Source: Gemmatimonadaceae bacterium (GTDB taxonomy: Bacteria > Gemmatimonadota > Gemmatimonadetes > Gemmatimonadales > Gemmatimonadaceae). Taken from it: DNA of 64,000 nt. Positions within the stretch are counted from its first letter, which is position 1, and every line of letters starts with the position of its first letter. The notes beneath the pieces were generated by a model. The model was given only the letters and a program-made list of their open reading frames with translations. It did no database searches and was not told where the DNA came from. Shown one piece after another: positions 1-64,000 of this stretch. Where the stretch lies: positions 62,001-126,000 of the forward strand of contig JADZAN010000036.1 of NCBI GenBank assembly GCA_020852815.1, in the 5' to 3' direction. Both the position numbers and the translations under genes were made by a program.

Positions 1-567
1 CTCGCCGGCGACGCCGAGTCGGGGGTCTCGATCATGCGAATGGTGCGGCGCATGGATGCCGGCCCCGTCATCCGGCAGGCCCCGACGCCCATCCTCGACG
101 ACGAGACCTACGGCGAGTTGCAGCTGCGGCTCTCGGAGCTGGGCGCGCTGGCCATCGTCGAGGCGCTCACCCTCATGTCGCTCGGCTCCACCAACGAGGT
201 CGTGCAGGACGAGTCGCTGGCGACCTACGCACCGAAGGTCGAGCGCGAACAGGCACAGGTGGACTGGGCGCGCGACGCGCGTGACGTGGCGCGCGCCGTG
301 CGCGCCTATGACCCCCGCCCCGGAGCCTTCACCCTCCAGCGCGGACTCGACGTGAAGCTCTTCGGCGTGCGCGTCGCCCCCGACGCCCACGGCGACCCGG
401 GCGCCCTCCTCGCCATCGACGAGAGCGGGATGCTCGTGGCCTGCGGCAGCGGTGGCGGCGTGCGCATTGGCTATGTGCACCCCGCCGGAAAGCGCCGACT
501 GGCGGCCCTGGACTGGGCGCAAGGGCGCGGCATCGCCGTCGGCGACGTGCTCGGGGCGAGCGTGTGA
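1..567 (+). CDS. fmt: Methionyl-tRNA formyltransferase, C-terminal part (5' end outside window)
   Basis: This enzyme formylates the amino group of Met-tRNAfMet with 10-formyltetrahydrofolate for translation initiation in the cytoplasm. The reading frame is open from base 1. Its first visible residues include GDAESGVSIMRM and the following MDAGPV, which match the end of the catalytic formyltransferase domain. The rest (from about residue 70 of the visible part) is the C-terminal tRNA-binding OB-like domain, including the stretch VDWARDARDV and a PGAF motif. The TGA stop overlaps the GTG start of the next gene, so the two are probably translationally coupled. The missing N-terminus is a window edge effect and not a truncation. 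Confidence 0.93.
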   Translation, partial: LAGDAESGVSIMRMVRRMDAGPVIRQAPTPILDDETYGELQLRLSELGALAIVEALTLMSLGSTNEVVQDESLATYAPKVEREQAQVDWARDARDVARAVRAYDPRPGAFTLQRGLDVKLFGVRVAPDAHGDPGALLAIDESGMLVACGSGGGVRIGYVHPAGKRRLAALDWAQGRGIAVGDVLGASV

Positions 568-1031
568 CTTCGGCTGGCCAGGGCGCCGCCGGCGCCAACG
601 CCGACGCAGCGGAACGCATCCGCGCCTCTTTTGCCCGCCAGTCGTTCATGACGCTCCTCGGCGCCGAGCTCTCGCGCGTGGAGCGGGGCGTGGTCGAGAT
701 CGCGATCGCCCGGCGAGACGACCTGCTCCAGCAGCACGGCTTTCTGCACGCGGGAGTCCTCACCTCGCTCCTCGACTCGGCGTGCGGCTACTCGGCGCTC
801 ACCGTGATGGACGGCGATAGCGGCGTGATGAGCATCGAGTTCAAGGTCAATCTGCTCGCCCCTGCAGCCGGCGACCGCTTCCTGGTCAGGGGTGAGGTGC
901 TCAAGGCGGGCAAGACCGTTGTGGTCTGTCGCGGCGATGCCTACGCGATGGACGGCGAGGAGCCGCGCCTGGTCGCGGCGATGCAGGCGTCGATGATGGC
1001 GGTGCGCGGCAAGGCCAGCGTCCGCGACTGA
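564..1031 (+). CDS. PaaI-family hotdog thioesterase
   Basis: Predicted acyl-CoA thioesterase of the 4HBT/PaaI type, 155 residues, cytoplasmic. The central HGFLHAGVLTSLLDSACG is the family signature, in which His/Gly and the acidic residue of the hotdog helix form the active site. It is followed by the strand-rich second half (IEFKVNLLAPA, then GEVLKAGKTVVVCRGDA). The GTG start shares bases with the fmt stop, which decides the start and argues for one transcript. The physiological acyl-CoA cannot be read from sequence. A thioesterase directly behind fmt is not the usual gene order, so it was probably inserted into the fmt-rsmB neighbourhood. Confidence 0.85.
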   Translation: MTSAGQGAAGANADAAERIRASFARQSFMTLLGAELSRVERGVVEIAIARRDDLLQQHGFLHAGVLTSLLDSACGYSALTVMDGDSGVMSIEFKVNLLAPAAGDRFLVRGEVLKAGKTVVVCRGDAYAMDGEEPRLVAAMQASMMAVRGKASVRD

Positions 1032-1287
1032 GCGGCGCTGCCGTCCTCATGAAGAACCTCTCCCTGCATCAGCCGCATCATTTCGGCGTGACCTGATCAA
1101 CTGCTGAGCACGCTATTGATGTAGCAGCTTTGGCGCATTGCCATGACAAGTCGCCGAGGGTATCGTGAGGTCCCCCGATCTCCGCCGACCGCGTCACGGG
1201 GCCAGGCGTGGTTCTCTTTGTCCCCACGTCCACTCGGCGCCCCGAAATGACATGTCACATCCGCCTTCACGTGATGCACGTGTGACC

Positions 1288-2391
1288 ATGGCCGGACATA
1301 AGCACGAACAGGTCTTTTCGATTCTGAGGCGCGAGATCCAGTCTGGTCGCTGGCGGATCGGCGATCGCCTGCCGTCGGAGGCCGAGCTCGTCCAGCGATT
1401 CGGTCACTCGCGCATCACCATCGGGAGGGCGCTGCGCGACCTGCAGGCCGAAGGGGTCATCGAGCGCCGCGCCGGCTCGGGGACCTATGTGCGAGGCCCC
1501 AGCACCAACAGCTCGCTCTCCTTCGGCCTCCTGATTCCCGACCTGGGCGTCACTGACATCTTCGAGCCGATGTGCCAGGGGATGATGGACTCGCGCCTGG
1601 CGCGGCAGCACGCGCTCGTGTGGGGGAGCGGCGCCGGTGACGACGACGCGCGCCCTCTCTCCAAGTCGGAGCGGGCGTGGGAGCTGGCGCAGCACTATCT
1701 GGAGCGCGGGATCTCGGGGCTCTTCTTTGCCCCGCTCGAGCATGTGACCGACAAGGACGCCGTCAACCTGCGCATCGCGAAGGCGTTCGACGACGCGCGG
1801 ATCCCCATCGTCCTCCTGGACCGTCCGCTCACCCCCTTCCCCAACCCGGGGCGGCACGACGTGGTCGGCATCGACAACCGAACCGCGGGATTTGTCGTCG
1901 CCGACCACCTGCTCAAGCTGGGCTGCCGCCGCCTCGCCTTCGTGGCCATCCCCAACGCCGCGGCGACCGTAGACGCGCGCGAAGCCGGCTACCGCGAGGC
2001 GCTGTACAGTCGCCACGCCCTGGTGGATCGAGAGCTGGTACGTCGACTCGACCCCGACGACGAGTCGGCCGTGGGCGACCTGATGCGACAGCGGCCGGAC
2101 GGGATCGTCTGCGCCAACGACCGGACCGCGGGGCGACTGATGCACGCGCTGCGCCGATTGGGGCACGCCGTGCCGCGCGATGTGCGGCTGGTTGGCATCG
2201 ACGACGTGGAGTACGCCTCGCTGCTGCCGATTCCCCTCACCACGCTGCGCCAGCCCACGCGGCAACTAGGCGAAGTGGCGCTGGGTGTAATGCTGTCGCG
2301 CATTGCGCAGCGCGACCTTCCGCCGCGCGACGTGCGCATACCGTGCGAGCTGGTGGTGCGGGAGTCGTGCGGCGCCAAGGGCGACCGCTGA
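1288..2391 (+). CDS. GntR-LacI chimeric transcriptional repressor (AraR-like architecture)
   Basis: Predicted sugar- or metabolite-responsive DNA-binding regulator of about 367 residues. Residues 5-70 are a GntR winged helix-turn-helix (FSILRREIQSGRW, then LPSEAELVQRFGHSRITI and the wing RRAGSGTYV). Residues 78-365 are a LacI/GalR-type periplasmic-binding-like effector domain (DGIVCANDRTAGRLM, then LVGIDDVEYA). This combination is known from AraR-like repressors. I chose ATG 1288 because it leaves a typical short lead before the helix-turn-helix; ATG 1252 in the same frame is possible. Neither has a good ribosome binding site. No transporter or sugar enzyme is adjacent, so its regulon is unknown. 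Upstream, a TGGC-N5-GCCA element (about 1132-1144) is a weak candidate operator. Confidence 0.85.
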   Translation: MAGHKHEQVFSILRREIQSGRWRIGDRLPSEAELVQRFGHSRITIGRALRDLQAEGVIERRAGSGTYVRGPSTNSSLSFGLLIPDLGVTDIFEPMCQGMMDSRLARQHALVWGSGAGDDDARPLSKSERAWELAQHYLERGISGLFFAPLEHVTDKDAVNLRIAKAFDDARIPIVLLDRPLTPFPNPGRHDVVGIDNRTAGFVVADHLLKLGCRRLAFVAIPNAAATVDAREAGYREALYSRHALVDRELVRRLDPDDESAVGDLMRQRPDGIVCANDRTAGRLMHALRRLGHAVPRDVRLVGIDDVEYASLLPIPLTTLRQPTRQLGEVALGVMLSRIAQRDLPPRDVRIPCELVVRESCGAKGDR

Positions 2392-2415
2392 CCCCCGGGC
2401 TACCGCCCTCGCCGC

Positions 2416-2421
2416 TATCTT
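2416..2421 (+). promoter_or_regulatory. Candidate -10 box placing rsmB transcript start at its ATG
   Basis: TATCTT ends seven bases before ATG 2428. If it is a -10 hexamer, transcription would begin at or within a base of the start codon, giving a leaderless message. The same geometry recurs at eight other genes in the window. Confidence 0.45.
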
Positions 2422-2427
2422 GTGGTC

Positions 2428-3816
2428 ATGACTCCCACCGATGGATCGCGTGCCCCCGGCTCGACCTTGGTTCGGGGCGGGGTCACCGATGCACGCACCG
2501 CCGCCGCCGAGATCATGGCCGACTTGCGCGGAGGCGACCTGCTGGACGTCGCCTTCGAGCGACGCGCCGGGGAGCTCGACGCGCGCGATCGCCGGTGGGT
2601 GCAGGAACTGGTGTACGGGACGCTGCGCCGTCGCGCGCACCTGGACGCGGCGCTCGCCGCGCGCGTGCGCGGGGGGCTGGCCCGTCTCGACGCCGACCTG
2701 ACCGACATCCTGCGCCTGGGCACCTATCAGCTCCTGCACATGGGCTCCGTTCCGCCGTACGCGGCCATTGCCCAGAGCGTGGAGCTGGCCAAGCGACGCC
2801 ACGGCATCGGGGCCAGCAAGCTCGCCAACGCCGTGCTGCGCCGCACCGATCGCGAACGCGACACGTCGCCGCCAGCCGCAAGCATTGCCGCCGACGGCGG
2901 CGCGACGGGCGACGGCGACGACGCCATCGATCAGCTGGCGCTCGAGGGGTCGCACCCGCGCTGGCTCGTGGCGCGCTGGGTACAGCGCTTCGGGATGGAC
3001 GAGGTGCGCCGGTTGCTCGCGCTGAACAACGTCGAGGCCCCGATGGTGCTGCGCCCGTGGGGAATCGTGCGCGAGCAGTTGGAGGCGATGCTGGAGTCGT
3101 CGGGGGTAGCGGTGGAGGATGCACCGCTGGTCGACGACGGGCTCGCCGTGACCGGGCACGTGGCGCTGGCCGAAGTGGGGGCGTTTCGCCAGGGGCTCTT
3201 CTTCATCCAGGACCCGGCCGCAACGCTGGTCACGCGCTACGCGGCCTTTCCGCCAGGCGCAACGGTCATCGACCTCTGCGCGGCGCCGGGGGGCAAGTCG
3301 CTCGAGCTCGCCCGCACCGCGGCGCACGTCGTCGCCTGCGATCGTTCGCCGGCGCGGCTGGAGCGCATGCGGCGTAACCTCGAGCGCCTCGACGTTCACC
3401 ACGTCACGCTCGTGGCCACCGACGCGCGCGACCGTGCGCTCGCGCCGGCCGAAACCGTGCTCGTCGACGCGCCCTGCACCGGGACGGGGACCTTTCGCCG
3501 ACACCCGGACGCGCGCTGGCGCCTCAAGGTCTCCGACCTCGCGGTGAGCGCCGCCTCGCAGCGCGCGATCCTGCGCGCCGCCGCGGAACTCGTTAGGCCC
3601 GGCGGCGTGCTGGTCTACAGCACCTGCTCGCTCGAACCGGAGGAGAACGAGGCGCAGGTGACGCAGTTCCTCGCCGAGCACGCGGACTTCTCGCTCGAAC
3701 CGCCCCCCGCCGGCACCGTTCCGCCATCGACGCTCGACGCCGGGATGCTGCGCGTCCTGCCGCAGCGGCACGGTGTCGACGGTGCCTTCGCCGCGCGGCT
3801 GCGCCGGCGTGCCTGA
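2428..3816 (+). CDS. rsmB: 16S rRNA (cytosine-967 C5)-methyltransferase RsmB
   Basis: SAM-dependent m5C methyltransferase acting on C967 of 16S rRNA. The N-terminal third is a NusB-like RNA-binding domain (DRRWVQELVYGTLRRRAHLD). The C-terminal Rossmann methyltransferase shows the SAM motif DLCAAPGGKSLELA, the catalytic region VLVDAPCTGTGTFRRHPDAR, and the second catalytic Cys in YSTCSLEPEENE. The length of 462 residues is normal. Start ATG 2428 follows the box TATCTT (2416-2421) by six bases, with no Shine-Dalgarno sequence, so the message may be leaderless; GTG 2422 is in frame. The gene heads the run rsmB, PASTA protein, rpe, thioredoxin, tsaD and lgt. Confidence 0.95.
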   Translation: MTPTDGSRAPGSTLVRGGVTDARTAAAEIMADLRGGDLLDVAFERRAGELDARDRRWVQELVYGTLRRRAHLDAALAARVRGGLARLDADLTDILRLGTYQLLHMGSVPPYAAIAQSVELAKRRHGIGASKLANAVLRRTDRERDTSPPAASIAADGGATGDGDDAIDQLALEGSHPRWLVARWVQRFGMDEVRRLLALNNVEAPMVLRPWGIVREQLEAMLESSGVAVEDAPLVDDGLAVTGHVALAEVGAFRQGLFFIQDPAATLVTRYAAFPPGATVIDLCAAPGGKSLELARTAAHVVACDRSPARLERMRRNLERLDVHHVTLVATDARDRALAPAETVLVDAPCTGTGTFRRHPDARWRLKVSDLAVSAASQRAILRAAAELVRPGGVLVYSTCSLEPEENEAQVTQFLAEHADFSLEPPPAGTVPPSTLDAGMLRVLPQRHGVDGAFAARLRRRA

Positions 3817-3829
3817 CGAGGACCCACGC

Positions 3830-4558
3830 GTGCCCTCACCACAGCGCCTGCGCGCCATCCTCCTCCACGTGGCCGTCGCCCTCGCCGGCTTTCTCGGCGC
3901 CTACCTCCTCGTTGCCTTCGTCATCCTCCCCGACGACGTCATGGCCGGCGACATCACCATCCCCGGCGTGGTGGGGCTGACGCAAGCCGACGCGCAGCGC
4001 CGCCTCACCGGGCTGGGGCTCAAGGTGGCGTTTGGCGAGGAACGCTTCTCCGCCGACGCCCCCAAGTCCACCGTCCTGTCGCAGAACCCCACGGCCGGAA
4101 CCACCGTTGCCCCCGGCACCTCGGTCACGCTCGACGTGAGCGCCGGCCAGCAGCGCTCGACCATTCCCGCGCTCGTTGGCCTCTCGCGCGCCGACGCCGA
4201 GGCCGCGCTGCGCAAGGCCGGGTTGCAGCTGGGGCAGGTGCAAGAGCAGAGCTCTGACTCGGCGCGCGGCCTGGTCGTCGACTCCAAGCCCGCCGAGGGC
4301 CAGGTGGTCCCCACGGCCACGCGCGTCGACCTCGTCGTCAGCGCCGGCCCGGCGCAACTCACCATGCCCGACGTGGTGGGGCGCGACGTCGAGTCCGCCA
4401 CCGCCTTCATTGCCCAACTCGGCCTCATCGCCGCGCCGGCCGAGTACGATCCCACGTCGACGCTCCCGCGCGGGACGGTCGTGGGCCAGTCGCCGGCCGC
4501 GGGCTCGGCCATTGCCGCCGGCACCAACGTCACGCTTCGCGTCGCAGGCTCTCCATGA
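3830..4558 (+). CDS. Membrane-anchored protein with three PASTA domains
   Basis: A 242-residue single-pass protein. Residues about 8-32 form one membrane helix (LLHVAVALAGFLGAYLLVAF). Three extracytoplasmic PASTA repeats follow, at about 42-107, 108-173 and 174-242. Each begins with a (I/M)PxxVG motif (IPGVVGL, IPALVGL, MPDVVGR) and has the alternating P-x-G-x-x-V spacing. PASTA domains bind muropeptides or lipid II in serine/threonine kinases and penicillin-binding proteins, but no kinase or transpeptidase domain is present here. GTG 3830 is chosen because GAGGA lies eight bases upstream and it starts just after the rsmB stop. The stop overlaps the rpe ATG (ATGA). It probably senses or binds peptidoglycan; the exact role is unknown. 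Confidence 0.9.
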   Translation: MPSPQRLRAILLHVAVALAGFLGAYLLVAFVILPDDVMAGDITIPGVVGLTQADAQRRLTGLGLKVAFGEERFSADAPKSTVLSQNPTAGTTVAPGTSVTLDVSAGQQRSTIPALVGLSRADAEAALRKAGLQLGQVQEQSSDSARGLVVDSKPAEGQVVPTATRVDLVVSAGPAQLTMPDVVGRDVESATAFIAQLGLIAAPAEYDPTSTLPRGTVVGQSPAAGSAIAAGTNVTLRVAGSP

Positions 4559-5223
4559 GCGTCCGCATTGCCCCGTCCATCCTCAGCGCCGACTTCGCCA
4601 GGCTGGGCGACGAGATCGCCATGTGCGAAGCCGGCGGCGCCGACTGGATCCACATCGACGTGATGGACGGCTGCTTCGTCCCCAACCTCACCTACGGCGC
4701 CAAGGTCATCGAGACCTGCCGCCGCCTGACCACGCTGACGCTCGACGTGCACCTGATGGTCGTCGAGCCCGAGAAGTACTTCGACAGCTTCGCCAAGGCC
4801 GGCGCCGACGTCATTACCATCCACCAGGAAACCGCGCCGCACCTGCACCGCCAGCTCGCGCGCATTCGCGAGTTGGGGTGCCGCGCCGGCGTGACGATCA
4901 ACCCGTCCACGCCGGTGGCCTCGCTGGCCGACGTCGCCACCGACGTCGACATGATCCTCATCATGTCGGTGAACCCGGGATACGGCGGGCAGACATTCAT
5001 CCCGCGCTCGCTCGACAAGATCCGCCAGGCGCGCGCGCTGCTCGACGGCGCCGGCAATCGCGACGCGATGGTCGAGGTGGACGGCGGCGTGGCGCGCGAA
5101 ACGATCGCCGCGTGCTGGCGCGCCGGCGCCGACACCTTCGTCGCCGGCAACGCGATCTTTGCCGCGAAGAATCCGCGTGCCGAGATCGCCGCGTTGCGCG
5201 CCCTCTGCTCGGAGACGGTGTGA
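4555..5223 (+). CDS. rpe: Ribulose-phosphate 3-epimerase
   Basis: Interconverts D-ribulose 5-phosphate and D-xylulose 5-phosphate in the pentose phosphate pathway; a metal-dependent TIM barrel. The 222-residue product has the expected length. Visible motifs are the N-terminal IAPSILSADFARLG, the metal-binding HIDVMDG and LDVHLMV, the loop MSVNPGYGGQTF, and the phosphate-binding VEVDGGV followed by ADTFVAGNAIF. The ATG overlaps the stop of the PASTA gene, and its own TGA overlaps the next GTG, so translational coupling is likely in both directions. Confidence 0.96.
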   Translation: MSVRIAPSILSADFARLGDEIAMCEAGGADWIHIDVMDGCFVPNLTYGAKVIETCRRLTTLTLDVHLMVVEPEKYFDSFAKAGADVITIHQETAPHLHRQLARIRELGCRAGVTINPSTPVASLADVATDVDMILIMSVNPGYGGQTFIPRSLDKIRQARALLDGAGNRDAMVEVDGGVARETIAACWRAGADTFVAGNAIFAAKNPRAEIAALRALCSETV

Positions 5224-5780
5224 GCACCACGCGTCAGTGGCAGCTCGTGGGCCTCATCGTCGCGTTCCTCGGCGCGGGGCTCATGTACGCCGGCACGGCA
5301 GGTGTAGGGAACGTCGAGGCCGTCCGCGTGGGGGCGAAGGCGCCGAACTTCCACGCCGCCACACTCGATGGCACCGCCCAAACCAGGACGCTCGCCGACT
5401 ACAAGGGCGAAGTGCTCCTGGTGAACCTGTGGGCCACGTGGTGCGGCCCCTGCGTCGTCGAGATGCCGAGCATCCAGCGCCTCTACGACCGCTATCGCGA
5501 CAAGGGGCTCAAGGTGGTCGCCGTCGCCGTGGACGACCCGGGCTACGAACAGCGGGTGCTCGACTTCGTCGCCGAGCGCAAGCTCACGTTCGAGATCCTG
5601 CACGAGGGGACGGGGAAGATCGAGGCGCTGTTCCAGACGCAGGGCATTCCGGCCACCTTCCTCATCGGGCGCGATGGGCGCATTCGCAAGCTGAGCCTCG
5701 GCGCCGACGACTGGGACTCGCCCGCCAACCGCGCCGTCGTCGCGCAGCTGCTCGGCGTCGAGGAGACCGGCGCCCCGTGA
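5220..5780 (+). CDS. TlpA/ResA-type membrane-anchored thioredoxin
   Basis: Thiol-disulfide oxidoreductase of 186 residues, probably tethered outside the cytoplasmic membrane. Residues 8-28 form an N-terminal signal anchor (LVGLIVAFLGAGLMYAG). The thioredoxin fold follows, with the active site NLWATWCGPCVVEMP and the cis-Pro loop QGIPATFLIGRDGRI. Such proteins reduce apocytochrome c cysteines or other periplasmic disulfides; a c-type cytochrome gene lies nearby at 7743-9932 but on the other strand. GTG 5220 overlaps the rpe stop (GTGTGA), which sets the start. Confidence 0.88.
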   Translation: MSTTRQWQLVGLIVAFLGAGLMYAGTAGVGNVEAVRVGAKAPNFHAATLDGTAQTRTLADYKGEVLLVNLWATWCGPCVVEMPSIQRLYDRYRDKGLKVVAVAVDDPGYEQRVLDFVAERKLTFEILHEGTGKIEALFQTQGIPATFLIGRDGRIRKLSLGADDWDSPANRAVVAQLLGVEETGAP

Positions 5781-5808
5781 GCGAGACGCCGGCGCAAGGG
5801 CGCCGCTG

Positions 5809-6846
5809 ATGCGCATCCTCGCGCTCGAGACGTCCTGCGACGAGACCTCGGCCAGCGTGGTGGAGGGAAACGGCGCGCGGGTGCAGCTGCAATCGCTCGT
5901 CATCCTCTCGCAGGATGTGCATCGCGTCTTTGGCGGCGTGGTCCCCGAGATTGCGTCGCGCGCGCACCTCACCGCCGTGGTCCCGGTGGTGCAGCAGGCG
6001 CTGCGCGAGGCCTCGTGCACGCTGGCCGACGTCGACGCCATCGCGGTCACCCACGCCCCCGGGCTGGTGGGGGCCCTCCTCGTGGGCGTGAGCTACGCCA
6101 AGGGGCTCGCCCTCGGTGCCAGCAAGCGATTGTTAGGGGTGCACCATATGGAGGGGCACCTCTTCGCCACCTCGCTCGAAGCGCCCGATGCCGTGCCGCC
6201 GTTCACGGCGCTCCTCGTCTCGGGAGGCCACACGTTGCTGCTCGACGTGGCGGCGTGGGGTGAGTATCGCATCCTTGGCGCGACCCGCGACGACGCCGCC
6301 GGCGAGGCCTTCGACAAGGTGGCCAAGCTCCTCGGCCTCCCGTATCCCGGTGGCCGGCACGTCGAGGCGCTCGCCGCCACGGGCGACCCGTCGCGCCTCC
6401 GCTTCTCGCGCCCCATGCTTCGGCGCGACCAGCATCCCGGCGACGCCGACTACTACGATGTCTCCTTCAGCGGACTCAAGACCGCGGTGCTGCACGCGGT
6501 GCGCGCATCGACTGACCTTGCGGCCGACGCGCCGCACATTGCCCGCGCCTTCCAGGAAGCGTTGGTGGACACGCTCGTGGAGAAGACGTATCGTGCGGCG
6601 CGCGCGCATGGTCGCACGCGCGTCGTGCTCGGTGGCGGCGTGGCGTGCAACCGCGCACTCGTCGAGGCAATGCGGCGACGCCTGGGCGACGCGGGGGCAA
6701 GCGTCTTTGCCCCATCCACGCGTCTCGCCACCGACAACGCCGCAATGATCGCCCGCGCCGCGCTCTTCCATGCGGAACGGGGTAGCAGCAGTGACTGGAC
6801 GCTCAACGCCCACGCCTCGATGCCCATCCCAGGGCTCGTCGGCTGA
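5809..6846 (+). CDS. tsaD: tRNA N6-threonylcarbamoyltransferase TsaD
   Basis: Transfers the threonylcarbamoyl group to A37 of ANN-decoding tRNAs, acting with TsaB and TsaE in the cytoplasm. The protein has 345 residues, the typical length. It begins MRILALETSCDETSASV (actin-like ATPase fold), carries the metal-binding HHMEGH, the ALLVSGGHTLL strand, DAAGEAFDKVAKLL, and the C-terminal VVLGGGVACN motif. TsaB and TsaE are not in the window. It lies 28 bases after the thioredoxin gene and probably shares its transcript. Confidence 0.97.
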   Translation: MRILALETSCDETSASVVEGNGARVQLQSLVILSQDVHRVFGGVVPEIASRAHLTAVVPVVQQALREASCTLADVDAIAVTHAPGLVGALLVGVSYAKGLALGASKRLLGVHHMEGHLFATSLEAPDAVPPFTALLVSGGHTLLLDVAAWGEYRILGATRDDAAGEAFDKVAKLLGLPYPGGRHVEALAATGDPSRLRFSRPMLRRDQHPGDADYYDVSFSGLKTAVLHAVRASTDLAADAPHIARAFQEALVDTLVEKTYRAARAHGRTRVVLGGGVACNRALVEAMRRRLGDAGASVFAPSTRLATDNAAMIARAALFHAERGSSSDWTLNAHASMPIPGLVG

Positions 6847-6884
6847 CCTGGCTCGCGCTTCACGCCCGCCCCTCAGCACGCGAC

Positions 6885-7730
6885 ATGGACCACATCATTC
6901 ACCACCCCTGGGAGATCAAGCTCGGAGCGCTGAACCTCACCGGCTTCGGCATCGCCGTGCTCATGGCATTCGTCATTGCCCAGATCATCACGCAACGCGA
7001 ACTCACGCGCCGCGGGCACGATGCCGAAGCCGCAGCCATGCCCGACCTGGTCTTTGCCTCGGTGATGGGGATGCTCCTGGGAGGGAAGCTCTACTACATC
7101 CTCCTCATCACGCATGACTGGCGCGACTTCTTCACGCGCGCGGGCTTCGTCTTCTGGGGTGGGCTCATTGGTGGCGTGATCCTCTGCTGGGGATACATCA
7201 CGCGCAAGAGGCTCTCCTTTGCCCGCTTTGCCGATGTAGCCGGCCCCGCCATCGCCGGGGCATATGCGGTGGGACGCACCGGCTGCTGGGCGGTAGGCGA
7301 TGACTACGGGCGCCCGTGGGACTCGCGTTTCGCGGTGGCCTTTCCCGAGGGTGCCCCGCCGAGCACCGCGGGAATCATGAACCGGATGTTCGGGACGCCG
7401 ATTCCGCCAGGCGCAACGCCGGACACGGTGCTCACCGTGCATCCCACGCAGCTCTACGAAGTCTCGATGGCGCTGGTGATGTTCCTCGTGATCTGGCGCT
7501 TCCGGAACCACCGGCACGCCGAGGGGTGGCTCTTTGGCCTCTACTGCGTCCTCGCGGGGCTGGAGCGCTTCATCGTGGAGTTCTTCCGCGCCAAGGACGA
7601 CCGCCTCTTCGGCCCGATCACCGTGGCGCAGCTCATCGGACTTGCCATCTGCGCGATCGGCGTCGTGGTCATGGTGCTGCGGTCGAAGACCGGCCCCGGC
7701 CGCCCCGGCATCCACGCCGTGGCGACCTGA
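6885..7730 (+). CDS. lgt: Prolipoprotein diacylglyceryl transferase
   Basis: Inner-membrane enzyme that transfers diacylglycerol from phosphatidylglycerol to the lipobox cysteine of prolipoproteins. The 281-residue product has about seven predicted membrane helices. It contains the Lgt signature region AYAVGRTGCWAVGDDYGRPW and the C-terminal RFIVEFFRAKDDR. Lipoprotein substrates are seen in the window (39905-40096 and 45537-48149). It ends 12 bases before the convergent iron permease gene. Confidence 0.95.
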   Translation: MDHIIHHPWEIKLGALNLTGFGIAVLMAFVIAQIITQRELTRRGHDAEAAAMPDLVFASVMGMLLGGKLYYILLITHDWRDFFTRAGFVFWGGLIGGVILCWGYITRKRLSFARFADVAGPAIAGAYAVGRTGCWAVGDDYGRPWDSRFAVAFPEGAPPSTAGIMNRMFGTPIPPGATPDTVLTVHPTQLYEVSMALVMFLVIWRFRNHRHAEGWLFGLYCVLAGLERFIVEFFRAKDDRLFGPITVAQLIGLAICAIGVVVMVLRSKTGPGRPGIHAVAT

Positions 7731-7742
7731 CCCATCAACGGA

Positions 7743-9932
7743 TCACCGCTTCGCCCCCTCCTGCGACACGGCGTGCTCGATCGACTCCACCTTGCGTTCG
7801 AGCGCGCTCACCCGGTCTTCGATCGGCTCGGCGACGGGGCGAATCGACGGCCGAATGGTGGGGAGCGCCACCGAGCGGCGCGGCCAGAACGTCCTCGCCA
7901 GCGCGAAGGTGAAGAGCGCGACCAGTAGCAGCTGCCCCAGCAAGGTCTGCACGCTCGGGAAGATTCCCATCGACTCCACCGACGGCCAGCCGGGGAGGAT
8001 CGTGATCGGGATCAGGTTCCCTTCTTGCAGCTCGCGGATCCCCTTCCCCATGAAGACAAACGCCATGTAGTAGAGGAGGGCGCTCGTGACGGCGAAGAAC
8101 GGGCGCAGCGGGATCTTTACTCCGTAGCGATGGAAGAGCGTGAAGACCACCGCCAGCACCGCAAAGCCGACGGCGATTCCCAGCGAGAGCGGGAGCGCCG
8201 CGCCGTCGCTGTACAGCGCCTGGAGGAAGAGCGCCGTCTCTGCCCCCTCGCGATACACGGCAAGGAAGGCGACCGCCGTCAGCGCGGACGAACCACCGTG
8301 GCTCAGCGCGCTGTTCACCTTGTCGCGGATGAAGGCGTTCCACCTCGCCGCCTCGACCTTCGACACGAGCCAGTACGACACCGAGAAGAGGACGCCAACG
8401 GCGATCAGCATCGTCGCGCCCTCGATGATCTCGCGCGTCGCGGGGAGCGCCTTGAGCACCGTGGCCAGGACCACCGCAGTCACCGCACTCGCCACCAGCG
8501 CCACGCCGACCCCCACCCAGATGTCGCGCAGCCGCTGGCGATTCCCCGTCTTGATGAGGAACGCCACCACCGCCCCGATCACGAGGATTGCCTCGAACCC
8601 CTCGCGCAGGATGATCAGGAACGACTGCAGGAAGGCCCCCCAGAACCCTTCCGCGGGCTTGGTCATCTCCACGATCTGCGGCATCCCCGCGGCGATCGCA
8701 TCGCGGGCGCGTTCGGCGGAGCGCGCGTCGCTGGCCTTCACCGCGCCCTTGAAGTCGGCGAAGTGCCGCTCCATGGTGGCCACCAACCCGGGATTGCGGG
8801 CGCGGGCCGGCGTCTCCAGCGGCTCGAAGGCGATGTAGGCGTCGAAGGCCAGGTCGCCTGCCTCGGAACGCCGCCCCCCGCGCGCCGCCGTCAGCGCCTC
8901 GTCGAGGATCGCCATCACCTTGCGCGCCGCGGCCGCGCCGTCGAGCGAGTCGCCGCCCTGCGCCAGCTCCGTCGGCGGGTTGCGCAGCGACAGCGAGCGC
9001 AGGTGCGCCACCAGCTGCGCGTACTCCGCGTCGTCCAGGTCGCGCGTGGGTGGCATCGCGGTCCCCCGCACGCCGGCGCGCACGGCCTCCACGATCTGCG
9101 CGTCGCTCCGCTCCGCCTGCCAGGCAAACGAGTTCAGGTCGACCGGGATCTTGCTCAGCGCAGCCACCAGCGGGCCATCACCACTCCCCGAGACGCCGTG
9201 ACAGCCGGCGCACCGCTGCGCGTAGATCCCCTCGCCCGGCGCGCTCGCATTCGGCGCGCGCATCGCGTTGATGTAGGCGATGACGTTCCAGCGCTGGTCG
9301 GCGGAGAGCTCCGAGGCCCACCCCTTCATGGCCGTCCCGGCAATGCCAACCGACGAAATGCGGTACATCAGCGCGGGCGAGACGTCGTACATCACCTTCG
9401 CATCGCTCAGCGCGGGCGGCGGCGGCATCATGCCCGGCGCACTCGGCCCATCGCCCTTCCCCGAGATGCCATGGCACTCGGCGCAATGCGCCTCGTAGAT
9501 GGCGCGCCCGGCGGCCAGGTCCAGCACACCGGTCGGGAGATCGAGCGCCCCATCCGACCCTAACGATCCGTTGAAGCGCTCGTGCAGCGGCCCCAGGTCC
9601 GCCGGCGGCCGCCTGGCCTTGACGACGGCAGCGAGCGAGTCGAGCAGCGCCTGCGTGAGCGCCACCTTGTCGCCGCTGAGCCGCTGTGCCACCTCGCGCG
9701 CATCGGCCAGGAACGACACCGCTTCGTCATACTCGAGGTCGGAGATCAGGCGCCCGTTGGCGTCGATCGCCTTGGCGTATTCCTCGACCGCGACACCGAC
9801 GATGCTGGCGAGCCGCTTGGCCGGGCGCTCCTGCGCATCGGCGGGCGACTGGGTCGCGACCAGCAATCCGAACACGGCAGCGGCTGACGCCGCCAAACGA
9901 CGGAAATCCGGGATACGAAAACGATTCGGCAC
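7743..9932 (-). CDS. Cytochrome c - FTR1 iron permease fusion
   Basis: Predicted high-affinity iron uptake permease, about 729 residues. An Arg-rich signal segment (RRLAASAAAVFGLLVATQ) leads into a helical region, then two c-type haem sites, CAECH near residue 150 and CAGCH near 241. The FTR1 membrane domain starts near residue 430 with the paired iron-binding motifs REGFE (about 443) and REGAE (about 561). In FTR1 systems Fe(II) oxidation is coupled to Fe(III) translocation; the fused haem domain would supply the electron sink (inference). GTG 9932 is chosen because it lies after the Fur box and just before the signal peptide. An in-frame ATG at 10118 lies upstream of the promoter and cannot be used. 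The exact start remains uncertain. Confidence 0.88.
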   Translation of the reverse strand: MPNRFRIPDFRRLAASAAAVFGLLVATQSPADAQERPAKRLASIVGVAVEEYAKAIDANGRLISDLEYDEAVSFLADAREVAQRLSGDKVALTQALLDSLAAVVKARRPPADLGPLHERFNGSLGSDGALDLPTGVLDLAAGRAIYEAHCAECHGISGKGDGPSAPGMMPPPPALSDAKVMYDVSPALMYRISSVGIAGTAMKGWASELSADQRWNVIAYINAMRAPNASAPGEGIYAQRCAGCHGVSGSGDGPLVAALSKIPVDLNSFAWQAERSDAQIVEAVRAGVRGTAMPPTRDLDDAEYAQLVAHLRSLSLRNPPTELAQGGDSLDGAAAARKVMAILDEALTAARGGRRSEAGDLAFDAYIAFEPLETPARARNPGLVATMERHFADFKGAVKASDARSAERARDAIAAGMPQIVEMTKPAEGFWGAFLQSFLIILREGFEAILVIGAVVAFLIKTGNRQRLRDIWVGVGVALVASAVTAVVLATVLKALPATREIIEGATMLIAVGVLFSVSYWLVSKVEAARWNAFIRDKVNSALSHGGSSALTAVAFLAVYREGAETALFLQALYSDGAALPLSLGIAVGFAVLAVVFTLFHRYGVKIPLRPFFAVTSALLYYMAFVFMGKGIRELQEGNLIPITILPGWPSVESMGIFPSVQTLLGQLLLVALFTFALARTFWPRRSVALPTIRPSIRPVAEPIEDRVSALERKVESIEHAVSQEGAKR

Positions 9933-10063
9933 GCGGTCGCAGATTCGGCGGCTCGTGGCGGCTCGCTGCTGACGCGAGTCCGTCGATTGCCGGAGAAGGG
10001 AGATGAAGGGGACTCGGGCCGCGGATCCATGCGTTCGCCCCAGGCCCGGTTGCGTCTCAGTCA

Positions 10064-10082
10064 ATTGAGAATGATTCTCAAT
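10064..10082. promoter_or_regulatory. Fur box
   Basis: Perfect 9-1-9 inverted repeat, ATTGAGAAT-G-ATTCTCAAT, the form recognised by the ferric uptake regulator. It overlaps the likely -10 box of the FTR1 fusion gene (TACCAT on the minus strand, 10086-10081), so iron-loaded Fur would block the promoter. Confidence 0.9.
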
Positions 10083-10110
10083 GGTATTCCGAGTAAACTT
10101 ATCGGCACAA
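10081..10110 (-). promoter_or_regulatory. Promoter of the cytochrome c-FTR1 gene
   Basis: On the minus strand, TTGTGC (10110-10105) is followed after 18 bases by TACCAT (10086-10081). The -10 box overlaps the Fur palindrome by two bases. It lies in the gap between the acpS stop and the permease start. The -35 match is moderate, so confidence rests mainly on the position of the Fur box. Confidence 0.5.
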
Positions 10111-10121
10111 CACCGCATCGG

Positions 10122-10508
10122 CTAGCCGTCGCGCTCCAGAATGACGACCGCGCCCGCCGTCTGGCGGGAATGCGTGAGCGTGAGGTGGGTGCGGGAGACG
10201 CCCAGCACCGCGGCGCGCTCGGCGGCCCGTCCATGGAAGACCAGCGACGGACGCCGATGAAGGTCGTGGACCACCTCAAGTTCGCGCCAGCCGATTCCGC
10301 GAGCGTCCTCGCTCCCCGACAGCGCCTTGAAGGCCGCCTCCTTGGCCGCCAGGCGCGCCGCGACGTGTTCGGCCACGGTCGACATCCGCGAGCAGTACGC
10401 CCATTCCCCTTCGGTGAGGAGGCGAGTGGTGACGCGCTGTCCGTCCCGCTCGATCATCCCCGCCACACGCTGGACGTCGATGAGGTCCATTCCGAGTCCC
10501 ACTACCAT
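10122..10508 (-). CDS. acpS: Holo-[acyl-carrier-protein] synthase
   Basis: Transfers 4'-phosphopantetheine from CoA to acyl carrier protein. The 128-residue product has the family motifs GLGMDLIDVQRV at the N-terminus (Mg-binding Asp) and AARLAAKEAAFKAL in the middle (catalytic Glu and Lys), plus the C-terminal HLTLTHS strand. ATG 10508 gives the normal lead; ATG 10493 inside GLGMDL would cut the first strand. It is 55 bases downstream of the unknown gene at 10564-11322 and may share its message. Confidence 0.95.
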   Translation of the reverse strand: MVVGLGMDLIDVQRVAGMIERDGQRVTTRLLTEGEWAYCSRMSTVAEHVAARLAAKEAAFKALSGSEDARGIGWRELEVVHDLHRRPSLVFHGRAAERAAVLGVSRTHLTLTHSRQTAGAVVILERDG

Positions 10509-10563
10509 GGACCGAAATACTGCAAACGCGGCGGGCCTTTACCGAGAGGGATTCCCCGACCGC

Positions 10564-11322
10564 TCATCGGAATGCTGTCGGGGGGATACGGCGATCGATC
10601 GCAGCCAGCGCATCGGCGACTCCCCTCCACGCGCGATCGGCGCGCACGAAGACTTCACGGACCTCACCGGCCCATGCGCGCCACGCCACGAAGCGCACGG
10701 CGTCCTCGGCCTCATGGACGGTTCGCGCGGCGGTGTGCACCTGTGCCAGCTGCGCGAACAGGGGGTCGCAGGCGTCGAGGAGCGCCGCCTCGAGCGCGCG
10801 CCGGTGGGGGGGGCGCTCCTCGTGCCGCTCGAGGGCGATCGCGGCGATCGTGGCGCGGATGCGCTCAGCGAGCGCCTCGGCGTCGAAGCCGGCCACCCGC
10901 CATTCTACCGGCTCCTCCCCCTCCAGCCGCCGGCGGGCCTGCAGGAGAGGGGCAAAGAAGCGTTCGCGCACGATCAGGTGTCCGTTGGCTGCGGCGCCGC
11001 CGCGCGCGAACGACCGCAACGTGCGTGCGACCTCGGGGAGGGTGCAGGCGCGGACCGAGAGGGCGTGCCACGCGCGGTCGAGCCCCTCGCCCGCCGAGAG
11101 GTGCAAGACGTCATCCGTCAGATGCAAGTCGAGCGCGCCGGCGCGCCAGCTCGCCCCGGAGAGGGCGCGCATCGGGACGGCCCATTCCTCGCCGCTCGAC
11201 TCGTGGCGCACGGCGACTTCGTCGCGCTCGAGGAAGAGCGTCACGACGCCGGCGATGTCGCGCCCGCGCCAGCGCCCCGACGAGGTGGCGCGAAAGGCCA
11301 GCCGCGCCAGCGTGTCAGGCAT
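10564..11322 (-). CDS. Protein of unknown function, coupled to CYTH gene
   Basis: A 252-residue predicted cytoplasmic protein that I do not recognise. The first half looks beta-rich (GVVTLFLERDEVAV, then LDLHLTDDVLHLSA). The second half is helical and rich in Arg and Ala (LLQARRRLEGEEPVEW, then AEALAERIRATIAAIA). No signal peptide or membrane helix is seen. ATG 11322 overlaps the last eight bases of the CYTH gene, which favours this start over the more distal ATG 11376 and suggests translational coupling. The product may act with the CYTH protein, but nothing in the sequence defines the job. Confidence 0.7.
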   Translation of the reverse strand: MPDTLARLAFRATSSGRWRGRDIAGVVTLFLERDEVAVRHESSGEEWAVPMRALSGASWRAGALDLHLTDDVLHLSAGEGLDRAWHALSVRACTLPEVARTLRSFARGGAAANGHLIVRERFFAPLLQARRRLEGEEPVEWRVAGFDAEALAERIRATIAAIALERHEERPPHRRALEAALLDACDPLFAQLAQVHTAARTVHEAEDAVRFVAWRAWAGEVREVFVRADRAWRGVADALAAIDRRIPPTAFR

Positions 11323-11908
11323 CGTCCACCCGAAACGGGAAGTCGTCGTCGAGTTCGCGGGTGCAGATGGCGGCACGCTGCCCGGTGCGCGCCTCGTATC
11401 GCATCACGAAGGCCACCAGCGGTTCCGCCGTGAACGCCTCGCGCGGGACGCCAAGGATCGTGATCGCGGCCTCGATGGCCTCCGGCGAGCCCTCCACTTC
11501 CACGAGGAGGTCCATGCGCGGATAGCGTTCCAGCCGCACCGTGGCGCCCGCCACCGCGTAGACTTCCACCTCGCGGTCCACTTCGCGCGTGACGCCGTAG
11601 CCTAACGACTCGAGGATGGAGGCCAGCACCGCCGGGTCGTCGACCGGCGTTCCCACCTCCTCACGCACCTTGTAGCCATCGACGATGGAGGCCGCCCCCT
11701 TGAACTCCAGCAGGCCGCGCTCCGCCACCGCGGTGCGCTGCACCCGCAGCCGGAGCACCAGGTCGCGCTGCGTGAGCGACCGCCCGGCGGTGTCGTAGCG
11801 CCGGTCGATGAGCGTGCCGCTGAAGACGGCCATGGCGCCGGCGGCTTGCAGCCGTCGGCGGGCCTCATCCTCGTCAGGCACCACCGCCTTGAGCTCGACT
11901 TCGCGCAT
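11315..11908 (-). CDS. CYTH-domain protein (CyaB/ThTPase-like)
   Basis: A 197-residue member of the CYTH superfamily, whose tunnel-shaped beta barrel binds triphosphates (adenylate cyclase class IV, thiamine triphosphatase, inorganic triphosphatase). The ExExK signature is seen as EVELK at residues 3-7. Further charged tunnel residues occur in LVLRLRVQR, LLEFKGAA, YKVREEVG and LLVEVEGSPE. A sequence of this kind most often fits a CyaB-like phosphatase; cyclase activity cannot be claimed. It lies 18 bases from the HAD gene and overlaps the following unknown gene. Confidence 0.85.
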   Translation of the reverse strand: MREVELKAVVPDEDEARRRLQAAGAMAVFSGTLIDRRYDTAGRSLTQRDLVLRLRVQRTAVAERGLLEFKGAASIVDGYKVREEVGTPVDDPAVLASILESLGYGVTREVDREVEVYAVAGATVRLERYPRMDLLVEVEGSPEAIEAAITILGVPREAFTAEPLVAFVMRYEARTGQRAAICTRELDDDFPFRVDDA

Positions 11909-11926
11909 CGTGTCAGGGCCTGGGGG

Positions 11927-12622
11927 TCAGTCGGCGTCGATGGCGCGCATCACCGCCTCGGTGTCGCGCAGGTCGGCAAAGACCGCGGCGGGGGCGTGCG
12001 CCGCCAGCGTGTCGACGGAGTAGTGCCCAGTGGCCACGGCGATCGCGCGGGCACCCACGCCGCGCCCGCAGTCGATGTCGGCCGGCGTGTCGCCGATGAT
12101 GACGAGGCGATCGCCGCCGTGCGCCGCGCCGTTCGCCATGGCGCGCCACCGCTCCAGCGCGATGGCGGGGAGCGCCGGCCGATGCTCGTGATCGGAGCCA
12201 AACGCTCCGATGCGGAAGCGCTGCGGGTCGATCCCCACCGCGCGCAGCTTGCGCTCCGCGCCGCCCAGCAGGTTCCCGGTCAGCAGCCCGAGCACGCGAT
12301 CGGCGCGCCGCTCGAGGGCGTCGAGCAGCTCCAGCACGCCTTCATACAGCACCATGCGCAGCTCACCGCTTGCCAGCTCGCGATCGAGCCGCGCGAGGTA
12401 CTCGTCGAGGATGGTCGGGAGCCGCTCGTCGATCGCTGCATCGTCCATCCCCGCCTCGCGCATCAGCTCGCGCACGATCTGCATGTCGGTCTTTCCATCA
12501 TAGCGGTACGTGGACGCGCCCGGCGTTCCGAAGGCCGAGAGGAGCGCCCCTTCCATGGCGCGGCGTCCGGCTCCTTCGGTGGAGAGAATCGTACCGTCGA
12601 TATCGAAGAGGACGAGCCTCAC
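11927..12622 (-). CDS. HAD-superfamily hydrolase (phosphoglycolate phosphatase-like)
   Basis: Haloacid dehalogenase-type phosphatase of about 231 residues. Motif I is LVLFDIDGTIL with both Asp residues intact, the cap domain lies at about residues 15-90, motif II is LLTGN, and motif III/IV is RLVIIGDTPADIDCG. Substrate is uncertain; the sequence resembles phosphoglycolate phosphatase/PpaX types. GTG 12622 places the DxD near residue 7, as expected. A pyrimidine-rich tandem repeat lies directly upstream, and no ribosome binding site is seen. Confidence 0.82.
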   Translation of the reverse strand: MRLVLFDIDGTILSTEGAGRRAMEGALLSAFGTPGASTYRYDGKTDMQIVRELMREAGMDDAAIDERLPTILDEYLARLDRELASGELRMVLYEGVLELLDALERRADRVLGLLTGNLLGGAERKLRAVGIDPQRFRIGAFGSDHEHRPALPAIALERWRAMANGAAHGGDRLVIIGDTPADIDCGRGVGARAIAVATGHYSVDTLAAHAPAAVFADLRDTEAVMRAIDAD

Positions 12623-12633
12623 TATTCTATGAG

Positions 12634-12666
12634 AAGACGAGAGGACGAGAGGACGAGAAGACGAGA
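12634..12666. repeat. Short tandem repeat (8-bp unit) between EamA and HAD genes
   Basis: About four imperfect copies of an AGGACGAG/AGACGAG unit fill most of the 46-base spacer. It lies where the HAD ribosome binding site or promoter would be on the minus strand, so copy-number change could affect expression. Confidence 0.7.
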
Positions 12667-12668
12667 TG

Positions 12669-13592
12669 CTAGCGGCGTGTGAGCAATAGGCCGGAGATGA
12701 CGCAGAGGGCGCCGACGAGTTGCGGTGCGGTTGGCACCTCGCGGAAGGCGAGGAAGGCGACGATCGCGGCGATGATCGGTTGCAGGTTCGAGTACACCGC
12801 CGTCCGCGTGGGACCGAGGACGCGCAGGCCACGATACCAGAACAGGTACGCGAGCACCATCGCGAGCATGGCGGAATAGAGAAGCGCGAGATAGACCCCC
12901 GGGGGGAGCGCGCTCCACTGCGTCCCCATGATCGCGGGAATCGCCACGACGCTGGCGATGAGTGCCCCGCCAACCATGGTGTAGCCGCCAATCTGCAGCG
13001 TGTGCACCTGTGTGGCGATGCGGCGAAGGGCGACGGAATACGCCGCCCAACTGAGCGATGCGGCAACGAGCAGGGCGGCGCCGAGCGGAGTGTCGTTCCC
13101 CGCTCCGCCACGCGCAGACCCCAGCACCACGCTCGAGCATCCGACGATCTGCAGGGCGATCCCGCTCCATTGGCGGCGCGAGAGCGTCTCGGCACCGAGC
13201 AGGCGCCCGAGCACGGCGACGAACGCCGGCGTGGAGGCGACGATGAGCGCGGCAGTGGCCACGCGCGCGCGCACCACACCCAGGATGAACAGCGTCTGGT
13301 AGACGCCGTTCCCCAGCATCCCGAGCGCGATGAGCTTGGCCACCAGCGGACGCGGGACGCGCTCCAGCCGCATGGCGCCGGCGATTCCGAGCTGCGTGAC
13401 GGCCGCAATCGGGATGCGCGTGCCGTTGAAGGCGAGGGGCGCCATGAACTGCGTCCCGTACTTGAGGACCGAGAAGTTGATCCCCCAGATCGTGGCCATC
13501 AGGAGGAGGAGCATGTCGGTCACCCAGCGCGACTCACCTTCCTGCGGCACGACATCGCGCGCGGCGACGATTCCAGAAGCGCTGACAGCCAT
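12669..13592 (-). CDS. EamA/DMT-family transporter
   Basis: Inner-membrane carrier of the drug/metabolite transporter superfamily, 307 residues, with about ten membrane helices arranged as two EamA repeats. The first repeat begins MLLLLMATIWGINFSVLKYG, and the second ends LFWYRGLRVLGPTRTAVYSN followed by LQPIIAAIVAFLAF. Substrate is unknown; relatives export amino acids or metabolites. ATG 13592 is five bases after a TACCTT box, with no Shine-Dalgarno sequence, so a leaderless message is likely. It is divergent from the DUF6941-like gene. Confidence 0.88.
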   Translation of the reverse strand: MAVSASGIVAARDVVPQEGESRWVTDMLLLLMATIWGINFSVLKYGTQFMAPLAFNGTRIPIAAVTQLGIAGAMRLERVPRPLVAKLIALGMLGNGVYQTLFILGVVRARVATAALIVASTPAFVAVLGRLLGAETLSRRQWSGIALQIVGCSSVVLGSARGGAGNDTPLGAALLVAASLSWAAYSVALRRIATQVHTLQIGGYTMVGGALIASVVAIPAIMGTQWSALPPGVYLALLYSAMLAMVLAYLFWYRGLRVLGPTRTAVYSNLQPIIAAIVAFLAFREVPTAPQLVGALCVISGLLLTRR

Positions 13593-13597
13593 GCCCA

Positions 13598-13620
13598 AAG
13601 GTAGACGGCGCGCGTAAGAT
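13598..13620. promoter_or_regulatory. Back-to-back -10 boxes of the EamA and DUF6941-like genes
   Basis: On the minus strand TACCTT (13603-13598) sits five bases before the EamA ATG. On the plus strand TAAGAT (13615-13620) sits five bases before ATG 13626. Both fit leaderless starts. The two boxes are only 11 bases apart, so each promoter's upstream region would lie inside the opposite gene and the two RNA polymerases would compete. Confidence 0.45.
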
Positions 13621-13625
13621 TGGGG

Positions 13626-14060
13626 ATGCATGTCTCCTTCGCACTTTTCGCCGACGCGGCGAACATCTCCCAGGAAGGGAAGCTCAACATCCTCGGCGTC
13701 TTCGATGCCGTCCAAGTCGGTGGACTCCCTGCCGTGCACCCGCGGGCGCACCTCGTCGTGCGCCTGAAGGGTGGGACGCAGGACGTGGGGAAGCACCGCG
13801 TGGGGCTTCGGTGGCTCAACCCGCACGGCACCGAGCTCTGGTCGTCGGACGGTCAGATCGACGTGGAAGGGGTGCCGCCCGCGGCGCACGAGATGGACCT
13901 GCCCATCATCGCGTCGATCGACCTCCCGCTGGACGAGGCGGGGAGCTACACGATGCGCATCGACCTGGACGACCAGGCCCACACGTCGGTGGGACTGATG
14001 GTGCGCGCGGCGCCGCCGCAGTTCGTGGCCCCGGCGGCATCGGGCGCGCTCGTTTCCTAG
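13626..14060 (+). CDS. DUF6941-like hypothetical protein
   Basis: A 144-residue soluble protein that begins MHVSFALFADAANISQEG and continues with KLNILGVFDAV. This opening is one I recall from the uncharacterised DUF6941 family. The rest is rich in predicted beta strands (HLVVRLKGG, then LWSSDGQIDVEGV and YTMRIDLDDQ). Its function is unknown. ATG 13626 is preferred over TTG 13620 because it lies five bases after TAAGAT. Its TAG stop interlocks with the stop of the convergent zinc ribbon gene inside one CTAG. Confidence 0.75.
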   Translation: MHVSFALFADAANISQEGKLNILGVFDAVQVGGLPAVHPRAHLVVRLKGGTQDVGKHRVGLRWLNPHGTELWSSDGQIDVEGVPPAAHEMDLPIIASIDLPLDEAGSYTMRIDLDDQAHTSVGLMVRAAPPQFVAPAASGALVS

Positions 14061-14272
14061 GCGCCCGGCGGTGGTGGCGGCGGTGGTGGCGGCGGTGGCG
14101 GCGGCGATGACGCCTTGGCCTCGCACGCCCGGCACCGCGTGATCCCCTTCATGTTGCAGATGACGCAGATGAAGGTTCCGCAGTCGGCGCAGGGATACCC
14201 TTCCGATGCGCGCTCCTCGTTGCCGCAGGCGCGACAGAGCATCGCGTCGCGTTCGTGCTGCTGCGTGGTCAT
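14057..14272 (-). CDS. Small zinc ribbon protein with polyproline tail
   Basis: A 71-residue protein. Residues 12-52 hold four CxxC-type knuckles (CRACG, CADCG, CVICN, CRACE), which can bind two zinc ions in a ribbon/FYVE-like arrangement. The C-terminus is an uninterrupted run of 13 prolines before Gly-Ala. Its role is unknown; such modules mediate protein or RNA contacts. It is 27 bases downstream of the NtrC-like gene and is probably the last gene of the long minus-strand unit. The proline run is encoded by a GGN-rich tract that may be prone to slippage. Confidence 0.75.
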   Translation of the reverse strand: MTTQQHERDAMLCRACGNEERASEGYPCADCGTFICVICNMKGITRCRACEAKASSPPPPPPPPPPPPPGA

Positions 14273-14299
14273 GGCTGTTCCCGTTTTGGGCGCGATGCG

Positions 14300-15640
14300 T
14301 TAGGCGTCGGGGAGTCCGTATTCCTTGATCTTCTTGATCAGCGTGGCGCGCGAGATTCCGAGTTCGCGAGCCGCGTGCGTGCGATTTCCCTCGCGCAGGC
14401 GCAACGTGCGGACGACATGCTCGCGCTCGACATCGGCCAGCGTCTTGCCCTCGAGGCGATCGGCGGCCGTGGCGCCGGGAAATGCCCCGCGCACCTCGGG
14501 AGGGAGCGATGACAGTTCCAGCGTCTTCTCGCCGCGACCGACGATCATGCCGCGCTCCAGCACGTTGCGCAACTCACGGATGTTTCCCGGCCACGCATGG
14601 CGCAGGAGCGCATCGAGCGCGCCCTCGCTCACCTCGCGCGGCGCCGCGGGAAGGTGCGGCGCCAGCTCATCCATCAGGCGTCCGATCAGCTCGACGAGGT
14701 CCTCGCGCGAACGCGCACGCAGCGGCGGGAGCGTGAGCGGCATGACGCTCAACTTGTAGTAGAGATCTTCGCGGAAGTTGCCCGCGTTGACCTCGTGCAC
14801 GAGGTCCTTGTTGGTCGCTGCGATGATGCGCACATCCACGGTGAGTTCGCGCGTGCCACCGACGCGCCGGAAGCCCTTTCCTTCGAGGACGCGCAGCAGC
14901 TTGGACTGGAGCGGCGCCGGAAGCGCCCCGATCTCGTCCACGAAGAGCGAGCCCCCGGCCGCCACCTCCAGCAGCCCCGCTCGCGCGCGGTCGCCCGCCG
15001 CGTCGTCGATGCCGAAGAGTTCCGCATCCAGCGCATCTCCCGCGTGCGCGGCGCAGTTGACTTCCACCAGCGGAGCGTGGGCCCGCGCCGAGTGGGCGTG
15101 GATCATCTCCGCCACGCGCCCCTTCCCCGTCCCGCTCTCGCCCAGCAGGAGGACGGTGGTGCGCTCGGAGGCGGCGAGCAACTCCACCTGCGCCGCAAGG
15201 TCGTGCATGTGCGTCGAACTCCCGATCGCGACGCTCCCACCGGTGGTGCGACGCTCGGTGAGGTACCGTGACAGCTGTCGCAGTCGCACCTTCTCCAGCG
15301 CGCGTTCCACGGCGACGAGCAGGTGGGGAAGCTCCACCGGCTTGGTGAGGAAGTTCTCGACCCCTTCCTGCACCGCGCGCACGGCCAGCGGGACGTCGGC
15401 ATGCCCCGACACCATGACCACCACTGGGTCCTGGTCGCGCAGGCGCGCGTAGACGTCGAAGCCGGTCATGTCGGGGAGGCGCAGGTCGAGCAGCGTCACG
15501 TCGGGGCGTCGCTCGCGCCAGGCGACGAGCGCCTCCTCGCCGCTGCGCGCCACGCGCACGGTGTGTCCCGCCCGGGACAGGAAGCGCTCGAAGCTGTCGG
15601 CGAGCAGCGGCTCGTCGTCGACGATCAGCAGGTCGCCCAC
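14300..15640 (-). CDS. NtrC-family response regulator lacking the GAFTGA motif
   Basis: A 446-residue regulator with three parts. The receiver (about 3-120) has phosphoacceptor Asp in VTLLDLRLPDM. The AAA+ domain (about 145-375) has Walker A GESGTGKG and Walker B GGSLFVDEIGALP. The C-terminal Fis-type helix-turn-helix contains NRTHAARELGISRATLIKKI. The loop after ELFG, where sigma-54 activators carry GAFTGA, reads IDDAAGDRARAG, so normal contact with sigma-54 is doubtful. GTG 15640 begins four bases after the kinase stop and just before the receiver; an upstream ATG at 15679 would overlap the kinase gene. It is presumably the partner of that kinase. Confidence 0.85.
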   Translation of the reverse strand: MGDLLIVDDEPLLADSFERFLSRAGHTVRVARSGEEALVAWRERRPDVTLLDLRLPDMTGFDVYARLRDQDPVVVMVSGHADVPLAVRAVQEGVENFLTKPVELPHLLVAVERALEKVRLRQLSRYLTERRTTGGSVAIGSSTHMHDLAAQVELLAASERTTVLLLGESGTGKGRVAEMIHAHSARAHAPLVEVNCAAHAGDALDAELFGIDDAAGDRARAGLLEVAAGGSLFVDEIGALPAPLQSKLLRVLEGKGFRRVGGTRELTVDVRIIAATNKDLVHEVNAGNFREDLYYKLSVMPLTLPPLRARSREDLVELIGRLMDELAPHLPAAPREVSEGALDALLRHAWPGNIRELRNVLERGMIVGRGEKTLELSSLPPEVRGAFPGATAADRLEGKTLADVEREHVVRTLRLREGNRTHAARELGISRATLIKKIKEYGLPDA

Positions 15641-15644
15641 TCCC

Positions 15645-18600
15645 CTAACGCTCCACTGCCTGCCGAGCGGCGAGTGCACGCCGCACGTCGTCGAGGGTGA
15701 ACGGCTTGAGAAGCGTCACGCCGCCCGACTCGCGCGCCATGCGGTCGGCGGCCTCGCTCTCCAGGTCGCCGGTGAGCACGATCGTGCGCGGGACCATGGC
15801 CGGGCACTGCGCCTGCAGCTCGCCGAAGAAGGCCTCGCCCCCTAACCGCGGCATGCGCAAGTCGAGGATGATGCGGTCGAACGATCCCCCCTCCATGGCG
15901 CGGCGTGCGTCCTCACCATCTGCGGCCAGCGTCACGCGGTGCCCCAGGAACCCCAGCATGCGCTCGAGCGCGGCGCGCACGGACGGTTCGTCGTCGACGA
16001 CGAGGACGTGCAGCTGCGCGCCCTCGGGGGCGGTGTCGTGGTGTGCGGGAGCGACCGCCTCGGGTTCGGGCACCGCGGTGATGGGGAGCTCCACGATGAA
16101 GGTGGCGCCGTTGCCCGGGGTGGAGTCGACGTGGATGCGCCCGCCGTGCTCGCGGATGATCCCCTCGGCCACGGCGAGCCCCAGTCCGGCCAGCTCCGAT
16201 CCGTCGCGCCCCTCCCGCATGGTAACGCGCGAGCTGAAGAGGCGTTCGAGGTCGGCGGCGGCGATGCCCGGGCCGGTGTCCTCGACCACGAGGACGATGG
16301 CGCCGGCAACGCGCGACAGGCGCAACGAGAGGCGTCGCGTTCCGCCCCAGTCGCGCATGGCCTGCTCGGCGCGCGTGACGAGGTGGAGCACCGCCTGCTG
16401 CAACCGGGCGGGATCGCCCCAGGTGACCGGGAGGTCGTCGGGGAGTTCCTCGACGAGCTGCACGCCCGACACGCCGAGGGCGTAGCGCCGCACGTCGACC
16501 GCGCGCCGCACGATGTCCGCCAGCTGCACCGCGGCGGGGTGCGGCGGGCGATCGCGGGCGATGTCGAGCAGGTTGTGCAGCACGCGCGAGGCGCGCAGCG
16601 CCTCGCGGCGGATGGTCGCCAACCCCTCGTGCGCGGCGTCGTCACCGCGTGATTCCTCGAGGAGCAGCTCGCTGAAGGCGAGGACGGCGGAGAGCGGGTT
16701 GTTGAGCTCGTGCACCACGCCGCCCAGCAACTGGCCAACCGAGGCGTGCCGCTCGCGGCGCAGCAGCTCGTCGAGCAGGCGCTTCTCGTTGGTCACGTCG
16801 CGCACCACGCCCATCACGCCGGTGACGCGGCCGCGCTCGACGATGGGCGAGGCGACCAACGATCCCCAGCGGGAACGGCCGCTGGCGTCGAGGTAGCGGA
16901 TCTCGCGCATCTCGCGCCCCCCGTGCAGGACGCCCACGAACAGCTCCCAGATCGACTCGCGGTCGCGCGGGTCGAGGAGCTGCGTGAAGTGGTGCCCGCT
17001 GATGGCGTCGCGCCCAAAGCCGGTCGCTGCCTCGAAGGCGCGGTTCACCGACGTGAAGTTCCCCTCCTCGTCCACGGTGAAGATCGCGTCGGATGCGGTC
17101 TCGACGAGGAGCGCATAGCGCGCCTCGCTGCGGTGCAGGACGTCGGCGCGCGCGCGATCGTCGCTCACGTCGGTGGCCACGAGGAGGAGGCCGATGACGG
17201 TCCGCCCCTCGCGCATCGGGGTGGCGGTGATGGCCAGCGTGCGCGCGCTTCCGTTGCGCCTGACGACACCGCATTCCCACGACAGGCGCTCGCCGTGGCG
17301 GGCATCGCGCAGGAAGGTCGTCACCCGGTCCAGGTCCCCGGGGGCGAGGAAGGGATGGATGTTGCGCCCCAGCAGGTGGTCGAGCGGCGTGTCGAAGGTG
17401 TCGCAGGCCGCCGGGTTGGCCGAGGTGATGGCGCCGGCCAGGTTGAGCGTGAGCACCGCGTCCGAGGCGTGCTCGAACAGCTGGCGGTAGCGCGCCTCGG
17501 AGCTGGTCACCGCCTCGCGGGCGCGCCGCTCGTCGGTCACGTCATGCAGCGACGCCACCACCATCGCCACCGCCTCGCGCTCGTGCACGGGGGCGAGCGA
17601 CGCCGTCACCACGCGCCGCTCGCCATCCCCCCGCACCAGGACGTACTCGTGGCGCTGCGGCTGGTCGGCCGCCGCCAGCTGCACGTGCACCCGCGCCTCG
17701 TCCGACATGTCGTGCAGGACCAGGTCGCCCCAGTGCATCCCGGTCAGGTCGCCCCGCGCGAGAAGGGTGCGCGCCGCGGGGTTCGCGAAGATCACGCGCC
17801 CCTCGCGGTCGAGCGTGCACAGCGGGTCGGCGCTCGATTCCACGATGAGGCGATGCCGGTCCCACGCCGCGCGCTGGGTGCTCACGTCGTCGAAGGTCAC
17901 GATGGCCCCGCCGTTGGGATGCGGGACCGCCATGATCTCCATCCATCGCCCGCTCACGCCCTCGCACACGGTGCGCGACTGCTGCCCGTCGTCGATCGCG
18001 CGCGCCAGCGGGTCGCCGTCCGATTCCGGCACCTCGCCCAGCACGGTCTCGTAGAACGGGCGCCCGATCAGGGTGACATGCGTCGGCTCTGCCGTCAGCT
18101 GCATGGCGCGCGCGTTGGCGCGCGTGATGAGGCGCTTGTCGTCCACGAGGCACATCCCGACGCCGATGGAGTCGAACGCCGCCAGCCACTCGCGCGTCGC
18201 GTCGCGCACCTCCTCGTACAACCTCGCGTTCTCGATCGCCACCGCCACCTGGTCGGCCAGGCGCTGCAGCACGCGCGCATCGTCGGAGGTGAAGTCGGTC
18301 GGACCGTTGTAGACGGCAATCACCCCCAGCGTGCCGCGCGCCGTCGACAACGGGACGATCACTGAGCGCTCGATGGCGACCAGTCGCGCCGTCGGGCGAT
18401 GCACATCCACCTCGGCGTGGATGTCGTTGGTGACCAGCGCATGCCCCGACAGGAGGACGCGCCCGCTCAGGCTCCCGTCGATCGGCATGTGAACCCCCGA
18501 CAGGAGCTCGGTGCTCCCGATCGCCGAGACGATGTGCAGGTACTCGTCGTCCTTCAGCGCCACGCACGCCCCCTCCGCCTCCAGCAGGGCCACCGCGTGG

Positions 18601-19403
18601 CGCAGGATCAGGCGCAACACCTCGCCCATCTTGAGCGACTCGCCCACGGCGCGGGCAATCTCCGCCATCGCCTCGCTCTGCCGTCGCTCGTGCTCACTGT
18701 CGGCAAAGAGGTGCGCGTTGCTCAGCGCCGCCGCCGCGTGCCGCGCCAGCATGCCGATCACCTCGCGCGCATCGGCGTCGAAGGCATCCTCGCGCGCGTC
18801 GTGCAACGCCACCACACCCAACAACCGGCGGCCGTGCATCACCGGGACAGCCAGCACCGACGCCGACGCCGACGCCCCGCGCACCACGTCGTCGTGCGCC
18901 GCCAGCGGCGAGAGCGCCGGGTCGTACGGCGAGACATGCACCGCCGACCCGCTGCGCGCCGCCTCACCCAGCGCCCCCTGCCCCAGCGGCGACACGCGCG
19001 CCGCCGACAGGACCACGTCGCCCACGCTGTGGTGCACGACCTCGACCAGCGCACGATCGAGGTCGACGCGCGCCACCACGACACCGTCGCAGTCCACCGC
19101 GCGGCGCACCCCGCGCGCGAGCTCCTCCAGGATCTCGTCCTCGTCGAGCGTGCGCGCCAGCGAGACGGCGATCTGCTGCAGCAGCTGCAATCGCGCCTCG
19201 TGGCGACGCCCGCGCTCCACCAGCGCCCGGATCTGGTTGGCCGCCGCCGGATCGAGGCCGGCGAGCAGGTGATCGAGCGACTCGACGCGCCCCGCCCCGC
19301 CCGGCGGGGTGCCCGTCACCGCACCATGGCCGGTCGCGGCGCCCTGGATTGCCGGCGACCCACCCTGCGGCGTCGCCCGGTCGCGCTGCCCCGCGTGCGT
19401 CAC
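15645..19403 (-). CDS. Large hybrid histidine kinase (2 GAF, 4 PAS, HisKA, HATPase, receiver)
   Basis: A soluble sensor kinase of about 1252 residues with no membrane helix seen. Approximate layout: GAF 73-233 and 243-398, PAS 403-508, 513-628, 638-753 and 758-873, HisKA near 880-950 with phosphorylated His in GGVVHELNNPLSAV (about 898), HATPase 985-1105, receiver 1125-1245 with Asp in DRIILDLRMPR. G-boxes are present (EDTGPGIA, and LAGLGLAVAEG), but the N-box reads HLVTRAEQA where a conserved Asn normally chelates Mg-ATP. GTG 19403 overlaps the lipid kinase stop (GTGA), which decides the start. It lies in the TamA/TamB unit, upstream of an NtrC-like regulator. Confidence 0.88.
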   Translation of the reverse strand: MTHAGQRDRATPQGGSPAIQGAATGHGAVTGTPPGGAGRVESLDHLLAGLDPAAANQIRALVERGRRHEARLQLLQQIAVSLARTLDEDEILEELARGVRRAVDCDGVVVARVDLDRALVEVVHHSVGDVVLSAARVSPLGQGALGEAARSGSAVHVSPYDPALSPLAAHDDVVRGASASASVLAVPVMHGRRLLGVVALHDAREDAFDADAREVIGMLARHAAAALSNAHLFADSEHERRQSEAMAEIARAVGESLKMGEVLRLILRHAVALLEAEGACVALKDDEYLHIVSAIGSTELLSGVHMPIDGSLSGRVLLSGHALVTNDIHAEVDVHRPTARLVAIERSVIVPLSTARGTLGVIAVYNGPTDFTSDDARVLQRLADQVAVAIENARLYEEVRDATREWLAAFDSIGVGMCLVDDKRLITRANARAMQLTAEPTHVTLIGRPFYETVLGEVPESDGDPLARAIDDGQQSRTVCEGVSGRWMEIMAVPHPNGGAIVTFDDVSTQRAAWDRHRLIVESSADPLCTLDREGRVIFANPAARTLLARGDLTGMHWGDLVLHDMSDEARVHVQLAAADQPQRHEYVLVRGDGERRVVTASLAPVHEREAVAMVVASLHDVTDERRAREAVTSSEARYRQLFEHASDAVLTLNLAGAITSANPAACDTFDTPLDHLLGRNIHPFLAPGDLDRVTTFLRDARHGERLSWECGVVRRNGSARTLAITATPMREGRTVIGLLLVATDVSDDRARADVLHRSEARYALLVETASDAIFTVDEEGNFTSVNRAFEAATGFGRDAISGHHFTQLLDPRDRESIWELFVGVLHGGREMREIRYLDASGRSRWGSLVASPIVERGRVTGVMGVVRDVTNEKRLLDELLRRERHASVGQLLGGVVHELNNPLSAVLAFSELLLEESRGDDAAHEGLATIRREALRASRVLHNLLDIARDRPPHPAAVQLADIVRRAVDVRRYALGVSGVQLVEELPDDLPVTWGDPARLQQAVLHLVTRAEQAMRDWGGTRRLSLRLSRVAGAIVLVVEDTGPGIAAADLERLFSSRVTMREGRDGSELAGLGLAVAEGIIREHGGRIHVDSTPGNGATFIVELPITAVPEPEAVAPAHHDTAPEGAQLHVLVVDDEPSVRAALERMLGFLGHRVTLAADGEDARRAMEGGSFDRIILDLRMPRLGGEAFFGELQAQCPAMVPRTIVLTGDLESEAADRMARESGGVTLLKPFTLDDVRRALAARQAVER

Positions 19404-20308
19404 GCGCGCCGCCCGCCTAACGCAGCGCCCGGAACCAGGAGCCGCGCCCCCCCCGGCACCACCGTCACGTGCAGCCGCGGCCACGGCAGCAGCTCACCGT
19501 CGGCCTGGCTCGTTCGCGGGGGATCGGTCTCGAGGTGCACACTGCGCCCACGAAGAAATTGCATGGCAGGATCGTTCCCGAAATCGTGACGCAACATGCG
19601 CCATCCCAGGCGAAGCGCGGTGCGCACATTCGCTGGGGAAAAGACGCACAAGTCGAGCAATCCGTCATCTTCGCGAATGTCGGGTCCCAAGTGGATGAGC
19701 CCGCCGAGGACGGCCCCGAAATTCGCCACCATCGCACTCGTCGCCTCGAACGTGTGCGCCACACCGTCCACCGTCGCTCGCAACGTAAACGGTTCGAGAG
19801 CCAGCGCGGCGCGCGTTCCCGTCGCCACGTACGCCCCCACGCCCAGTCGCCGCTTGGCCCGCGGGCTCGCCGTCGCCACCATCTGCGCGTCGACGCCGAC
19901 CCCCGCCGCGAACGCGAAGACACGGCCGTCCTCGAGCTGCCCGAGGTCGATCGTCTTCACCGTCCCGCCCAACAACCTGGCCACCGCGCGCCGTGGCGAC
20001 ATCGGGATTCCCAGTGCACGGGCGACGAGGTTCCCCGTCCCGCCGGGAAGGATGCCCACCGGACGATCGCTCGCAATCAGCGCGTGCAGGACCTCCATGA
20101 CGGTCCCGTCGCCCCCCAGCGTGAACACGGCGTCGTGCGACTCGGCATGCGCGCGCGCCAACTGCTCCGCGTGACCGCTGCGCTCCGTGGGAATCACGGT
20201 GCATGCGACGCCGGCATCGGCAAAGGCGCGCGTCACCGCGCGCAGGGATGATGCCCCACGACGCGCTGCCGGATTGACGATCAGGAGCGCCCGCCGAACC
20301 GCTACCAC
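19400..20308 (-). CDS. YegS/DagK-type lipid kinase
   Basis: A 302-residue member of the diacylglycerol kinase catalytic superfamily, predicted to phosphorylate a lipid alcohol such as diacylglycerol at the membrane. It opens with LLIVNPAARRGASS, has the nucleotide-binding LGGDGTVMEV and ILPGGTGN motifs, and the C-terminal beta sandwich with a DGELL element. Sphingosine-kinase-like relatives share this fold, so the substrate is open. GTG 20308 overlaps the tamB stop by seven bases; its own stop overlaps the next start. Its place between tamB and a sensor kinase suggests a link to envelope lipids. Confidence 0.88.
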   Translation of the reverse strand: MVAVRRALLIVNPAARRGASSLRAVTRAFADAGVACTVIPTERSGHAEQLARAHAESHDAVFTLGGDGTVMEVLHALIASDRPVGILPGGTGNLVARALGIPMSPRRAVARLLGGTVKTIDLGQLEDGRVFAFAAGVGVDAQMVATASPRAKRRLGVGAYVATGTRAALALEPFTLRATVDGVAHTFEATSAMVANFGAVLGGLIHLGPDIREDDGLLDLCVFSPANVRTALRLGWRMLRHDFGNDPAMQFLRGRSVHLETDPPRTSQADGELLPWPRLHVTVVPGGARLLVPGAALGGRRA

Positions 20309-23300
20309 CGCCAGGCGCGGAACAGGTCGAAGCCGAACTGGCGGCGCGTGGTCGCGAAGCTGCGGTCGGTGCCGCTGGTGCAGAACAACTCGTTGAGCGG
20401 CGGCTCCAGCGAGAACGAGAAGCCGTACCCCGCCGACAGCCGTTGCTCGAGCTTGATCCCGATCGATTGCGCGAGGTCGATCGGGTTGAGCTGCCCGCCC
20501 GAGGCGGCGACCTTGCACAGCCCGGTGGTGAGCGACAGGAACGTTCGCTCGCCCAGCTGCTTGCCGATGCCGAACTGCACGCCGTTGAGCAGCCCCTGCC
20601 GCGATTGCTGCTGCTGCGAGTTGGTCCCGGTCGTGGTCTGGATGCTGACGTAGTCGAACAGTCCGCCGGAGAAGCGCGCCGAGATGTACGAGGAGATGGT
20701 GCTGAGCGCGATGGACGACGCGCTGAACCGGTTGGCGCTCAACTGCCCCCCCAGCCCGAACGACGGGACGCCGGCCACGAGGTAGGAGATGAGGTCCGAC
20801 TCCGAGAGCTGCAACGAGTCGGCGCTCTCCAGGCGCAACATGGGGCGGATGAGCGTCCCCTGCACGCGCACCCGGATGCGCACGTCGTTGCGACCGCCGT
20901 AGTTGCTCGACATTTGCCGCACCGTGTGCAGGGCGCTGATGTTGAGGATCGGGTTGAGTTCGGTCTCGTTGAGGAAGCGGAGCTCTCCTCCCTCCACGGT
21001 GAAGGTGCGCTGCACCAGCCCGCCCAGGTCGAGGCGATAGTAGCCGCGCTCGGTCTGCAGCGCGCCGTCCAGGGCCAACTGCGGCGCGGTGCCGCCAATG
21101 CGCGCCCCCACCGTCACGTTCACCGCCCCGCCCAGCTTGATGTCCGCTTCCTCCGAGCGCACGCGCACGTCCGACCCCATCGTGATGCGCACGTTGTCGA
21201 CGGTGAGGTTGTTCACGAAGGCGGGGGGCGCCTTGGGAAGGAGGGCGCGGTTGGCGAAGACGGTCGTGTCGACCACGTTGTACAGCTCGGGATCGTCCAG
21301 CGAGATGAGCTTCTTCCCGGTGAACGGGGGAATCACGATCACCCCGCGGTTGACGGTCACGTTCCCCGACAGGCGGCTCCGGTCGAGCGAGCCGCTCAGG
21401 CGCAGCCCGCCCGACAGCGACAACTCGGCAACGCGACGGCTGGCGATCGCCTGGAAGTCGCGGGCCCCTAACGAGACATCGAAGGCGACGTTGCTCTCGC
21501 CGCCGGCGTCCGTGAGGCGGGCGAACCACCCCCCCATCCAGAGCGAATCGCGCGCCTCATCGCCGCTCACGACGGAGAAGCGCTGGATGCGGACGGTGTC
21601 GCGCGCCGCCGACAGGTCGGCGTTGAGGTCGCGCAGCCGGATCCCGAGGTCGGGGATCGTCGCCGCCGCCGAGTCGATGCGCAGGTACCCCTGCAGCGCC
21701 GAACGCTCGGTGGTTCCGGCGAGGGAGAAATCGGCCGAGAGGCGCCCGCGCGCGCTGTTGATGGTGGGGAGGAAGCTCTCCACCACCGACATGTCGAGGT
21801 TGTTCGAGACCACCGACACGCGGAGCGTGTCGCGCAGCAGGCGCGTGTCGCGCGGGACGAGCGCCAGGTCAATCGGGGCATTGCCGCGAATGCTGACCAC
21901 CGTCGAGTCGTTGCGCAGCAAGTCGGCGCCGACGTGCACGCGCCGCTCGGCGTATTCGCCGCGCAGCGCCGCGCGCGCCACGTTCAGTTGCCCCACCTTG
22001 GCCCCGGTCACCGCCCCGGTCAGCGTCATGGTTGGCGCGCTGCGCGTCCCCGCCACGTCGACGCGCGTCGAGAGCCACCCGCTCAGCGGGACGCTCGCCT
22101 GCGCCAGGTTGGCCATGTCGGCCATCGAGACGCTATCCAGCTGCAACCGCAGCCGCACCGTGCTGTCTTCCGTCGCCGCCCCCGCCAGCAGGATCTCGCC
22201 GCCGCTGCTTCCCGTGAGGCGGACCGTGTCGGCGCTGAACGCCCCGCGCGACGCCCACAGCGACGCCTTGCGCGCCAGCGTCCACTCGCGTCCGTCCAAC
22301 CCGAGGCGGAAGGCGTCGAAGGCGATGCGCGTCGTGTCCTGCGCCGTGCCGTAGGCGCCGCGCGTCTCCAGCACCGGACCGTTGGAGAGCGTGGCGAGGA
22401 GGGCGAACCCCACGCGCGACGTCCCGGCGATGTCGAGGTCCAGCCCCGCGTTGGCGATCGCCACGCCGCCAGCCGCAATCGTGTCGGCGTTGACGCGCAG
22501 CGTCCCGCGCATGTCGGGGAGCGCCACGTGCTGCAGGTCGGCGGCCACGCGCGCCACCCGCGCCCCATAGTCGCCGTACGTCAGGTGCCGGATGTCGAGC
22601 GCCGCGCGCACGTCGAGCGTGTCGAGCGAGCCGGCCAGCACCCCGCGCCCACTCACCTCGGCACCCAGCGAGTCGCGGAGCGCCGCCGCGATCGCCGCGC
22701 TGTCGCCCGCGGCCGCCTTCACCAGGTACTGCCGCAGCGCGCCCAGCGAGTCGGCACTCACCAGGAATGACAGCGAGTCGCGCACCGCCGGCATGAGCCC
22801 GATCCCGCCGCGACCGGCGGCAGAGAGAAGCGCCGTCTCCACGTGCAACGTGTCGATGCGCAGGCGCCCGCCGCCGAAACGCATCCGCGCGCGCGCCCCG
22901 GAGTACACGCGCACCGAGTCGACCAGCGAGCGATCGAGCGAGAGGTCGAGCGGCCCCTCCCACGCGGCAAGCGAATCGCCCCTCACGTCCAGCTCCACCG
23001 TCCCGTTGAGCTGCGTGTGCAGCACCGACGCCGTATCGAGCAGGAGGCGAAGGTCGAGGTTGTTGAAGCGGAGCAGGCCGTCGTAGCCGTAGCCGCCAAT
23101 CGAGTCCGCATCGACGCGACCGTCGAAGGCCAGCGTCCCCGGCGTCCCCGTCAGCTCCGTCGAGATTGCGAGGTCGTCGGCCTGCCCCTGCACGCGCAGC
23201 GGCCCCGTGTACGTCCCTTTGTACATCAGCTCCGCCTCGGGGTACGCCTTGGCCACCGTCGTCAGGCTGAGCGGCCTCGCATCGAGCGCGAGGTCGTACG

Positions 23301-24858
23301 TGAGCGCCTTCTCCCCGATCGTCACGCGCCCGTTCCCCGTGAAGCGCGACGACTCGGCGTTCTCCAGGTGATGCGTGATGTCGGCGTTGCGGAAGCGGAA
23401 GTCGGTCCAGACCGAATCGAGGCGCGCCGTCCCCGACACCGTCCCGAAGAACTTCGGGAAGGCGGGGTTCACGGCCATGATCGTTCTCAGGTCAAAGCTC
23501 GAGAGCGCGACATCGAAGGCGTGGAACTTCGTGAACGCGGGGAAGAGGATGTCCAGCTCGCCCTTCACCGTCCCCTTGTTCACCACGCCCGCGACGTTGC
23601 CGTCGCGCCAGCTGAAGTCGCCGCGCTCCAGCTGGAAATGCGTCACCGGGCCACCGCTGGCCTTCACGGTCGCCGTGATCTCTCCCTTGAACGGGAACGG
23701 GAGAGGCTCGCCGGTGAACTGCTCGATGAGGACCCAGTCGATGGGATCGGCGCGCAGGTCGATGTCCTTCACGATGAGGACCGGCGCGCCGGTGCCGAAC
23801 GTCATGTCGCCGCGCAGCCGCGAGTTCATCGTGCGCACGTCCATGTCGTGCAGCGCGTACTCGAGCTGGTGCAGGTCACGACCATTCCCGATGTGGAGCG
23901 ACATGCGCCCGCCCCCCGTGGTCGGGAGCGTGGGATAGACCCATGCCACGTCGGCCAGCGAGAGCGTATCGGCCACGAACGTGAGGTCGTAGCGCGTGGG
24001 GAGGTCGCTCCCCCACCACACCTTCCCCTTGGCCGTCCCGCGCGAACCCGGCAAGCGGAAGTGGTTGATGTCGGCCCACAGCGAATCGCCCTTGTTGCGC
24101 ACGATCCCGCGAGCCTCGCGGAACTTGAACGGCGGGTCGAACTCGTCGGCGTCGAAGCGCACCACGTCGAACTGTCGCCCAAGGGCATCGCGATCGTCGA
24201 TGCGCGACGGGCCCAGCTGCAGCGAACCGTTGGTCCACCGCCGCTGGATTTCGTAACCGCTCCCTGTGCGTCGGATGATCTTGTCGCGGCGCGCCATCTG
24301 CACGCGCGCCGCGCTGTCGGCCCGTGCGCCCTTGAGCGAATCGTCGGGCTGCCACGGCATCGTGAGATAGAACGTGAGGTTCGTCGCCCGGGCCGCATTC
24401 ACGAGGATGTAGTCGCCAAAGCTGCGCGTCGTGCGCGGCTTGGGCGGCCCCTTGGGCCCGGACGGGAAGATCTTCCGGAAGTTCCACGCCTTGAGCGAAT
24501 CCTGGTGCACGTGCACGAAGGCGCGCTCGATCCGGACGTCGGACGCGACGATCCGCCGGTCGAGGAAATCGCGCGGATCGAACCGCAGGCGCACCGGCCC
24601 CGTGGCGACGAAGACGGAGTCGTTCAGGTCCCGGATCGAGAACGAGTCGACCACGAGGTTGGAGAAGAGCGAGCCCTCGAGGTGCCCGATGTACATCTTC
24701 CCCTTGATCTTCCCGTTGATGAACGCGATGGCCTGCGTGCGAATCATCTCGCGCCCCCACCGCGTCTGCGTCACCGCCGCGATGCCGCCCACCAGCACGC
24801 CGCCTAACGCGAACAGCGTGGCGGCACTGGCCAGGACGACGGCGCGGCGGCGGGTCAT
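20302..24858 (-). CDS. tamB: TamB-like translocation and assembly / lipid-bridge protein
   Basis: A 1518-residue AsmA/TamB-family protein. An N-terminal membrane anchor lies at about 4-28 (AVVLASAATLFALGGVLV). Next comes a very long beta-rich body of repeated short strands (typical DUF490/RBG-like groove). The TamB C-terminal domain covers about 1150-1518 and includes RVRVQGTLIRPMLRLES and ISYLVAGVPSFGLGGQL. It ends in an outer-membrane-like beta stretch (RRQFGFDLFRAWRW). Known relatives span the periplasm and act with TamA in outer-membrane protein assembly or phospholipid transport. It follows tamA by one base. Confidence 0.92.
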   Translation of the reverse strand: MTRRRAVVLASAATLFALGGVLVGGIAAVTQTRWGREMIRTQAIAFINGKIKGKMYIGHLEGSLFSNLVVDSFSIRDLNDSVFVATGPVRLRFDPRDFLDRRIVASDVRIERAFVHVHQDSLKAWNFRKIFPSGPKGPPKPRTTRSFGDYILVNAARATNLTFYLTMPWQPDDSLKGARADSAARVQMARRDKIIRRTGSGYEIQRRWTNGSLQLGPSRIDDRDALGRQFDVVRFDADEFDPPFKFREARGIVRNKGDSLWADINHFRLPGSRGTAKGKVWWGSDLPTRYDLTFVADTLSLADVAWVYPTLPTTGGGRMSLHIGNGRDLHQLEYALHDMDVRTMNSRLRGDMTFGTGAPVLIVKDIDLRADPIDWVLIEQFTGEPLPFPFKGEITATVKASGGPVTHFQLERGDFSWRDGNVAGVVNKGTVKGELDILFPAFTKFHAFDVALSSFDLRTIMAVNPAFPKFFGTVSGTARLDSVWTDFRFRNADITHHLENAESSRFTGNGRVTIGEKALTYDLALDARPLSLTTVAKAYPEAELMYKGTYTGPLRVQGQADDLAISTELTGTPGTLAFDGRVDADSIGGYGYDGLLRFNNLDLRLLLDTASVLHTQLNGTVELDVRGDSLAAWEGPLDLSLDRSLVDSVRVYSGARARMRFGGGRLRIDTLHVETALLSAAGRGGIGLMPAVRDSLSFLVSADSLGALRQYLVKAAAGDSAAIAAALRDSLGAEVSGRGVLAGSLDTLDVRAALDIRHLTYGDYGARVARVAADLQHVALPDMRGTLRVNADTIAAGGVAIANAGLDLDIAGTSRVGFALLATLSNGPVLETRGAYGTAQDTTRIAFDAFRLGLDGREWTLARKASLWASRGAFSADTVRLTGSSGGEILLAGAATEDSTVRLRLQLDSVSMADMANLAQASVPLSGWLSTRVDVAGTRSAPTMTLTGAVTGAKVGQLNVARAALRGEYAERRVHVGADLLRNDSTVVSIRGNAPIDLALVPRDTRLLRDTLRVSVVSNNLDMSVVESFLPTINSARGRLSADFSLAGTTERSALQGYLRIDSAAATIPDLGIRLRDLNADLSAARDTVRIQRFSVVSGDEARDSLWMGGWFARLTDAGGESNVAFDVSLGARDFQAIASRRVAELSLSGGLRLSGSLDRSRLSGNVTVNRGVIVIPPFTGKKLISLDDPELYNVVDTTVFANRALLPKAPPAFVNNLTVDNVRITMGSDVRVRSEEADIKLGGAVNVTVGARIGGTAPQLALDGALQTERGYYRLDLGGLVQRTFTVEGGELRFLNETELNPILNISALHTVRQMSSNYGGRNDVRIRVRVQGTLIRPMLRLESADSLQLSESDLISYLVAGVPSFGLGGQLSANRFSASSIALSTISSYISARFSGGLFDYVSIQTTTGTNSQQQQSRQGLLNGVQFGIGKQLGERTFLSLTTGLCKVAASGGQLNPIDLAQSIGIKLEQRLSAGYGFSFSLEPPLNELFCTSGTDRSFATTRRQFGFDLFRAWRW

Positions 24859-24859
24859 G

Positions 24860-27103
24860 CTAGAACGCCTGCCCGATCGAGAAGTTGAACGTCAGGCGGC
24901 TGAGGAACGTCGTCCGGCGCGCAGGCTGGAACGTCGACGGACACGCCCCCGCCACCTGCACCGGAAGCGCCGTCCCCGGCGTGACCGCAAGCTCGTTGCC
25001 CGGGCTCGTGCAGTAGAGCGCGCGCTCCACCGAGCCCCCCTCCAGCCGCTGCTGCGCGCTGAAGAACGCCGGCCCCTGCGGCGCCTGGTACGGGTTGTAC
25101 CCGATATCCATGCGCACCGGCCCGATGGGCGTGAAGACGCGCACGCCCAAACCCGGCGTCACCTTGAACTGCACGGGCGGGCGAACGGAGGAGGCGGCGC
25201 TGCGGTTCCACACCTCACCGGCATCGACGAAGAGCGAGTACTGGATCAGCTCCGGGAGAAAGACCGAACGCAGGCGCAATTCGGCGTTGGCTATCACCAC
25301 GTTGTCACCGCCCGAGGGGACCACGCGGTACCCCACGCGCCCGCTCTCCGAACGGAAGAACGACGTATCGGCCGCGCCCGTCTCCACGGTGAAGGTGTCG
25401 ACGACGTAGATGGCCGGCCCCAGCTCGTTCTGTCGAAAACCGCGTACCGTGTTGGGGCCGCCCGCGTAGAGTCGCTCCTGCGGTGGGACAAACGTGCGGC
25501 TGCCGTCGAAGCCGAGGCGGCGCCCGAGCACGGTTCCGCCGCGCAACCGCAGCACGAAGACGCCGCCATCGAAGACCGGGCGATACACCGACGCGTCGAA
25601 GACGGCGCGATTGAACTGCTGGTCGGTGCTCGACCCGATCACGCGCGAGGCATGTCGCAGTTCGACGCGCATCACCGAGCCACGCGAGGGGTTCGCGAAG
25701 TCGTCGGCGCGGTTCCGCGTCAGGCTCCACCCCGCCACCGCAAGGCGGCTGCGCGCCAGCAGGCGGTCCTGCGCATCCTGCTCGCAGACGTTGAACACGG
25801 CGCAGAAGAACGCCGGCGACGAGAAGGTGCTCCCGTACTCCAGCTGGTAGGAGAAGCTCTGCGGTGCCGTGCCGTCGATCCCGCGCTGTACCGAGGCGAG
25901 CGCGCCGAAGCGCGTGTCGCGCAGGTACGCCTGGAATTCGGATCGCCGCTCGCTGTACAGCGTGAGCGTGGGAATGGTGCGCAGCCCGAACAGCGAGGCC
26001 TGCGACATGGTCACGCCGGCGTAGTAGTTGAGCGTGTCGCTGAAGATGTCCTTCTTGACTTCCTGGCGGCAGAAGCCGCTGGCGAAGTCGAACGGCGCCC
26101 CCACCCCCACCTTCGACAGACGCCCATTCAGGTCCAGGCGGCGCAGCCGCCCCAGGAAGTTGTAGTCGGTGTAGCTCCCCTGCGTGCGCAGGCAATCCAG
26201 GTTCCCCCACCCCATCGACAGGCGCGACGCCCGCAGGTCCCCTTCCGTCAGCTGCACGTCGATGGTGACCAGCGAGTCCACGTCATCGGCCAGCGACGCC
26301 GAGTCGACCTGCACGTCCACGTGACGGAACGCCTCGGAGAGGTAGAGCCCGCGCTTGACCCCTTCGAGCGAGCGCTCGCGATAGAGTTGCCCCTCGCGGA
26401 TTCCCAGCACCCCCTTCACGCGCTCCGGCGCCACGCGCCGCTCCTCCCCCGGCGGCACATCCACGGTCACGTGGATGGCGCCCAGCCACGCCCGCGGCCC
26501 GGTGGAAGCGCTGAACTCCACCACGGCGGTTCGTCGCGCGGTGTCGGTATCAAAGGAGCGCAGCACCTCGGCCATCGGGTAGCCGCGGTCGCGGAGCCGC
26601 CGCGCCAGCGAGTCGCGGCTCGCCAGCACCGCCGACTTGTCGAATCGCATCCCAGGCTTGACCTCGATCCCGCGCCGCAGGCGATCGAACTGCGGCACCG
26701 AATCGAAGCCCACGTACGACACGCTGTCGATGAGAACCGGTTGCCCCTCGTCGATGACGAAGCGCAGCTCCGCCGCACGACGCGAGCGCATCGACAGCTC
26801 CTTGGCAACCTTCACCTGCGAGAAGCCGGCGTTGCGGTAGAACAGGATGAGGCGCAGCGAATCCTGCGTGACGGTCGCCGCATCCAGGCAGTAGCGCTTG
26901 CCGAACAGGCGAAACCAGCGGCGGGCGAACGACGACTGCGTGGTGGCGACGCCATTGGCCAGCACCGAGCTGCGGAAGGCGTGGTTGCCGGCAAAGGAGA
27001 GTTTGTGCACCTCGATCGACGTCTCGTCGCACTCGAGCACCTGCGCGCCGAGCCCGCGCGCGATGCCAAGGCACGCGAACGCCAGCGCCGTGCGCCAGCG
27101 CAT
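24860..27103 (-). CDS. tamA: TamA/BamA (Omp85) outer-membrane assembly protein
   Basis: A 747-residue Omp85-family barrel. Residues 1-20 are a signal peptide (MRWRTALAFACLGIARG, cleaved near GAQ). POTRA-like modules fill about 25-330 (IEVHKLSFAGNHAFRSS, then RFVIDEGQPVLIDSV and VTIDVQLTEGDL). The surface-antigen barrel occupies the rest, with LYAGGPNTVRGF matching the lid-lock motif region, and it ends in an amphipathic strand (RLTFNFSIGQAF, terminal Phe). The pairing with tamB one base downstream supports TamA over BamA. ATG 27103 is one base after the upstream stop. Confidence 0.92.
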   Translation of the reverse strand: MRWRTALAFACLGIARGLGAQVLECDETSIEVHKLSFAGNHAFRSSVLANGVATTQSSFARRWFRLFGKRYCLDAATVTQDSLRLILFYRNAGFSQVKVAKELSMRSRRAAELRFVIDEGQPVLIDSVSYVGFDSVPQFDRLRRGIEVKPGMRFDKSAVLASRDSLARRLRDRGYPMAEVLRSFDTDTARRTAVVEFSASTGPRAWLGAIHVTVDVPPGEERRVAPERVKGVLGIREGQLYRERSLEGVKRGLYLSEAFRHVDVQVDSASLADDVDSLVTIDVQLTEGDLRASRLSMGWGNLDCLRTQGSYTDYNFLGRLRRLDLNGRLSKVGVGAPFDFASGFCRQEVKKDIFSDTLNYYAGVTMSQASLFGLRTIPTLTLYSERRSEFQAYLRDTRFGALASVQRGIDGTAPQSFSYQLEYGSTFSSPAFFCAVFNVCEQDAQDRLLARSRLAVAGWSLTRNRADDFANPSRGSVMRVELRHASRVIGSSTDQQFNRAVFDASVYRPVFDGGVFVLRLRGGTVLGRRLGFDGSRTFVPPQERLYAGGPNTVRGFRQNELGPAIYVVDTFTVETGAADTSFFRSESGRVGYRVVPSGGDNVVIANAELRLRSVFLPELIQYSLFVDAGEVWNRSAASSVRPPVQFKVTPGLGVRVFTPIGPVRMDIGYNPYQAPQGPAFFSAQQRLEGGSVERALYCTSPGNELAVTPGTALPVQVAGACPSTFQPARRTTFLSRLTFNFSIGQAF

Positions 27104-27104
27104 C

Positions 27105-28031
27105 TCAGACCGACTCGACGAGGACGGCGCCGGTCCCCTTCATCTTGGCGCGCCGCTTGACCTCGGCGGCGCGCATCCCGAGGTGCGCGAGATTGACCCA
27201 TGTCGATGGCGTCACGATCAGCACCGCCGCGGAAACCCCAGCCAGCGGGAACTCGCGCACGCGCCCCTCACGGTCGACGCCCGTGTAGCACCCCAGCGCC
27301 GCCGCCTGCGGCCCCACCGCGGTCTCGATCACCTGCCGGCATCGTGCTGCGCACTCGTCCATCAACTGCCCGGCCCGCTCCGGCGACGTGATGGCGATGA
27401 AGTCGTCGCCGCCGATGTGCCCCACGAAATCGATCGCGGGATCGCCCGGCACCGCCGTCGACGAATCGCGGATCGCCGCCCCCAGCCCACGAATCACCTC
27501 GTCGGCGATGGCGAAGCCGAAGGTGTCGGCGAACGGCTTGAAGTTGTCGAGGTCGAGATAGCAGACCGCGAAGACCTCCCCCGACTCCACGCGCCCCAGG
27601 ATCTCCGACTCGATGGCGCGCCCGCCCGGCAATCCGCTGGTAGGGTTGCGGTCCCCCTCGCGCTGCACCAGCCGGAGCATGGCCTGCACCCGCGCCCGCA
27701 GCTCGCGCGGATCGAATGGCTTGGCGATGTAATCGTCGGCGCCGGCGGCAAAACCCTCGACCTTGCTTTCCACGCCGCTCTGCGCCGTCAACATCATCAC
27801 CGGAACGCGCGCGGTGAACGGGTTCTGCTTGAGGCGTCGGCATACCTCGAGCCCGCTCATGTTCGGCATCGAATGATCGAGGATCACGAGGTCCGGCTCA
27901 CGCGCCGCGATCGACGCCAGCGCCTCCACGCCATCGGCCGCCATCGACACCTCATGCCCCGAGGCGCGAAACAGCTCGCGCAGCATCAGGCGCATATCTT
28001 CGTTGTCGTCGGCCAGCAGCAGGTAACTCAC
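27105..28031 (-). CDS. Response regulator with GGDDF-type output domain
   Basis: A 308-residue protein. The receiver (3-120) has Asp in DLVILDHSMPNM and the KPF motif. The output domain (about 135-305) is GGDEF-like: LDLDNFKPFADTFG, then GHIGGDDFIAI, where the signature is GGDDF in place of GGDEF and the usual GH-x3-GD block is altered. Catalysis of cyclic di-GMP synthesis is therefore doubtful; it may be a binding or signalling domain. GTG 28031 places the receiver directly at the N-terminus. It is the first gene of the minus-strand run into tamA, one base away. Confidence 0.85.
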   Translation of the reverse strand: MSYLLLADDNEDMRLMLRELFRASGHEVSMAADGVEALASIAAREPDLVILDHSMPNMSGLEVCRRLKQNPFTARVPVMMLTAQSGVESKVEGFAAGADDYIAKPFDPRELRARVQAMLRLVQREGDRNPTSGLPGGRAIESEILGRVESGEVFAVCYLDLDNFKPFADTFGFAIADEVIRGLGAAIRDSSTAVPGDPAIDFVGHIGGDDFIAITSPERAGQLMDECAARCRQVIETAVGPQAAALGCYTGVDREGRVREFPLAGVSAAVLIVTPSTWVNLAHLGMRAAEVKRRAKMKGTGAVLVESV

Positions 28032-28151
28032 AGAGAGATTTGCACTTGCCTCGTGTTTGACGGGTCGCGTTCGGCGGTCGTAAGTTCTCGTGCCTTCACC
28101 CGGCCTGTCAATCGCGGCACCGCCGCAATATCGCGCGCCGACGCCTCGCGT

Positions 28152-28553
28152 GTGACACGCGCGCCACCTCCTTCCCTCACCACCACGCTCCCGCTCGTGG
28201 ACCTCGACGCCTACCAGGCGCACGCCAGCCGCACGCTCAACCCCGCGCTCGACCGGGATGCGCGCCTCCTCGACGCCGTCGCCGGGCTGGCCGAAGAGGC
28301 CGGCGAACTCCTGGGCGCCGTGCGCAAGCACCAGTTCCAGCAGCGCCCCCTCGATCGCGACGCCCTCACCAGCGAGTTAGGCGATGCGCTGTGGTGCCTC
28401 GCGGCCGCCGCCGGCGCCCTCGGGCTTTCGTTAGGTGACGTGGCGCACAACAACCTCGCCAAGCTGCGACTCCGGTACCCCGACGGATTCTCCGCCGACG
28501 CGGCCATGCGCCGGGACGACGAAGGCCCGCATGCCTCTCACTCGGGCGACTGA
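28152..28553 (+). CDS. MazG-like nucleotide pyrophosphohydrolase
   Basis: Small all-alpha NTP pyrophosphohydrolase, about 133 residues, likely a house-cleaning enzyme that hydrolyses non-canonical or excess (d)NTPs to monophosphates. The metal-binding motifs are seen as AGLAEEAGELLGAV (EExxE) and SELGDALWCLAA (ExxD), followed by NLAKLRLRYPDGF, a common family C-terminus. GTG 28152 is used; GTG 28197 is an alternative that still keeps both motifs. Its end overlaps the convergent reductase gene by 16 bases. Confidence 0.85.
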   Translation: MTRAPPPSLTTTLPLVDLDAYQAHASRTLNPALDRDARLLDAVAGLAEEAGELLGAVRKHQFQQRPLDRDALTSELGDALWCLAAAAGALGLSLGDVAHNNLAKLRLRYPDGFSADAAMRRDDEGPHASHSGD

Positions 28554-29560
28554 CCGAAGATCGCCATGTTGGACGAGTGCCCCGGTGCGACCTTCTTCTC
28601 GGGGTAGATCCAGTGAACCGCCTGATTCACCGCCGTCGCCGCCTCGCCGAATCCAGCCGCAATCAGCTTCAGCTTTCCGGGATACGTCGTCACATCTCCC
28701 GCGGCATAGATCCCGGGGCGCCCCGTCTCCATCTGTGAGTTGACGACGATCTCATCCTTCTCGAAGGTGAGCCCCCACTTGGTCAGCTCGCCCAGGTCGC
28801 TGACGTAGCCAAGCATCGGCAGGACCACGTCGCAGGGGACTTCGCGCGTCACCTTGGTCTTGGTGTCACGCAGGACGATCGCCGTCAGCGCGTCGGCGCC
28901 ACCAACCACATCGTGCAACTCGTGGAAGGTGAGAATCTCGACCCGACCCTCCTCCGCCGCCTTGCGCACCTCGACGACCGTGGCGTCGTGGGCGCGGAAG
29001 CGGTCCGATCGGTGGGCGAGCGTCACGTGCGTCGCCCGGCCGGTGAGCTGATGAGCCCAATCGAAGGCCGAATCGCCACCGCCAATGATGACGACCCGCT
29101 TTCCCCGCATCGACTCCGGGTCGAGCACTACATCCTGGATCCCCTTGCCGTACCACGGCGCCGCCGACGGCTGCGGCAGCCGCCGCGGCGAGAACGCCCC
29201 GATCCCCGCCGCAATCACGATGGAACGCGTGGGGTAGTCGCCCGTCGACGTCTTCAGCACGAAGTGCCCGTCGCACTCCTCGAGCCCGATCACTTCCTGG
29301 TTGAGGTGCTCCCCCCCGCCGAATTGCCTCGACTGCTCCACGAGGGCGTGCACCAGGTCCTTGGCCAGGATCTTGGGATACCCCGCGACATCGAAGATGT
29401 ACTTCTCGGGATAGAGCGCCGTGAGCTGACCGCCCAGCTGCGGGAGCGCATCGATGATCTGCGCGCTGGCACCGCGCATGCCGGCGTAGAAGCGGGCGAA
29501 CAGCCCGGCCGGGCCGCCGCCGATGATCGTGATGTCGACGAGGTCGTGAGTGGTTGTCAT
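28538..29560 (-). CDS. Ferredoxin/flavodoxin-NADP+ reductase, thioredoxin-reductase-like type
   Basis: A 340-residue FAD- and NADPH-binding flavoprotein. It has the N-terminal dinucleotide site ITIIGGGPAGLFA, a second site VVIIGGGDSAFDWAH, and the C-terminal FAD-binding GIYAAGDVTTYPG. There is no CxxC between the domains, which separates it from true thioredoxin reductase and matches the bacterial type-2 FNR (YumC-like). It would pass electrons between NADPH and ferredoxin in the cytoplasm. The ATG lies seven bases after a minus-strand TACATT box (29573-29568), so a leaderless start is possible. Confidence 0.9.
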   Translation of the reverse strand: MTTTHDLVDITIIGGGPAGLFARFYAGMRGASAQIIDALPQLGGQLTALYPEKYIFDVAGYPKILAKDLVHALVEQSRQFGGGEHLNQEVIGLEECDGHFVLKTSTGDYPTRSIVIAAGIGAFSPRRLPQPSAAPWYGKGIQDVVLDPESMRGKRVVIIGGGDSAFDWAHQLTGRATHVTLAHRSDRFRAHDATVVEVRKAAEEGRVEILTFHELHDVVGGADALTAIVLRDTKTKVTREVPCDVVLPMLGYVSDLGELTKWGLTFEKDEIVVNSQMETGRPGIYAAGDVTTYPGKLKLIAAGFGEAATAVNQAVHWIYPEKKVAPGHSSNMAIFGQSPE

Positions 29561-29567
29561 GCCGCCG

Positions 29568-29573
29568 AATGTA
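29568..29573 (-). promoter_or_regulatory. Candidate -10 box of the ferredoxin-NADP+ reductase gene
   Basis: TACATT on the minus strand ends seven bases before the ATG at 29560, with no Shine-Dalgarno sequence between. It fits the leaderless pattern shared by other genes here. Confidence 0.4.
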
Positions 29574-29657
29574 ACCCCCGGCGAAAGCCCCGGCGCCTCC
29601 GCGTCCGGTGCCTGCGCGGGGCAGGCTTCTCCACCGCTCGTCCTCTAGATTGATGTC

Positions 29658-30209
29658 ATGACTCTCAAGATCTACACCAAGACCGGCGACGACGGACAAA
29701 CCGCCCTCTTTGGCGGCGGCCGCGTGGACAAGGACCACCCCCGGGTGGAAGCCTACGGCGACGTCGACGAGCTCAATGCCTGCCTGGGAATGGCGCGAGC
29801 CGCCGAGATGATGCCGCGCATCGACGAGGTGCTCGTCCCCATCCAGCGCGACCTCTTCTCGATCGGCGCGCTGCTGGCCACGCCGGACCGCGACAAGATG
29901 CGCGAGCAGCTGCAGAAGGCGCGCATCGACGACGAGCGCATCGGGGAACTGGAGCGCGCCATCGACGACTGCGAGCGGGAGCTGGAACCGCTCAAGGCCT
30001 TCATCCTCCCCGGGGGGACACCCAAGTCCGCGGCGTTGCACGTGGCGAGGACGGTGTGCCGTCGCGCCGAGCGCCGGGTGGTGGCGCTGCAGCGCGACAA
30101 CGACCTCCCAGATCTCGTGGTGATTTACCTCAATCGCCTCTCGGACCTTCTCTTCATGCTGGCGCGCGTGGCCAACAAGCGGGCCGGTGCCGGTGAGGTG
30201 ACGTGGTAA
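29658..30209 (+). CDS. PduO-type ATP:cob(I)alamin adenosyltransferase
   Basis: Makes adenosylcobalamin from cob(I)alamin and ATP. The 183-residue product has the N-terminal ATP motif IYTKTGDDGQTALFGGGRV, the DELNACLGMARA helix and the C-terminal VVIYLNRLSDLLFMLAR with the conserved Arg/Asn/Arg cluster (CRRAERRVV). The gene begins six bases after TAGATT (29646-29651), without a ribosome binding site. It is followed closely by aroB. No cobalamin riboswitch is seen. Confidence 0.93.
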   Translation: MTLKIYTKTGDDGQTALFGGGRVDKDHPRVEAYGDVDELNACLGMARAAEMMPRIDEVLVPIQRDLFSIGALLATPDRDKMREQLQKARIDDERIGELERAIDDCERELEPLKAFILPGGTPKSAALHVARTVCRRAERRVVALQRDNDLPDLVVIYLNRLSDLLFMLARVANKRAGAGEVTW

Positions 30210-30211
30210 GG

Positions 30212-31354
30212 ATGCGGGGCGCCGATGACGCCCGTCAGGGATCCCGCCCCCCGACGGAGCGCATCGTCGACATCGTCGGCTGCCAGGTCCGCGTCCGCGC
30301 CGGGATCCTGCACGAGGTGGGGCGCCACGTCGCCGCGGTCGCCGCGGCGCCCACGGTCGCCGTCATCACCGACACGCAGGTGGGGGCGTTGCACCTCGCA
30401 GCGGTCGTCGACTCGCTGCGCCAGGCCCTTCCCGGCAGCCGCACCATCTCCCGCGCCATCGCCCCCGGCGAGTCGCACAAGACGCGCGACTCGTGGAGCG
30501 CGCTCACCGACTGGATGCTCGGCGAGCGCTGCGGACGCGATACCACCCTTGTCGCGTTAGGCGGCGGGGTCGTCGGTGACCTGGCGGGCTTCGTCGCGGC
30601 GACGTTCATGCGCGGCATCCCGTTCGTGCAGCTGCCGACCTCGCTCCTGGCCATGGTCGACGCGTCGGTGGGCGGGAAGGTCGGGGTCGACACCCCCGCC
30701 GGCAAGAACCTCGTGGGGGCGTTTCACCACCCCCGCGCCGTCCTCGTCGACCCCACCGTGCTTAAGACGCTCGACCGCGCGCATCGCCGCGCCGGGCTGG
30801 CCGAGGTGCTCAAGCACGGGATCATCGCCGATCTCGCCTACCTCGACCTGGCGGTATCGTTAGGCGCGGCGCTCGTGGACGGGGACACCGTGGACTGGCA
30901 GGGCGACCATCTCGCCGCACTCATCGCCCGCAGCATCGAGATCAAGGCGGCCGTGGTGCGCGAGGACGAGCGCGAGGGCGCCCTGCGCCAGATCCTCAAC
31001 TTCGGGCATACGATTGGCCACGCCATCGAGGCCGCGAGCGACTTCTCTCTCCTGCACGGCGAAGCGATCGCCATCGGGATGGTGCTGGAGGGCGAGCTCG
31101 CCGAGAACCTCGGGATCGCCGGGCCGGGGACCGCGGCAAGGATACGCGCCGCGATGCAGGCGGTGGGGCTCCCCACCGTTCGCCCGGCGCAGCACAGTGC
31201 GATGACACTTCTCGACCTGATGCGCGTAGACAAGAAGGCGCGACAGGGACGCATCGTCTTCGCGCTCCCCTCGGCCATCGGGGAGATGTCGCGGGGCGAT
31301 GGGCGCTCCGGGACCGCCGTAGACGACGCGACCATCCTCGGCGTATTGCGCTGA
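30212..31354 (+). CDS. aroB: 3-dehydroquinate synthase
   Basis: Second step of the shikimate pathway, converting DAHP to 3-dehydroquinate with NAD and a divalent metal. About 380 residues. Visible motifs: ALGGGVVGDLAGFVAATFMRG, PTSLLAMVDASVGGKVGVD, GLAEVLKHGIIAD, and the metal His in LNFGHTIGHAIEA plus LLHGEAIAIGM. ATG 30212 starts two bases after the pduO stop; GTG 30203, overlapping that stop with GAGG upstream, is a real alternative. The two genes are almost certainly co-transcribed although functionally unrelated. Confidence 0.95.
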   Translation: MRGADDARQGSRPPTERIVDIVGCQVRVRAGILHEVGRHVAAVAAAPTVAVITDTQVGALHLAAVVDSLRQALPGSRTISRAIAPGESHKTRDSWSALTDWMLGERCGRDTTLVALGGGVVGDLAGFVAATFMRGIPFVQLPTSLLAMVDASVGGKVGVDTPAGKNLVGAFHHPRAVLVDPTVLKTLDRAHRRAGLAEVLKHGIIADLAYLDLAVSLGAALVDGDTVDWQGDHLAALIARSIEIKAAVVREDEREGALRQILNFGHTIGHAIEAASDFSLLHGEAIAIGMVLEGELAENLGIAGPGTAARIRAAMQAVGLPTVRPAQHSAMTLLDLMRVDKKARQGRIVFALPSAIGEMSRGDGRSGTAVDDATILGVLR

Positions 31355-31417
31355 ACCGAAGCGGCCGGCGCGAAGCGCGCCGATCGATCTCCTCGACATA
31401 CATCACGGACAGGGCGC

Positions 31418-31588
31418 ATGACGGCACGAGGCGCGGGACTCCTGGGAATGATCGCCTTCATCTTGCTGCTGGCCTTCGGGTCGTGGCTGCTGGACGTCCC
31501 GATGGCGGTGGTGCTCATCGCGACCGTTTTCGCCATCAGCGTGATACTCTGGTTGGCGTCGCGAACACGGCCGCCGGAGCAGCGCTAG
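31418..31588 (+). CDS. 56-residue membrane protein
   Basis: Small open frame (ATG to TAG, 56 residues). It starts MTARGAGLLGMIAFILLLAF and has two hydrophobic segments (about 8-21 and 29-46, the second containing MAVVLIATVFAISVILWLA) joined by a short loop with Asp, ending in a charged tail (RTRPPEQR). This layout fits a two-helix hairpin inner-membrane protein. No family is recognised. It lies 63 bases after aroB and before the AT-rich control region of the sigma factor gene. A weak AGGG element precedes the ATG. Confidence 0.6.
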   Translation: MTARGAGLLGMIAFILLLAFGSWLLDVPMAVVLIATVFAISVILWLASRTRPPEQR

Positions 31589-31762
31589 CGGTTGCACGCT
31601 GTCTGGCCCCCGGCGTCTTTTCGGTTTCGCGCGCAGCGACGTACCCGTTCGAAGACGAATGTTTCTCTCCGGATTTTTTGCATACAATCTTGCAAACCGT
31701 TGCCCTGCTGTCAGATACCGACTGACGCGTTCGTAGGGGCTTTCTGGCACCAAAATTGGCTG

Positions 31763-31791
31763 TTGACGGTTGCGAAACCCTTTCTTATCGT
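31763..31791 (+). promoter_or_regulatory. Promoter of the sigma factor gene
   Basis: TTGACG (31763-31768), a 17-base spacer and TATCGT (31786-31791) form a good sigma-70-type promoter about 70 bases before the sigma factor ATG. The spacer and flanks are unusually AT-rich for this genome. The region 31589-31762 upstream is also AT-rich (including a TACAAT at 31683) and holds no gene. Confidence 0.65.
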
Positions 31792-31862
31792 GGCCGCCCG
31801 TTCAGCTGGTCAGCCGACCAGTGGTGTCGCTCGATTCGCCACATAGACGGTTAGGGGCGTGT

Positions 31863-32765
31863 ATGCAGCAAGTGACGGAGAGCCGGCCCAAGGGAACCAA
31901 GTCTTTCGTCCGTTCCTCACCTTCCACCGCGTTTGATCAGTATCTCCAGGACATACAGAAGCTCCCGCTGATCACGGACCCGGCGGAGGAACGGCGCCTC
32001 GCCCGACTCGCGCAGAAGGGCGATGAACGCGCCGCCGAGCGGCTCGTCACGGCCAATCTCCGGTTCGTGATTTCCTACGTGAAGAAGTACCAGGGACACG
32101 GCCTCGACCTCAGCGAACTGGTCGCGATCGGCAACGAGGGGCTCCTGAAGGCGGTGCGGAAGTTCGACCCGGACCAGGGCGTCAAGTTCATCTCGTACGC
32201 CGTGTGGTGGGTTCGTCAGGCGGTCCTCAAGGCACTCGCCGAGCAGACGCGCTCCGTCCGCATCCCGCTCAACCAGAATTCGCAGCTCATTCGTCTGTCG
32301 CGCGCCGAGACGATCCTCGGTCAGGTGCTCCGGCGCGACCCCACCGACGACGAAGTCGCCCGCCTCATTGGCGAAACGCCCGAGAACGTCCGCTCCGCGC
32401 GCCAGATGTCGGCGACCGAGGTCTCGCTCGATGCTCCCATCGATCGTTCCGACCGCGAGGCGTCCACGTTGGGCGAGCGCTTCGCCGGCGTCGACGGCGC
32501 GGAGATCGAGGAGGTTACCGACTACAAGCTGATGCGCGAGTTCATCGAGCGCGTCTTCCGCAAGTACCTCACGCCACGCGAGCGCAAGATCCTCTACCTG
32601 TACTACGGGCTGGAGGAAGGGTCGGAGGCCATGACGCTCGAACGGATTGGCGCGCTGATGGGAGTGACCCGTGAGCGCATTCGGCAGATCCGTGAACGGG
32701 CGTTCGAGAAGTTGCGAGAGTCTCCAGACGGCCGCGCGCTCGCCGGATTCTGGTCCGCCGCGTAG
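31863..32765 (+). CDS. RpoD-type sigma factor without region 1.1
   Basis: A 300-residue sigma-70 family factor. It has region 1.2 (AFDQYLQDIQKLPLIT), regions 2.1-2.4 (ANLRFVISYVKKYQGHGL through FISYAVWWVRQAVLKALA), the SVRIPLNQN linker of region 3, and region 4.2 (TLERIGALMGVTRERIRQIRERA). Region 1.1 is absent, as in the short primary sigma factors of Bacteroidota and related phyla; a group 2 factor is the alternative. ATG 31863 has AGGGG five bases upstream, within a GTTAGGGG element. A strong palindrome follows the gene and may end the transcript. Confidence 0.93.
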   Translation: MQQVTESRPKGTKSFVRSSPSTAFDQYLQDIQKLPLITDPAEERRLARLAQKGDERAAERLVTANLRFVISYVKKYQGHGLDLSELVAIGNEGLLKAVRKFDPDQGVKFISYAVWWVRQAVLKALAEQTRSVRIPLNQNSQLIRLSRAETILGQVLRRDPTDDEVARLIGETPENVRSARQMSATEVSLDAPIDRSDREASTLGERFAGVDGAEIEEVTDYKLMREFIERVFRKYLTPRERKILYLYYGLEEGSEAMTLERIGALMGVTRERIRQIRERAFEKLRESPDGRALAGFWSAA

Positions 32766-32788
32766 GTCGAGCCCTCCCGCACGCTAAA

Positions 32789-32835
32789 TTGGGGTCAGAG
32801 TCATCGAACCAGATTCTCGATGACTCTGACCCCAA
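32789..32835. repeat. Perfect 19-bp inverted repeat, REP-like palindrome or terminator
   Basis: Arms TTGGGGTCAGAGTCATCGA (32789-32807) and its exact complement (32817-32835) flank a nine-base loop. It sits 23 bases after the sigma factor stop. The GGGGTCAGA core resembles, from memory, motifs found with REP-associated (RAYT/IS200-like) elements, but no transposase is present. As RNA it would be a very stable hairpin without a T-run, so it could also protect or terminate the sigma factor message. Confidence 0.8.
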
Positions 32836-32916
32836 AGTGAATGTGGATAGACTGTGCCCCCACGGAGCGCTGCGGCTGTACGCGGCGCTCCACTGGCAAG
32901 GATGCCCGGGAACTGC

Positions 32917-33339
32917 ATGGACACACAGGCAGCTGCATCAAACGGCGCGCGACGCGTCCTCATCGTCGATGACGAGGTCACCATTCGTATCGCGCTCCGC
33001 CGGTTCTTCACGCGCCTGGGCTGGGCGGTGGAAGAGGCCTGCGACGGCGAGACGGCCCTCGATCTCCTCGAGGGCGAGGGCCGTGGATCGCCCAGACGGT
33101 TCGACGTTGTCGTCTCCGACCTTCGCATGCCCGGGGTGAGCGGCATCGAGCTGTATGACCAACTCAAGGTGCGGAATCCCGACGTCGTGCGGCGCCTCAT
33201 CTTCTCGACCGGCGACCTTGTCAGCGAGGAGGCGGCCTCCTTCGTTCGCAGCACCGACTGCGTCGTCCTCCAAAAACCGTTCGAGCTGGCGGCACTTCGC
33301 GAAATCGTCGATCGGGTCGTGGCCGACACGGGACACTGA
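32917..33339 (+). CDS. Stand-alone receiver-domain protein
   Basis: A 140-residue CheY-like response regulator without an output domain. It contains VLIVDDEVTIRIALRRF (acidic pair), phosphoacceptor Asp in VVVSDLRMPGVSG, switch Thr in LIFSTGDLV, and QKPFEL. It probably relays phosphate or acts by protein contact. No kinase is adjacent; the hybrid kinases at 15645 and 51560 are possible partners only by inference. ATG 32917 is used; a GTG at 32854 in frame would add 21 unrelated residues. Confidence 0.88.
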   Translation: MDTQAAASNGARRVLIVDDEVTIRIALRRFFTRLGWAVEEACDGETALDLLEGEGRGSPRRFDVVVSDLRMPGVSGIELYDQLKVRNPDVVRRLIFSTGDLVSEEAASFVRSTDCVVLQKPFELAALREIVDRVVADTGH

Positions 33340-33363
33340 TTCCCGAGCGGGTGTCCGCCGTGG

Positions 33364-33369
33364 TAACAT
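33364..33369 (+). promoter_or_regulatory. Candidate -10 box for the LON-domain gene
   Basis: TAACAT lies eight bases before ATG 33378 with no Shine-Dalgarno sequence between, again fitting a leaderless start. Confidence 0.4.
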
Positions 33370-33377
33370 GATCGGAC

Positions 33378-34040
33378 ATGCCGGCTCCCGCGCGCCTTCC
33401 GATCTTTCCGTTGCCGCTCGTCCTCCTGCCGGGCGAGATACAGCCGCTGCACATCTTCGAGCCCAGGTACCGTCAGCTGCTCGGCGACTGCCTCGATGGG
33501 AACCGCACGTTCGGCCTCGTCTGTCGCACGGCTGAAGTGGCGGAGCGGGAGATCCCCGCGGGGACAGCGGGATGTGTAGCGCACGTCGACACGTCGCAGG
33601 CGCTGCCGGACGGGCGATCGAATATCACGGTGTCGGGGCGGTCTCGCTTCACGCTCGAGCACTTCGTGGACGACCCCGCCCCTTATCACGTGGCCCTCGT
33701 CTCGCCGCTCGACGACATGGACGAAGCCGAGGATGAGATGTTCCCGCTCGCCGACCGCCTGCGATCGCTGTTCACGCGCGTGGGGCGCTCAGCGCGCGCC
33801 ATTCAGGACGACAGCACGCCCCTCCCCGAACTCCCCCCCTCGCCGGCGGCCTTGTCGTTCGCCATCGGGCAGTACATCGACCTCGATCTCGAGACCAAGC
33901 AGCAGTTGCTGGCCACGACGTCGCCTTTCGAGCGTCTTCGACAGCTCGATCGTGTGTTGACACCGATCGTCGACTCGGTGGAGCAGCGTGCGCTCGTCCA
34001 CACGCGGGCCAGGCACAACGGCCACGGAACGCTCCCATGA
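33378..34040 (+). CDS. Stand-alone LON substrate-binding-domain protein
   Basis: A 220-residue protein made of the Lon N-terminal domain alone: LPIFPLPLVLLPGEIQPLHIFEPRYRQL at the start is the family signature, followed by FGLVCRTAEV and a helical bundle from about 110. No AAA+ or protease domain is present. Such proteins are common but poorly characterised; a role in substrate recognition is inferred. Its stop overlaps the glcD ATG (ATGA), tying it to the glycolate oxidase genes. Confidence 0.88.
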   Translation: MPAPARLPIFPLPLVLLPGEIQPLHIFEPRYRQLLGDCLDGNRTFGLVCRTAEVAEREIPAGTAGCVAHVDTSQALPDGRSNITVSGRSRFTLEHFVDDPAPYHVALVSPLDDMDEAEDEMFPLADRLRSLFTRVGRSARAIQDDSTPLPELPPSPAALSFAIGQYIDLDLETKQQLLATTSPFERLRQLDRVLTPIVDSVEQRALVHTRARHNGHGTLP

Positions 34041-35455
34041 ATCGCGACGCGCTGGCACGGTCGCTGTCGGCCATCGTCGGAGAGCGGCAGGTCCTTCACC
34101 GACCGAGCGAGCTGCTGGTGTACGCCTCCGACGGCCTTCCCGGCTATCGCCGCGAACCAGCGCTCGCGGTCTTTCCCCGCACGCGGGAGGAGTTGGTTGC
34201 GGTGGTGCGGCTCCTGGCCCGTGAGCGCGTCCCATTCGTGCCGCGCGGCGCGGGGACCGGCCTCTCCGGCGGCGCCCTCGCCGACGGGAGCGTCCTGCTG
34301 GGGCTCAACCGCCTGACGCGCGTCTTGTCGGTCGACGCGGAGAACCGGCTGGCCGTGGTGGAACCCGGCGTGGTGAACGTGCACCTGACGAGGGCGGTCG
34401 CGCCGCACGGGCTGCACTATGCGCCCGATCCCTCGAGCCAGGCGGCGTGCACGATTGGCGGCAACGTGGCGGAGAACGCCGGTGGGCCGCACTGCCTCAA
34501 GTATGGTGTCACGCTCAACCACGTCGTCGCGCTCACGGTCATCCTTCCCGACGGCGACATCGTCTCGTTAGGGAACGCCGACGGAGAGGACGAGGGCTAC
34601 GACCTGCTGGGGACGTTCGTGGGAAGCGAGGGGTGCTTTGGCGTCGCGCTGGACGTCACGGTGCGGCTGTCGCCCAACCCGCAGGCGGTGCGGACGCTGC
34701 TGGCCGACTTCACGAGCCTCGATGCAGCCGCGCGCGCCACATCGTCCATCATCGCCGCCGGGATCGTACCCGCGGCGCTGGAGATGATGGACCAGGCGAC
34801 GATCCTGGCGGTGGAAGCGTCGATCTACGCCGCCGGGTACCCGGTGGACGCGGCCGCGGTGCTCCTGCTCGAACTCGACGGCCTGGCCGACGGGATCGAC
34901 GAGGACGCCGACCGGCTGCGAACGATTTGTCTGGGGAGCGGGGCGCGGTCGGTGCGCGTAGCGCGCGACGAGGGGGAGCGCACGCGCCTGTGGCAGGGAC
35001 GCAAGAAGGCGTTTGGCGCCATGGGGCGCGTCTCGTCGCACCTGGTGGTGCAGGACGCCGTCATCCCGCGCACGCGCCTTCCCGACGTCCTGCGCGCCAT
35101 TGCACTGATCGGCGAGCGGGAAGGACTCACCGTCTGCAATGTCTTCCACGCCGGCGACGGCAACCTGCACCCCAACATTCCGTACAACGCCAACGATCCG
35201 GAGGAGAGCGCGCGCGTGCACCGCGCGATGACGGCAATCATGCGCACCTGCGTGGAGGCGGGTGGGAGCGTGACGGGGGAGCACGGGATCGGCATCGACA
35301 AGCTGGACTACATGCCGCTCATCTTCTCCGAGGCGTCGCTCGACGCGATGTGCCGGCTGCGCGACGCCTTCGACCCGGCTCGGCGCGCCAACCCGGGAAA
35401 GGTCGTCCCGATCCGCTCGTGTCGCGAGTGGATGCAGGCGCCGGTGCTGCGATGA
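34037..35455 (+). CDS. glcD: FAD-linked oxidase, glycolate oxidase subunit GlcD
   Basis: A 472-residue FAD-binding (PCMH-type) oxidase that oxidises glycolate or another 2-hydroxy acid. The FAD region shows FVPRGAGTGLSGGAL, then PSSQAACTIGGNVAENAGG and LLGTFVGSEGCFGV. The C-terminal oxidase domain has NVFHAGDGNLHPNI (conserved His) and SVTGEHGIGIDKLDY. It starts within the previous stop and ends within the glcE ATG, so the three Glc subunits form a coupled set. D-lactate dehydrogenase is an alternative substrate class. Confidence 0.92.
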   Translation: MNRDALARSLSAIVGERQVLHRPSELLVYASDGLPGYRREPALAVFPRTREELVAVVRLLARERVPFVPRGAGTGLSGGALADGSVLLGLNRLTRVLSVDAENRLAVVEPGVVNVHLTRAVAPHGLHYAPDPSSQAACTIGGNVAENAGGPHCLKYGVTLNHVVALTVILPDGDIVSLGNADGEDEGYDLLGTFVGSEGCFGVALDVTVRLSPNPQAVRTLLADFTSLDAAARATSSIIAAGIVPAALEMMDQATILAVEASIYAAGYPVDAAAVLLLELDGLADGIDEDADRLRTICLGSGARSVRVARDEGERTRLWQGRKKAFGAMGRVSSHLVVQDAVIPRTRLPDVLRAIALIGEREGLTVCNVFHAGDGNLHPNIPYNANDPEESARVHRAMTAIMRTCVEAGGSVTGEHGIGIDKLDYMPLIFSEASLDAMCRLRDAFDPARRANPGKVVPIRSCREWMQAPVLR

Positions 35456-36651
35456 GCGAGATCGTCGCCATCCCGCGCAGCACGGCCGATGTGGTCGACG
35501 CGGTGCGCGCCGCCGAGGCGGACGGCGCCGCGCTGCGCATTGTGGCTGGCGGGAGTTGGCTCGACGCCGCGCGCCCCATCGATGGCGGTGACCGCCCGGT
35601 GCGCCGCCTCGACGTGCGCGCCGTCACGGGGATCGTGGAGTACGTCCCGGGCGACCTCACGCTCACGGCACGGGCCGGAACGACGCTCGCCGAGATCGAG
35701 GAGGCCACGAGGCCACACGGACTGTGGCTCCCCCTGGACCCGTACGCCGCCCCTGGCGCGACGCTGGGGGCGACGCTCGCCACCGCCTCGTGGGGGACGC
35801 TGGCGGCGTCCAACGGGCTCCCGCGCGACCTGACCATCGGCGTCGAGTTCGTCGACGGTCGCGGGATGGTGGTGCGCGGTGGGGGGCGCGTGGTGAAGAA
35901 CGTCGCTGGCTTCGACCTGGTGCGCCTGACGATTGGTGCATGGGGGACGCTGGGCGTCATCACCGAGGCGAGCGTTCGCCTGCGCGCGAGGCCAACGTCG
36001 GAATGCAGCTTGGCGCTCGACCTTCCCCCCCGCCCCGAGGCCCTGGCGCCATTCCTCCGTGCGCTGCGCACCGCCCCGCTCACGCCGCTGGCGATGGAGC
36101 TCGTCGACGCGCCGCTGGCGCGCGCCACCGGAGTCGGCGACGCGGACGCCATCGTCGTGCGGCTGGCGGGAAACGCCGCCGCTCTCGCCGCGCAACGTCG
36201 CGTCCTGGCCGCTCTGGGCGCGGTGCGCGAGGTGGGGAACGCGTGCTGGCGCGCACTGGCGACGGCCCTCCCGGCCGACGCCTGGACGGTTCGCCTGTCG
36301 CAACGCCCCGCACGCCTGGCCGCGCTCTGGCACGAGACCACGGCGCGGGCGCTGGACCTCGACGGCGCCTGGCGCCAGGGATCGATCGAGCGTGGAGTCG
36401 TGCGACTGGTCGTGCCGGCGCGCGAGGGCGCCGCGCTCGCGTTGCGGCTGGCGACGCTCGCCGATCGCTGGCAGGTGATCGGCGAACGCCTCCCACTCGA
36501 GGCATGGCGTGCGCTCCCCGTCCCGGCGAGCGACCGCCTGTCGGCGACGATCCGGCGCGCCTTCGATCCGTTGCAGCTGCTCAACCCGGGCGTGCTCGGT
36601 CACCCCGTTGCGGCGTCGGCGCCGGCGCACCCGTGGTCCCTGCACACATGA
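35452..36651 (+). CDS. glcE: FAD-binding subunit GlcE
   Basis: A 399-residue second FAD-binding subunit. It has the PCMH-type nucleotide region (DLTLTARAGTTLAEIEEA, then PGATLGATLATASWG and VVKNVAGFDLVRL) and a C-terminal FDPLQLLNPGVLG. It is shorter than GlcD and lacks the GHGIG-type active-site segment, as is usual for GlcE. It overlaps glcD by four bases upstream and glcF by four bases downstream (ATGA at both). Confidence 0.9.
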   Translation: MSEIVAIPRSTADVVDAVRAAEADGAALRIVAGGSWLDAARPIDGGDRPVRRLDVRAVTGIVEYVPGDLTLTARAGTTLAEIEEATRPHGLWLPLDPYAAPGATLGATLATASWGTLAASNGLPRDLTIGVEFVDGRGMVVRGGGRVVKNVAGFDLVRLTIGAWGTLGVITEASVRLRARPTSECSLALDLPPRPEALAPFLRALRTAPLTPLAMELVDAPLARATGVGDADAIVVRLAGNAAALAAQRRVLAALGAVREVGNACWRALATALPADAWTVRLSQRPARLAALWHETTARALDLDGAWRQGSIERGVVRLVVPAREGAALALRLATLADRWQVIGERLPLEAWRALPVPASDRLSATIRRAFDPLQLLNPGVLGHPVAASAPAHPWSLHT

Positions 36652-37931
36652 CCAGCACGCTTCCCACCGCCCGCCCATGCGCCATCCCCGGGACGCCGCT
36701 CGCGCGCGCGATGCCGGGACTCGACACCTGCGTTCACTGCGGCTTCTGCCTGCAGTCGTGCCCGACCTATCTCGCGCTGAACGACGAGAACGACTCGCCG
36801 CGCGGACGCATCGTCCTCATGCGCGCCCTCGTGGAAGGCGACCTCGCGCTGGACGACGCCGCGGTGCGCACGCACATCGACCGATGCCTCGGCTGCCGGG
36901 GGTGCGAGAGCGCGTGCCCGAGTGGTGTTCCCTACGGGCAGCTCCTGGAGGCGACGCGCGCCACGATGGCCGCGCGCCGGCCGCTGCCATGGGTCGCGCG
37001 CGTCATCCTTGGCGTCTTCGCGCGCGGCTGGGTATTGCGCCCGGCGCTGGCCATGGGGCGCCTGACGAGGGCGTTAGGCGCGTCGCGGCTGCTGGCAAAG
37101 CTCCAGGGGAGGCTCGGCTTCCCGTTCGCGATGCTGCAGGCCAGCGAGCCCGTGCTGCGCCCACGCGAGTACGTGGCCGCGGGCGACGGGTCGCGCGGGA
37201 GCATCGCGGTGCTGCACGGATGCGTCATGGAGGGGCTGTTCGGGCACACGAACCGCGCCACCGAGCGCGTGCTGCTGGTGAATGACTACCGCGTCGTTGC
37301 CGCACCGGGCGAAGGGTGCTGTGGCGCGCTGCACGCCCATGCCGGCGACGTGGAGGCGGCGCGCGCACTCGCCAGGCGCAACATCGCCGCCTTCGAGGGC
37401 ACCGGTGCCGACCTGGTGGCGGTCAACGCGTCGGGGTGCGGGGCGATGATGAAGGAGTACGGGCACCTGCTGCACGACGACGCCGACTGGCGTGACCGAG
37501 CCGAGCGATTGGCGTCGCGGGTGCGCGACGTGAGCGAGCTGCTCGCCGCGGCCGGGCCGCGCCCTGGTGGTCCGCTCCCGCTGCGCGTCACGTACGATGC
37601 CCCCTGCCACCTGGTGCACGCGCAGCGCGTGACCGCGCCGCCGCTGGCCGTGCTGGCTGCCATCCCCGAGTTGCAGCTGGTGCCGCTCGTCGACGCCGAC
37701 CAGTGCTGCGGAAGCGCCGGGATCTACAACCTCGTGGAACCCGAGGTGTCCGATGCCGTGCTCGCCCCCAAGCTTGCCCGCATCGAGGAGAGTGGCGCCG
37801 CCTTCGTGGCCACCGGGAATCCCGGGTGCCTGATGCAGATCGGCGCTGGCCTCTCGCGGAGCGGACGCACGGCGCGCGCGGTGCACCCGGTGGACCTGCT
37901 CGACGCATCATACGGCGAGCGCGGCGGCTGA
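36648..37931 (+). CDS. glcF: Iron-sulfur subunit GlcF
   Basis: A 427-residue electron-transfer subunit. Two 4Fe-4S clusters are carried by CVHCGFCLQSCPTY and CLGCRGCESACPSG in the first 110 residues. Two CCG-type domains follow (EGCCGALHAHAGD with GCGAM downstream, and DQCCGSAGIYNL), which bind a non-cubane cluster or the quinone-reducing partner in the Glc/Lld/Hdr family. It passes electrons from GlcD/GlcE to the quinone pool. Confidence 0.92.
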   Translation: MTSTLPTARPCAIPGTPLARAMPGLDTCVHCGFCLQSCPTYLALNDENDSPRGRIVLMRALVEGDLALDDAAVRTHIDRCLGCRGCESACPSGVPYGQLLEATRATMAARRPLPWVARVILGVFARGWVLRPALAMGRLTRALGASRLLAKLQGRLGFPFAMLQASEPVLRPREYVAAGDGSRGSIAVLHGCVMEGLFGHTNRATERVLLVNDYRVVAAPGEGCCGALHAHAGDVEAARALARRNIAAFEGTGADLVAVNASGCGAMMKEYGHLLHDDADWRDRAERLASRVRDVSELLAAAGPRPGGPLPLRVTYDAPCHLVHAQRVTAPPLAVLAAIPELQLVPLVDADQCCGSAGIYNLVEPEVSDAVLAPKLARIEESGAAFVATGNPGCLMQIGAGLSRSGRTARAVHPVDLLDASYGERGG

Positions 37932-37943
37932 GGGATGACGCCG

Positions 37944-38648
37944 ATGTCACGCCGCGTCATCGATACGATCCTCATGGAGTTCGATGGCGTCCTCGCCGAT
38001 ACGGCAGAGGCGCGACGACACGCTATGCTCTCTGTCCTGCTCGAGGACTCGATCTCGCTCCAGCCCGACGACTATCACGTTCATTGCGCGGGACTCCCCA
38101 CTGCAGACGCCGTGCAGCAGGCGCTGGATCTCCTGCGGGTCGAATACGACGAGACGGGGATCGAGTTGCTGGCGCTGCGCGTCGATCGCGCCTTCAGCGC
38201 GCACCTCGGCAAGGGCCTCACGCTGGCCGAGGGGGCGCGTGAGGTCGTGGAGCGCCTCGCGGCGCAAGCGCGAGTTGGCATCGTGAGCCGGGCCAACCGG
38301 CGCGACATCGAGTTCGCGCTCACGCTGGCGCGGATCGAGTCGCACGTCGCGGTGGTCATCGGGGCGGAAGACGTATATCCTCCCAAGCCATCCCCCGCCC
38401 CGTACCAGGCGGCGCTGCGGCGCCTGGAGCACAGGCGCCCAATGCATGCCGACGGAATCGTCGTGGCGCTCGAGGACTCACAGAGCGGCATACGCTCGGC
38501 GAGCGCCGCGGGACTCCGCTGCATTGGGGTGGGACGCATCCCGGCGCACATCGCCCTGGAAGCGGATGCGCTCATTCCCGCCATCGCCGGGCTCGACGTG
38601 CGCCAGGTCGAGCAGCTGGTGGCGCACGAGGGAGAACGGTTCGCATGA
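37944..38648 (+). CDS. HAD-family protein with altered nucleophile position
   Basis: A 234-residue CbbY/beta-phosphoglucomutase-like HAD protein. Motif I reads LMEFDGVLAD: the usual nucleophilic Asp (FDxDG) is Glu, while the second Asp is kept. Motif II Ser (GIVSRANR), motif III Lys (YPPKPSPAPY) and motif IV (VVALEDSQSG) are intact. The cap domain lies at about 15-85. Next to glcDEF, a phosphoglycolate phosphatase would make sense, but the D-to-E change may abolish or alter catalysis. ATG 37944 is preferred to 37935 because GAGGG then has good spacing. Confidence 0.82.
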   Translation: MSRRVIDTILMEFDGVLADTAEARRHAMLSVLLEDSISLQPDDYHVHCAGLPTADAVQQALDLLRVEYDETGIELLALRVDRAFSAHLGKGLTLAEGAREVVERLAAQARVGIVSRANRRDIEFALTLARIESHVAVVIGAEDVYPPKPSPAPYQAALRRLEHRRPMHADGIVVALEDSQSGIRSASAAGLRCIGVGRIPAHIALEADALIPAIAGLDVRQVEQLVAHEGERFA

Positions 38649-39814
38649 GTCACGACTCGCCGCCAGGTGGCCGCGCACCCGGTTCGCACGACGCGCCGTT
38701 GCACGCCACGGAACAAACGATCGACAGCGCGAAGCAACTCCCCACGCCGATGCATGCACCGATCGACACTCCGGCCGACTTCGGCGACTGGGCCGCCGAG
38801 TACGCCGCGCTGCGGCACGAGGTGGCGCCACTATCGCACACCCGGCTCGCCGGTGGTGCGATCGTCGTGGACCGGTCGTATCGGTCGCGCGGGACCTTTG
38901 CCGGCGCCAAGGCGCGCGAGGTGCTGACGGGACTCATCACCAACGATGTCCTTGCCCTCACCGCGGGTGAGGGGTGCTACGCCGTGGCGCTGACCCCCAA
39001 GGGGAAGATCCTGGCGGACGTTCGCGTCCTGGCGCGCGCCGACGACGTGCTGGTCGACGTGCCGCCGCGTGCGGCTGCCGGGTGGTGGGCGATGATCCGC
39101 AAGTACGTCAATCCACGGCTGGCCCGCTACGCGGACGTCACGGCGCAGACGGCGGAGATCGGCGTGTTCGGGACGCGTGCGCATGCCGTGGCGGCGGCGG
39201 CGCTGGGGCTGTCGTGGGAGGAGCTCCATCGCATGCCGCTCTTTTCCCATCGCGCGGTCGACGCGTCCGGGCTCACGTTGCAGCTGGCGAGAGTTCCCGA
39301 TCTGGGGCTCGAGGGGTTCTCGCTTCTCGTCGCGCGCGAGCGGCGCGACGCGCTGTGGGCATCGCTCATTGCCCACGGCGCGCGCCCGGCAGGGCTCCAT
39401 GCGGTGGAAGTGGCCCGCATCGAGGCGGGGCGCCCGGAGTGGGGGATCGAGATGGACGAAACGACGCTGGCGCAGGAAGCCAACATGGAGGCGTTGCACG
39501 CGATCTCGTTCACCAAGGGGTGCTACACGGGCCAGGAGACGGTGGCACGCGTGCACTTCCGCGGGCACGTCAATCGCCAGTTGCGCGGCCTTCGTTACGA
39601 TGAGTCGCAGGTGCCGTCGCGCGGCGCCGAGGTGCGCGACTCGTCAGGAAAGGCGGTTGGCGATGTGCGAAGCGCGCTGGTGTCGCCGCGCCTGGGGGGC
39701 GTCGCCATCGCGATGCTGCGGCGCGAGGTGGAGCCGGGACGCGAAGTGGACGTGTCGTACGGGAGCGCGACGATTCGAGCGCGCGTGGTGTCGCTCCCCT
39801 TTCCCGAGGGATAG
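38645..39814 (+). CDS. YgfZ/GcvT-like folate-binding protein
   Basis: A 389-residue aminomethyltransferase-fold protein. The YgfZ signature is clear in FTKGCYTGQETVARVHFRG, and the N-terminal half has the GcvT-like LAGGAIVVDRSYRSRGTF and LITNDVLALTAGEGCYAVAL. YgfZ family members bind tetrahydrofolate and support Fe-S cluster proteins, which would suit the neighbouring GlcF. ATG 38645 overlaps the HAD stop. The first 35 residues look unordered, so ATG 38750 is possible. Confidence 0.87.
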   Translation: MSHDSPPGGRAPGSHDAPLHATEQTIDSAKQLPTPMHAPIDTPADFGDWAAEYAALRHEVAPLSHTRLAGGAIVVDRSYRSRGTFAGAKAREVLTGLITNDVLALTAGEGCYAVALTPKGKILADVRVLARADDVLVDVPPRAAAGWWAMIRKYVNPRLARYADVTAQTAEIGVFGTRAHAVAAAALGLSWEELHRMPLFSHRAVDASGLTLQLARVPDLGLEGFSLLVARERRDALWASLIAHGARPAGLHAVEVARIEAGRPEWGIEMDETTLAQEANMEALHAISFTKGCYTGQETVARVHFRGHVNRQLRGLRYDESQVPSRGAEVRDSSGKAVGDVRSALVSPRLGGVAIAMLRREVEPGREVDVSYGSATIRARVVSLPFPEG

Positions 39815-39850
39815 CGGGTACGTGCGCGGGAAGTGGGAGGGGAGAATGCG

Positions 39851-39884
39851 CGAGCGGGCGCGACCAGATGGTCGCGCCCGCTCG
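39851..39884. terminator. Bidirectional hairpin terminator
   Basis: A perfect 15-base-pair stem (39851-39865 with 39870-39884) closes a four-base loop AGAT. It lies between the convergent YgfZ-like and lipoprotein genes and can serve both. There is no long T-run on either side. Confidence 0.75.
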
Positions 39885-39904
39885 TGGTTGCCGTTCGGCG
39901 AAGC

Positions 39905-40096
39905 TTAGTGCTTCGTCGTGTCAGCGGCGGCCGAGTCGTGCTTGGCGGTGTCGACCGTGGCGGCGCTGTCGGTAGCGGGAGCCGGGGCCGGCGCCATGGC
40001 CGGGGCGGCAGCGCTATCAGCGGCCGGGGTGGCCTCTTCCTTGGCGCCGCAGGCGGCGACGAACAGCACGGCGGCGGCGAGAGCGAAACGCTTCAT
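39905..40096 (-). CDS. Small Ala/Pro-rich lipoprotein
   Basis: A 63-residue prolipoprotein. MKRFALAAAVLFVAAC is a clear lipoprotein signal with lipobox VAAC (Cys16). The mature part is low-complexity, rich in Ala, Pro, Thr, Asp and Lys (a run of AP pairs around residues 33-41), and ends TTKH. It is probably an envelope-anchored protein of unknown role. GGAG lies eight bases before the ATG, so this gene is leadered and well translated. Confidence 0.78.
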   Translation of the reverse strand: MKRFALAAAVLFVAACGAKEEATPAADSAAAPAMAPAPAPATDSAATVDTAKHDSAAADTTKH

Positions 40097-40626
40097 TGCA
40101 GGATCTCCAGGGGACGGGGAAGAAAGAAAGTTGTACAGCCGGACTACAAGACCAGTGCGTCTTTGGCCAATCCGGCCGCAGCACGCCGCGCTCTCGACTC
40201 AGAGCAGTTGGCAGGGTTTCGGCTGCGTCGTGCGCCTAGAAGCAGCCAAAGGATGGAAAAACCTCCCGGATTTCCGCCCGCCTCCCAACAGCGCAGTGAA
40301 TTTACGTCCCATGATGCTGGAGTCAAGAGCAACGGACGATCCAAGTGTCGACGTGGCAACGTGTTTCCCCTTCAACCCTGCATGCCCGGTCTGTTGTGCA
40401 TGTCACAGACGCGCCAACCCGGCCCGGTCCCTCGACCGTTTTTCGGGGATGCTGCCCATTGTGCGTTGGGCGGCGCGTGGGTCAACCGGCTGGGAGCGCG
40501 GCACGGCCGTCGTGCTCAGGATGAGCGGAACGAAAAATCGACGCCCGCGCCCTTGGCGGTTCGGGTGCGTTCGCTAGACTGCTTGACCGGGCGCGCCCCC
40601 CTCACTCTCGCACCCTCGCCACTCCC
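40097..40626. other. Gene-free interval with promoter signals
   Basis: About 530 bases between the lipoprotein gene and the oxidoreductase. I see no convincing coding frame: the open frames here are short, lack family features and overlap one another. The left part should hold the minus-strand promoter of the lipoprotein; the right end holds a plus-strand promoter (40553-40580). The composition is lower in GC than the flanking genes. Confidence 0.6.
40553..40580 (+). promoter_or_regulatory. Candidate promoter of the molybdopterin oxidoreductase gene
   Basis: TTGGCG (40553-40558), a 16-base spacer and TAGACT (40575-40580) precede GTG 40627 by 46 bases. The match to a sigma-70 promoter is moderate. 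Confidence 0.45.
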
Positions 40627-42720
40627 GTGATCAGCGCCGATACGAGCACGGCCCCCGAAACTGTCGTTCGCGGAGTCTGCCCGCACGACTGCCCCGACAC
40701 GTGCGCCATGCTCGTCACGGTGCGCGACGGGCGGGCGGTGCGCGTGCAGGGCGACCCCGAGCACCCGGTCACCGCGGGATTCCTCTGCGCCAAGGTGAAC
40801 CGGTACCTCGAGCGGACGTACCATCGCGATCGCCTCACGACGCCGCTGCGCCGCGTGGGGAAGAAAGGAGAGGGGCGGTTCGTCCCGGTTTCGTGGGATG
40901 AGGCCATCGACGACATCGCGCAACGGCTCACCGCGATCGCCCAGTCGAGCGACGGGCCGCAGTCGATCCTCCCCTACTCGTACGCCGGAACGATGGGGCT
41001 GCTCCAGGGTTCGAGCGTCGACCGGCGATTCTTTCACGCGTTAGGCGCGTCGCGCCTGGACCGGACCATCTGCGCCACGGCGGGGAAGGTCGGGATGATG
41101 ATGACGATTGGCGCCAGCATCGGGGCTGATAGCGAGGGGGTCCCCGGCTGCGACCTGGTGCTGCTGTGGGGGACGAACACCCTCACCTCCAACCCGCACC
41201 TCTGGCCCTTTGTCCTCCGGGCGCGCGAAGGCGGGGCCCGGGTGATTGCCATCGACCCGGTCAGGACGCGCACGGCTGAGCAATGCGACGAATGGCTGGG
41301 GATCCGCCCGGGGACCGACGCGGCGCTCGCCCTGGCCATGATGCACGTGCTGTTCGACGAGGGGATGCAGGACGACGACTACCTCGCGCGCTACACGCTG
41401 GGAGCGGACGAACTGCGCGAGCGGGCAAAGGAATGGAGCCCGGAACGCGCGGCGCCGATCACGGGGCTGGACGCCGACACGATCCGTTCGCTGGCGCGAC
41501 GGTATGGCAGGGCGCGTTCGGCGTTCGTCCGGATCAACTACGGATTGCAGCGCCACGCCGGCGGCGGCATGGCCGTGCGCACCATCGCCTGCCTCCCGGC
41601 CATCACCGGCCACTGGCGGCGCTCCGGCGGCGGCGTGCAGCTGTCGACCAGCGCCACCTTCCGGATGAATACCGCCGCGCTGGAGCGCCCCGACCTCAAC
41701 CCCGATGTGCGGACGATCAACATGATCCGCCTGGGGGATGCGCTCACGCGCCCGGACGCTGGTGTGGGTGGGCCGCCGGTGAAGGCGCTCGTGGTCTACA
41801 ACTCGAACCCGGCCGATGTGGCGCCGGAACGGAACACGGTGCTGCGCGGACTGGCGCGCGAAGACCTGTTCACCGTGGTGCTCGAGCATTTCCAGACCAA
41901 CACGGCCGACTGGGCGGACTACCTGCTGCCGGCCACGACGCAGCTGGAGCACTGGGACGTCCACACGGCGTACGGTCACCTGTACGCCGGGCTCAACCGC
42001 CCGTCGATTGCGCCGTTAGGCGAGGCGAAGCCCAACACGGAGATCTTCCGGCTGCTGGGGCGGCGCATGGGGCTCGACCCCGCGCTGTTCGCCGACGACG
42101 ACCAGCAGCTCGTGCGCCTCGCGCTGGAGTCGACGCACGAGCGGATGCGGGGCGTGACGTTCGAGCAGCTGCTGGAGAAGGGGTGGGTGCGGCTCAACGT
42201 CCCGTCGCCATACGCGCCCTACGTCAACGGCGGCTTCCCGACGCCGAGCGGGAAGTGCGAGTTCCGTTCAGCGCGACTGGAAGCGATGGGGTTCGATCCG
42301 CTCCCGACGTACATCGCGCCATACGAGCTGCCCGAGACGGCGCCCGAACTCGCGGCGCGCTATCCCCTCTCGCTGATCTCCTCGCCGCGTCACTTCTTCC
42401 TCAACTCGACCTTCGTGAACATCGAGTCGCTGCGGAAGGGGGCGGAGCCGGAGTGCATGTTGCACCCGGTGGATGCGGAACGGCGCGGGCTCGTGGCGGG
42501 ATCGCGGGTGGTGGTGCATAACGATCGCGGTCATTTCGTGGCGCGCCTTCGCGTGGAGCCCGGGGTGCGCGAGGGGGTGGCGTGGACGCCGTCGGTGTGG
42601 TGGGGGAAGCTGTCGCCGGACGGGCAGAATGCGAATGCGACGACGTCGCAGCGCGAGACCGACCTCGGGCACGGCCCCGTGTTCTACGACAACCTGGTCG
42701 AGGTAAGCGCCGCCGACTGA
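40627..42720 (+). CDS. Molybdopterin-bis-MGD oxidoreductase (DMSO reductase superfamily)
   Basis: A 697-residue cytoplasmic molybdenum enzyme. The N-terminal 4Fe-4S site is GVCPHDCPDTCAM with the fourth Cys in GFLCAKVN. The molybdopterin domains follow (GTMGLLQGSSVDRRFFHALG, then LVLLWGTNTLTSNP and YNSNPADVAPERN), and the C-terminal cofactor-binding part contains ISSPRHFFLNSTF. No twin-arginine signal is present and no FeS or membrane subunit is nearby, which suggests a soluble single-subunit oxidoreductase of the formate-dehydrogenase-like group. Substrate is unknown. The start is GTG 40627. Confidence 0.9.
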   Translation: MISADTSTAPETVVRGVCPHDCPDTCAMLVTVRDGRAVRVQGDPEHPVTAGFLCAKVNRYLERTYHRDRLTTPLRRVGKKGEGRFVPVSWDEAIDDIAQRLTAIAQSSDGPQSILPYSYAGTMGLLQGSSVDRRFFHALGASRLDRTICATAGKVGMMMTIGASIGADSEGVPGCDLVLLWGTNTLTSNPHLWPFVLRAREGGARVIAIDPVRTRTAEQCDEWLGIRPGTDAALALAMMHVLFDEGMQDDDYLARYTLGADELRERAKEWSPERAAPITGLDADTIRSLARRYGRARSAFVRINYGLQRHAGGGMAVRTIACLPAITGHWRRSGGGVQLSTSATFRMNTAALERPDLNPDVRTINMIRLGDALTRPDAGVGGPPVKALVVYNSNPADVAPERNTVLRGLAREDLFTVVLEHFQTNTADWADYLLPATTQLEHWDVHTAYGHLYAGLNRPSIAPLGEAKPNTEIFRLLGRRMGLDPALFADDDQQLVRLALESTHERMRGVTFEQLLEKGWVRLNVPSPYAPYVNGGFPTPSGKCEFRSARLEAMGFDPLPTYIAPYELPETAPELAARYPLSLISSPRHFFLNSTFVNIESLRKGAEPECMLHPVDAERRGLVAGSRVVVHNDRGHFVARLRVEPGVREGVAWTPSVWWGKLSPDGQNANATTSQRETDLGHGPVFYDNLVEVSAAD

Positions 42721-42806
42721 CGGCACCGGGTGCGGTGCACCGGCCGGCCGAACGACTTGACGGCGTGCGGCGTTGTAGCTTCGACCCTTCGATTCCCGGA
42801 GATCAC

Positions 42807-44285
42807 GTGCCGTCCGCGTCCCTCCCCTCGACACTCGGCGCCCTCAAGGCGCACCCGCTTGGCGACCGTCGACGCGTCTTGCGTTCCGTGAAGGATGAGC
42901 TTCGCGAGAACCTGATGGCGAAGTTGCGCGACGGTGGGGCGCTGTTCGACGGCGTGATCGGTTACGAGGACACCGTGATGCCGCAGATCGTGAACGCGAT
43001 CCTGGCGCGGCACAACTTCATCCTGCTGGGGCTTCGCGGGCAGGCCAAGTCGCGAATCCTGCGCGCGCTGGTCACGCTGCTGGACGAGGTGATACCGACG
43101 GTGGCGGGGAGCGAGATCAACGACAACCCGTATGCGCCAATCTCGAAGTTCGCGCGCCAGCGACAGGAGGAGATGGGCGACGAGACGCCGATCGCGTGGG
43201 TGGAGCGCAGTCACCGCTACGTGGAGAAGCTGGCCACGCCGGACGTGACGATCGCCGACATCATCGGCGACGTGGACCCGATCAAGGCGGCGCGCGGGGG
43301 ACACATCCTGTCCGACGAGCTGACGATCCACTACGGGATGCTGCCGCGCGCGAACCGCGGGATCTTCGCCCTGAATGAACTCCCCGACCTCGCCGGCAAG
43401 GTGCAGGTAGGGTTGTTCAACATCATGCAGGAGGGCGACGTCCAGATCAAGGGATATCCGGTCCGCCTCGCCCTCGACGTGCTGCTCTGCTTCACCGCGA
43501 ATCCCGAGGACTACACGGCGCGCGGCAAGATCATCACGCCGCTCAAGGACCGCATCGGGAGCGAGGTGCTCACGCACTATCCCGAAACGGTGGAGCTGGG
43601 GATGCAGATCACGGCGCAGGAGGCGTGGACCAATCGCGGGACGCTTCCGGTGCGGATTCCCGACTTCGTGTCGGAGGTGATCGAGCGGATCGCGTTCGAG
43701 GCGCGCACCGACAAGCGCATCGACCGTCGTTCGGGCGTCTCGCAGCGCATGCCGATCTCGGTGCTGGAGAGCGTGGTGTCGAACGCGGAGCGTCGCGCCC
43801 TGCGGCACGGGACGCCGGAGATCGTGCCGCGCCTCTCGGACCTGTACGCAGCGCTTCCCGCCATCACCGGCAAGATCGAGTTGGAGTACGAGGGCGAGCT
43901 GGTCGGCTCGGCGCACATCGCGCGGGAACTGATCCGGCGTGCGGCCGACGGCGTCTTCCGCGACCGGGCGGGGGGCGTCAACCTCGACGACATCATCCTC
44001 TGGTTCGAGGACGGTGCGGCGTTGCAGGTGACGGACGACGTGGAGGCATCCGTGCTGGCCCGTGCCTTCGCGGTCGTGCCCGGGCTGGTGGCGCTGGTGC
44101 ATCGCGTGGGGCTGGCCATGCCGACGGACGACGCGACGACGTCGGCGGCGTGCGAACTCGTGCTGGAGTCGCTGGTGGCGCGCCGAAAGGTGTCGCGCTC
44201 GGACACGGGACAGTACGTGCGCTCTCCGCAGGAGCGCCGGGGGCGCGGCGGCCAGCAGGACCTCGGCGGCGGCCTGTCGGCCTGA
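42807..44285 (+). CDS. MoxR/magnesium-chelatase-like AAA+ ATPase
   Basis: A 492-residue AAA+ ATPase. After an N-terminal helical lead, the P-loop reads LLGLRGQAKSR, with Ala where Gly usually precedes the Lys. Further elements are GDVDPIKAARGGHIL, the Walker B-like NRGIFALNELPDL, and the sensor FTANPEDYTARGKII. MoxR ATPases act as chaperones with VWA-domain partners. Here the likely partner (56047-57327) is about 12 kb away. GTG 42807 has GGAG five bases upstream. The C-terminus is a low-complexity Gly/Arg/Gln tail. Confidence 0.87.
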   Translation: MPSASLPSTLGALKAHPLGDRRRVLRSVKDELRENLMAKLRDGGALFDGVIGYEDTVMPQIVNAILARHNFILLGLRGQAKSRILRALVTLLDEVIPTVAGSEINDNPYAPISKFARQRQEEMGDETPIAWVERSHRYVEKLATPDVTIADIIGDVDPIKAARGGHILSDELTIHYGMLPRANRGIFALNELPDLAGKVQVGLFNIMQEGDVQIKGYPVRLALDVLLCFTANPEDYTARGKIITPLKDRIGSEVLTHYPETVELGMQITAQEAWTNRGTLPVRIPDFVSEVIERIAFEARTDKRIDRRSGVSQRMPISVLESVVSNAERRALRHGTPEIVPRLSDLYAALPAITGKIELEYEGELVGSAHIARELIRRAADGVFRDRAGGVNLDDIILWFEDGAALQVTDDVEASVLARAFAVVPGLVALVHRVGLAMPTDDATTSAACELVLESLVARRKVSRSDTGQYVRSPQERRGRGGQQDLGGGLSA

Positions 44286-44292
44286 CGATCGC

Positions 44293-44838
44293 ATGCCGAC
44301 GACGCGCCGCCCCGCTCGTGCCGGCGTCGCCGCCCGGCGGCCGTCGCGCGTCGTGATCCGCGCGGCCACTCCCGCCGACCTCGATGCGGTGGTGTCGCTG
44401 CGGCTGGCCTTGCTGCGCGAGGAAGCGCGCAATCCGCTGTTTGCCCGCGCGCGTCGTGACCTGCCGTCGCGCGTGGCCGACCTCACGGCGTTGCAGCTGT
44501 CGGCGACCGGCGAGGTGACGCTGCTGGCGCTGCACGGAGCCGACGCCATCGGGATCCTGCGCGCCACCAGCTCGCGCGGCACCCGCCTCGTCCACCCGTT
44601 GCGTTATGGCTTCCTCACCTCAGCCTACGTGCGCCCCGCGCACCGGCGCGCCGGCGTGCTGCGGCGCCTGCTCGAGGGCGCCGAGGCCTGGTGCCGCGAC
44701 CAGGGACTCACCGAAGTGCGATTGCACTGCGCGCTGGAGAACGTCGAGGGGAACCAGGCGTGGGACGCCCTCGGCTACGCCCCCGCCGAAGTGGTGCGGC
44801 GCCGCGTCCTCCCGCCGCGACCGCGGCGGTCGGAGTAG
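44293..44838 (+). CDS. GNAT-family N-acetyltransferase
   Basis: A 181-residue acetyl-CoA-dependent acyltransferase. After an Arg-rich N-terminus (about 1-20), the GNAT fold begins VVIRAATPADLDAVVSLR, has the acetyl-CoA-binding block YVRPAHRRAGVLRRLLEGA, and ends with CALENVEGNQAWDALGYAPAEV. Substrate is unknown. It begins seven bases after the ATPase stop and is followed three bases later by the next gene. Confidence 0.88.
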   Translation: MPTTRRPARAGVAARRPSRVVIRAATPADLDAVVSLRLALLREEARNPLFARARRDLPSRVADLTALQLSATGEVTLLALHGADAIGILRATSSRGTRLVHPLRYGFLTSAYVRPAHRRAGVLRRLLEGAEAWCRDQGLTEVRLHCALENVEGNQAWDALGYAPAEVVRRRVLPPRPRRSE

Positions 44839-44841
44839 GAC

Positions 44842-45477
44842 ATGCCCGTCGTCACCGTCTCCCGGACGTTTGGCTCGGGCGGCAGCCTGGTGGCCGCGGA
44901 GCTGTCCCGCCGGCTGCAATGGGCGCTGCTCGACAACGCCTTCGTGGAACGCGTCGCCATCGGGCTGCACACGACGCCGGCGCACGTGCAGGCCATCGAG
45001 GAGCGACGCCCGTCGCTGGCCGAGCGCATTGCCGACGCCTTCGCCTACAGTTCGCAGGAGATGCTGTCGGCGCCGCTGGGCGCCCCGCTCCCCCCCACGG
45101 AGGAGCGGATACTCGAAGTGACGCACCGGGTGATCGACGAGGCCGTGGCGCGCGGACCGGTGGTGCTGGTGGGGCGCGGCGCGCAGGCATGGCTGGCCAA
45201 CCGCGTCGATGCGGTGCACTTCCTCTGCGTCGCGCCGCACGACGCCTGCGTGTCGCGAGTCGTGGAGCGCGAGCGCGTGACGCCGGCCGACGCGGCGAAG
45301 CTGATCGAGGACACCAATCGCAATCGCGAGGCCTATGTGCGGCGCAACTGGCAACGCGAGTGGCGTGACCCCGCCAACTACCACCTGTGCGTCAACACGG
45401 GGTTGCTGGGGATCGACGGCGCCGTGAACGTGGTGGAATCGTTCGTGCGCGAGCGGCTGGGAATCATGCCGCGCTGA
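44842..45477 (+). CDS. Cytidylate-kinase-like protein
   Basis: A 211-residue P-loop protein of the cytidylate-kinase-like family (AAA_26). The N-terminus MPVVTVSRTFGSGGSLVAAE holds a P-loop-like glycine-rich motif. GPVVLVGRGAQAWLAN and VSRVVERERVTPADAAKLIED are typical of the family, as is NRNREAYVRRNW. True Cmk activity is uncertain, since these proteins form a separate branch. It ends before the convergent GH3 gene. Confidence 0.82.
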   Translation: MPVVTVSRTFGSGGSLVAAELSRRLQWALLDNAFVERVAIGLHTTPAHVQAIEERRPSLAERIADAFAYSSQEMLSAPLGAPLPPTEERILEVTHRVIDEAVARGPVVLVGRGAQAWLANRVDAVHFLCVAPHDACVSRVVERERVTPADAAKLIEDTNRNREAYVRRNWQREWRDPANYHLCVNTGLLGIDGAVNVVESFVRERLGIMPR

Positions 45478-45536
45478 CCCGGCCGCGCCGCGTCGGACGC
45501 CCTGGCGCACGCGACGCGTGACGGCGCTGTTCGCTG

Positions 45537-48149
45537 TCAGGGCGCGCGCACGTCGATGACGGCGCGCAGGCGCGCATCGGCCGAGGAGGGGCCCGCCAGC
45601 AGGATGAAGCGCCCCGGCTCCACCACGCGCGCCAGCGCCGCGTTGATCAGGGCGAACCGCTCGGCGGGGAGCACGACGTCGGCGGTGCGCGACGCACCAG
45701 CGGCGAGCGAGACGCGCGCGCTCCCGGCCAGCGCCAAGACCGGACGCGCCACGCTTGCCACCTCGTCGCGCAGGTAGAGCTGCACCACCTCGTGCGCCGG
45801 GCGCTCACCCGTGTTGCGCAGGAAGATGCGAGCAACCACCGCCTGCCCCGCTCGCGGCGACGTCGGCGCCACGATCATCGAGTCGTAGGCAATCGCGCTG
45901 TAGCCAAGGCCGTGGCCAAAAGCGAAGGCGGGGCGACCGGTGAGGTCGAGATAATCATCGCCACGCCCGGTGGGGCGGTGAAAGTACGAGAGCGGGAGCT
46001 GCCCCTCGGCGCGCGGAACGGTGATCGGGAGATGCCCCGACGGCGGCGAGTCGCCGAGCAGGAGTGCGGCCAGCGCCTCGCCGCCAGCCTCACCCGGGTA
46101 CCACGCCTGCACGAGTGCCCCGACCCGGTCGCGCCAGGACTCGGTGATCACCGCGCTGCCGGCGATCAGGACGACGACGACCGGGCGCCCAGTGGCGATG
46201 ACGGCGTCGATGAGCGCCTCCTGGTGCCCCGGCAGGCGCAACGATGCGCGGTCACGAAACTCCCCCTCCTCGATGCCGGCGACCACCACGGCCACGTCGC
46301 TTTCCCGCGCCAGCGCTGCCGCACGCGCAATGTCGCCGCGCCAGTCTCGCGCCGTCGCATGGTCCCACAACAGGCGGATGCGCCCGGCGCCCGTGCTCTC
46401 GAAGTACTCGAGGCGGATGGCGATGTCCCGCCCAACGGTGACGGGGACGGTGATGCTCGCGGTGGAGTAGCTCCGCTTGTGCCAGCGGTCGATGACCAGG
46501 CGGCCGTCGACGTAGAGGCGAACGCCGTCGTTTCCCTCCACGGCGAGCGTGAGGGGTCCGGAGGCCGGGGGGGTGAGCGTCCCTTCCCAGCGCGCGGAGT
46601 ACCAACCGTAGGCGAGGGTGCTATCGGGGCCGCCGAATGGCCAGGTGAAGTCGATGGTGGCATCGGTGCGCGTGAGCGATGGCGCACCGGCAAGGGTGAT
46701 GTTGGGGAAGTAGGTGCCCCGCAGCCCGCCGCCTAACGCTGATGCCGGGACGGGGACGAGTGCGGGGCTCCCGCGTCCCGGCCCCGGGGCATAGCGCACC
46801 TCGCCGCGCCCGCGGAGCCGCGACTCGAGTCCGGCGCGAATCGACACCACGCGTTCTCCCGGCCCCGCATAGCCACCCAGCCGGGCCTCGTCGGCATCCA
46901 CGCCGATGAGGGCGATGCGTCGCGGTGAGCGCAGGGGGAGCGCCTGACCGTCGTTATGCAGCAGGACGAACGAGGCGCGCGCGGCCTCGGCGGCCAGCGC
47001 TCGATGCTCGGCGCGCATCGCGCTGTCGGATGCGCTGTCGAAGCGCACATACGGCTGTTCGAAGAGGCCAAGCTCGAACTTGAGACGGAGGACGCGCAGG
47101 ACGGCGCGATCGATGACGTCGCGTGGGATGCGGCCGGGCTCGAAGGCGGGGCGGAAGAGCGCGGCGTGGCTGGCCGACGTCTGCAGGATGACGTCCAGCC
47201 CGACCTCGAGCGCGCGCTGCGCCGACGCCGGGTAGTCGCCCGCGGTCATGTGGAGGACGTTGGCCCCTCCCACCCCGCCGGCGTCGGACATCACGACACC
47301 GGTGAAGCCCCAGTTCGTGCGCAACGTCTCCGTGAGCAGGAAGCGGCTCGCCGACGCCGGGGCGCCGTTGACGGAGTTGTACGACGCCATGACCGAGCGT
47401 GCGCCGCCAGCCGCAATCGCCGAGCGAAAGGGGGGAAAGTGCAGCGCGTCGAGCCACTGTCCATCGAGGTCGATCGGGTAGCTGTCACGCCCGCCCTCGC
47501 CCACATTGGCGACGAAGTGCTTGGGCGTGGTGACGACGCCGGCTTGCTCGACGGCGTGCACGAAGGCCACCCCCAGCTGCGAGGCGAGCTGCGGGTCCTC
47601 GCCGAACGTCTCCTCGGTGCGTCCCCAGCGAACGTCGGTGGCCACGTTGAGCACCGGCGATAGCAGCTGACGGATGCCGCGCTCGCGCGCCTCGCGCGCG
47701 GTGGCAGCGGCCACGCGCGCCACGAGCGCTGAATCCCACGTGGCGGCGAGGGCGATGGCCTGGGGAAAGACCGTCGCCCCACCCTGCGCCAACCCGTGCA
47801 GCCCCTCCTCCCATGGAATCATCGGGATGCCGAGGCGCGTGCGCGTGACGAAGTAGCGCTGCAGGGCATTGATGCGCTCGGCGACCTCGCGCGCACCGCC
47901 ACCTGGCCCCGGCCGCACCTGCAGGCCGTACACGCCGTGTTGCAGCACCGCCAGGTCGAGCGTGGTGTCGTCGGGGATGGCGAAGAGCTGCCAGAACTTC
48001 TCCTCCGACGTCATGCGCGCGAGGAGATCGGCGGCGCGCACGTCCGGCGAGAGCGATGCGTTCCGATAGCTCGCGTCGCGCGGCGCACACCCACCGAGTG
48101 CGAGAAGACCCGCGGCGCAGGCGATGAGCGAGGCACGTCGACGATGCAT
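45537..48149 (-). CDS. Glycoside hydrolase family 3 lipoprotein with PA14 domain
   Basis: Predicted beta-glucosidase/xylosidase of about 870 residues. The signal MHRRRASLIACAAGLLALGGC has a lipobox (LGGC), so it is probably membrane-anchored and extracytoplasmic. The GH3 barrel contains IPMIPWEEGLHGLA and the nucleophile region GVVMSDAGGVGG. The second GH3 domain is interrupted by a PA14 carbohydrate-binding insert (about residues 490-610, containing GTYFPNITLAG and NDGVRLYVDGRLVIDRW). The C-terminus is a fibronectin-like fold (FGHGLGYSAIAYD onwards). ATG 48149 is chosen over 48248 because it gives the signal peptide. Confidence 0.92.
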   Translation of the reverse strand: MHRRRASLIACAAGLLALGGCAPRDASYRNASLSPDVRAADLLARMTSEEKFWQLFAIPDDTTLDLAVLQHGVYGLQVRPGPGGGAREVAERINALQRYFVTRTRLGIPMIPWEEGLHGLAQGGATVFPQAIALAATWDSALVARVAAATAREARERGIRQLLSPVLNVATDVRWGRTEETFGEDPQLASQLGVAFVHAVEQAGVVTTPKHFVANVGEGGRDSYPIDLDGQWLDALHFPPFRSAIAAGGARSVMASYNSVNGAPASASRFLLTETLRTNWGFTGVVMSDAGGVGGANVLHMTAGDYPASAQRALEVGLDVILQTSASHAALFRPAFEPGRIPRDVIDRAVLRVLRLKFELGLFEQPYVRFDSASDSAMRAEHRALAAEAARASFVLLHNDGQALPLRSPRRIALIGVDADEARLGGYAGPGERVVSIRAGLESRLRGRGEVRYAPGPGRGSPALVPVPASALGGGLRGTYFPNITLAGAPSLTRTDATIDFTWPFGGPDSTLAYGWYSARWEGTLTPPASGPLTLAVEGNDGVRLYVDGRLVIDRWHKRSYSTASITVPVTVGRDIAIRLEYFESTGAGRIRLLWDHATARDWRGDIARAAALARESDVAVVVAGIEEGEFRDRASLRLPGHQEALIDAVIATGRPVVVVLIAGSAVITESWRDRVGALVQAWYPGEAGGEALAALLLGDSPPSGHLPITVPRAEGQLPLSYFHRPTGRGDDYLDLTGRPAFAFGHGLGYSAIAYDSMIVAPTSPRAGQAVVARIFLRNTGERPAHEVVQLYLRDEVASVARPVLALAGSARVSLAAGASRTADVVLPAERFALINAALARVVEPGRFILLAGPSSADARLRAVIDVRAP

Positions 48150-48290
48150 CGAGCGCAGGCAGCGGGTTGGTCGGGCGGGAGCGCGCACGCGGGCAACGCC
48201 GTACGTCGGGAACGCGACGAAGATGCCCGGCGCCCTCGCGGCCGGCAATCGTGCGCCGCAACTTCCCTCACCCTCACTCCTGGACGTTGC

Positions 48291-49217
48291 ATGTCACGCT
48301 GGTCATGGCGCACCGTTGTCGCCCGTTCTCCCCGTCTGTGGCGGCTCGTCTCGAGCGCCTCCACGTTGCTCGTCGCGACCGCAGTTGCGTCACCTGAGGC
48401 GCGGGCGCAAGGAGTGCCGCGACGCGCCAGCATCAGTGCACACAGCGCCGCGGAGCAACGCGCCCTGGCCGCCGCCGGGAGTGTGCGCATCGCCGAACTC
48501 CCGTGGACGGAGGCGATCGCTCGCCTCGACAGCTCGACCGTGGTGGTGATCCCGATCGGTGCCGAGGCCAAGGAGCATGGGCCGCACCTGCCGCTGAACA
48601 ACGATTGGTTGCTGGCGGAGTACTTCGCGCAGCGCGTCGCGTCGAAGACACCGGTCGTGCTCTATCCCACGATCAACTACCACTTCTATCCGTCGTTCGT
48701 CGAGTATCCCGGGTCGACCACGTTGCAGCTGGAGACGGCGCGCGACGTGGTGATCGACATCGTGCGCACGATCGCCCGGCACGGGCCGCGCCGCTTCTAC
48801 ATCCTCAACACCGGCGTCTCGACGCTGCGCGCCCTTGCACCGGCGCGCGACACACTCGTCGCCGATGGCCTCGTGGTGCGCTACACCGACATCTTGAACG
48901 TGGGGCGCGAGGCGGAGGAACGCGTGCGCCAACAGCGCGGCGGGACGCACGCCGACGAGATCGAGACGTCGATGATGCTGTACATGCATCCCGAGGTGGT
49001 CGACATGAGGAGAGCGCTGGACGACTACCATCCGGGAAGCGGCGGGCTGACCCGTGACTCGGTGCGCGCGGTTCGCGAGCAGAAGGTCTGGTCGCGCTCG
49101 GGGACGTTCGGCAACGCCACGCTCGCCACCCGCGAGAAGGGGCGAATCGTGACCGAGGCGCAGGTCGCCGGGATGCTGGCCGAGATCGAGGCATTGCGTC
49201 GCGCGACGATCCCGTAG
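48291..49217 (+). CDS. Creatininase-family hydrolase, exported
   Basis: A 308-residue creatininase-fold amidohydrolase with an N-terminal signal region (LVSSASTLLVATAVAS, cleaved near ARAQ). Metal ligands are seen in IPIGAEAKEHGPHLPLNND and in the later GGTHADEIETSMML. Family members open lactam or formamide rings; the substrate here is unknown. An exported version is uncommon, since creatininase relatives are usually cytoplasmic. It is divergent from the GH3 gene with a 141-base gap and is followed by another secreted hydrolase. Confidence 0.85.
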   Translation: MSRWSWRTVVARSPRLWRLVSSASTLLVATAVASPEARAQGVPRRASISAHSAAEQRALAAAGSVRIAELPWTEAIARLDSSTVVVIPIGAEAKEHGPHLPLNNDWLLAEYFAQRVASKTPVVLYPTINYHFYPSFVEYPGSTTLQLETARDVVIDIVRTIARHGPRRFYILNTGVSTLRALAPARDTLVADGLVVRYTDILNVGREAEERVRQQRGGTHADEIETSMMLYMHPEVVDMRRALDDYHPGSGGLTRDSVRAVREQKVWSRSGTFGNATLATREKGRIVTEAQVAGMLAEIEALRRATIP

Positions 49218-49373
49218 GGTGTCCCGGAGGGGAGCCTGGAAGGCGTCCCGTCTCAACTTTACGCCGCCGGTGGGCGTTTCCCTTCTTGCCGGCACGCGAA
49301 GTCCATCCAGCGTTGTCGGCACCCGCGGCGGCAGTGGCACATGCCGCCGCCCCACTCCATGCAAGGGTTCCGT

Positions 49374-51350
49374 ATGCGCTCCTTCCTCCGGCTCCTCGCC
49401 GCCCTCCGGCTCCTCACCGCCCTCCCGCTCGTTGCAGCGGCCGTGGCCGGTGCCCAACCGCCGCAGATGGGCAACACCGTGCAACTGCGCGCGCGCCGCG
49501 ACTCGCTCGAGTCCGAACTGCAGCGCATCGCCATCGTCGACCGGAAGGTCATGGTGGTCATGCGCGACGGGCTGCGGATGCAGGCCGACATCTATCGCCC
49601 ACGGCAGGCGAGCCAGAAGGTCCCGGCGATCTTTGTCCGCACGCCGTACAACTTCAACTGGTGGGACGTGCGCCTGGGCGCCCCCGCCGACATGTCGCAA
49701 CAGCTGGAGGCGGTGAAGCGCGGCTACGCCTACGTGGTGATGAACGAGCGCGGCCACTTCTTCTCCGAGGGGAACTACGACATCCTTGGACCGCCAACGA
49801 CCGATGGCTACGACGCGATCCAGTGGATCTCGACGCAGTCGTGGGCCAATGGCAAGGTCGGATTGATCGGGTGCTCGTCGACGGCCGAGTGGCAGATGGC
49901 CGTCGCCGCGCAGGCGCCGCCCGGGCTGGGCACGATCATCCCGCAGGGATTCGGGGCGGGGGTGGGACGTGTGGGGCCGTACTACGAGCAGGGCAACTGG
50001 TATCGCGGCGGCGCGGTGCAGATGCTCTTCATCGCCTGGCTGTACGGCGAACAGAACCAGGTGCGCCCCATGCTCCCGGCCAACCTGACACAGGAGGAGC
50101 GCATTCGCTTCTCCAAGTCGTTCGATCTCGGGCAGCAGCTGCCGCCGGTGGACTGGGCCCGCGCGCTGCGCCACCTCCCGGAGATGGACATCCTCAAGGC
50201 GGTCGACGGCCCGCGCGGGATCTTTGCCGACTCGATGCCGGGCATTGCCACGGGCGGCGCGATGGTGAAGCGCGCGCCTAACGACTCGGCGTGGTACCGC
50301 GGCGGCCTGTTCCACGACAACATGACCATCAACGTCCCCGGACTCTGGTTCATGTCCTGGTACGACGTGTCGGTGGGGCCCAACCTCGCGACATACAACC
50401 ACGTGCGAAAGACCGCACGCCCCGAGATCGCCAACCAGCAGTACGCCGTCATCGCCCCCACGCTCCACTGCGCCTACAAGCGGGCAACGGAAAACACGAT
50501 CGTCGGCGAACGCAGCGTGGGCGATGCACGCCTGGACTACGACGCGCTCACCTTCGGCTGGTTCGACATCTTCCTCAAGGGCGAACAGAGCCGCCTGCTC
50601 GACACCCTCCCCAAGGTGCGCTACTACACGATGGGAATGAACAAGTGGCAGTCCGCCGAGAGCTGGCCGCCCAAGGGTGCCGAAACGCTGACGTATTTCC
50701 TCGCCAGCGGGGGCAAGGCCAACTCGGCCAAGGGCGACGGCGTCCTCACCACGAAGCCGCCCAAGGTCGACACACCCGACGCCTTCTCATACGACCCGAT
50801 GAACCCGGTCCCGTCGTACGGCGGCAACGTGTGCTGCACGGGGAACGCGGTGATCGGCGGCGCACTGGACCAGCAGAAGATGGAGGAACGCGACGACATC
50901 CTCGTCTACACCAGCGAACCGATGAAGGAAGGAATGGAGGTCAGCGGCCCGGTCGAGCTCACACTCTACGTCTCCACCGACGTCAAGGACACCGACTTCA
51001 CGGTGAAGCTGATCGATGTCTACCCGGACGGTCGGGCCTACAATCTGGATGAATCGATCCAGCGGGCGCGCTACCGGGAGGGCTACGACAAGGTGGTGTG
51101 GATGGAGAAGGAGAAGGTCTACAAGGTGAAGGTCGGCCCGCTCACGACGTCGAACTACTTCGAACCCGGACACCGCCTGCGCATCGAGGTCTCGGGGTCG
51201 AACTTCCCCCGCTTCGACCGGAACATGAACACCGGCGGCAAGAACTACGACGAGACAACCGGTGTCGTGGCCCACAACAAGGTCCACCACAGCACCAAAT
51301 ATCCGGCGTCGCTGACCGTCACCGTCGTCAAGCGAAAGACCGCGTCCTGA
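49374..51350 (+). CDS. Exported CocE/NonD-family (S15) hydrolase
   Basis: A 658-residue serine hydrolase of the X-Pro dipeptidyl-peptidase/cocaine esterase group. A signal peptide (about 1-24, [20 protein letters not shown]) precedes the alpha/beta hydrolase domain, which has nucleophile Ser in [13 protein letters not shown], Asp in [13 protein letters not shown] and His in APTLHCAYK. The C-terminal jelly-roll (about 440-655) contains [15 protein letters not shown]. Acyl-peptide or acyl-ester cleavage is likely; the exact substrate is unknown. ATG 49374 has AAGGG six bases upstream. Confidence 0.9.
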
Positions 51351-51559
51351 CGGCCGCGCGAGTGGCGCCCGGTCAGCACGACCGGCGCGCTACTCGTTTG
51401 CCGACCGTGGCCTGCCGATACTCCCACTGAGTCCTCGTCGAGGCATCTGCCCTCGCGCAGGACGTCACGCCCCAACCGCAACGCCCGGATCACTGTCGAC
51501 GCCACGGCTCGTACGCGTCGCGTCGATTGACCATACCGTATGGCCAAGCTTCCGAACAC

Positions 51560-54500
51560 ATGAGCGATGTCCCCACGCCTGACGACGCGAGCGTGACGAC
51601 GCAGGCAGTGTCTCCCGATTCGAGGGGCGGCGTCGGCGATGTTCTCGAGCGTGTCTCGGACCTGCTGCCGGGGTCGGTCTACGCGTTCCGGCGCTCCCGT
51701 GATGGGGCCTACTCGTTCCCCTTCGTCACGCAGCGCCGGGATTTCTTCTTCGGCCTGGTCCCCGGGGCGCTGCACGGCGCCGTCGAACAGTTCTTCGCTC
51801 GCGTCCACGCAGATGATCTCGCCGCCTTCTCGGCGTCGATCGAGCAGTCGGCCGCCGAGCTGACGACGTGGACGCACCGCTTCCGCTTCATGCACCCGGA
51901 GCTGGGTGAGCGGTGGATCGTCGCAAGCTCGCACCCGGAAAAGGACGCCGACGGAAACGTCACGTGGTACGGCGTCGCGACCGACATCACCGATGCGGTC
52001 GCATCGGACCGCGAGATGAATCGTCGCCAGGCGATGCTGTCGGCCATTATCGATTTCAGCCCGTCGGTGTTGACGGTGAAGGACCTCGCGGGGCGCTACG
52101 TCCTGGGCAATCCCAACATGCAGCGGCTCGTTGGGCGCAGCGAGGCGGAGATCGTCGGCCGGACGGCGTTCGACCTCTTCGACGACGAGTCGGCGCGTAA
52201 TATCGTCGCGATCGACCAGCAGGTCGTTGCTACTGGCGAGAAGGTGCGCGCCGAGGAGCGCGTGGTCGTGGACGGCGTGGAGCGCTTCTACAACGCCCAC
52301 AAGTTCCCGCTGCTCGACGAGAACGGACGCGTCGGATACATCTGCTCCATCTCGCTGGACATCACCGAGCAGCGACGAAACGCGCTTGAACTTGCGGAGC
52401 GCGAGCTCCTCTTCCACAACGTCTTCAACGCGCAGTTCCAGTACATGTCGGTACTGGACCCTGACGGACGGGTGCGCGAGATCAGCGATCTCCCGCTCAA
52501 GGTCGCACACGCGCGTCGCGAGGACTACGTCGGGCAGTACTTCTGGATGGCGCCAGGGTGGCGCGACCGACCGGAGTGGCACGCCATCTGGCAGGATCGC
52601 CTTCGCCAGGCCGCGGCGCAGGACGGCCCGGTGTTGACCGAGGACGAGTTCAACCTCCCCGACGGCTCCATCGGCTACGCCGACGCCGCCACCACCGCCG
52701 TACGCGATGCGCACGGCGAGCTGCAATACTACATCATCCAGGCGAGCGACAGCACGGCGCGCAAGCGTGCCGAGCTGGCGCTGCGCTCCAGCGAGCTGGC
52801 GAACCGCACCATCCTCGACTCGCTCTCGGATGGCGTTTTCGTCGTGCACGAGGGCGCCATCGTCTTCGTGAATCCGGCGTTCGCCTCGATGCTGGGGTAT
52901 ACCGTCCCCGACATGGCGCGGCTGGCGATCAGCGACCTCATTCCCGCCGAGCACCGCGGCGCGTGGCAGGACGTCCTCGCGCAGACCGCGGGTCGAAACG
53001 ACCGCACGGTCACGCTCGCGATGGAGCTGCACACCCGTGGGGAACCGCGACGCGTGGCCATCGAGTTGCGGGCGCGCGCCGTGATGTACCTTGGGCGCCC
53101 CGGCGTCCTCGGCATCGTGCGCGACGTGACGGAACGGCTCAAGAGCGAGGTCGCCCTGCGCCAGAGCGAGCTGCGCTTTCGACAGTTGGCGGAATCCGTG
53201 CGGGAGGTCTTCTGGCTCTCCAATGTGGAGAAGAACGAGGTCCTCTACATCAGCCCTGCCTTCGAGACGATCTGGGGGCGGTCGCTCGACGCGCTGCGCG
53301 ACTCGGCGACGCTCTGGATGGAGGCCATTCACCCGGACGATCGCGAGCGCATCGAGCGCGCGGCGCGCGAGCAGCAGGCGCAAGGGACGTACGACGAGGA
53401 GTACCGCATCGTCCGCCCGGACGGCGAGATTCGCTGGATCCACGACCATGCCTACCCGGTGCGCGACGAGTCGGGCGTCGTCACGCGCATTGCCGGCGTG
53501 GCCGAGGACATCACCGAGCGGCGAACGCTCGAGGAGTCGCTGCGCCAGACGCAGAAGATGGAGTCGATCGGGCAACTGGCCGGTGGCGTGGCGCACGACT
53601 TCAACAACTCGCTGACGGTCATCATGGGGTGCGCGCGGCTGCTGGAATCGGAGCGCACCATGTCGTCCGACTCGGGCGCACTCCTGACCGAGATCCAGCA
53701 CGCGGCCGAGCGCGCCGCGTCGCTCACCCGCCAGCTGCTCGCCTTCAGCCGCCAGGAAGTGCTGGCGCCGCGTGTGCTCGACCTGAACGTGGCCATCGGC
53801 GACACGCACAGGATGCTCGAGCGGTTGCTGGGCGAGGACGTGATGATCATGACGTGGCTGGACCCGTCGGTGCCTAACGTCAAGGTCGACCCCGGGCACG
53901 TGGTCCAGCTCCTGATGAACCTGGCGGTGAACGCCCGCGATGCCATGCCGCATGGCGGCACGCTGGAGATTGCGACGGCGCTGGTACGGCATGACGCCGA
54001 GCACGTGCGGCACCACCCGGGGCGCCTCGAGGGAGACTACGTCGAGCTGCGCGTCTCCGACGTCGGCACGGGGATGTCGCCGGAGATCGTGTCGAAGATC
54101 TTCGAGCCGTTCTTCACCACCAAGGCGGTGGGGCGCGGAACGGGGCTGGGGCTGTCGGTCGTGCACGGGATCGTGACGCAGAACGACGGCACGATCGACG
54201 TCGAGAGCACCCCCGGCGTGGGGACGACGTTCCGCGTCGCCTTCCCGGCGGTGTACGAAGGGACGCTGGAGCGCACACGCGGCCCGGCCAACATGCGCGC
54301 CGTGGGGACCGAGCGCCTCCTCCTGGTCGAGGACGACGATTCGGTGCGCCGCATCGCCGCGCGCGCGCTGCGGTCGGCCAACTACCACGTACTGGTGGCC
54401 AACGACGGCGTGGAGGCGTTGCAGCTGCTGGCCGGGTTGGCCGCGCCCATCGACGCCCTCATCACCGACGTCGTGATGCCGCGCATGGGGGGCGCCGAAC

Positions 54501-54676
54501 TCGCCGACGGCGTGCGTGCCATCTGCCCGCAGGCGCGCATCCTGTTCACCAGCGGCTACACCAACGACGCCCTGTCGCGCAGCGGGATCACCGAGGAGAG
54601 CGTCGCCTTCCTGCAAAAGCCCTACGCCGTCGACGACCTCCTCGAGGCCACCCGGCGCCTGCTCGATGGCGGCTGA
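51560..54676 (+). CDS. Multi-PAS hybrid histidine kinase
   Basis: A 1038-residue soluble hybrid kinase. About five PAS/PAC modules cover residues 20-660 (e.g. HADDLAAFSASIEQS, SPSVLTVKDLAGRYVLGN and GVFVVHEGAIVFVNPAF). HisKA follows, with the phosphorylated His in GGVAHDFNNSLTVIMG (about 690), then a canonical HATPase (N-box LLMNLAVNARDAM, G-boxes VSDVGTGMS and GTGLGLSVVHG). The C-terminal receiver has Asp in DALITDVVMPRMGG. The HDFNN-type box is typical of kinases paired with their own receiver. No separate regulator is adjacent. ATG 51560 is used. Confidence 0.9.
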   Translation: MSDVPTPDDASVTTQAVSPDSRGGVGDVLERVSDLLPGSVYAFRRSRDGAYSFPFVTQRRDFFFGLVPGALHGAVEQFFARVHADDLAAFSASIEQSAAELTTWTHRFRFMHPELGERWIVASSHPEKDADGNVTWYGVATDITDAVASDREMNRRQAMLSAIIDFSPSVLTVKDLAGRYVLGNPNMQRLVGRSEAEIVGRTAFDLFDDESARNIVAIDQQVVATGEKVRAEERVVVDGVERFYNAHKFPLLDENGRVGYICSISLDITEQRRNALELAERELLFHNVFNAQFQYMSVLDPDGRVREISDLPLKVAHARREDYVGQYFWMAPGWRDRPEWHAIWQDRLRQAAAQDGPVLTEDEFNLPDGSIGYADAATTAVRDAHGELQYYIIQASDSTARKRAELALRSSELANRTILDSLSDGVFVVHEGAIVFVNPAFASMLGYTVPDMARLAISDLIPAEHRGAWQDVLAQTAGRNDRTVTLAMELHTRGEPRRVAIELRARAVMYLGRPGVLGIVRDVTERLKSEVALRQSELRFRQLAESVREVFWLSNVEKNEVLYISPAFETIWGRSLDALRDSATLWMEAIHPDDRERIERAAREQQAQGTYDEEYRIVRPDGEIRWIHDHAYPVRDESGVVTRIAGVAEDITERRTLEESLRQTQKMESIGQLAGGVAHDFNNSLTVIMGCARLLESERTMSSDSGALLTEIQHAAERAASLTRQLLAFSRQEVLAPRVLDLNVAIGDTHRMLERLLGEDVMIMTWLDPSVPNVKVDPGHVVQLLMNLAVNARDAMPHGGTLEIATALVRHDAEHVRHHPGRLEGDYVELRVSDVGTGMSPEIVSKIFEPFFTTKAVGRGTGLGLSVVHGIVTQNDGTIDVESTPGVGTTFRVAFPAVYEGTLERTRGPANMRAVGTERLLLVEDDDSVRRIAARALRSANYHVLVANDGVEALQLLAGLAAPIDALITDVVMPRMGGAELADGVRAICPQARILFTSGYTNDALSRSGITEESVAFLQKPYAVDDLLEATRRLLDGG

Positions 54677-54695
54677 GCAGGCGCGGCCGGCCGCG

Positions 54696-55922
54696 CTACA
54701 ACTCGCGCACCTCCGGATAGCGCCGAAACGCCCACCAGCCGTAGACCAGCATCAGGAGCGCCGCACCGCCAATCGCGGCATCGATCCCGAAGACGCGCGC
54801 CACCACACCGCCGCCGAACGCCCCCACCACCTGCGGCAACCCGACCACGATGATGGAGTAGATCGCCATCAACCGGCCGCGGAACGCGTCAGGCACGATC
54901 GACTGCATGAGCGTGTTGGCGAGCGCGTTGTTGATGATCATCACGAAGCCGGTCACCAGGAGGACGACGTACGCCAGGTGCGGCGAACGGACGAACGACA
55001 GCGCGAAGAGCAGCGCCCCAAAGGCGAACGACGTCCGCGTGAGCAGCCGACCGCGTGAGCGCGGCGCCGACGCCGCCAGCACCAACGCCCCCGCCAACCC
55101 CCCGATCCCCACGGCGGAGAGAATCACGCCGTAGCCGTCGGCCTCCAGCCCCAACATGTCGCGCGCCATGACCGGCATGAGCGAGAGGTAGGGATTGCCG
55201 AGGATCGAGAAGACGGTGATGACCTCGATGAGGCCGCGCACGCGATGGTCGTTCCGCACGAAGGCGAGCCCTTCCCGGATCCCCTCCATGGGCGACGTCG
55301 TGTGGACGACCGGCGTGTGCGGCGGGAGCGCGATGCGCGAGAGCCCGATGAGGACGGTGAGGTAGCTGAGCGCATTGACGCCGAAGCACCAGGCGAGCCC
55401 GAACTTGGCGATGATCACCGCCGCCACCGCGGGGCCGAAGATGCGGGCCAGGTTGAACCCCGACGAGTTGAGCGCGATCGCGTCGCGCAGGTCGTCGCGC
55501 CCCACGAGGTCGATCATCAGCGACTGACGCGCCGGAATCTCCACGCTCCCGATCGCCCCGCCCAGCAGCGCCAGCGCTATCAGCCCCGGGATGTTGATCC
55601 GCCCGGACCAGGTGAAGTACCAGAGCAGCACCGCCTCCACCAGCAGGAGGCTTTGCGCGATCTTCACCAGCTTCAGCTTGTCGCTGCGATCGACGGTGAC
55701 GCCCGCGTGCAGCGAGAAGAGGAGGATGGGGAGCGACCCGCTGAACGCGACGAGCCCGACGATGAACGCGCTGTTGGACAGCTCGAGGGCGAGCCACCCC
55801 TGCGCCATCGACTGCATCCAGGTCCCGATGAGGGAGAGCGTCTGCCCCACCCAGAAGCGACGGAAGTTCGCGTGGGTGAGCAGGACCCGGAACGGGTTCA
55901 GTGAGCGGCGAGGGGGCGTCAC
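54696..55922 (-). CDS. MFS transporter (enterobactin exporter/MFS_3 type)
   Basis: A 408-residue major facilitator with about twelve membrane helices. It begins [20 protein letters not shown] followed by [20 protein letters not shown], the usual opening of the MFS_3 group; an [20 protein letters not shown] loop and the C-terminal [16 protein letters not shown] motif also match. Substrate is unknown. GTG 55922 is eight bases after a minus-strand TAACTT box (55936-55931), with no Shine-Dalgarno sequence, so a leaderless start is plausible. Confidence 0.88.
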
Positions 55923-55930
55923 AGAAGGAG

Positions 55931-55936
55931 AAGTTA
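55931..55936 (-). promoter_or_regulatory. Candidate -10 box of the MFS gene
   Basis: TAACTT on the minus strand ends eight bases before GTG 55922. It matches the leaderless geometry seen elsewhere in the window and supports a GTG start here. Confidence 0.4.
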
Positions 55937-56046
55937 CTCGACCGACCCCTGATGAGGGATCGCCGATACCGCCGTTCGTGTTGTATGCTGGTGGGACGGA
56001 GTGCACGTCCGGCTCCATCGGTCGATCCGCTGCTCCCGAGGTCGTC

Positions 56047-57327
56047 ATGCGTTCGCATACGTACAGCAAGTTCTCCCCCGAGGCCGCGGACGCCATCGAC
56101 CTCGACGCGCTGCTGGAACAGCTCTCCGACTTCCTCCTGCAGTCGGGCTTTGCGGGGGGCGCGCAGTACCATCCGTTCTGGGGTGAGACGGGAGAGGACG
56201 GCGACCGGTCGCTCGACGCCCTCAAGCAGGCCATCCTGCAGGCGCTGATCGACAGCGGGCAGTTCACCCCCGAGATGCTCAAGGCGCTCCGCGGCGACGA
56301 CGACGAGGACGCGCAGGACTCGCTCGCCGGGCTGCTCGACGACCTCGTGAAGCGCCTCATCGAGCAAGGCTTCCTGAACCTCGAGGCGCCGCCGGAGATC
56401 CCCGACTCGCATGAGGCGATCGAGGGGCCCGGCGGGCTCGCCCGCGCCGCCTCGCGCGACGTCAACTTCCGCCTGAGCGACAAGGGGATCGACTTCCTGG
56501 GCTACAAGGCGCTCCGCCACATCCTCGGGTCGTTAGGCAAGTCGTCCGTGGGGAGCCACGACACCCCCTTCCTCGCCACCGGCATCGAGGCCGACGCGTC
56601 GAGCAAGCCGTACGAGTTCGGCGACACGCTCAACCTCGACGTCAACGAGACGCTCAAGAACACGCTCACCCGCACGGGATCGTTGGAGGCCCCGCTCGAC
56701 ATCGACTATCCCGACCTCATGGTGCGGCAGGCGGAGTACCGTTCGTCGTGCGCCACGGTCCTCATGCTCGACTGTTCGCACTCGATGATCCTGTACGGCG
56801 AGGACCGCTTCACCCCCGCCAAGAAGGTCGCCCTCGCGCTCACGCACCTCATCCGCACGCAGTTCCCCGGCGACACGATTCGCGTGGTGCTCTTCCACGA
56901 CTCGGCGGAGGAGATCCCCATCGCCACGCTCGCCCACGCGCAGGTGGGCCCCTATCACACGAACACCGCCGAAGGTCTCAAGCTCGCGCGCCGCATCCTG
57001 ATGGCGCAGAAGAAGGACATGCGACAAATCGTCATGATCACCGACGGCAAGCCGAGTGCGCTGACGATGCCGAACGGCCAGGTGTACAAGAACTCCATGG
57101 GCCTCGACGCCTTCGTCCTGCAGGAGACGATTCGCGAAGTCGCCAACTGCCGCCGCGCGGGGATCGTCATCAACACCTTCATGCTCGCCCGCGACCGCGC
57201 CCTGGTCGAGTTCGTGAAGCACGTCTCGTCGATCTGCCGCGGCAAGGCGTACTTCACCAACACCATGACGCTGGGTCAGTACATCCTCATGGACTTCCTG
57301 CGGAAGAAGACGCGCAAGGTCTCCTGA
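56047..57327 (+). CDS. VWA-domain protein (MoxR partner type)
   Basis: A 426-residue protein. The N-terminal 190 residues are helical and acidic (run of Asp/Glu near 84-92). The C-terminal von Willebrand A domain (about 235-410) has an intact [20 protein letters not shown] (DxSxS) and [13 protein letters not shown]. Metal-dependent protein binding is its likely job, as partner of a MoxR-type ATPase such as that at 42807-44285. ATG 56047 has GAGG six bases upstream. Confidence 0.88.
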
Positions 57328-57331
57328 AGCC

Positions 57332-57367
57332 GTCGCGACCGTCGCGCTCGTCGCGACCGTCGCGCTC
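57332..57367. repeat. Perfect 18-bp tandem duplication
   Basis: Two exact copies of GTCGCGACCGTCGCGCTC lie side by side just after the VWA stop and before the promoter of the homoserine dehydrogenase unit. The unit is itself partly repetitive. Confidence 0.85.
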
Positions 57368-57398
57368 AAGCGCGTCCGGCGCCTGCCGACACTCCCAC

Positions 57399-57427
57399 TT
57401 GCGCACCCGAGGAGGGCGCGCTAGGAT
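57399..57427 (+). promoter_or_regulatory. Promoter of the riboswitch-homoserine dehydrogenase unit
   Basis: TTGCGC (57399-57404), a 17-base spacer and TAGGAT (57422-57427). Transcription would start near 57434, about ten bases before the riboswitch stem, which is the expected place. Confidence 0.6.
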
Positions 57428-57444
57428 GCGCTCCATAACCGAAG

Positions 57445-57498
57445 CTCGTGGCGATTTACGGCATATTGCGGCCACGTAAAACATCTCGCTAAAAAGCC
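57445..57498 (+). ncRNA. SAM-II-type riboswitch
   Basis: The segment matches the SAM-II aptamer as I remember it. Stem P1 is CGTGGC (57447-57452) with GCCACG (57471-57476). The 18-base loop starts GATTTA and includes ATATTGCG. A linker of T, A4 and CATCT follows, and then the diagnostic CGCTAAAAAG (57488-57497). The loop GCG can pair with the downstream CGC to make the pseudoknot. SAM-II binds S-adenosylmethionine and usually controls methionine or homoserine genes, and the next gene is homoserine dehydrogenase. Confidence 0.85.
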
Positions 57499-57535
57499 AC
57501 TCAGTCCGGGGCTTTTGCCGTCGGGCTTTTTTTTT
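57491..57535 (+). terminator. Terminator-like hairpins overlapping the riboswitch 3' end
   Basis: The AAAAAGCC at the end of the aptamer (57491-57498) can pair with GGCTTTT (57510-57516) or with GGCTTTTT (57524-57531); the second lies at the head of a nine-T run (57527-57535). The two pairings exclude each other and both use bases of the aptamer core. This suggests control by transcription termination, while SAM-II is usually described as acting on translation. Confidence 0.6.
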
Positions 57536-57578
57536 CCCCCCGACGTCAAGGCGCGGCGAGTGGGGGAGAAGAAGCACC

Positions 57579-58565
57579 ATGACACTTCCCGTCCTCCGCG
57601 TCGGGCTCATTGGCAACGGCACCGTCGGCTCCGCCTTCGCAAGCGCACTCGACGCCAACCAGGAGCGCCTGACCCAGCGCCTTGGCGCTCGCCTGCGCCT
57701 CACGCAGGTCGCCGTCCAGCACCCCGACCGCCACCGCTCCACGCTTACCGGCGTCCGCGTCCACGACGACGCTGAGGGGCTCGCCCTCGACCAGGGCGTC
57801 GACGTGGTCGTCGAGGCCAGCGGCGCACCGAACGCCTCGCAGTGGCTCCATCGCGCCATTGCGCGCGGCGCGGCGGCCGTCTCGGCAAACAAACAGGCGA
57901 TTGCCGCCGATCGAACGCTCCTCGCGCTCCTCGCGGATCGTCATCCGCTCCTGCACTGCGAGGCCGCCGTCGCCGCCGCACTCCCCATCGTGCGCGCCCT
58001 GCGCGATTCGCTCGACGGCGAGGAGATCCACAACATTCGCGGCGTCCTGAACGGGACCACCACCTTCATGCTCTCGCAGATCGAGCGCGGCGCGCGCTTC
58101 AGCGATGCGCTCACCCTCGCGCAGGAGTTGGGCTACGCCGAAGCCAATGCGGAGGCGGATCTCAGCGGGCGCGATGCCGCGGCGAAGCTCGCCATCCTCG
58201 CCACGCTCGCCTGGCGCCGCCCGGTCACCGTGCACGACGTCACGACCAAGGGGATCAACGAGAATATCGTCGACGTGGTGCGCGTCGCGCGCGAGCACGG
58301 AAGCCGCGTGCGCCTGGTGGCCGAGGCGTGGGAAGACGCCGCGTTGCAGCTGCGTGTGGAGCCGCGGATCCTGCACCCGCGCGACGTCCTGGCGCGCTCG
58401 GAGGACGTGGTGAACGTGGTGGAGGTCCAGAGCGCGCTTGCCGGGCCGCTGGTCTGGTATGGTGCGGGGGCGGGCGGCGCACGCACCGCTTCCGCGTTGT
58501 TGGGAGACCTGCTGGTCGCCTCCCGCGCCCTGGTCGGCGCCACTGCCGGAAGGATTGCGGCGTGA
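57579..58565 (+). CDS. hom: Homoserine dehydrogenase (no ACT domain)
   Basis: Reduces aspartate semialdehyde to homoserine with NAD(P)H, at the branch to methionine and threonine. The 328-residue protein has the nucleotide motif LRVGLIGNGTVGSAFA, AAVSANKQAIAAD, the catalytic-domain block IRGVLNGTTTFMLSQIE, and GYAEANAEADLSGRDAAAKLA with the catalytic Asp/Lys. It lacks the C-terminal ACT domain that gives threonine feedback in longer forms, so SAM control through the upstream riboswitch may take its place (inference). GGGGGAG lies ten bases before the ATG. Confidence 0.94.
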   Translation: MTLPVLRVGLIGNGTVGSAFASALDANQERLTQRLGARLRLTQVAVQHPDRHRSTLTGVRVHDDAEGLALDQGVDVVVEASGAPNASQWLHRAIARGAAAVSANKQAIAADRTLLALLADRHPLLHCEAAVAAALPIVRALRDSLDGEEIHNIRGVLNGTTTFMLSQIERGARFSDALTLAQELGYAEANAEADLSGRDAAAKLAILATLAWRRPVTVHDVTTKGINENIVDVVRVAREHGSRVRLVAEAWEDAALQLRVEPRILHPRDVLARSEDVVNVVEVQSALAGPLVWYGAGAGGARTASALLGDLLVASRALVGATAGRIAA

Positions 58566-58639
58566 GCACCGCACGGCACCCCCGCCGCGCCTCAAGGCTC
58601 CGGGAGGTTCACCCCCTCGTCGCCGCCGCCAACGCGCCA

Positions 58640-58645
58640 TAGGTT
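58640..58645 (+). promoter_or_regulatory. Candidate -10 box of the MoeB/ThiF-rhodanese gene
   Basis: TAGGTT lies seven bases before GTG 58653, with no Shine-Dalgarno sequence. It fits the leaderless pattern and means this gene may not depend on the upstream riboswitch. Confidence 0.4.
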
Positions 58646-58652
58646 CCGATGG

Positions 58653-59852
58653 GTGTCACCTTCCGAGTCGCGTCCCCTCACCGCCGCCGCCGATCACGCG
58701 CCCGTGGGCGATTCCCTTCCTGAACTTTCGCCCGACGAACTGATCCGCTACTCGCGCCACTTCCTGCTGCCGGGAGTTGGGCTCGATGGGCAGCGGACGC
58801 TCAAGGCGGCCCGCGTCCTCATCGTCGGCGCGGGAGGGCTTGGCTCTCCCGTTGCCCTCTACCTCGCCGCCGCCGGCGTGGGCACGCTGGGTATCGTCGA
58901 CTTCGACCGCGTCGACGTGACCAACCTGCACCGCCAAATCCTCCACGGCACGAGCGATGTGGGGCGCAGCAAGCTGCAGTCGGCCACCGACCGGCTGCGC
59001 GAGGTGAATCCCTTCGTCACGGTGGAACCGCACGAGATGCGCCTCACCGCGGCCAATGCACTCGAGCTGTTCCGTCGGAACGACGTCATCATCGACGGCA
59101 CCGACAACTTCCCGACGCGCTACCTGGTCAACGACGCCTGCGTCCTCACGGGAAAGCCCAACGTCTACGGCTCCATCTACCGCTTCGACGGACAGGTCTC
59201 CGTCTTCTGCACGAGCGACGGCCCGTGCTATCGCTGCATCTATCGCGAGCCGCCGCCAGCGGGAACGGTCCCCAGTTGCGCCGAAGCCGGCGTGCTCGGC
59301 ATCCTCCCCGGCATCGTGGGCGTGCTGCAGGCAACCGAGGCGATCAAGTTGATTCTCGGCATCGGCGAGCCGCTCATTGGACGGCTCACCATGGTCGACG
59401 CACTCGGCGCGCGGCAGCGGACTGTGAAGATCAGCAAGGACCCCACGTGCCCCGCGTGCGGCACCCGCGAGCTGCAATCTCTCATCGATTACGATGCGTT
59501 CTGCGGCATCGGTGCGGCGCCGGCACAGACGCCCGTCCCCGAGATCACGCCCCGGGAGCTGGCCGCGAAGCTCGAGCGCGGCGATGACTTCGTCCTGATC
59601 GACGTGCGCGATCCGCACGAGTACGCGATCTCCCGGATTCCTGGCGCGCGCCTGGTGCCACTCGGCGGCTTCGCCGACGCGATCCCGACGCTCGACGCGG
59701 GGACCGACATCGTGATCCACTGTCGCAGCGGCGTGCGCAGCGCCGCCGCCGTTCGCCAGCTGCAAGCCGCGGGATTCACGCGCGTGTGGAACGTGGCGGG
59801 CGGGATCCTGCGCTGGTCCGACGACGTGGACCCGACGGTGGCGAAGTACTAG
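58653..59852 (+). CDS. MoeB/ThiF-type adenylyltransferase with C-terminal rhodanese domain
   Basis: A 399-residue E1-like enzyme that adenylates the C-terminal Gly of a small sulfur carrier (MoaD, ThiS or similar) and can pass on sulfur. The adenylation domain (about 30-265) has ARVLIVGAGGLGSPVALYLA, DGTDNFPTRYLVND, and the Zn-binding pairs in GPCYRCIYREP and CPACG. The rhodanese domain (about 295-395) has the active Cys in IVIHCRSGVRSAAAV. The GTG start lies seven bases after TAGGTT (58640-58645), with no ribosome binding site. A MoeZ/MOCS3-like role in molybdopterin synthesis would suit the molybdoenzyme at 40627, but cysteine or thiamine synthesis is equally possible. Confidence 0.9.
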   Translation: MSPSESRPLTAAADHAPVGDSLPELSPDELIRYSRHFLLPGVGLDGQRTLKAARVLIVGAGGLGSPVALYLAAAGVGTLGIVDFDRVDVTNLHRQILHGTSDVGRSKLQSATDRLREVNPFVTVEPHEMRLTAANALELFRRNDVIIDGTDNFPTRYLVNDACVLTGKPNVYGSIYRFDGQVSVFCTSDGPCYRCIYREPPPAGTVPSCAEAGVLGILPGIVGVLQATEAIKLILGIGEPLIGRLTMVDALGARQRTVKISKDPTCPACGTRELQSLIDYDAFCGIGAAPAQTPVPEITPRELAAKLERGDDFVLIDVRDPHEYAISRIPGARLVPLGGFADAIPTLDAGTDIVIHCRSGVRSAAAVRQLQAAGFTRVWNVAGGILRWSDDVDPTVAKY

Positions 59853-59907
59853 ACACCATCGACGCGCCCAGGCGCCCCGCCCCTCCCAAGGTGCCGGGGC
59901 GCCTGGT

Positions 59908-59913
59908 TACGTT
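59908..59913 (+). promoter_or_regulatory. Candidate -10 box of the mutY gene
   Basis: TACGTT lies eight bases before ATG 59922, with no Shine-Dalgarno sequence between. Confidence 0.4.
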
Positions 59914-59921
59914 ATGCGCCC

Positions 59922-60683
59922 ATGACGATTCGGAAGCAGCCGCGAACGACCAGTCGTCCAGCGGCGACACGAGGCGCCACGCGTGCCGCCCCCCTCCCCT
60001 CCACAGAGGTCGCGCGCGACTTCTCGCGCCGATTGCGCGCCTGGTTCAGGCGTCACGGACGCGACCTCCCCTGGCGCCGCACGCGCGACCCGTATCGCAT
60101 CCTCGTCTCCGAGCTCATGCTGCAACAGACGCAGGTCTCCCACGTCATCGACTTCTACCACCGCTTCCTGGAGCGCTTCCCCACGCTGCACCACCTCGCC
60201 GAGTCGCCGCGGGAGCACGTACTCGACGCATGGTCCGGGCTCGGGTACTACGCGCGCGCGCGCAACCTGCATGCGCTCGCGCGCACCGTCACGCGCGATG
60301 GCGGCGGCACACTCCCCAGCGAACCGGCGGCACTCCGTACCCTTCCCGGCGTTGGAGCCTACACCGCGGGAGCGGTCGCCTCGTTCGCCTTCGAGCAACG
60401 CGCCGAACTCGTCGACACGAACGTGGCGCGCGTCCTCTCCCGCGTCTTTGCCCCGCGGCGCAACCCCAAGCGCCCGCGCGACCTCACGCAGTTATGGCGC
60501 ATCGCCGAAGCGGTCCTTCCCGCCCGCGGCCGCGCCGCCTGGACGCACAACCAGGCGCTCATGGAGCTTGGAGCGGTCATCTGCACGGCACGCGTCCGCG
60601 CCTGCGGTCGCTGCCCGGTGGCGACGCTCTGCCGCACCCGCGCGGCCGACCGCGTCCCGCGCGACGAACATCCGGCCCGGTAG
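59922..60683 (+). CDS. mutY: A/G-specific adenine glycosylase, short form lacking the C-terminal domain
   Basis: Base-excision repair glycosylase that removes adenine opposite 8-oxoguanine. The 253-residue protein has the catalytic Glu in LVSELMLQQTQVSHV, the helix-hairpin-helix LPGVGAYTAGAVASFAF, catalytic Asp in LVDTNVARVLSRV, and the 4Fe-4S loop with Cys spacing 6-2-5 (ICTARVRACGRCPVATLC). The NUDIX-like C-terminal domain that recognises 8-oxoG, which brings typical MutY to about 350 residues, is absent; the frame ends with a normal stop, so this is a natural short form. A thymine/uracil mismatch glycosylase role (Mig-like) is the alternative. Confidence 0.85.
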   Translation: MTIRKQPRTTSRPAATRGATRAAPLPSTEVARDFSRRLRAWFRRHGRDLPWRRTRDPYRILVSELMLQQTQVSHVIDFYHRFLERFPTLHHLAESPREHVLDAWSGLGYYARARNLHALARTVTRDGGGTLPSEPAALRTLPGVGAYTAGAVASFAFEQRAELVDTNVARVLSRVFAPRRNPKRPRDLTQLWRIAEAVLPARGRAAWTHNQALMELGAVICTARVRACGRCPVATLCRTRAADRVPRDEHPAR

Positions 60684-60850
60684 CCCACCCGCGCCACCGC
60701 GGGCGAGGCGCGCGTCACGTCGAGGGACCGCGACTCCAAAGCTCCCACAACGACGTTGCGTCGAATCGCATATCCTCATCGCCGACCCAACCGACCGGAA
60801 GACCGGCCTCTGGCTCGACGGCGACGCCTTCCCGCGGCGCAGACGGGCCT

Positions 60851-60916
60851 GGCGCCGCCGAGCGCCGCTGAACGCCGCTGAACGCCGCCGGACGCCGCTG
60901 AACGCCGCCGGACGCC
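60851..60916. repeat. 10-bp tandem repeat, six copies
   Basis: Six imperfect copies of a unit of the form (A/G)(A/G)CGCCGC(T/C)G plus a partial seventh. It lies in the mutY-gltA spacer and looks like a minisatellite that may vary between strains. Confidence 0.85.
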
Positions 60917-60924
60917 CTAACGAC

Positions 60925-60960
60925 GCGTGCCCCCGGACGCCGTGGCGCTCGGGGGCACGC
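60925..60960. terminator. GC-rich hairpin, likely bidirectional terminator
   Basis: Perfect 11-base arms GCGTGCCCCCG (60925-60935) and CGGGGGCACGC (60950-60960) around a 14-base loop. It lies between convergent genes and could stop both messages; no T-run follows. Confidence 0.65.
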
Positions 60961-60973
60961 GTGGTTCGAGATC

Positions 60974-61011
60974 AACCGCTGCTACAGCAGCGAACCGCTG
61001 CTACAGCAGCG
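60974..61011. repeat. 19-bp tandem duplication of a hairpin at the gltA stop codon
   Basis: Two exact copies of AACCGCTGCTACAGCAGCG (60974-60992, 60993-61011). Each contains the palindrome CGCTGCT-AC-AGCAGCG. The second copy overlaps the last codons and TAG of gltA, so the duplication repeats the gene's end outside the coding region. Confidence 0.9.
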
Positions 61012-62353
61012 AGATCGTCTTGTCGTGCTTCCTGGAATAGTCCAGCGACGGCGCGTACGGACGCTCGTCGTAGCCGGTGTAGATCTGCCGCGGGCGCGCG
61101 ATCTTCTGCTCCTTGTCCAGCAGCATCTCCTCCCACTGCGCCAACCACCCCGAGAGGCGAGGAATGGCGAAGAGGACGGTGAAGTAGTCGGTGGGGAACT
61201 TCATCGCGCGGTAGATCAGCCCCGTGTAGAAGTCGACGTTGGGGTACAGCTTGCGCGAGATGAAGTACTCGTCCGACAGCGCGATGCGCTCCAGCTCCAC
61301 CGCGATCTCGAGGTCCTTGTCCATCCCGACAGCTGCAAACACCTCGTCGGCCAGCTTCTTCACGATGCGGGCACGCGGGTCATAGCTCTTGTACACGCGG
61401 TGCCCGAAGCCCATCAGCCGCCCCTTCCCCGCCTTCACGCTCTCCACGAAGGCCGGCACATGCTTCACGTCGCCAATCTCGTTGATCATCCGCAGCACCT
61501 GCTCGTTCGCCCCGCCGTGGAGCGGGCCATACAGCGCCGAGATGCCCGCCGCGACCGCGCTGAACGGATCCACGTGCGACGACCCCACGGCGCGCACCGC
61601 GTTCGTCGAGCAGTTCTGCTCGTGATCGGCGTGCAGGATGAACAGGATCTCGATCGCCTTCGCGAAGATCGGGTTGGCCTCGTACTTCGGCTCCGACATC
61701 CGCGCGATCATCGACAGGAAGTTCTCGCTGTACGACAGGTCGTTGTCGGGATAGATGAAGGGGAGCCCCTTCACGTGCCGGTACGCGAACGCCGCGATGG
61801 TCGGCACCTTGGCCAGCAGGCGAATGATCGAGATGTCGCGCTGGTGCTTGTCGAAGATGTCCTTCGCCTCGGGATAGAACGACGACAGCGCCGCCACGCC
61901 CGCGACCATCATCGACATCGGATGCGCGTCGTACCGGAACCCCTCGAGGAACCGCTTGATGTTCTCGTGCACGTACGTGTGGTACGTGATGTCCTGCACC
62001 CACTGGTCGTACTCCTTCTGCTTCGGCAGCTCGCCATTGCGCAGCAGGTACGCCACCTCGAGGAAGCTCGCCTTCTCCGCCAGCTGCTCGATGGGGTAGC
62101 CGCGATAGCGCAGGATCCCCTTGTCGCCATCGATGTAGGTGATCGCGCTCCGGCACGATGCCGTGTTCATGAAGGCGGGATCGTACCCCATGATGCCGAA
62201 GTCATCGGCGTCGACCTTGACCTGCTTCAGATCGGCCGTGCGGATGGTCCCGTCGGTGATGGGGACCGTATACATCTTGCCCGTCCGTGTGTCACGGATC
62301 TCGAGGGCATCGGTGCTGGGCTGTGGCGCCTGTGACGTCGCCGTCGTGCTCAT
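61001..62353 (-). CDS. gltA: Citrate synthase
   Basis: Condenses oxaloacetate and acetyl-CoA at the entry of the citric acid cycle. The 450-residue product has the GltA-type N-terminal domain (DGDKGILRYRGYPIEQLAEK), catalytic His in ILHADHEQNCSTNAVRAVG and in SALYGPLHGGANE, the MGFGHRVYKSYDPRA motif, and C-terminal active-site residues in FYTGLIYRAMKFP. GGAG lies nine bases before the ATG, with a leader of about 50 bases. The last codons overlap a duplicated hairpin. Confidence 0.97.
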   Translation of the reverse strand: MSTTATSQAPQPSTDALEIRDTRTGKMYTVPITDGTIRTADLKQVKVDADDFGIMGYDPAFMNTASCRSAITYIDGDKGILRYRGYPIEQLAEKASFLEVAYLLRNGELPKQKEYDQWVQDITYHTYVHENIKRFLEGFRYDAHPMSMMVAGVAALSSFYPEAKDIFDKHQRDISIIRLLAKVPTIAAFAYRHVKGLPFIYPDNDLSYSENFLSMIARMSEPKYEANPIFAKAIEILFILHADHEQNCSTNAVRAVGSSHVDPFSAVAAGISALYGPLHGGANEQVLRMINEIGDVKHVPAFVESVKAGKGRLMGFGHRVYKSYDPRARIVKKLADEVFAAVGMDKDLEIAVELERIALSDEYFISRKLYPNVDFYTGLIYRAMKFPTDYFTVLFAIPRLSGWLAQWEEMLLDKEQKIARPRQIYTGYDERPYAPSLDYSRKHDKTISLL

Positions 62354-62576
62354 TTCCCGGTTCTCCGCTGAGGTGCTGCGAAAAGTGGTGGTCGTGCATC
62401 CAAGCTAGTCGAGTGCATCACCGCTCAACATTGCCGGGCGGCGCGCGCCGAGCTTTCTTCCCGCCGCCGGCATCGCAGGTCGCGGCGCGCGGTCGACGAC
62501 CGCTGGACACCTTCCGGCCGCGCGCAAACTCCACGCGCGTGAACCAAAGCCCCCACCCAAGGAGCGCCACATCGCC

Positions 62577-63395
62577 GTGTCGGACACGAACCTCCTCCGG
62601 CTCGCCCTGATCGTCGTCGCCGCCGCTGCCGGCGGCGCCATCAACTCCGTCGCGGGCGGCGGGACGCTCCTCACATTCCCTGCCCTCATCGGGTTGGGCG
62701 TACCCGCCATCACCGCCAACGCCACCAGCACCGTGGCGCTCTGGCCGGGGGCGGTCGGCAGCATGCTGGGCTACATGGGTGAGCTCAAGGGGGCGAGAAG
62801 CTGGGCCGTCCGATTCGCCGTTCCGTCACTGCTCGGCGGCTTCGTCGGCGCGCGACTCCTCCTCGTCACCCCCGCCGATCGGTTCGACGCCCTCGTCCCC
62901 TGGCTCGTCCTCGGCGCCACCGCGCTCTTCCTCGTGCAGCGCCCCGCGATGCGGTGGCTGCGCGCGCACGCGGCGGACGCGCACGCGCCTCGCGCGCACG
63001 CCGCCGGCGAGGAGGGCGACCCCGCGCGTCGCCCTCCGCCAATCTCCGCGCTCGCCTATCAGTTCGCGGTCGGCGTGTACGGTGGCTACTTCGGCGCCGG
63101 TATCGGGATCCTCATGCTCGCCGCCCTCGGCTTCATGGGCTTCACGAACATCCACCGGATGAACGGGCTCAAGAATTGGGGAGGGCTGTGCATCAACCTG
63201 ATGGCGGCGCTGACCTTTGTCGTCAGCGGTCTGGTCGACTGGCCGGTCGCCATCGCCATGGCCCTTGGTGCCGCACTCGGCGGGTACGGCGGGTCGCGAC
63301 TCGCCCAACGGGTGCCGCAGGAGCGGGTCCGGCAGCTCATCATTGCCATCGGCCTCGCCAGCGGGATATGGCTCCTCTACGGCCGACTCTCGTGA
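62577..63395 (+). CDS. TSUP-family membrane permease (TauE/SafE type)
   Basis: A 272-residue integral membrane protein with about eight helices. It shows the duplicated TSUP signature: GGAINSVAGGGTLLTFPALIG followed by NATSTVALWPG, and VGVYGGYFGAGIGILMLAAL with NIHRMNGLKNWGGLCIN in the second half. The family moves sulfite, sulfoacetate or other small anions; the substrate is unknown. The linker near residues 125-150 is Arg/Ala/His-rich. GTG 62577 is preceded by AAGGAG at 12 bases, a long spacing. Confidence 0.88.
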   Translation: MSDTNLLRLALIVVAAAAGGAINSVAGGGTLLTFPALIGLGVPAITANATSTVALWPGAVGSMLGYMGELKGARSWAVRFAVPSLLGGFVGARLLLVTPADRFDALVPWLVLGATALFLVQRPAMRWLRAHAADAHAPRAHAAGEEGDPARRPPPISALAYQFAVGVYGGYFGAGIGILMLAALGFMGFTNIHRMNGLKNWGGLCINLMAALTFVVSGLVDWPVAIAMALGAALGGYGGSRLAQRVPQERVRQLIIAIGLASGIWLLYGRLS

Positions 63396-63628
63396 GTGCT
63401 GGTGACGGCGCGCACACCGGACCAATCGCGCCCGTCGACTGACGAACGTGGTGGCCGTGCGCGCCGCGCAGCTGGCGGGACGAATGAAGGGCATTCACCT
63501 GACGGGTTGTGCGGATTCTGGAGACATGAGCCGATACTCATGACGTCGGGTCCCGCCGGCAAGCGCCGGATCCGTCGCATCGAAGTCGTCGTCATCGTCC
63601 ACCTGCTGCGCCATCGCCATCATTCGTC

Positions 63629-64000
63629 ATGAGCGTGTTGTCCTTCTTCGGCGGCAAGTCATCGCGCAAAGGGAACGCCGCGGCAACGCCCGCTCCGCCT
63701 CCACCTGAGGAGCCGCCGGAGGACAACAAGCAGATCTCCAGGGAAACCGGGATCGTGCTCGACGCGCTCGGCGCGATGCTGCAGACGTATGGCAAGTATG
63801 CCTTCGACACCGACTTCAAGGACGGGGACGACATCCGGCGCTTGGTGCATGCCTGGATGCTGCACGCCACCATGGGCGCGCCGCGCCCGGACCACACCAA
63901 CGACCGGCCGTCGGCGGGCGTCTTCTACCGCGACTGGAAGGGGCTGCAGCAGTTCATTGGCGAGACGCGCCGCGACGAGAGCAAGTACGTCAATCGTGCG
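63629..64000 (+). CDS. Hypothetical protein, N-terminal part (3' end outside window)
   Basis: The frame is open from ATG 63629 to the window edge (124 residues). It begins MSVLSFFGGKSSRKGNAA, followed by a Pro/Glu-rich linker (about 19-35) and a helical region (GIVLDALGAMLQTYGKYAFD, then FYRDWKGLQQFIGETRRDES). From memory the helical part resembles the N-terminal region of some GGDEF signalling proteins, but that domain would lie beyond the window and I cannot confirm it. No ribosome binding site is seen. Confidence 0.6.
   Translation, partial: MSVLSFFGGKSSRKGNAAATPAPPPPEEPPEDNKQISRETGIVLDALGAMLQTYGKYAFDTDFKDGDDIRRLVHAWMLHATMGAPRPDHTNDRPSAGVFYRDWKGLQQFIGETRRDESKYVNRA

Follow-up and report, generated by a model that had tools for sequence, protein, structure and literature searches.

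A SAM-II riboswitch with a predicted terminator and antiterminator ahead of homoserine dehydrogenase in Gemmatimonadota

The leader of hom, a homoserine dehydrogenase gene in a 64,000-nucleotide stretch of a Gemmatimonadaceae genome (the window), is by its sequence a genuine SAM-II riboswitch, predicted to bind SAM, and it very probably shuts off this methionine/threonine-pathway gene by intrinsic termination when SAM is abundant. The leader is bounded by a VWA-type gene ending at 57327 and by hom, starting at 57579. Its promoter, aptamer and target gene were located as follows.

57399 to 57427, + strand: candidate sigma-70-type promoter (TTGCGC 57399-57404, 17-nt spacer, TAGGAT 57422-57427; read from sequence)
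57438 to 57512, + strand: SAM-II aptamer (RF00521, SAM_alpha; cmscan)
57447 to 57476, + strand: P1 stem, CGTGGC 57447-57452 with GCCACG 57471-57476 (sequence, cmscan; kept in all relatives)
57460 to 57498, + strand: P2 pseudoknot, with P2b GGC 57460-57462 and GCC 57496-57498, and P2a TTGC 57466-57469 and GCTAA 57488-57492
57579 to 58565, + strand: hom, homoserine dehydrogenase, 328 aa (Pfam PF03447 and PF00742)

When the window was searched with cmscan against all Rfam families, RF00521 matched at 57438-57512 with 38.2 bits (E 4.6e-05), above its gathering score of 36 and with the model covered end to end; SAM_alpha was the sole family above threshold within the 64 kb. An earlier note on this DNA had placed a SAM-II aptamer ahead of hom, and the covariance-model score bears this out. 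The elements it had named were each confirmed in the sequence: P1, the GATTTA at the start of the P1 loop (57453-57458), the CGCTAAAAAG block (57487-57496), the A5GCC block (57491-57498) and the nine Ts. In addition to a score above the curated threshold, the leader has P1, an H-type pseudoknot P2 and the invariant SAM-II core GAUUU ... UUGC ... GCUAAA, with its TTGC in the P1 loop at 57466-57469. The P2b strands co-vary across leaders (GGC/GCC, GCG/CGC and AGC/GCT). Transcription likely starts near 57435, about 12 nt upstream of P1. No promoter was found by a strict consensus scan of the window; CTTGCG/CTTGACA and GATA(G/C)-like boxes are present at the equivalent position in ten relatives.

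The hom product has the NAD-binding and catalytic Pfam domains (PF03447 and PF00742) and no Pfam match to an ACT domain, as the earlier note had stated. Close orthologues were defined by E <= 1e-60 and the lack of ACT; only ten genomes in the family qualify, from five genera, and these form the hom-leader comparison. When their upstream regions were compared, the same SAM-II leader was found in 10/10, with P1 kept. A related-locus search with hom against genome contigs returned no relatives. The gene 3' of hom in the window is of the ThiF-rhodanese (MoeZ-like) type (58653-59852), and in G224 (L115) a threonine-synthase-like gene lies immediately 3' of hom.

Two hairpins are present ahead of hom, the second of which adjoins the T run.

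57492 to 57516, + strand: antiterminator hairpin, AAAAGCC 57492-57498 with GGCTTTT 57510-57516 (−7.3 kcal/mol)
57504 to 57526, + strand: terminator hairpin, GTCCG 57504-57508 with CGGGC 57522-57526, and GGC 57510-57512 with GCC 57517-57519
57527 to 57535, + strand: T9 tract of the terminator (sequence)
57458 to 57521, + strand: possible second antiterminator pairing, loop ACGGCA 57458-57463 with TGCCGT 57516-57521

Folding was performed with ViennaRNA at 37 C, giving pseudoknot-free energies. The terminator hairpin alone had −12.7 kcal/mol (z −2.8), and with its tail (57503-57535) −14.4 kcal/mol (z = −3.2 against dinucleotide shuffles). A consensus terminator scan of the window found none, its rules excluding the bulge present in this stem. 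An equivalent hairpin occurs in 10/10 hom leaders, where the stem before the U tract reads GTCC(CC)G with CGGG(G)AC or changed equivalents. The pairing is kept while the letters alter, as seen in GTCCG/CGGGC, ATCCCG/CGGGAT (G224), GTCCCCG/CGGGGAC and GTCCCGG/CCGGGAC (G200), and the inner GGC/GCC stem is usually retained. Following CGCTAAA, the leaders read AAGCCACTCAGTCCGGGGCTTTTGCCGTCGGGC-T9 in the window, AAGCCACGTCCCGGGGCTTTTGCCGTCGGGA-T8 in G093, CAGCCACTCGTCCCGAGGCGCTGCCGTCGGGAC-T5 in G166 and CAGCCCATCCGTCCCCGAGGCTATGCCGTCCGGGGAC-T5 in G069. Across Gemmatimonadota SAM-II leaders, a terminator lies within 75 nt in 111/118, compared with 48 +/- 5 of 118 in dinucleotide shuffles. An intrinsic terminator is placed between aptamer and gene, the layout of an attenuation platform, and these results favour the control by transcription termination that had been proposed.

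The part played by A5GCC differed from that first proposed. Competing hairpins before the nine Ts had been described as using A5GCC, and the A-tract as part of the terminator stem, giving an unexpected sign of control. There are indeed two hairpins, but A5GCC belongs to the first alone (57492-57516); the one adjoining the T run (57504-57526) pairs without it, in the relatives as in the window. If A5GCC were the 5' arm of the terminator, SAM would block termination and activate the gene, or coherent control would not result. By inspection, GGCTTTTT at 57524-57531 is a possible partner for A5GCC, in a pairing that would consume part of the T run. The relatives, whose arm ends GGGAT, GGGGAC or GGGGAT and not GGC-TTTT, do not preserve this pairing, whereas they do preserve the hairpin without A5GCC; the pairing is also absent from the predicted fold of 57491-57531, and SAM-driven ON control of a biosynthetic gene would be biologically odd. 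The comparison with relatives ruled out A5GCC as a terminator arm, and control built on it appears scarcely credible.

The AAAAGCC/GGCTTTT hairpin is instead best interpreted as an antiterminator in competition with pseudoknot P2, an arrangement common to Gemmatimonadota leaders and one that would restore normal OFF logic. It shares GCC 57496-57498 with P2b and 57510-57512 with the terminator, whose 5' arm lies within its loop, and so it can coexist with neither the ligand-bound aptamer nor the terminator. The helix is weak in some hom leaders, being contiguous over only 4 bp in six or seven of the ten. Most retain additional pairing of the loop with the stretch ahead of the terminator 3' arm, which in the window is the ACGGCA/TGCCGT listed above. 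This second pairing is present as ACGGCA/TGCCGT in 7/10 hom leaders; G200 has GGCG/CGCC, as does G212 when judged by eye, and G224 has lost it. With −7.3 kcal/mol against −12.7 to −14.4 kcal/mol for the terminator, the antiterminator could act only kinetically.

Across the leaders two antiterminator designs were recognized. One uses the 3' strand of P2b (b:c: GCGCC/GGCGC, CCGCC/GGCGG, GCGCT/AGCGC, AAAAGCC/GGCTTTT and AAAACGC/GCGTTTT). The other uses the loop, or 5', strand of P2b where the loop reads GCCGCC or GCCGCG (a:c: GCCGCC/GGCGGC and GCCGCG/CGCGGC). Gemmatimonadota leaders are GC-rich and built from GGC/GCC words, making alternative pairings cheap, and unanchored duplex energies of own versus swapped strands gave only modest separation over the whole set, a comparison too blunt in GC-rich leaders. 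They were replaced by anchored helix tests with swaps between leaders in two large groups. With relatedness ignored, the leaders' own b:c strands paired (Watson-Crick) in 26/55 compared with a permuted mean of 10.1 and maximum of 19, and their own a:c strands in 26/41 compared with a mean of 13.5 and maximum of 22 (2000 permutations each). A further pairing predicted by ViennaRNA, of P1a with downstream GCCAC, was set aside: P1 forms first and locally, and GCGCC-type metH leaders mostly have no GCCAC. It is retained only as a lead.

From this anatomy of aptamer, terminator and antiterminator we infer SAM binding, the sign of control and the extent of termination. In the absence of SAM, the P2 3' strand and A-tract (AAAAGCC) would pair with GGCUUUU as RNA polymerase leaves the aptamer; the GUCCG arm would be trapped in the antiterminator loop and the inner GGC occupied, and the polymerase would pass the U tract. 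With SAM bound, P2 would form (loop GGC with GCC), A5GCC would be unavailable and the antiterminator lost, leaving GUCCG-GGC to pair with GCC-CGGGC and transcription to halt at U9. One strand is common to P2 and the antiterminator, so the terminator should be released when SAM binds, making an OFF switch; with the A-tract sequestered in the antiterminator of the ligand-free ON state, the apparent sign problem vanishes. The terminator could also be a constitutive attenuator that yields a short riboswitch RNA independently of SAM, for which S. meliloti metA is a precedent (PMC9373788). That terminator is described as unaffected by SAM binding, whereas the hom-leader terminator overlaps the hairpin that competes with P2, and the antiterminator varies in step with the P2 strand from leader to leader; a constitutive role is accordingly considered very unlikely.

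A SAM-II match was present in 112/198 sampled genomes of the class. In the same genome as the window, a second copy (40.6 bits) precedes a metH-like homocysteine methyltransferase and is built like the hom leader. This leader (L001; G000:C2:407176-407252, minus strand) has a GCGCC/GGCGC antiterminator and a GCCCGG...CCTGGGC terminator with a U-rich tail. Elsewhere in the class SAM-II precedes metH, metY, metF and metX, the genes downstream of other leaders being named by clustering and inspection of translations and the profile search being applied to hom only. By inspection, several genes not usually listed for SAM-II also appear downstream: apparent panB (L004, L052, L063, L097), an ATP-grasp enzyme (L043-L045, L061, L072), threonine synthase (L046, L051, L086, L089, L099, L101, L108), aspartokinase (L092), sulfite/nitrite reductase (L075, L087) and PAPS reductase (L054). 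In L004 (G054:C13:14227-14302 minus, 14510-14583 plus) two divergent SAM-II aptamers lie about 200 bp apart. Many leaders of genes other than metH, among them each of the four metX leaders, begin the otherwise invariant GATTT with C or A (CATTT/AATTT); the change is almost never seen before metH and occurs in one hom leader (G200). Such leaders include L037, L043, L048, L052, L061, L063, L070, L072, L092-L094, L096-L097, L099, L108, L110 and L121, among others. In L006, L007 and L009, which lack a strong terminator, the SAM-II abuts the start codon (CTAAAACGCCAGGATG), and these look like the RBS-occlusion type in the same class.

Past the terminator, further helices approach the ribosome binding site of hom.

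57497 to 57563, + strand: long-range helix, CCACTC 57497-57502 with GAGTGG 57558-57563, ending 1 nt before the Shine-Dalgarno (SD) GGAG
57519 to 57545, + strand: post-terminator hairpin, CGTCGGG 57519-57525 with CCCGACG 57539-57545 (−9.9 kcal/mol, z −4.2)
57565 to 57568, + strand: SD GGAG, 10 nt before ATG, which can pair with U9C6 (57527-57541)

The post-terminator hairpin carries the U tract in its loop and is exclusive with the terminator, the 3' arm of which pairs here with a second copy of its partner; equivalent hairpins were found in the relatives' predicted folds. In 10/10 hom leaders CCACTCGTCCC, which follows the P2 3' strand and reaches into the 5' arm of the terminator, is complementary at a constant register to the pre-SD segment, leaving 0-3 nt between the long-range duplex and the SD region. 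Its energies in the ten leaders range from −20.9 to −31.1 kcal/mol with a mean of −26.2, compared with −20.3 +/- 1.1 for shuffled 3' segments, the lowest of 300 being −23.0. In G069, CCATCC/GGATGG replaces the CCACTC/GAGTGG found elsewhere, a compensatory change, and the same layout is seen in three thrC leaders (L051, L099 and L108). Conservation of the segments left an own-versus-swapped test of this helix without significance (p 0.096), and against the 85-nt downstream stretch z was about −2.5 to −0.6 among the leaders listed. The helix is thus suggested by conservation of register, the shuffles and the G069 change, with few independent changes behind it in the ten genomes.

In the nine relatives, the lowest-energy structure predicted between P2 and the start codon contained the long-range helix enclosing the post-terminator hairpin. 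The window is the exception: U9C6 can pair with GGGGGAGAAGAA and hide the SD, with three alternative states separated by no more than about 2.3 kcal/mol (−37.3, −37.1 and −35.0). The complementarity of U9C6 to this SD stretch (57562-57573), at −18.7 kcal/mol, is apparently strongest in this genome. Such pairings could mean that control is mainly translational, with the SD hidden by U9C6 or exposed by the long-range helix and the terminator secondary. The strength of the U9C6 pairing in the window and the position of the long-range helix beside the SD in 10/10 hom leaders speak for this. However, almost every SAM-II leader of the class has a terminator while the majority have no long-range helix, and on visual inspection most other hom leaders show no evident U9C6/SD pairing, so that mainly translational control appears unlikely.

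Termination thus remains the favoured reading, and the SD-proximal helices may, more tentatively, add a translational checkpoint after it. On read-through, the 5' arm region would pair with the pre-SD sequence (57497-57502/57558-57563 and beyond) and the terminator 3' arm with its copy past the U tract (57519-57525/57539-57545). This re-use of the arms would re-expose the SD so that read-through mRNA stays on; in the SAM-bound fold the terminator hairpin would persist and the SD stay hidden. Such a two-checkpoint platform is a possibility drawn from modelled folds; if true, it would be specific to hom and thrC leaders, at the branch point to threonine.

SAM-II has usually been described as blocking the ribosome binding site, as the earlier note also had it, but this is incomplete: terminators are reported 3' of many or most proteobacterial SAM-II aptamers (Corbino 2005, PMC1273637; Barrick & Breaker 2007, PMC2258182), and in alpha- and betaproteobacteria SAM-II was found mostly with terminators (PMC2258182). 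Terminator-type SAM-II has been published since 2005, and the hom leader is a further example, in Gemmatimonadota. In a literature search of limited reach, no full-text paper was found joining SAM-II and Gemmatimonadota, nor a description of the phylum-wide distribution, the antiterminator using either P2 strand, or the SD-proximal helix of hom/thrC leaders. A hom-metXC operon under SAM_alpha is reported in Hyphomonadaceae (PMC4239095), likewise placing hom under SAM-II in a different phylum and operon; the portion of that account available gives no comparable platform detail. The Sargasso Sea metX SAM-II (PDB 2QWY) has the aptamer core in common, but its SD lies in P2 for direct RBS occlusion, while the hom SD is neither inside nor adjoining P2 and lies about 65-66 nt downstream. 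The closest likeness is to S. meliloti metZ, where termination upon SAM binding is predicted (PMC9373788), and Agrobacterium metA, which share the aptamer, P2, a terminator directly after P2 and a methionine-pathway target (PMC1273637, PMC2258182, PMC9373788). In alphaproteobacterial leaders the P2 3' strand also pairs with the terminator 5' arm, and those fetched show the same trade-off (e.g. L144, AGACCGG/CCGGTCT then ACCGGTC...GACCGGT-U7). In the hom leader, by contrast, most of the terminator 5' arm is enclosed by the antiterminator loop and does not form the antiterminator 3' strand, and extra post-terminator and long-range helices precede the SD. Terminator-type SAM-II control with a clear antiterminator is thereby extended to Gemmatimonadota, where either P2 strand can couple a short pseudoknot aptamer to a terminator, and the SD-adjoining helix of the hom/thrC leaders is the part of possible interest to riboswitch specialists.
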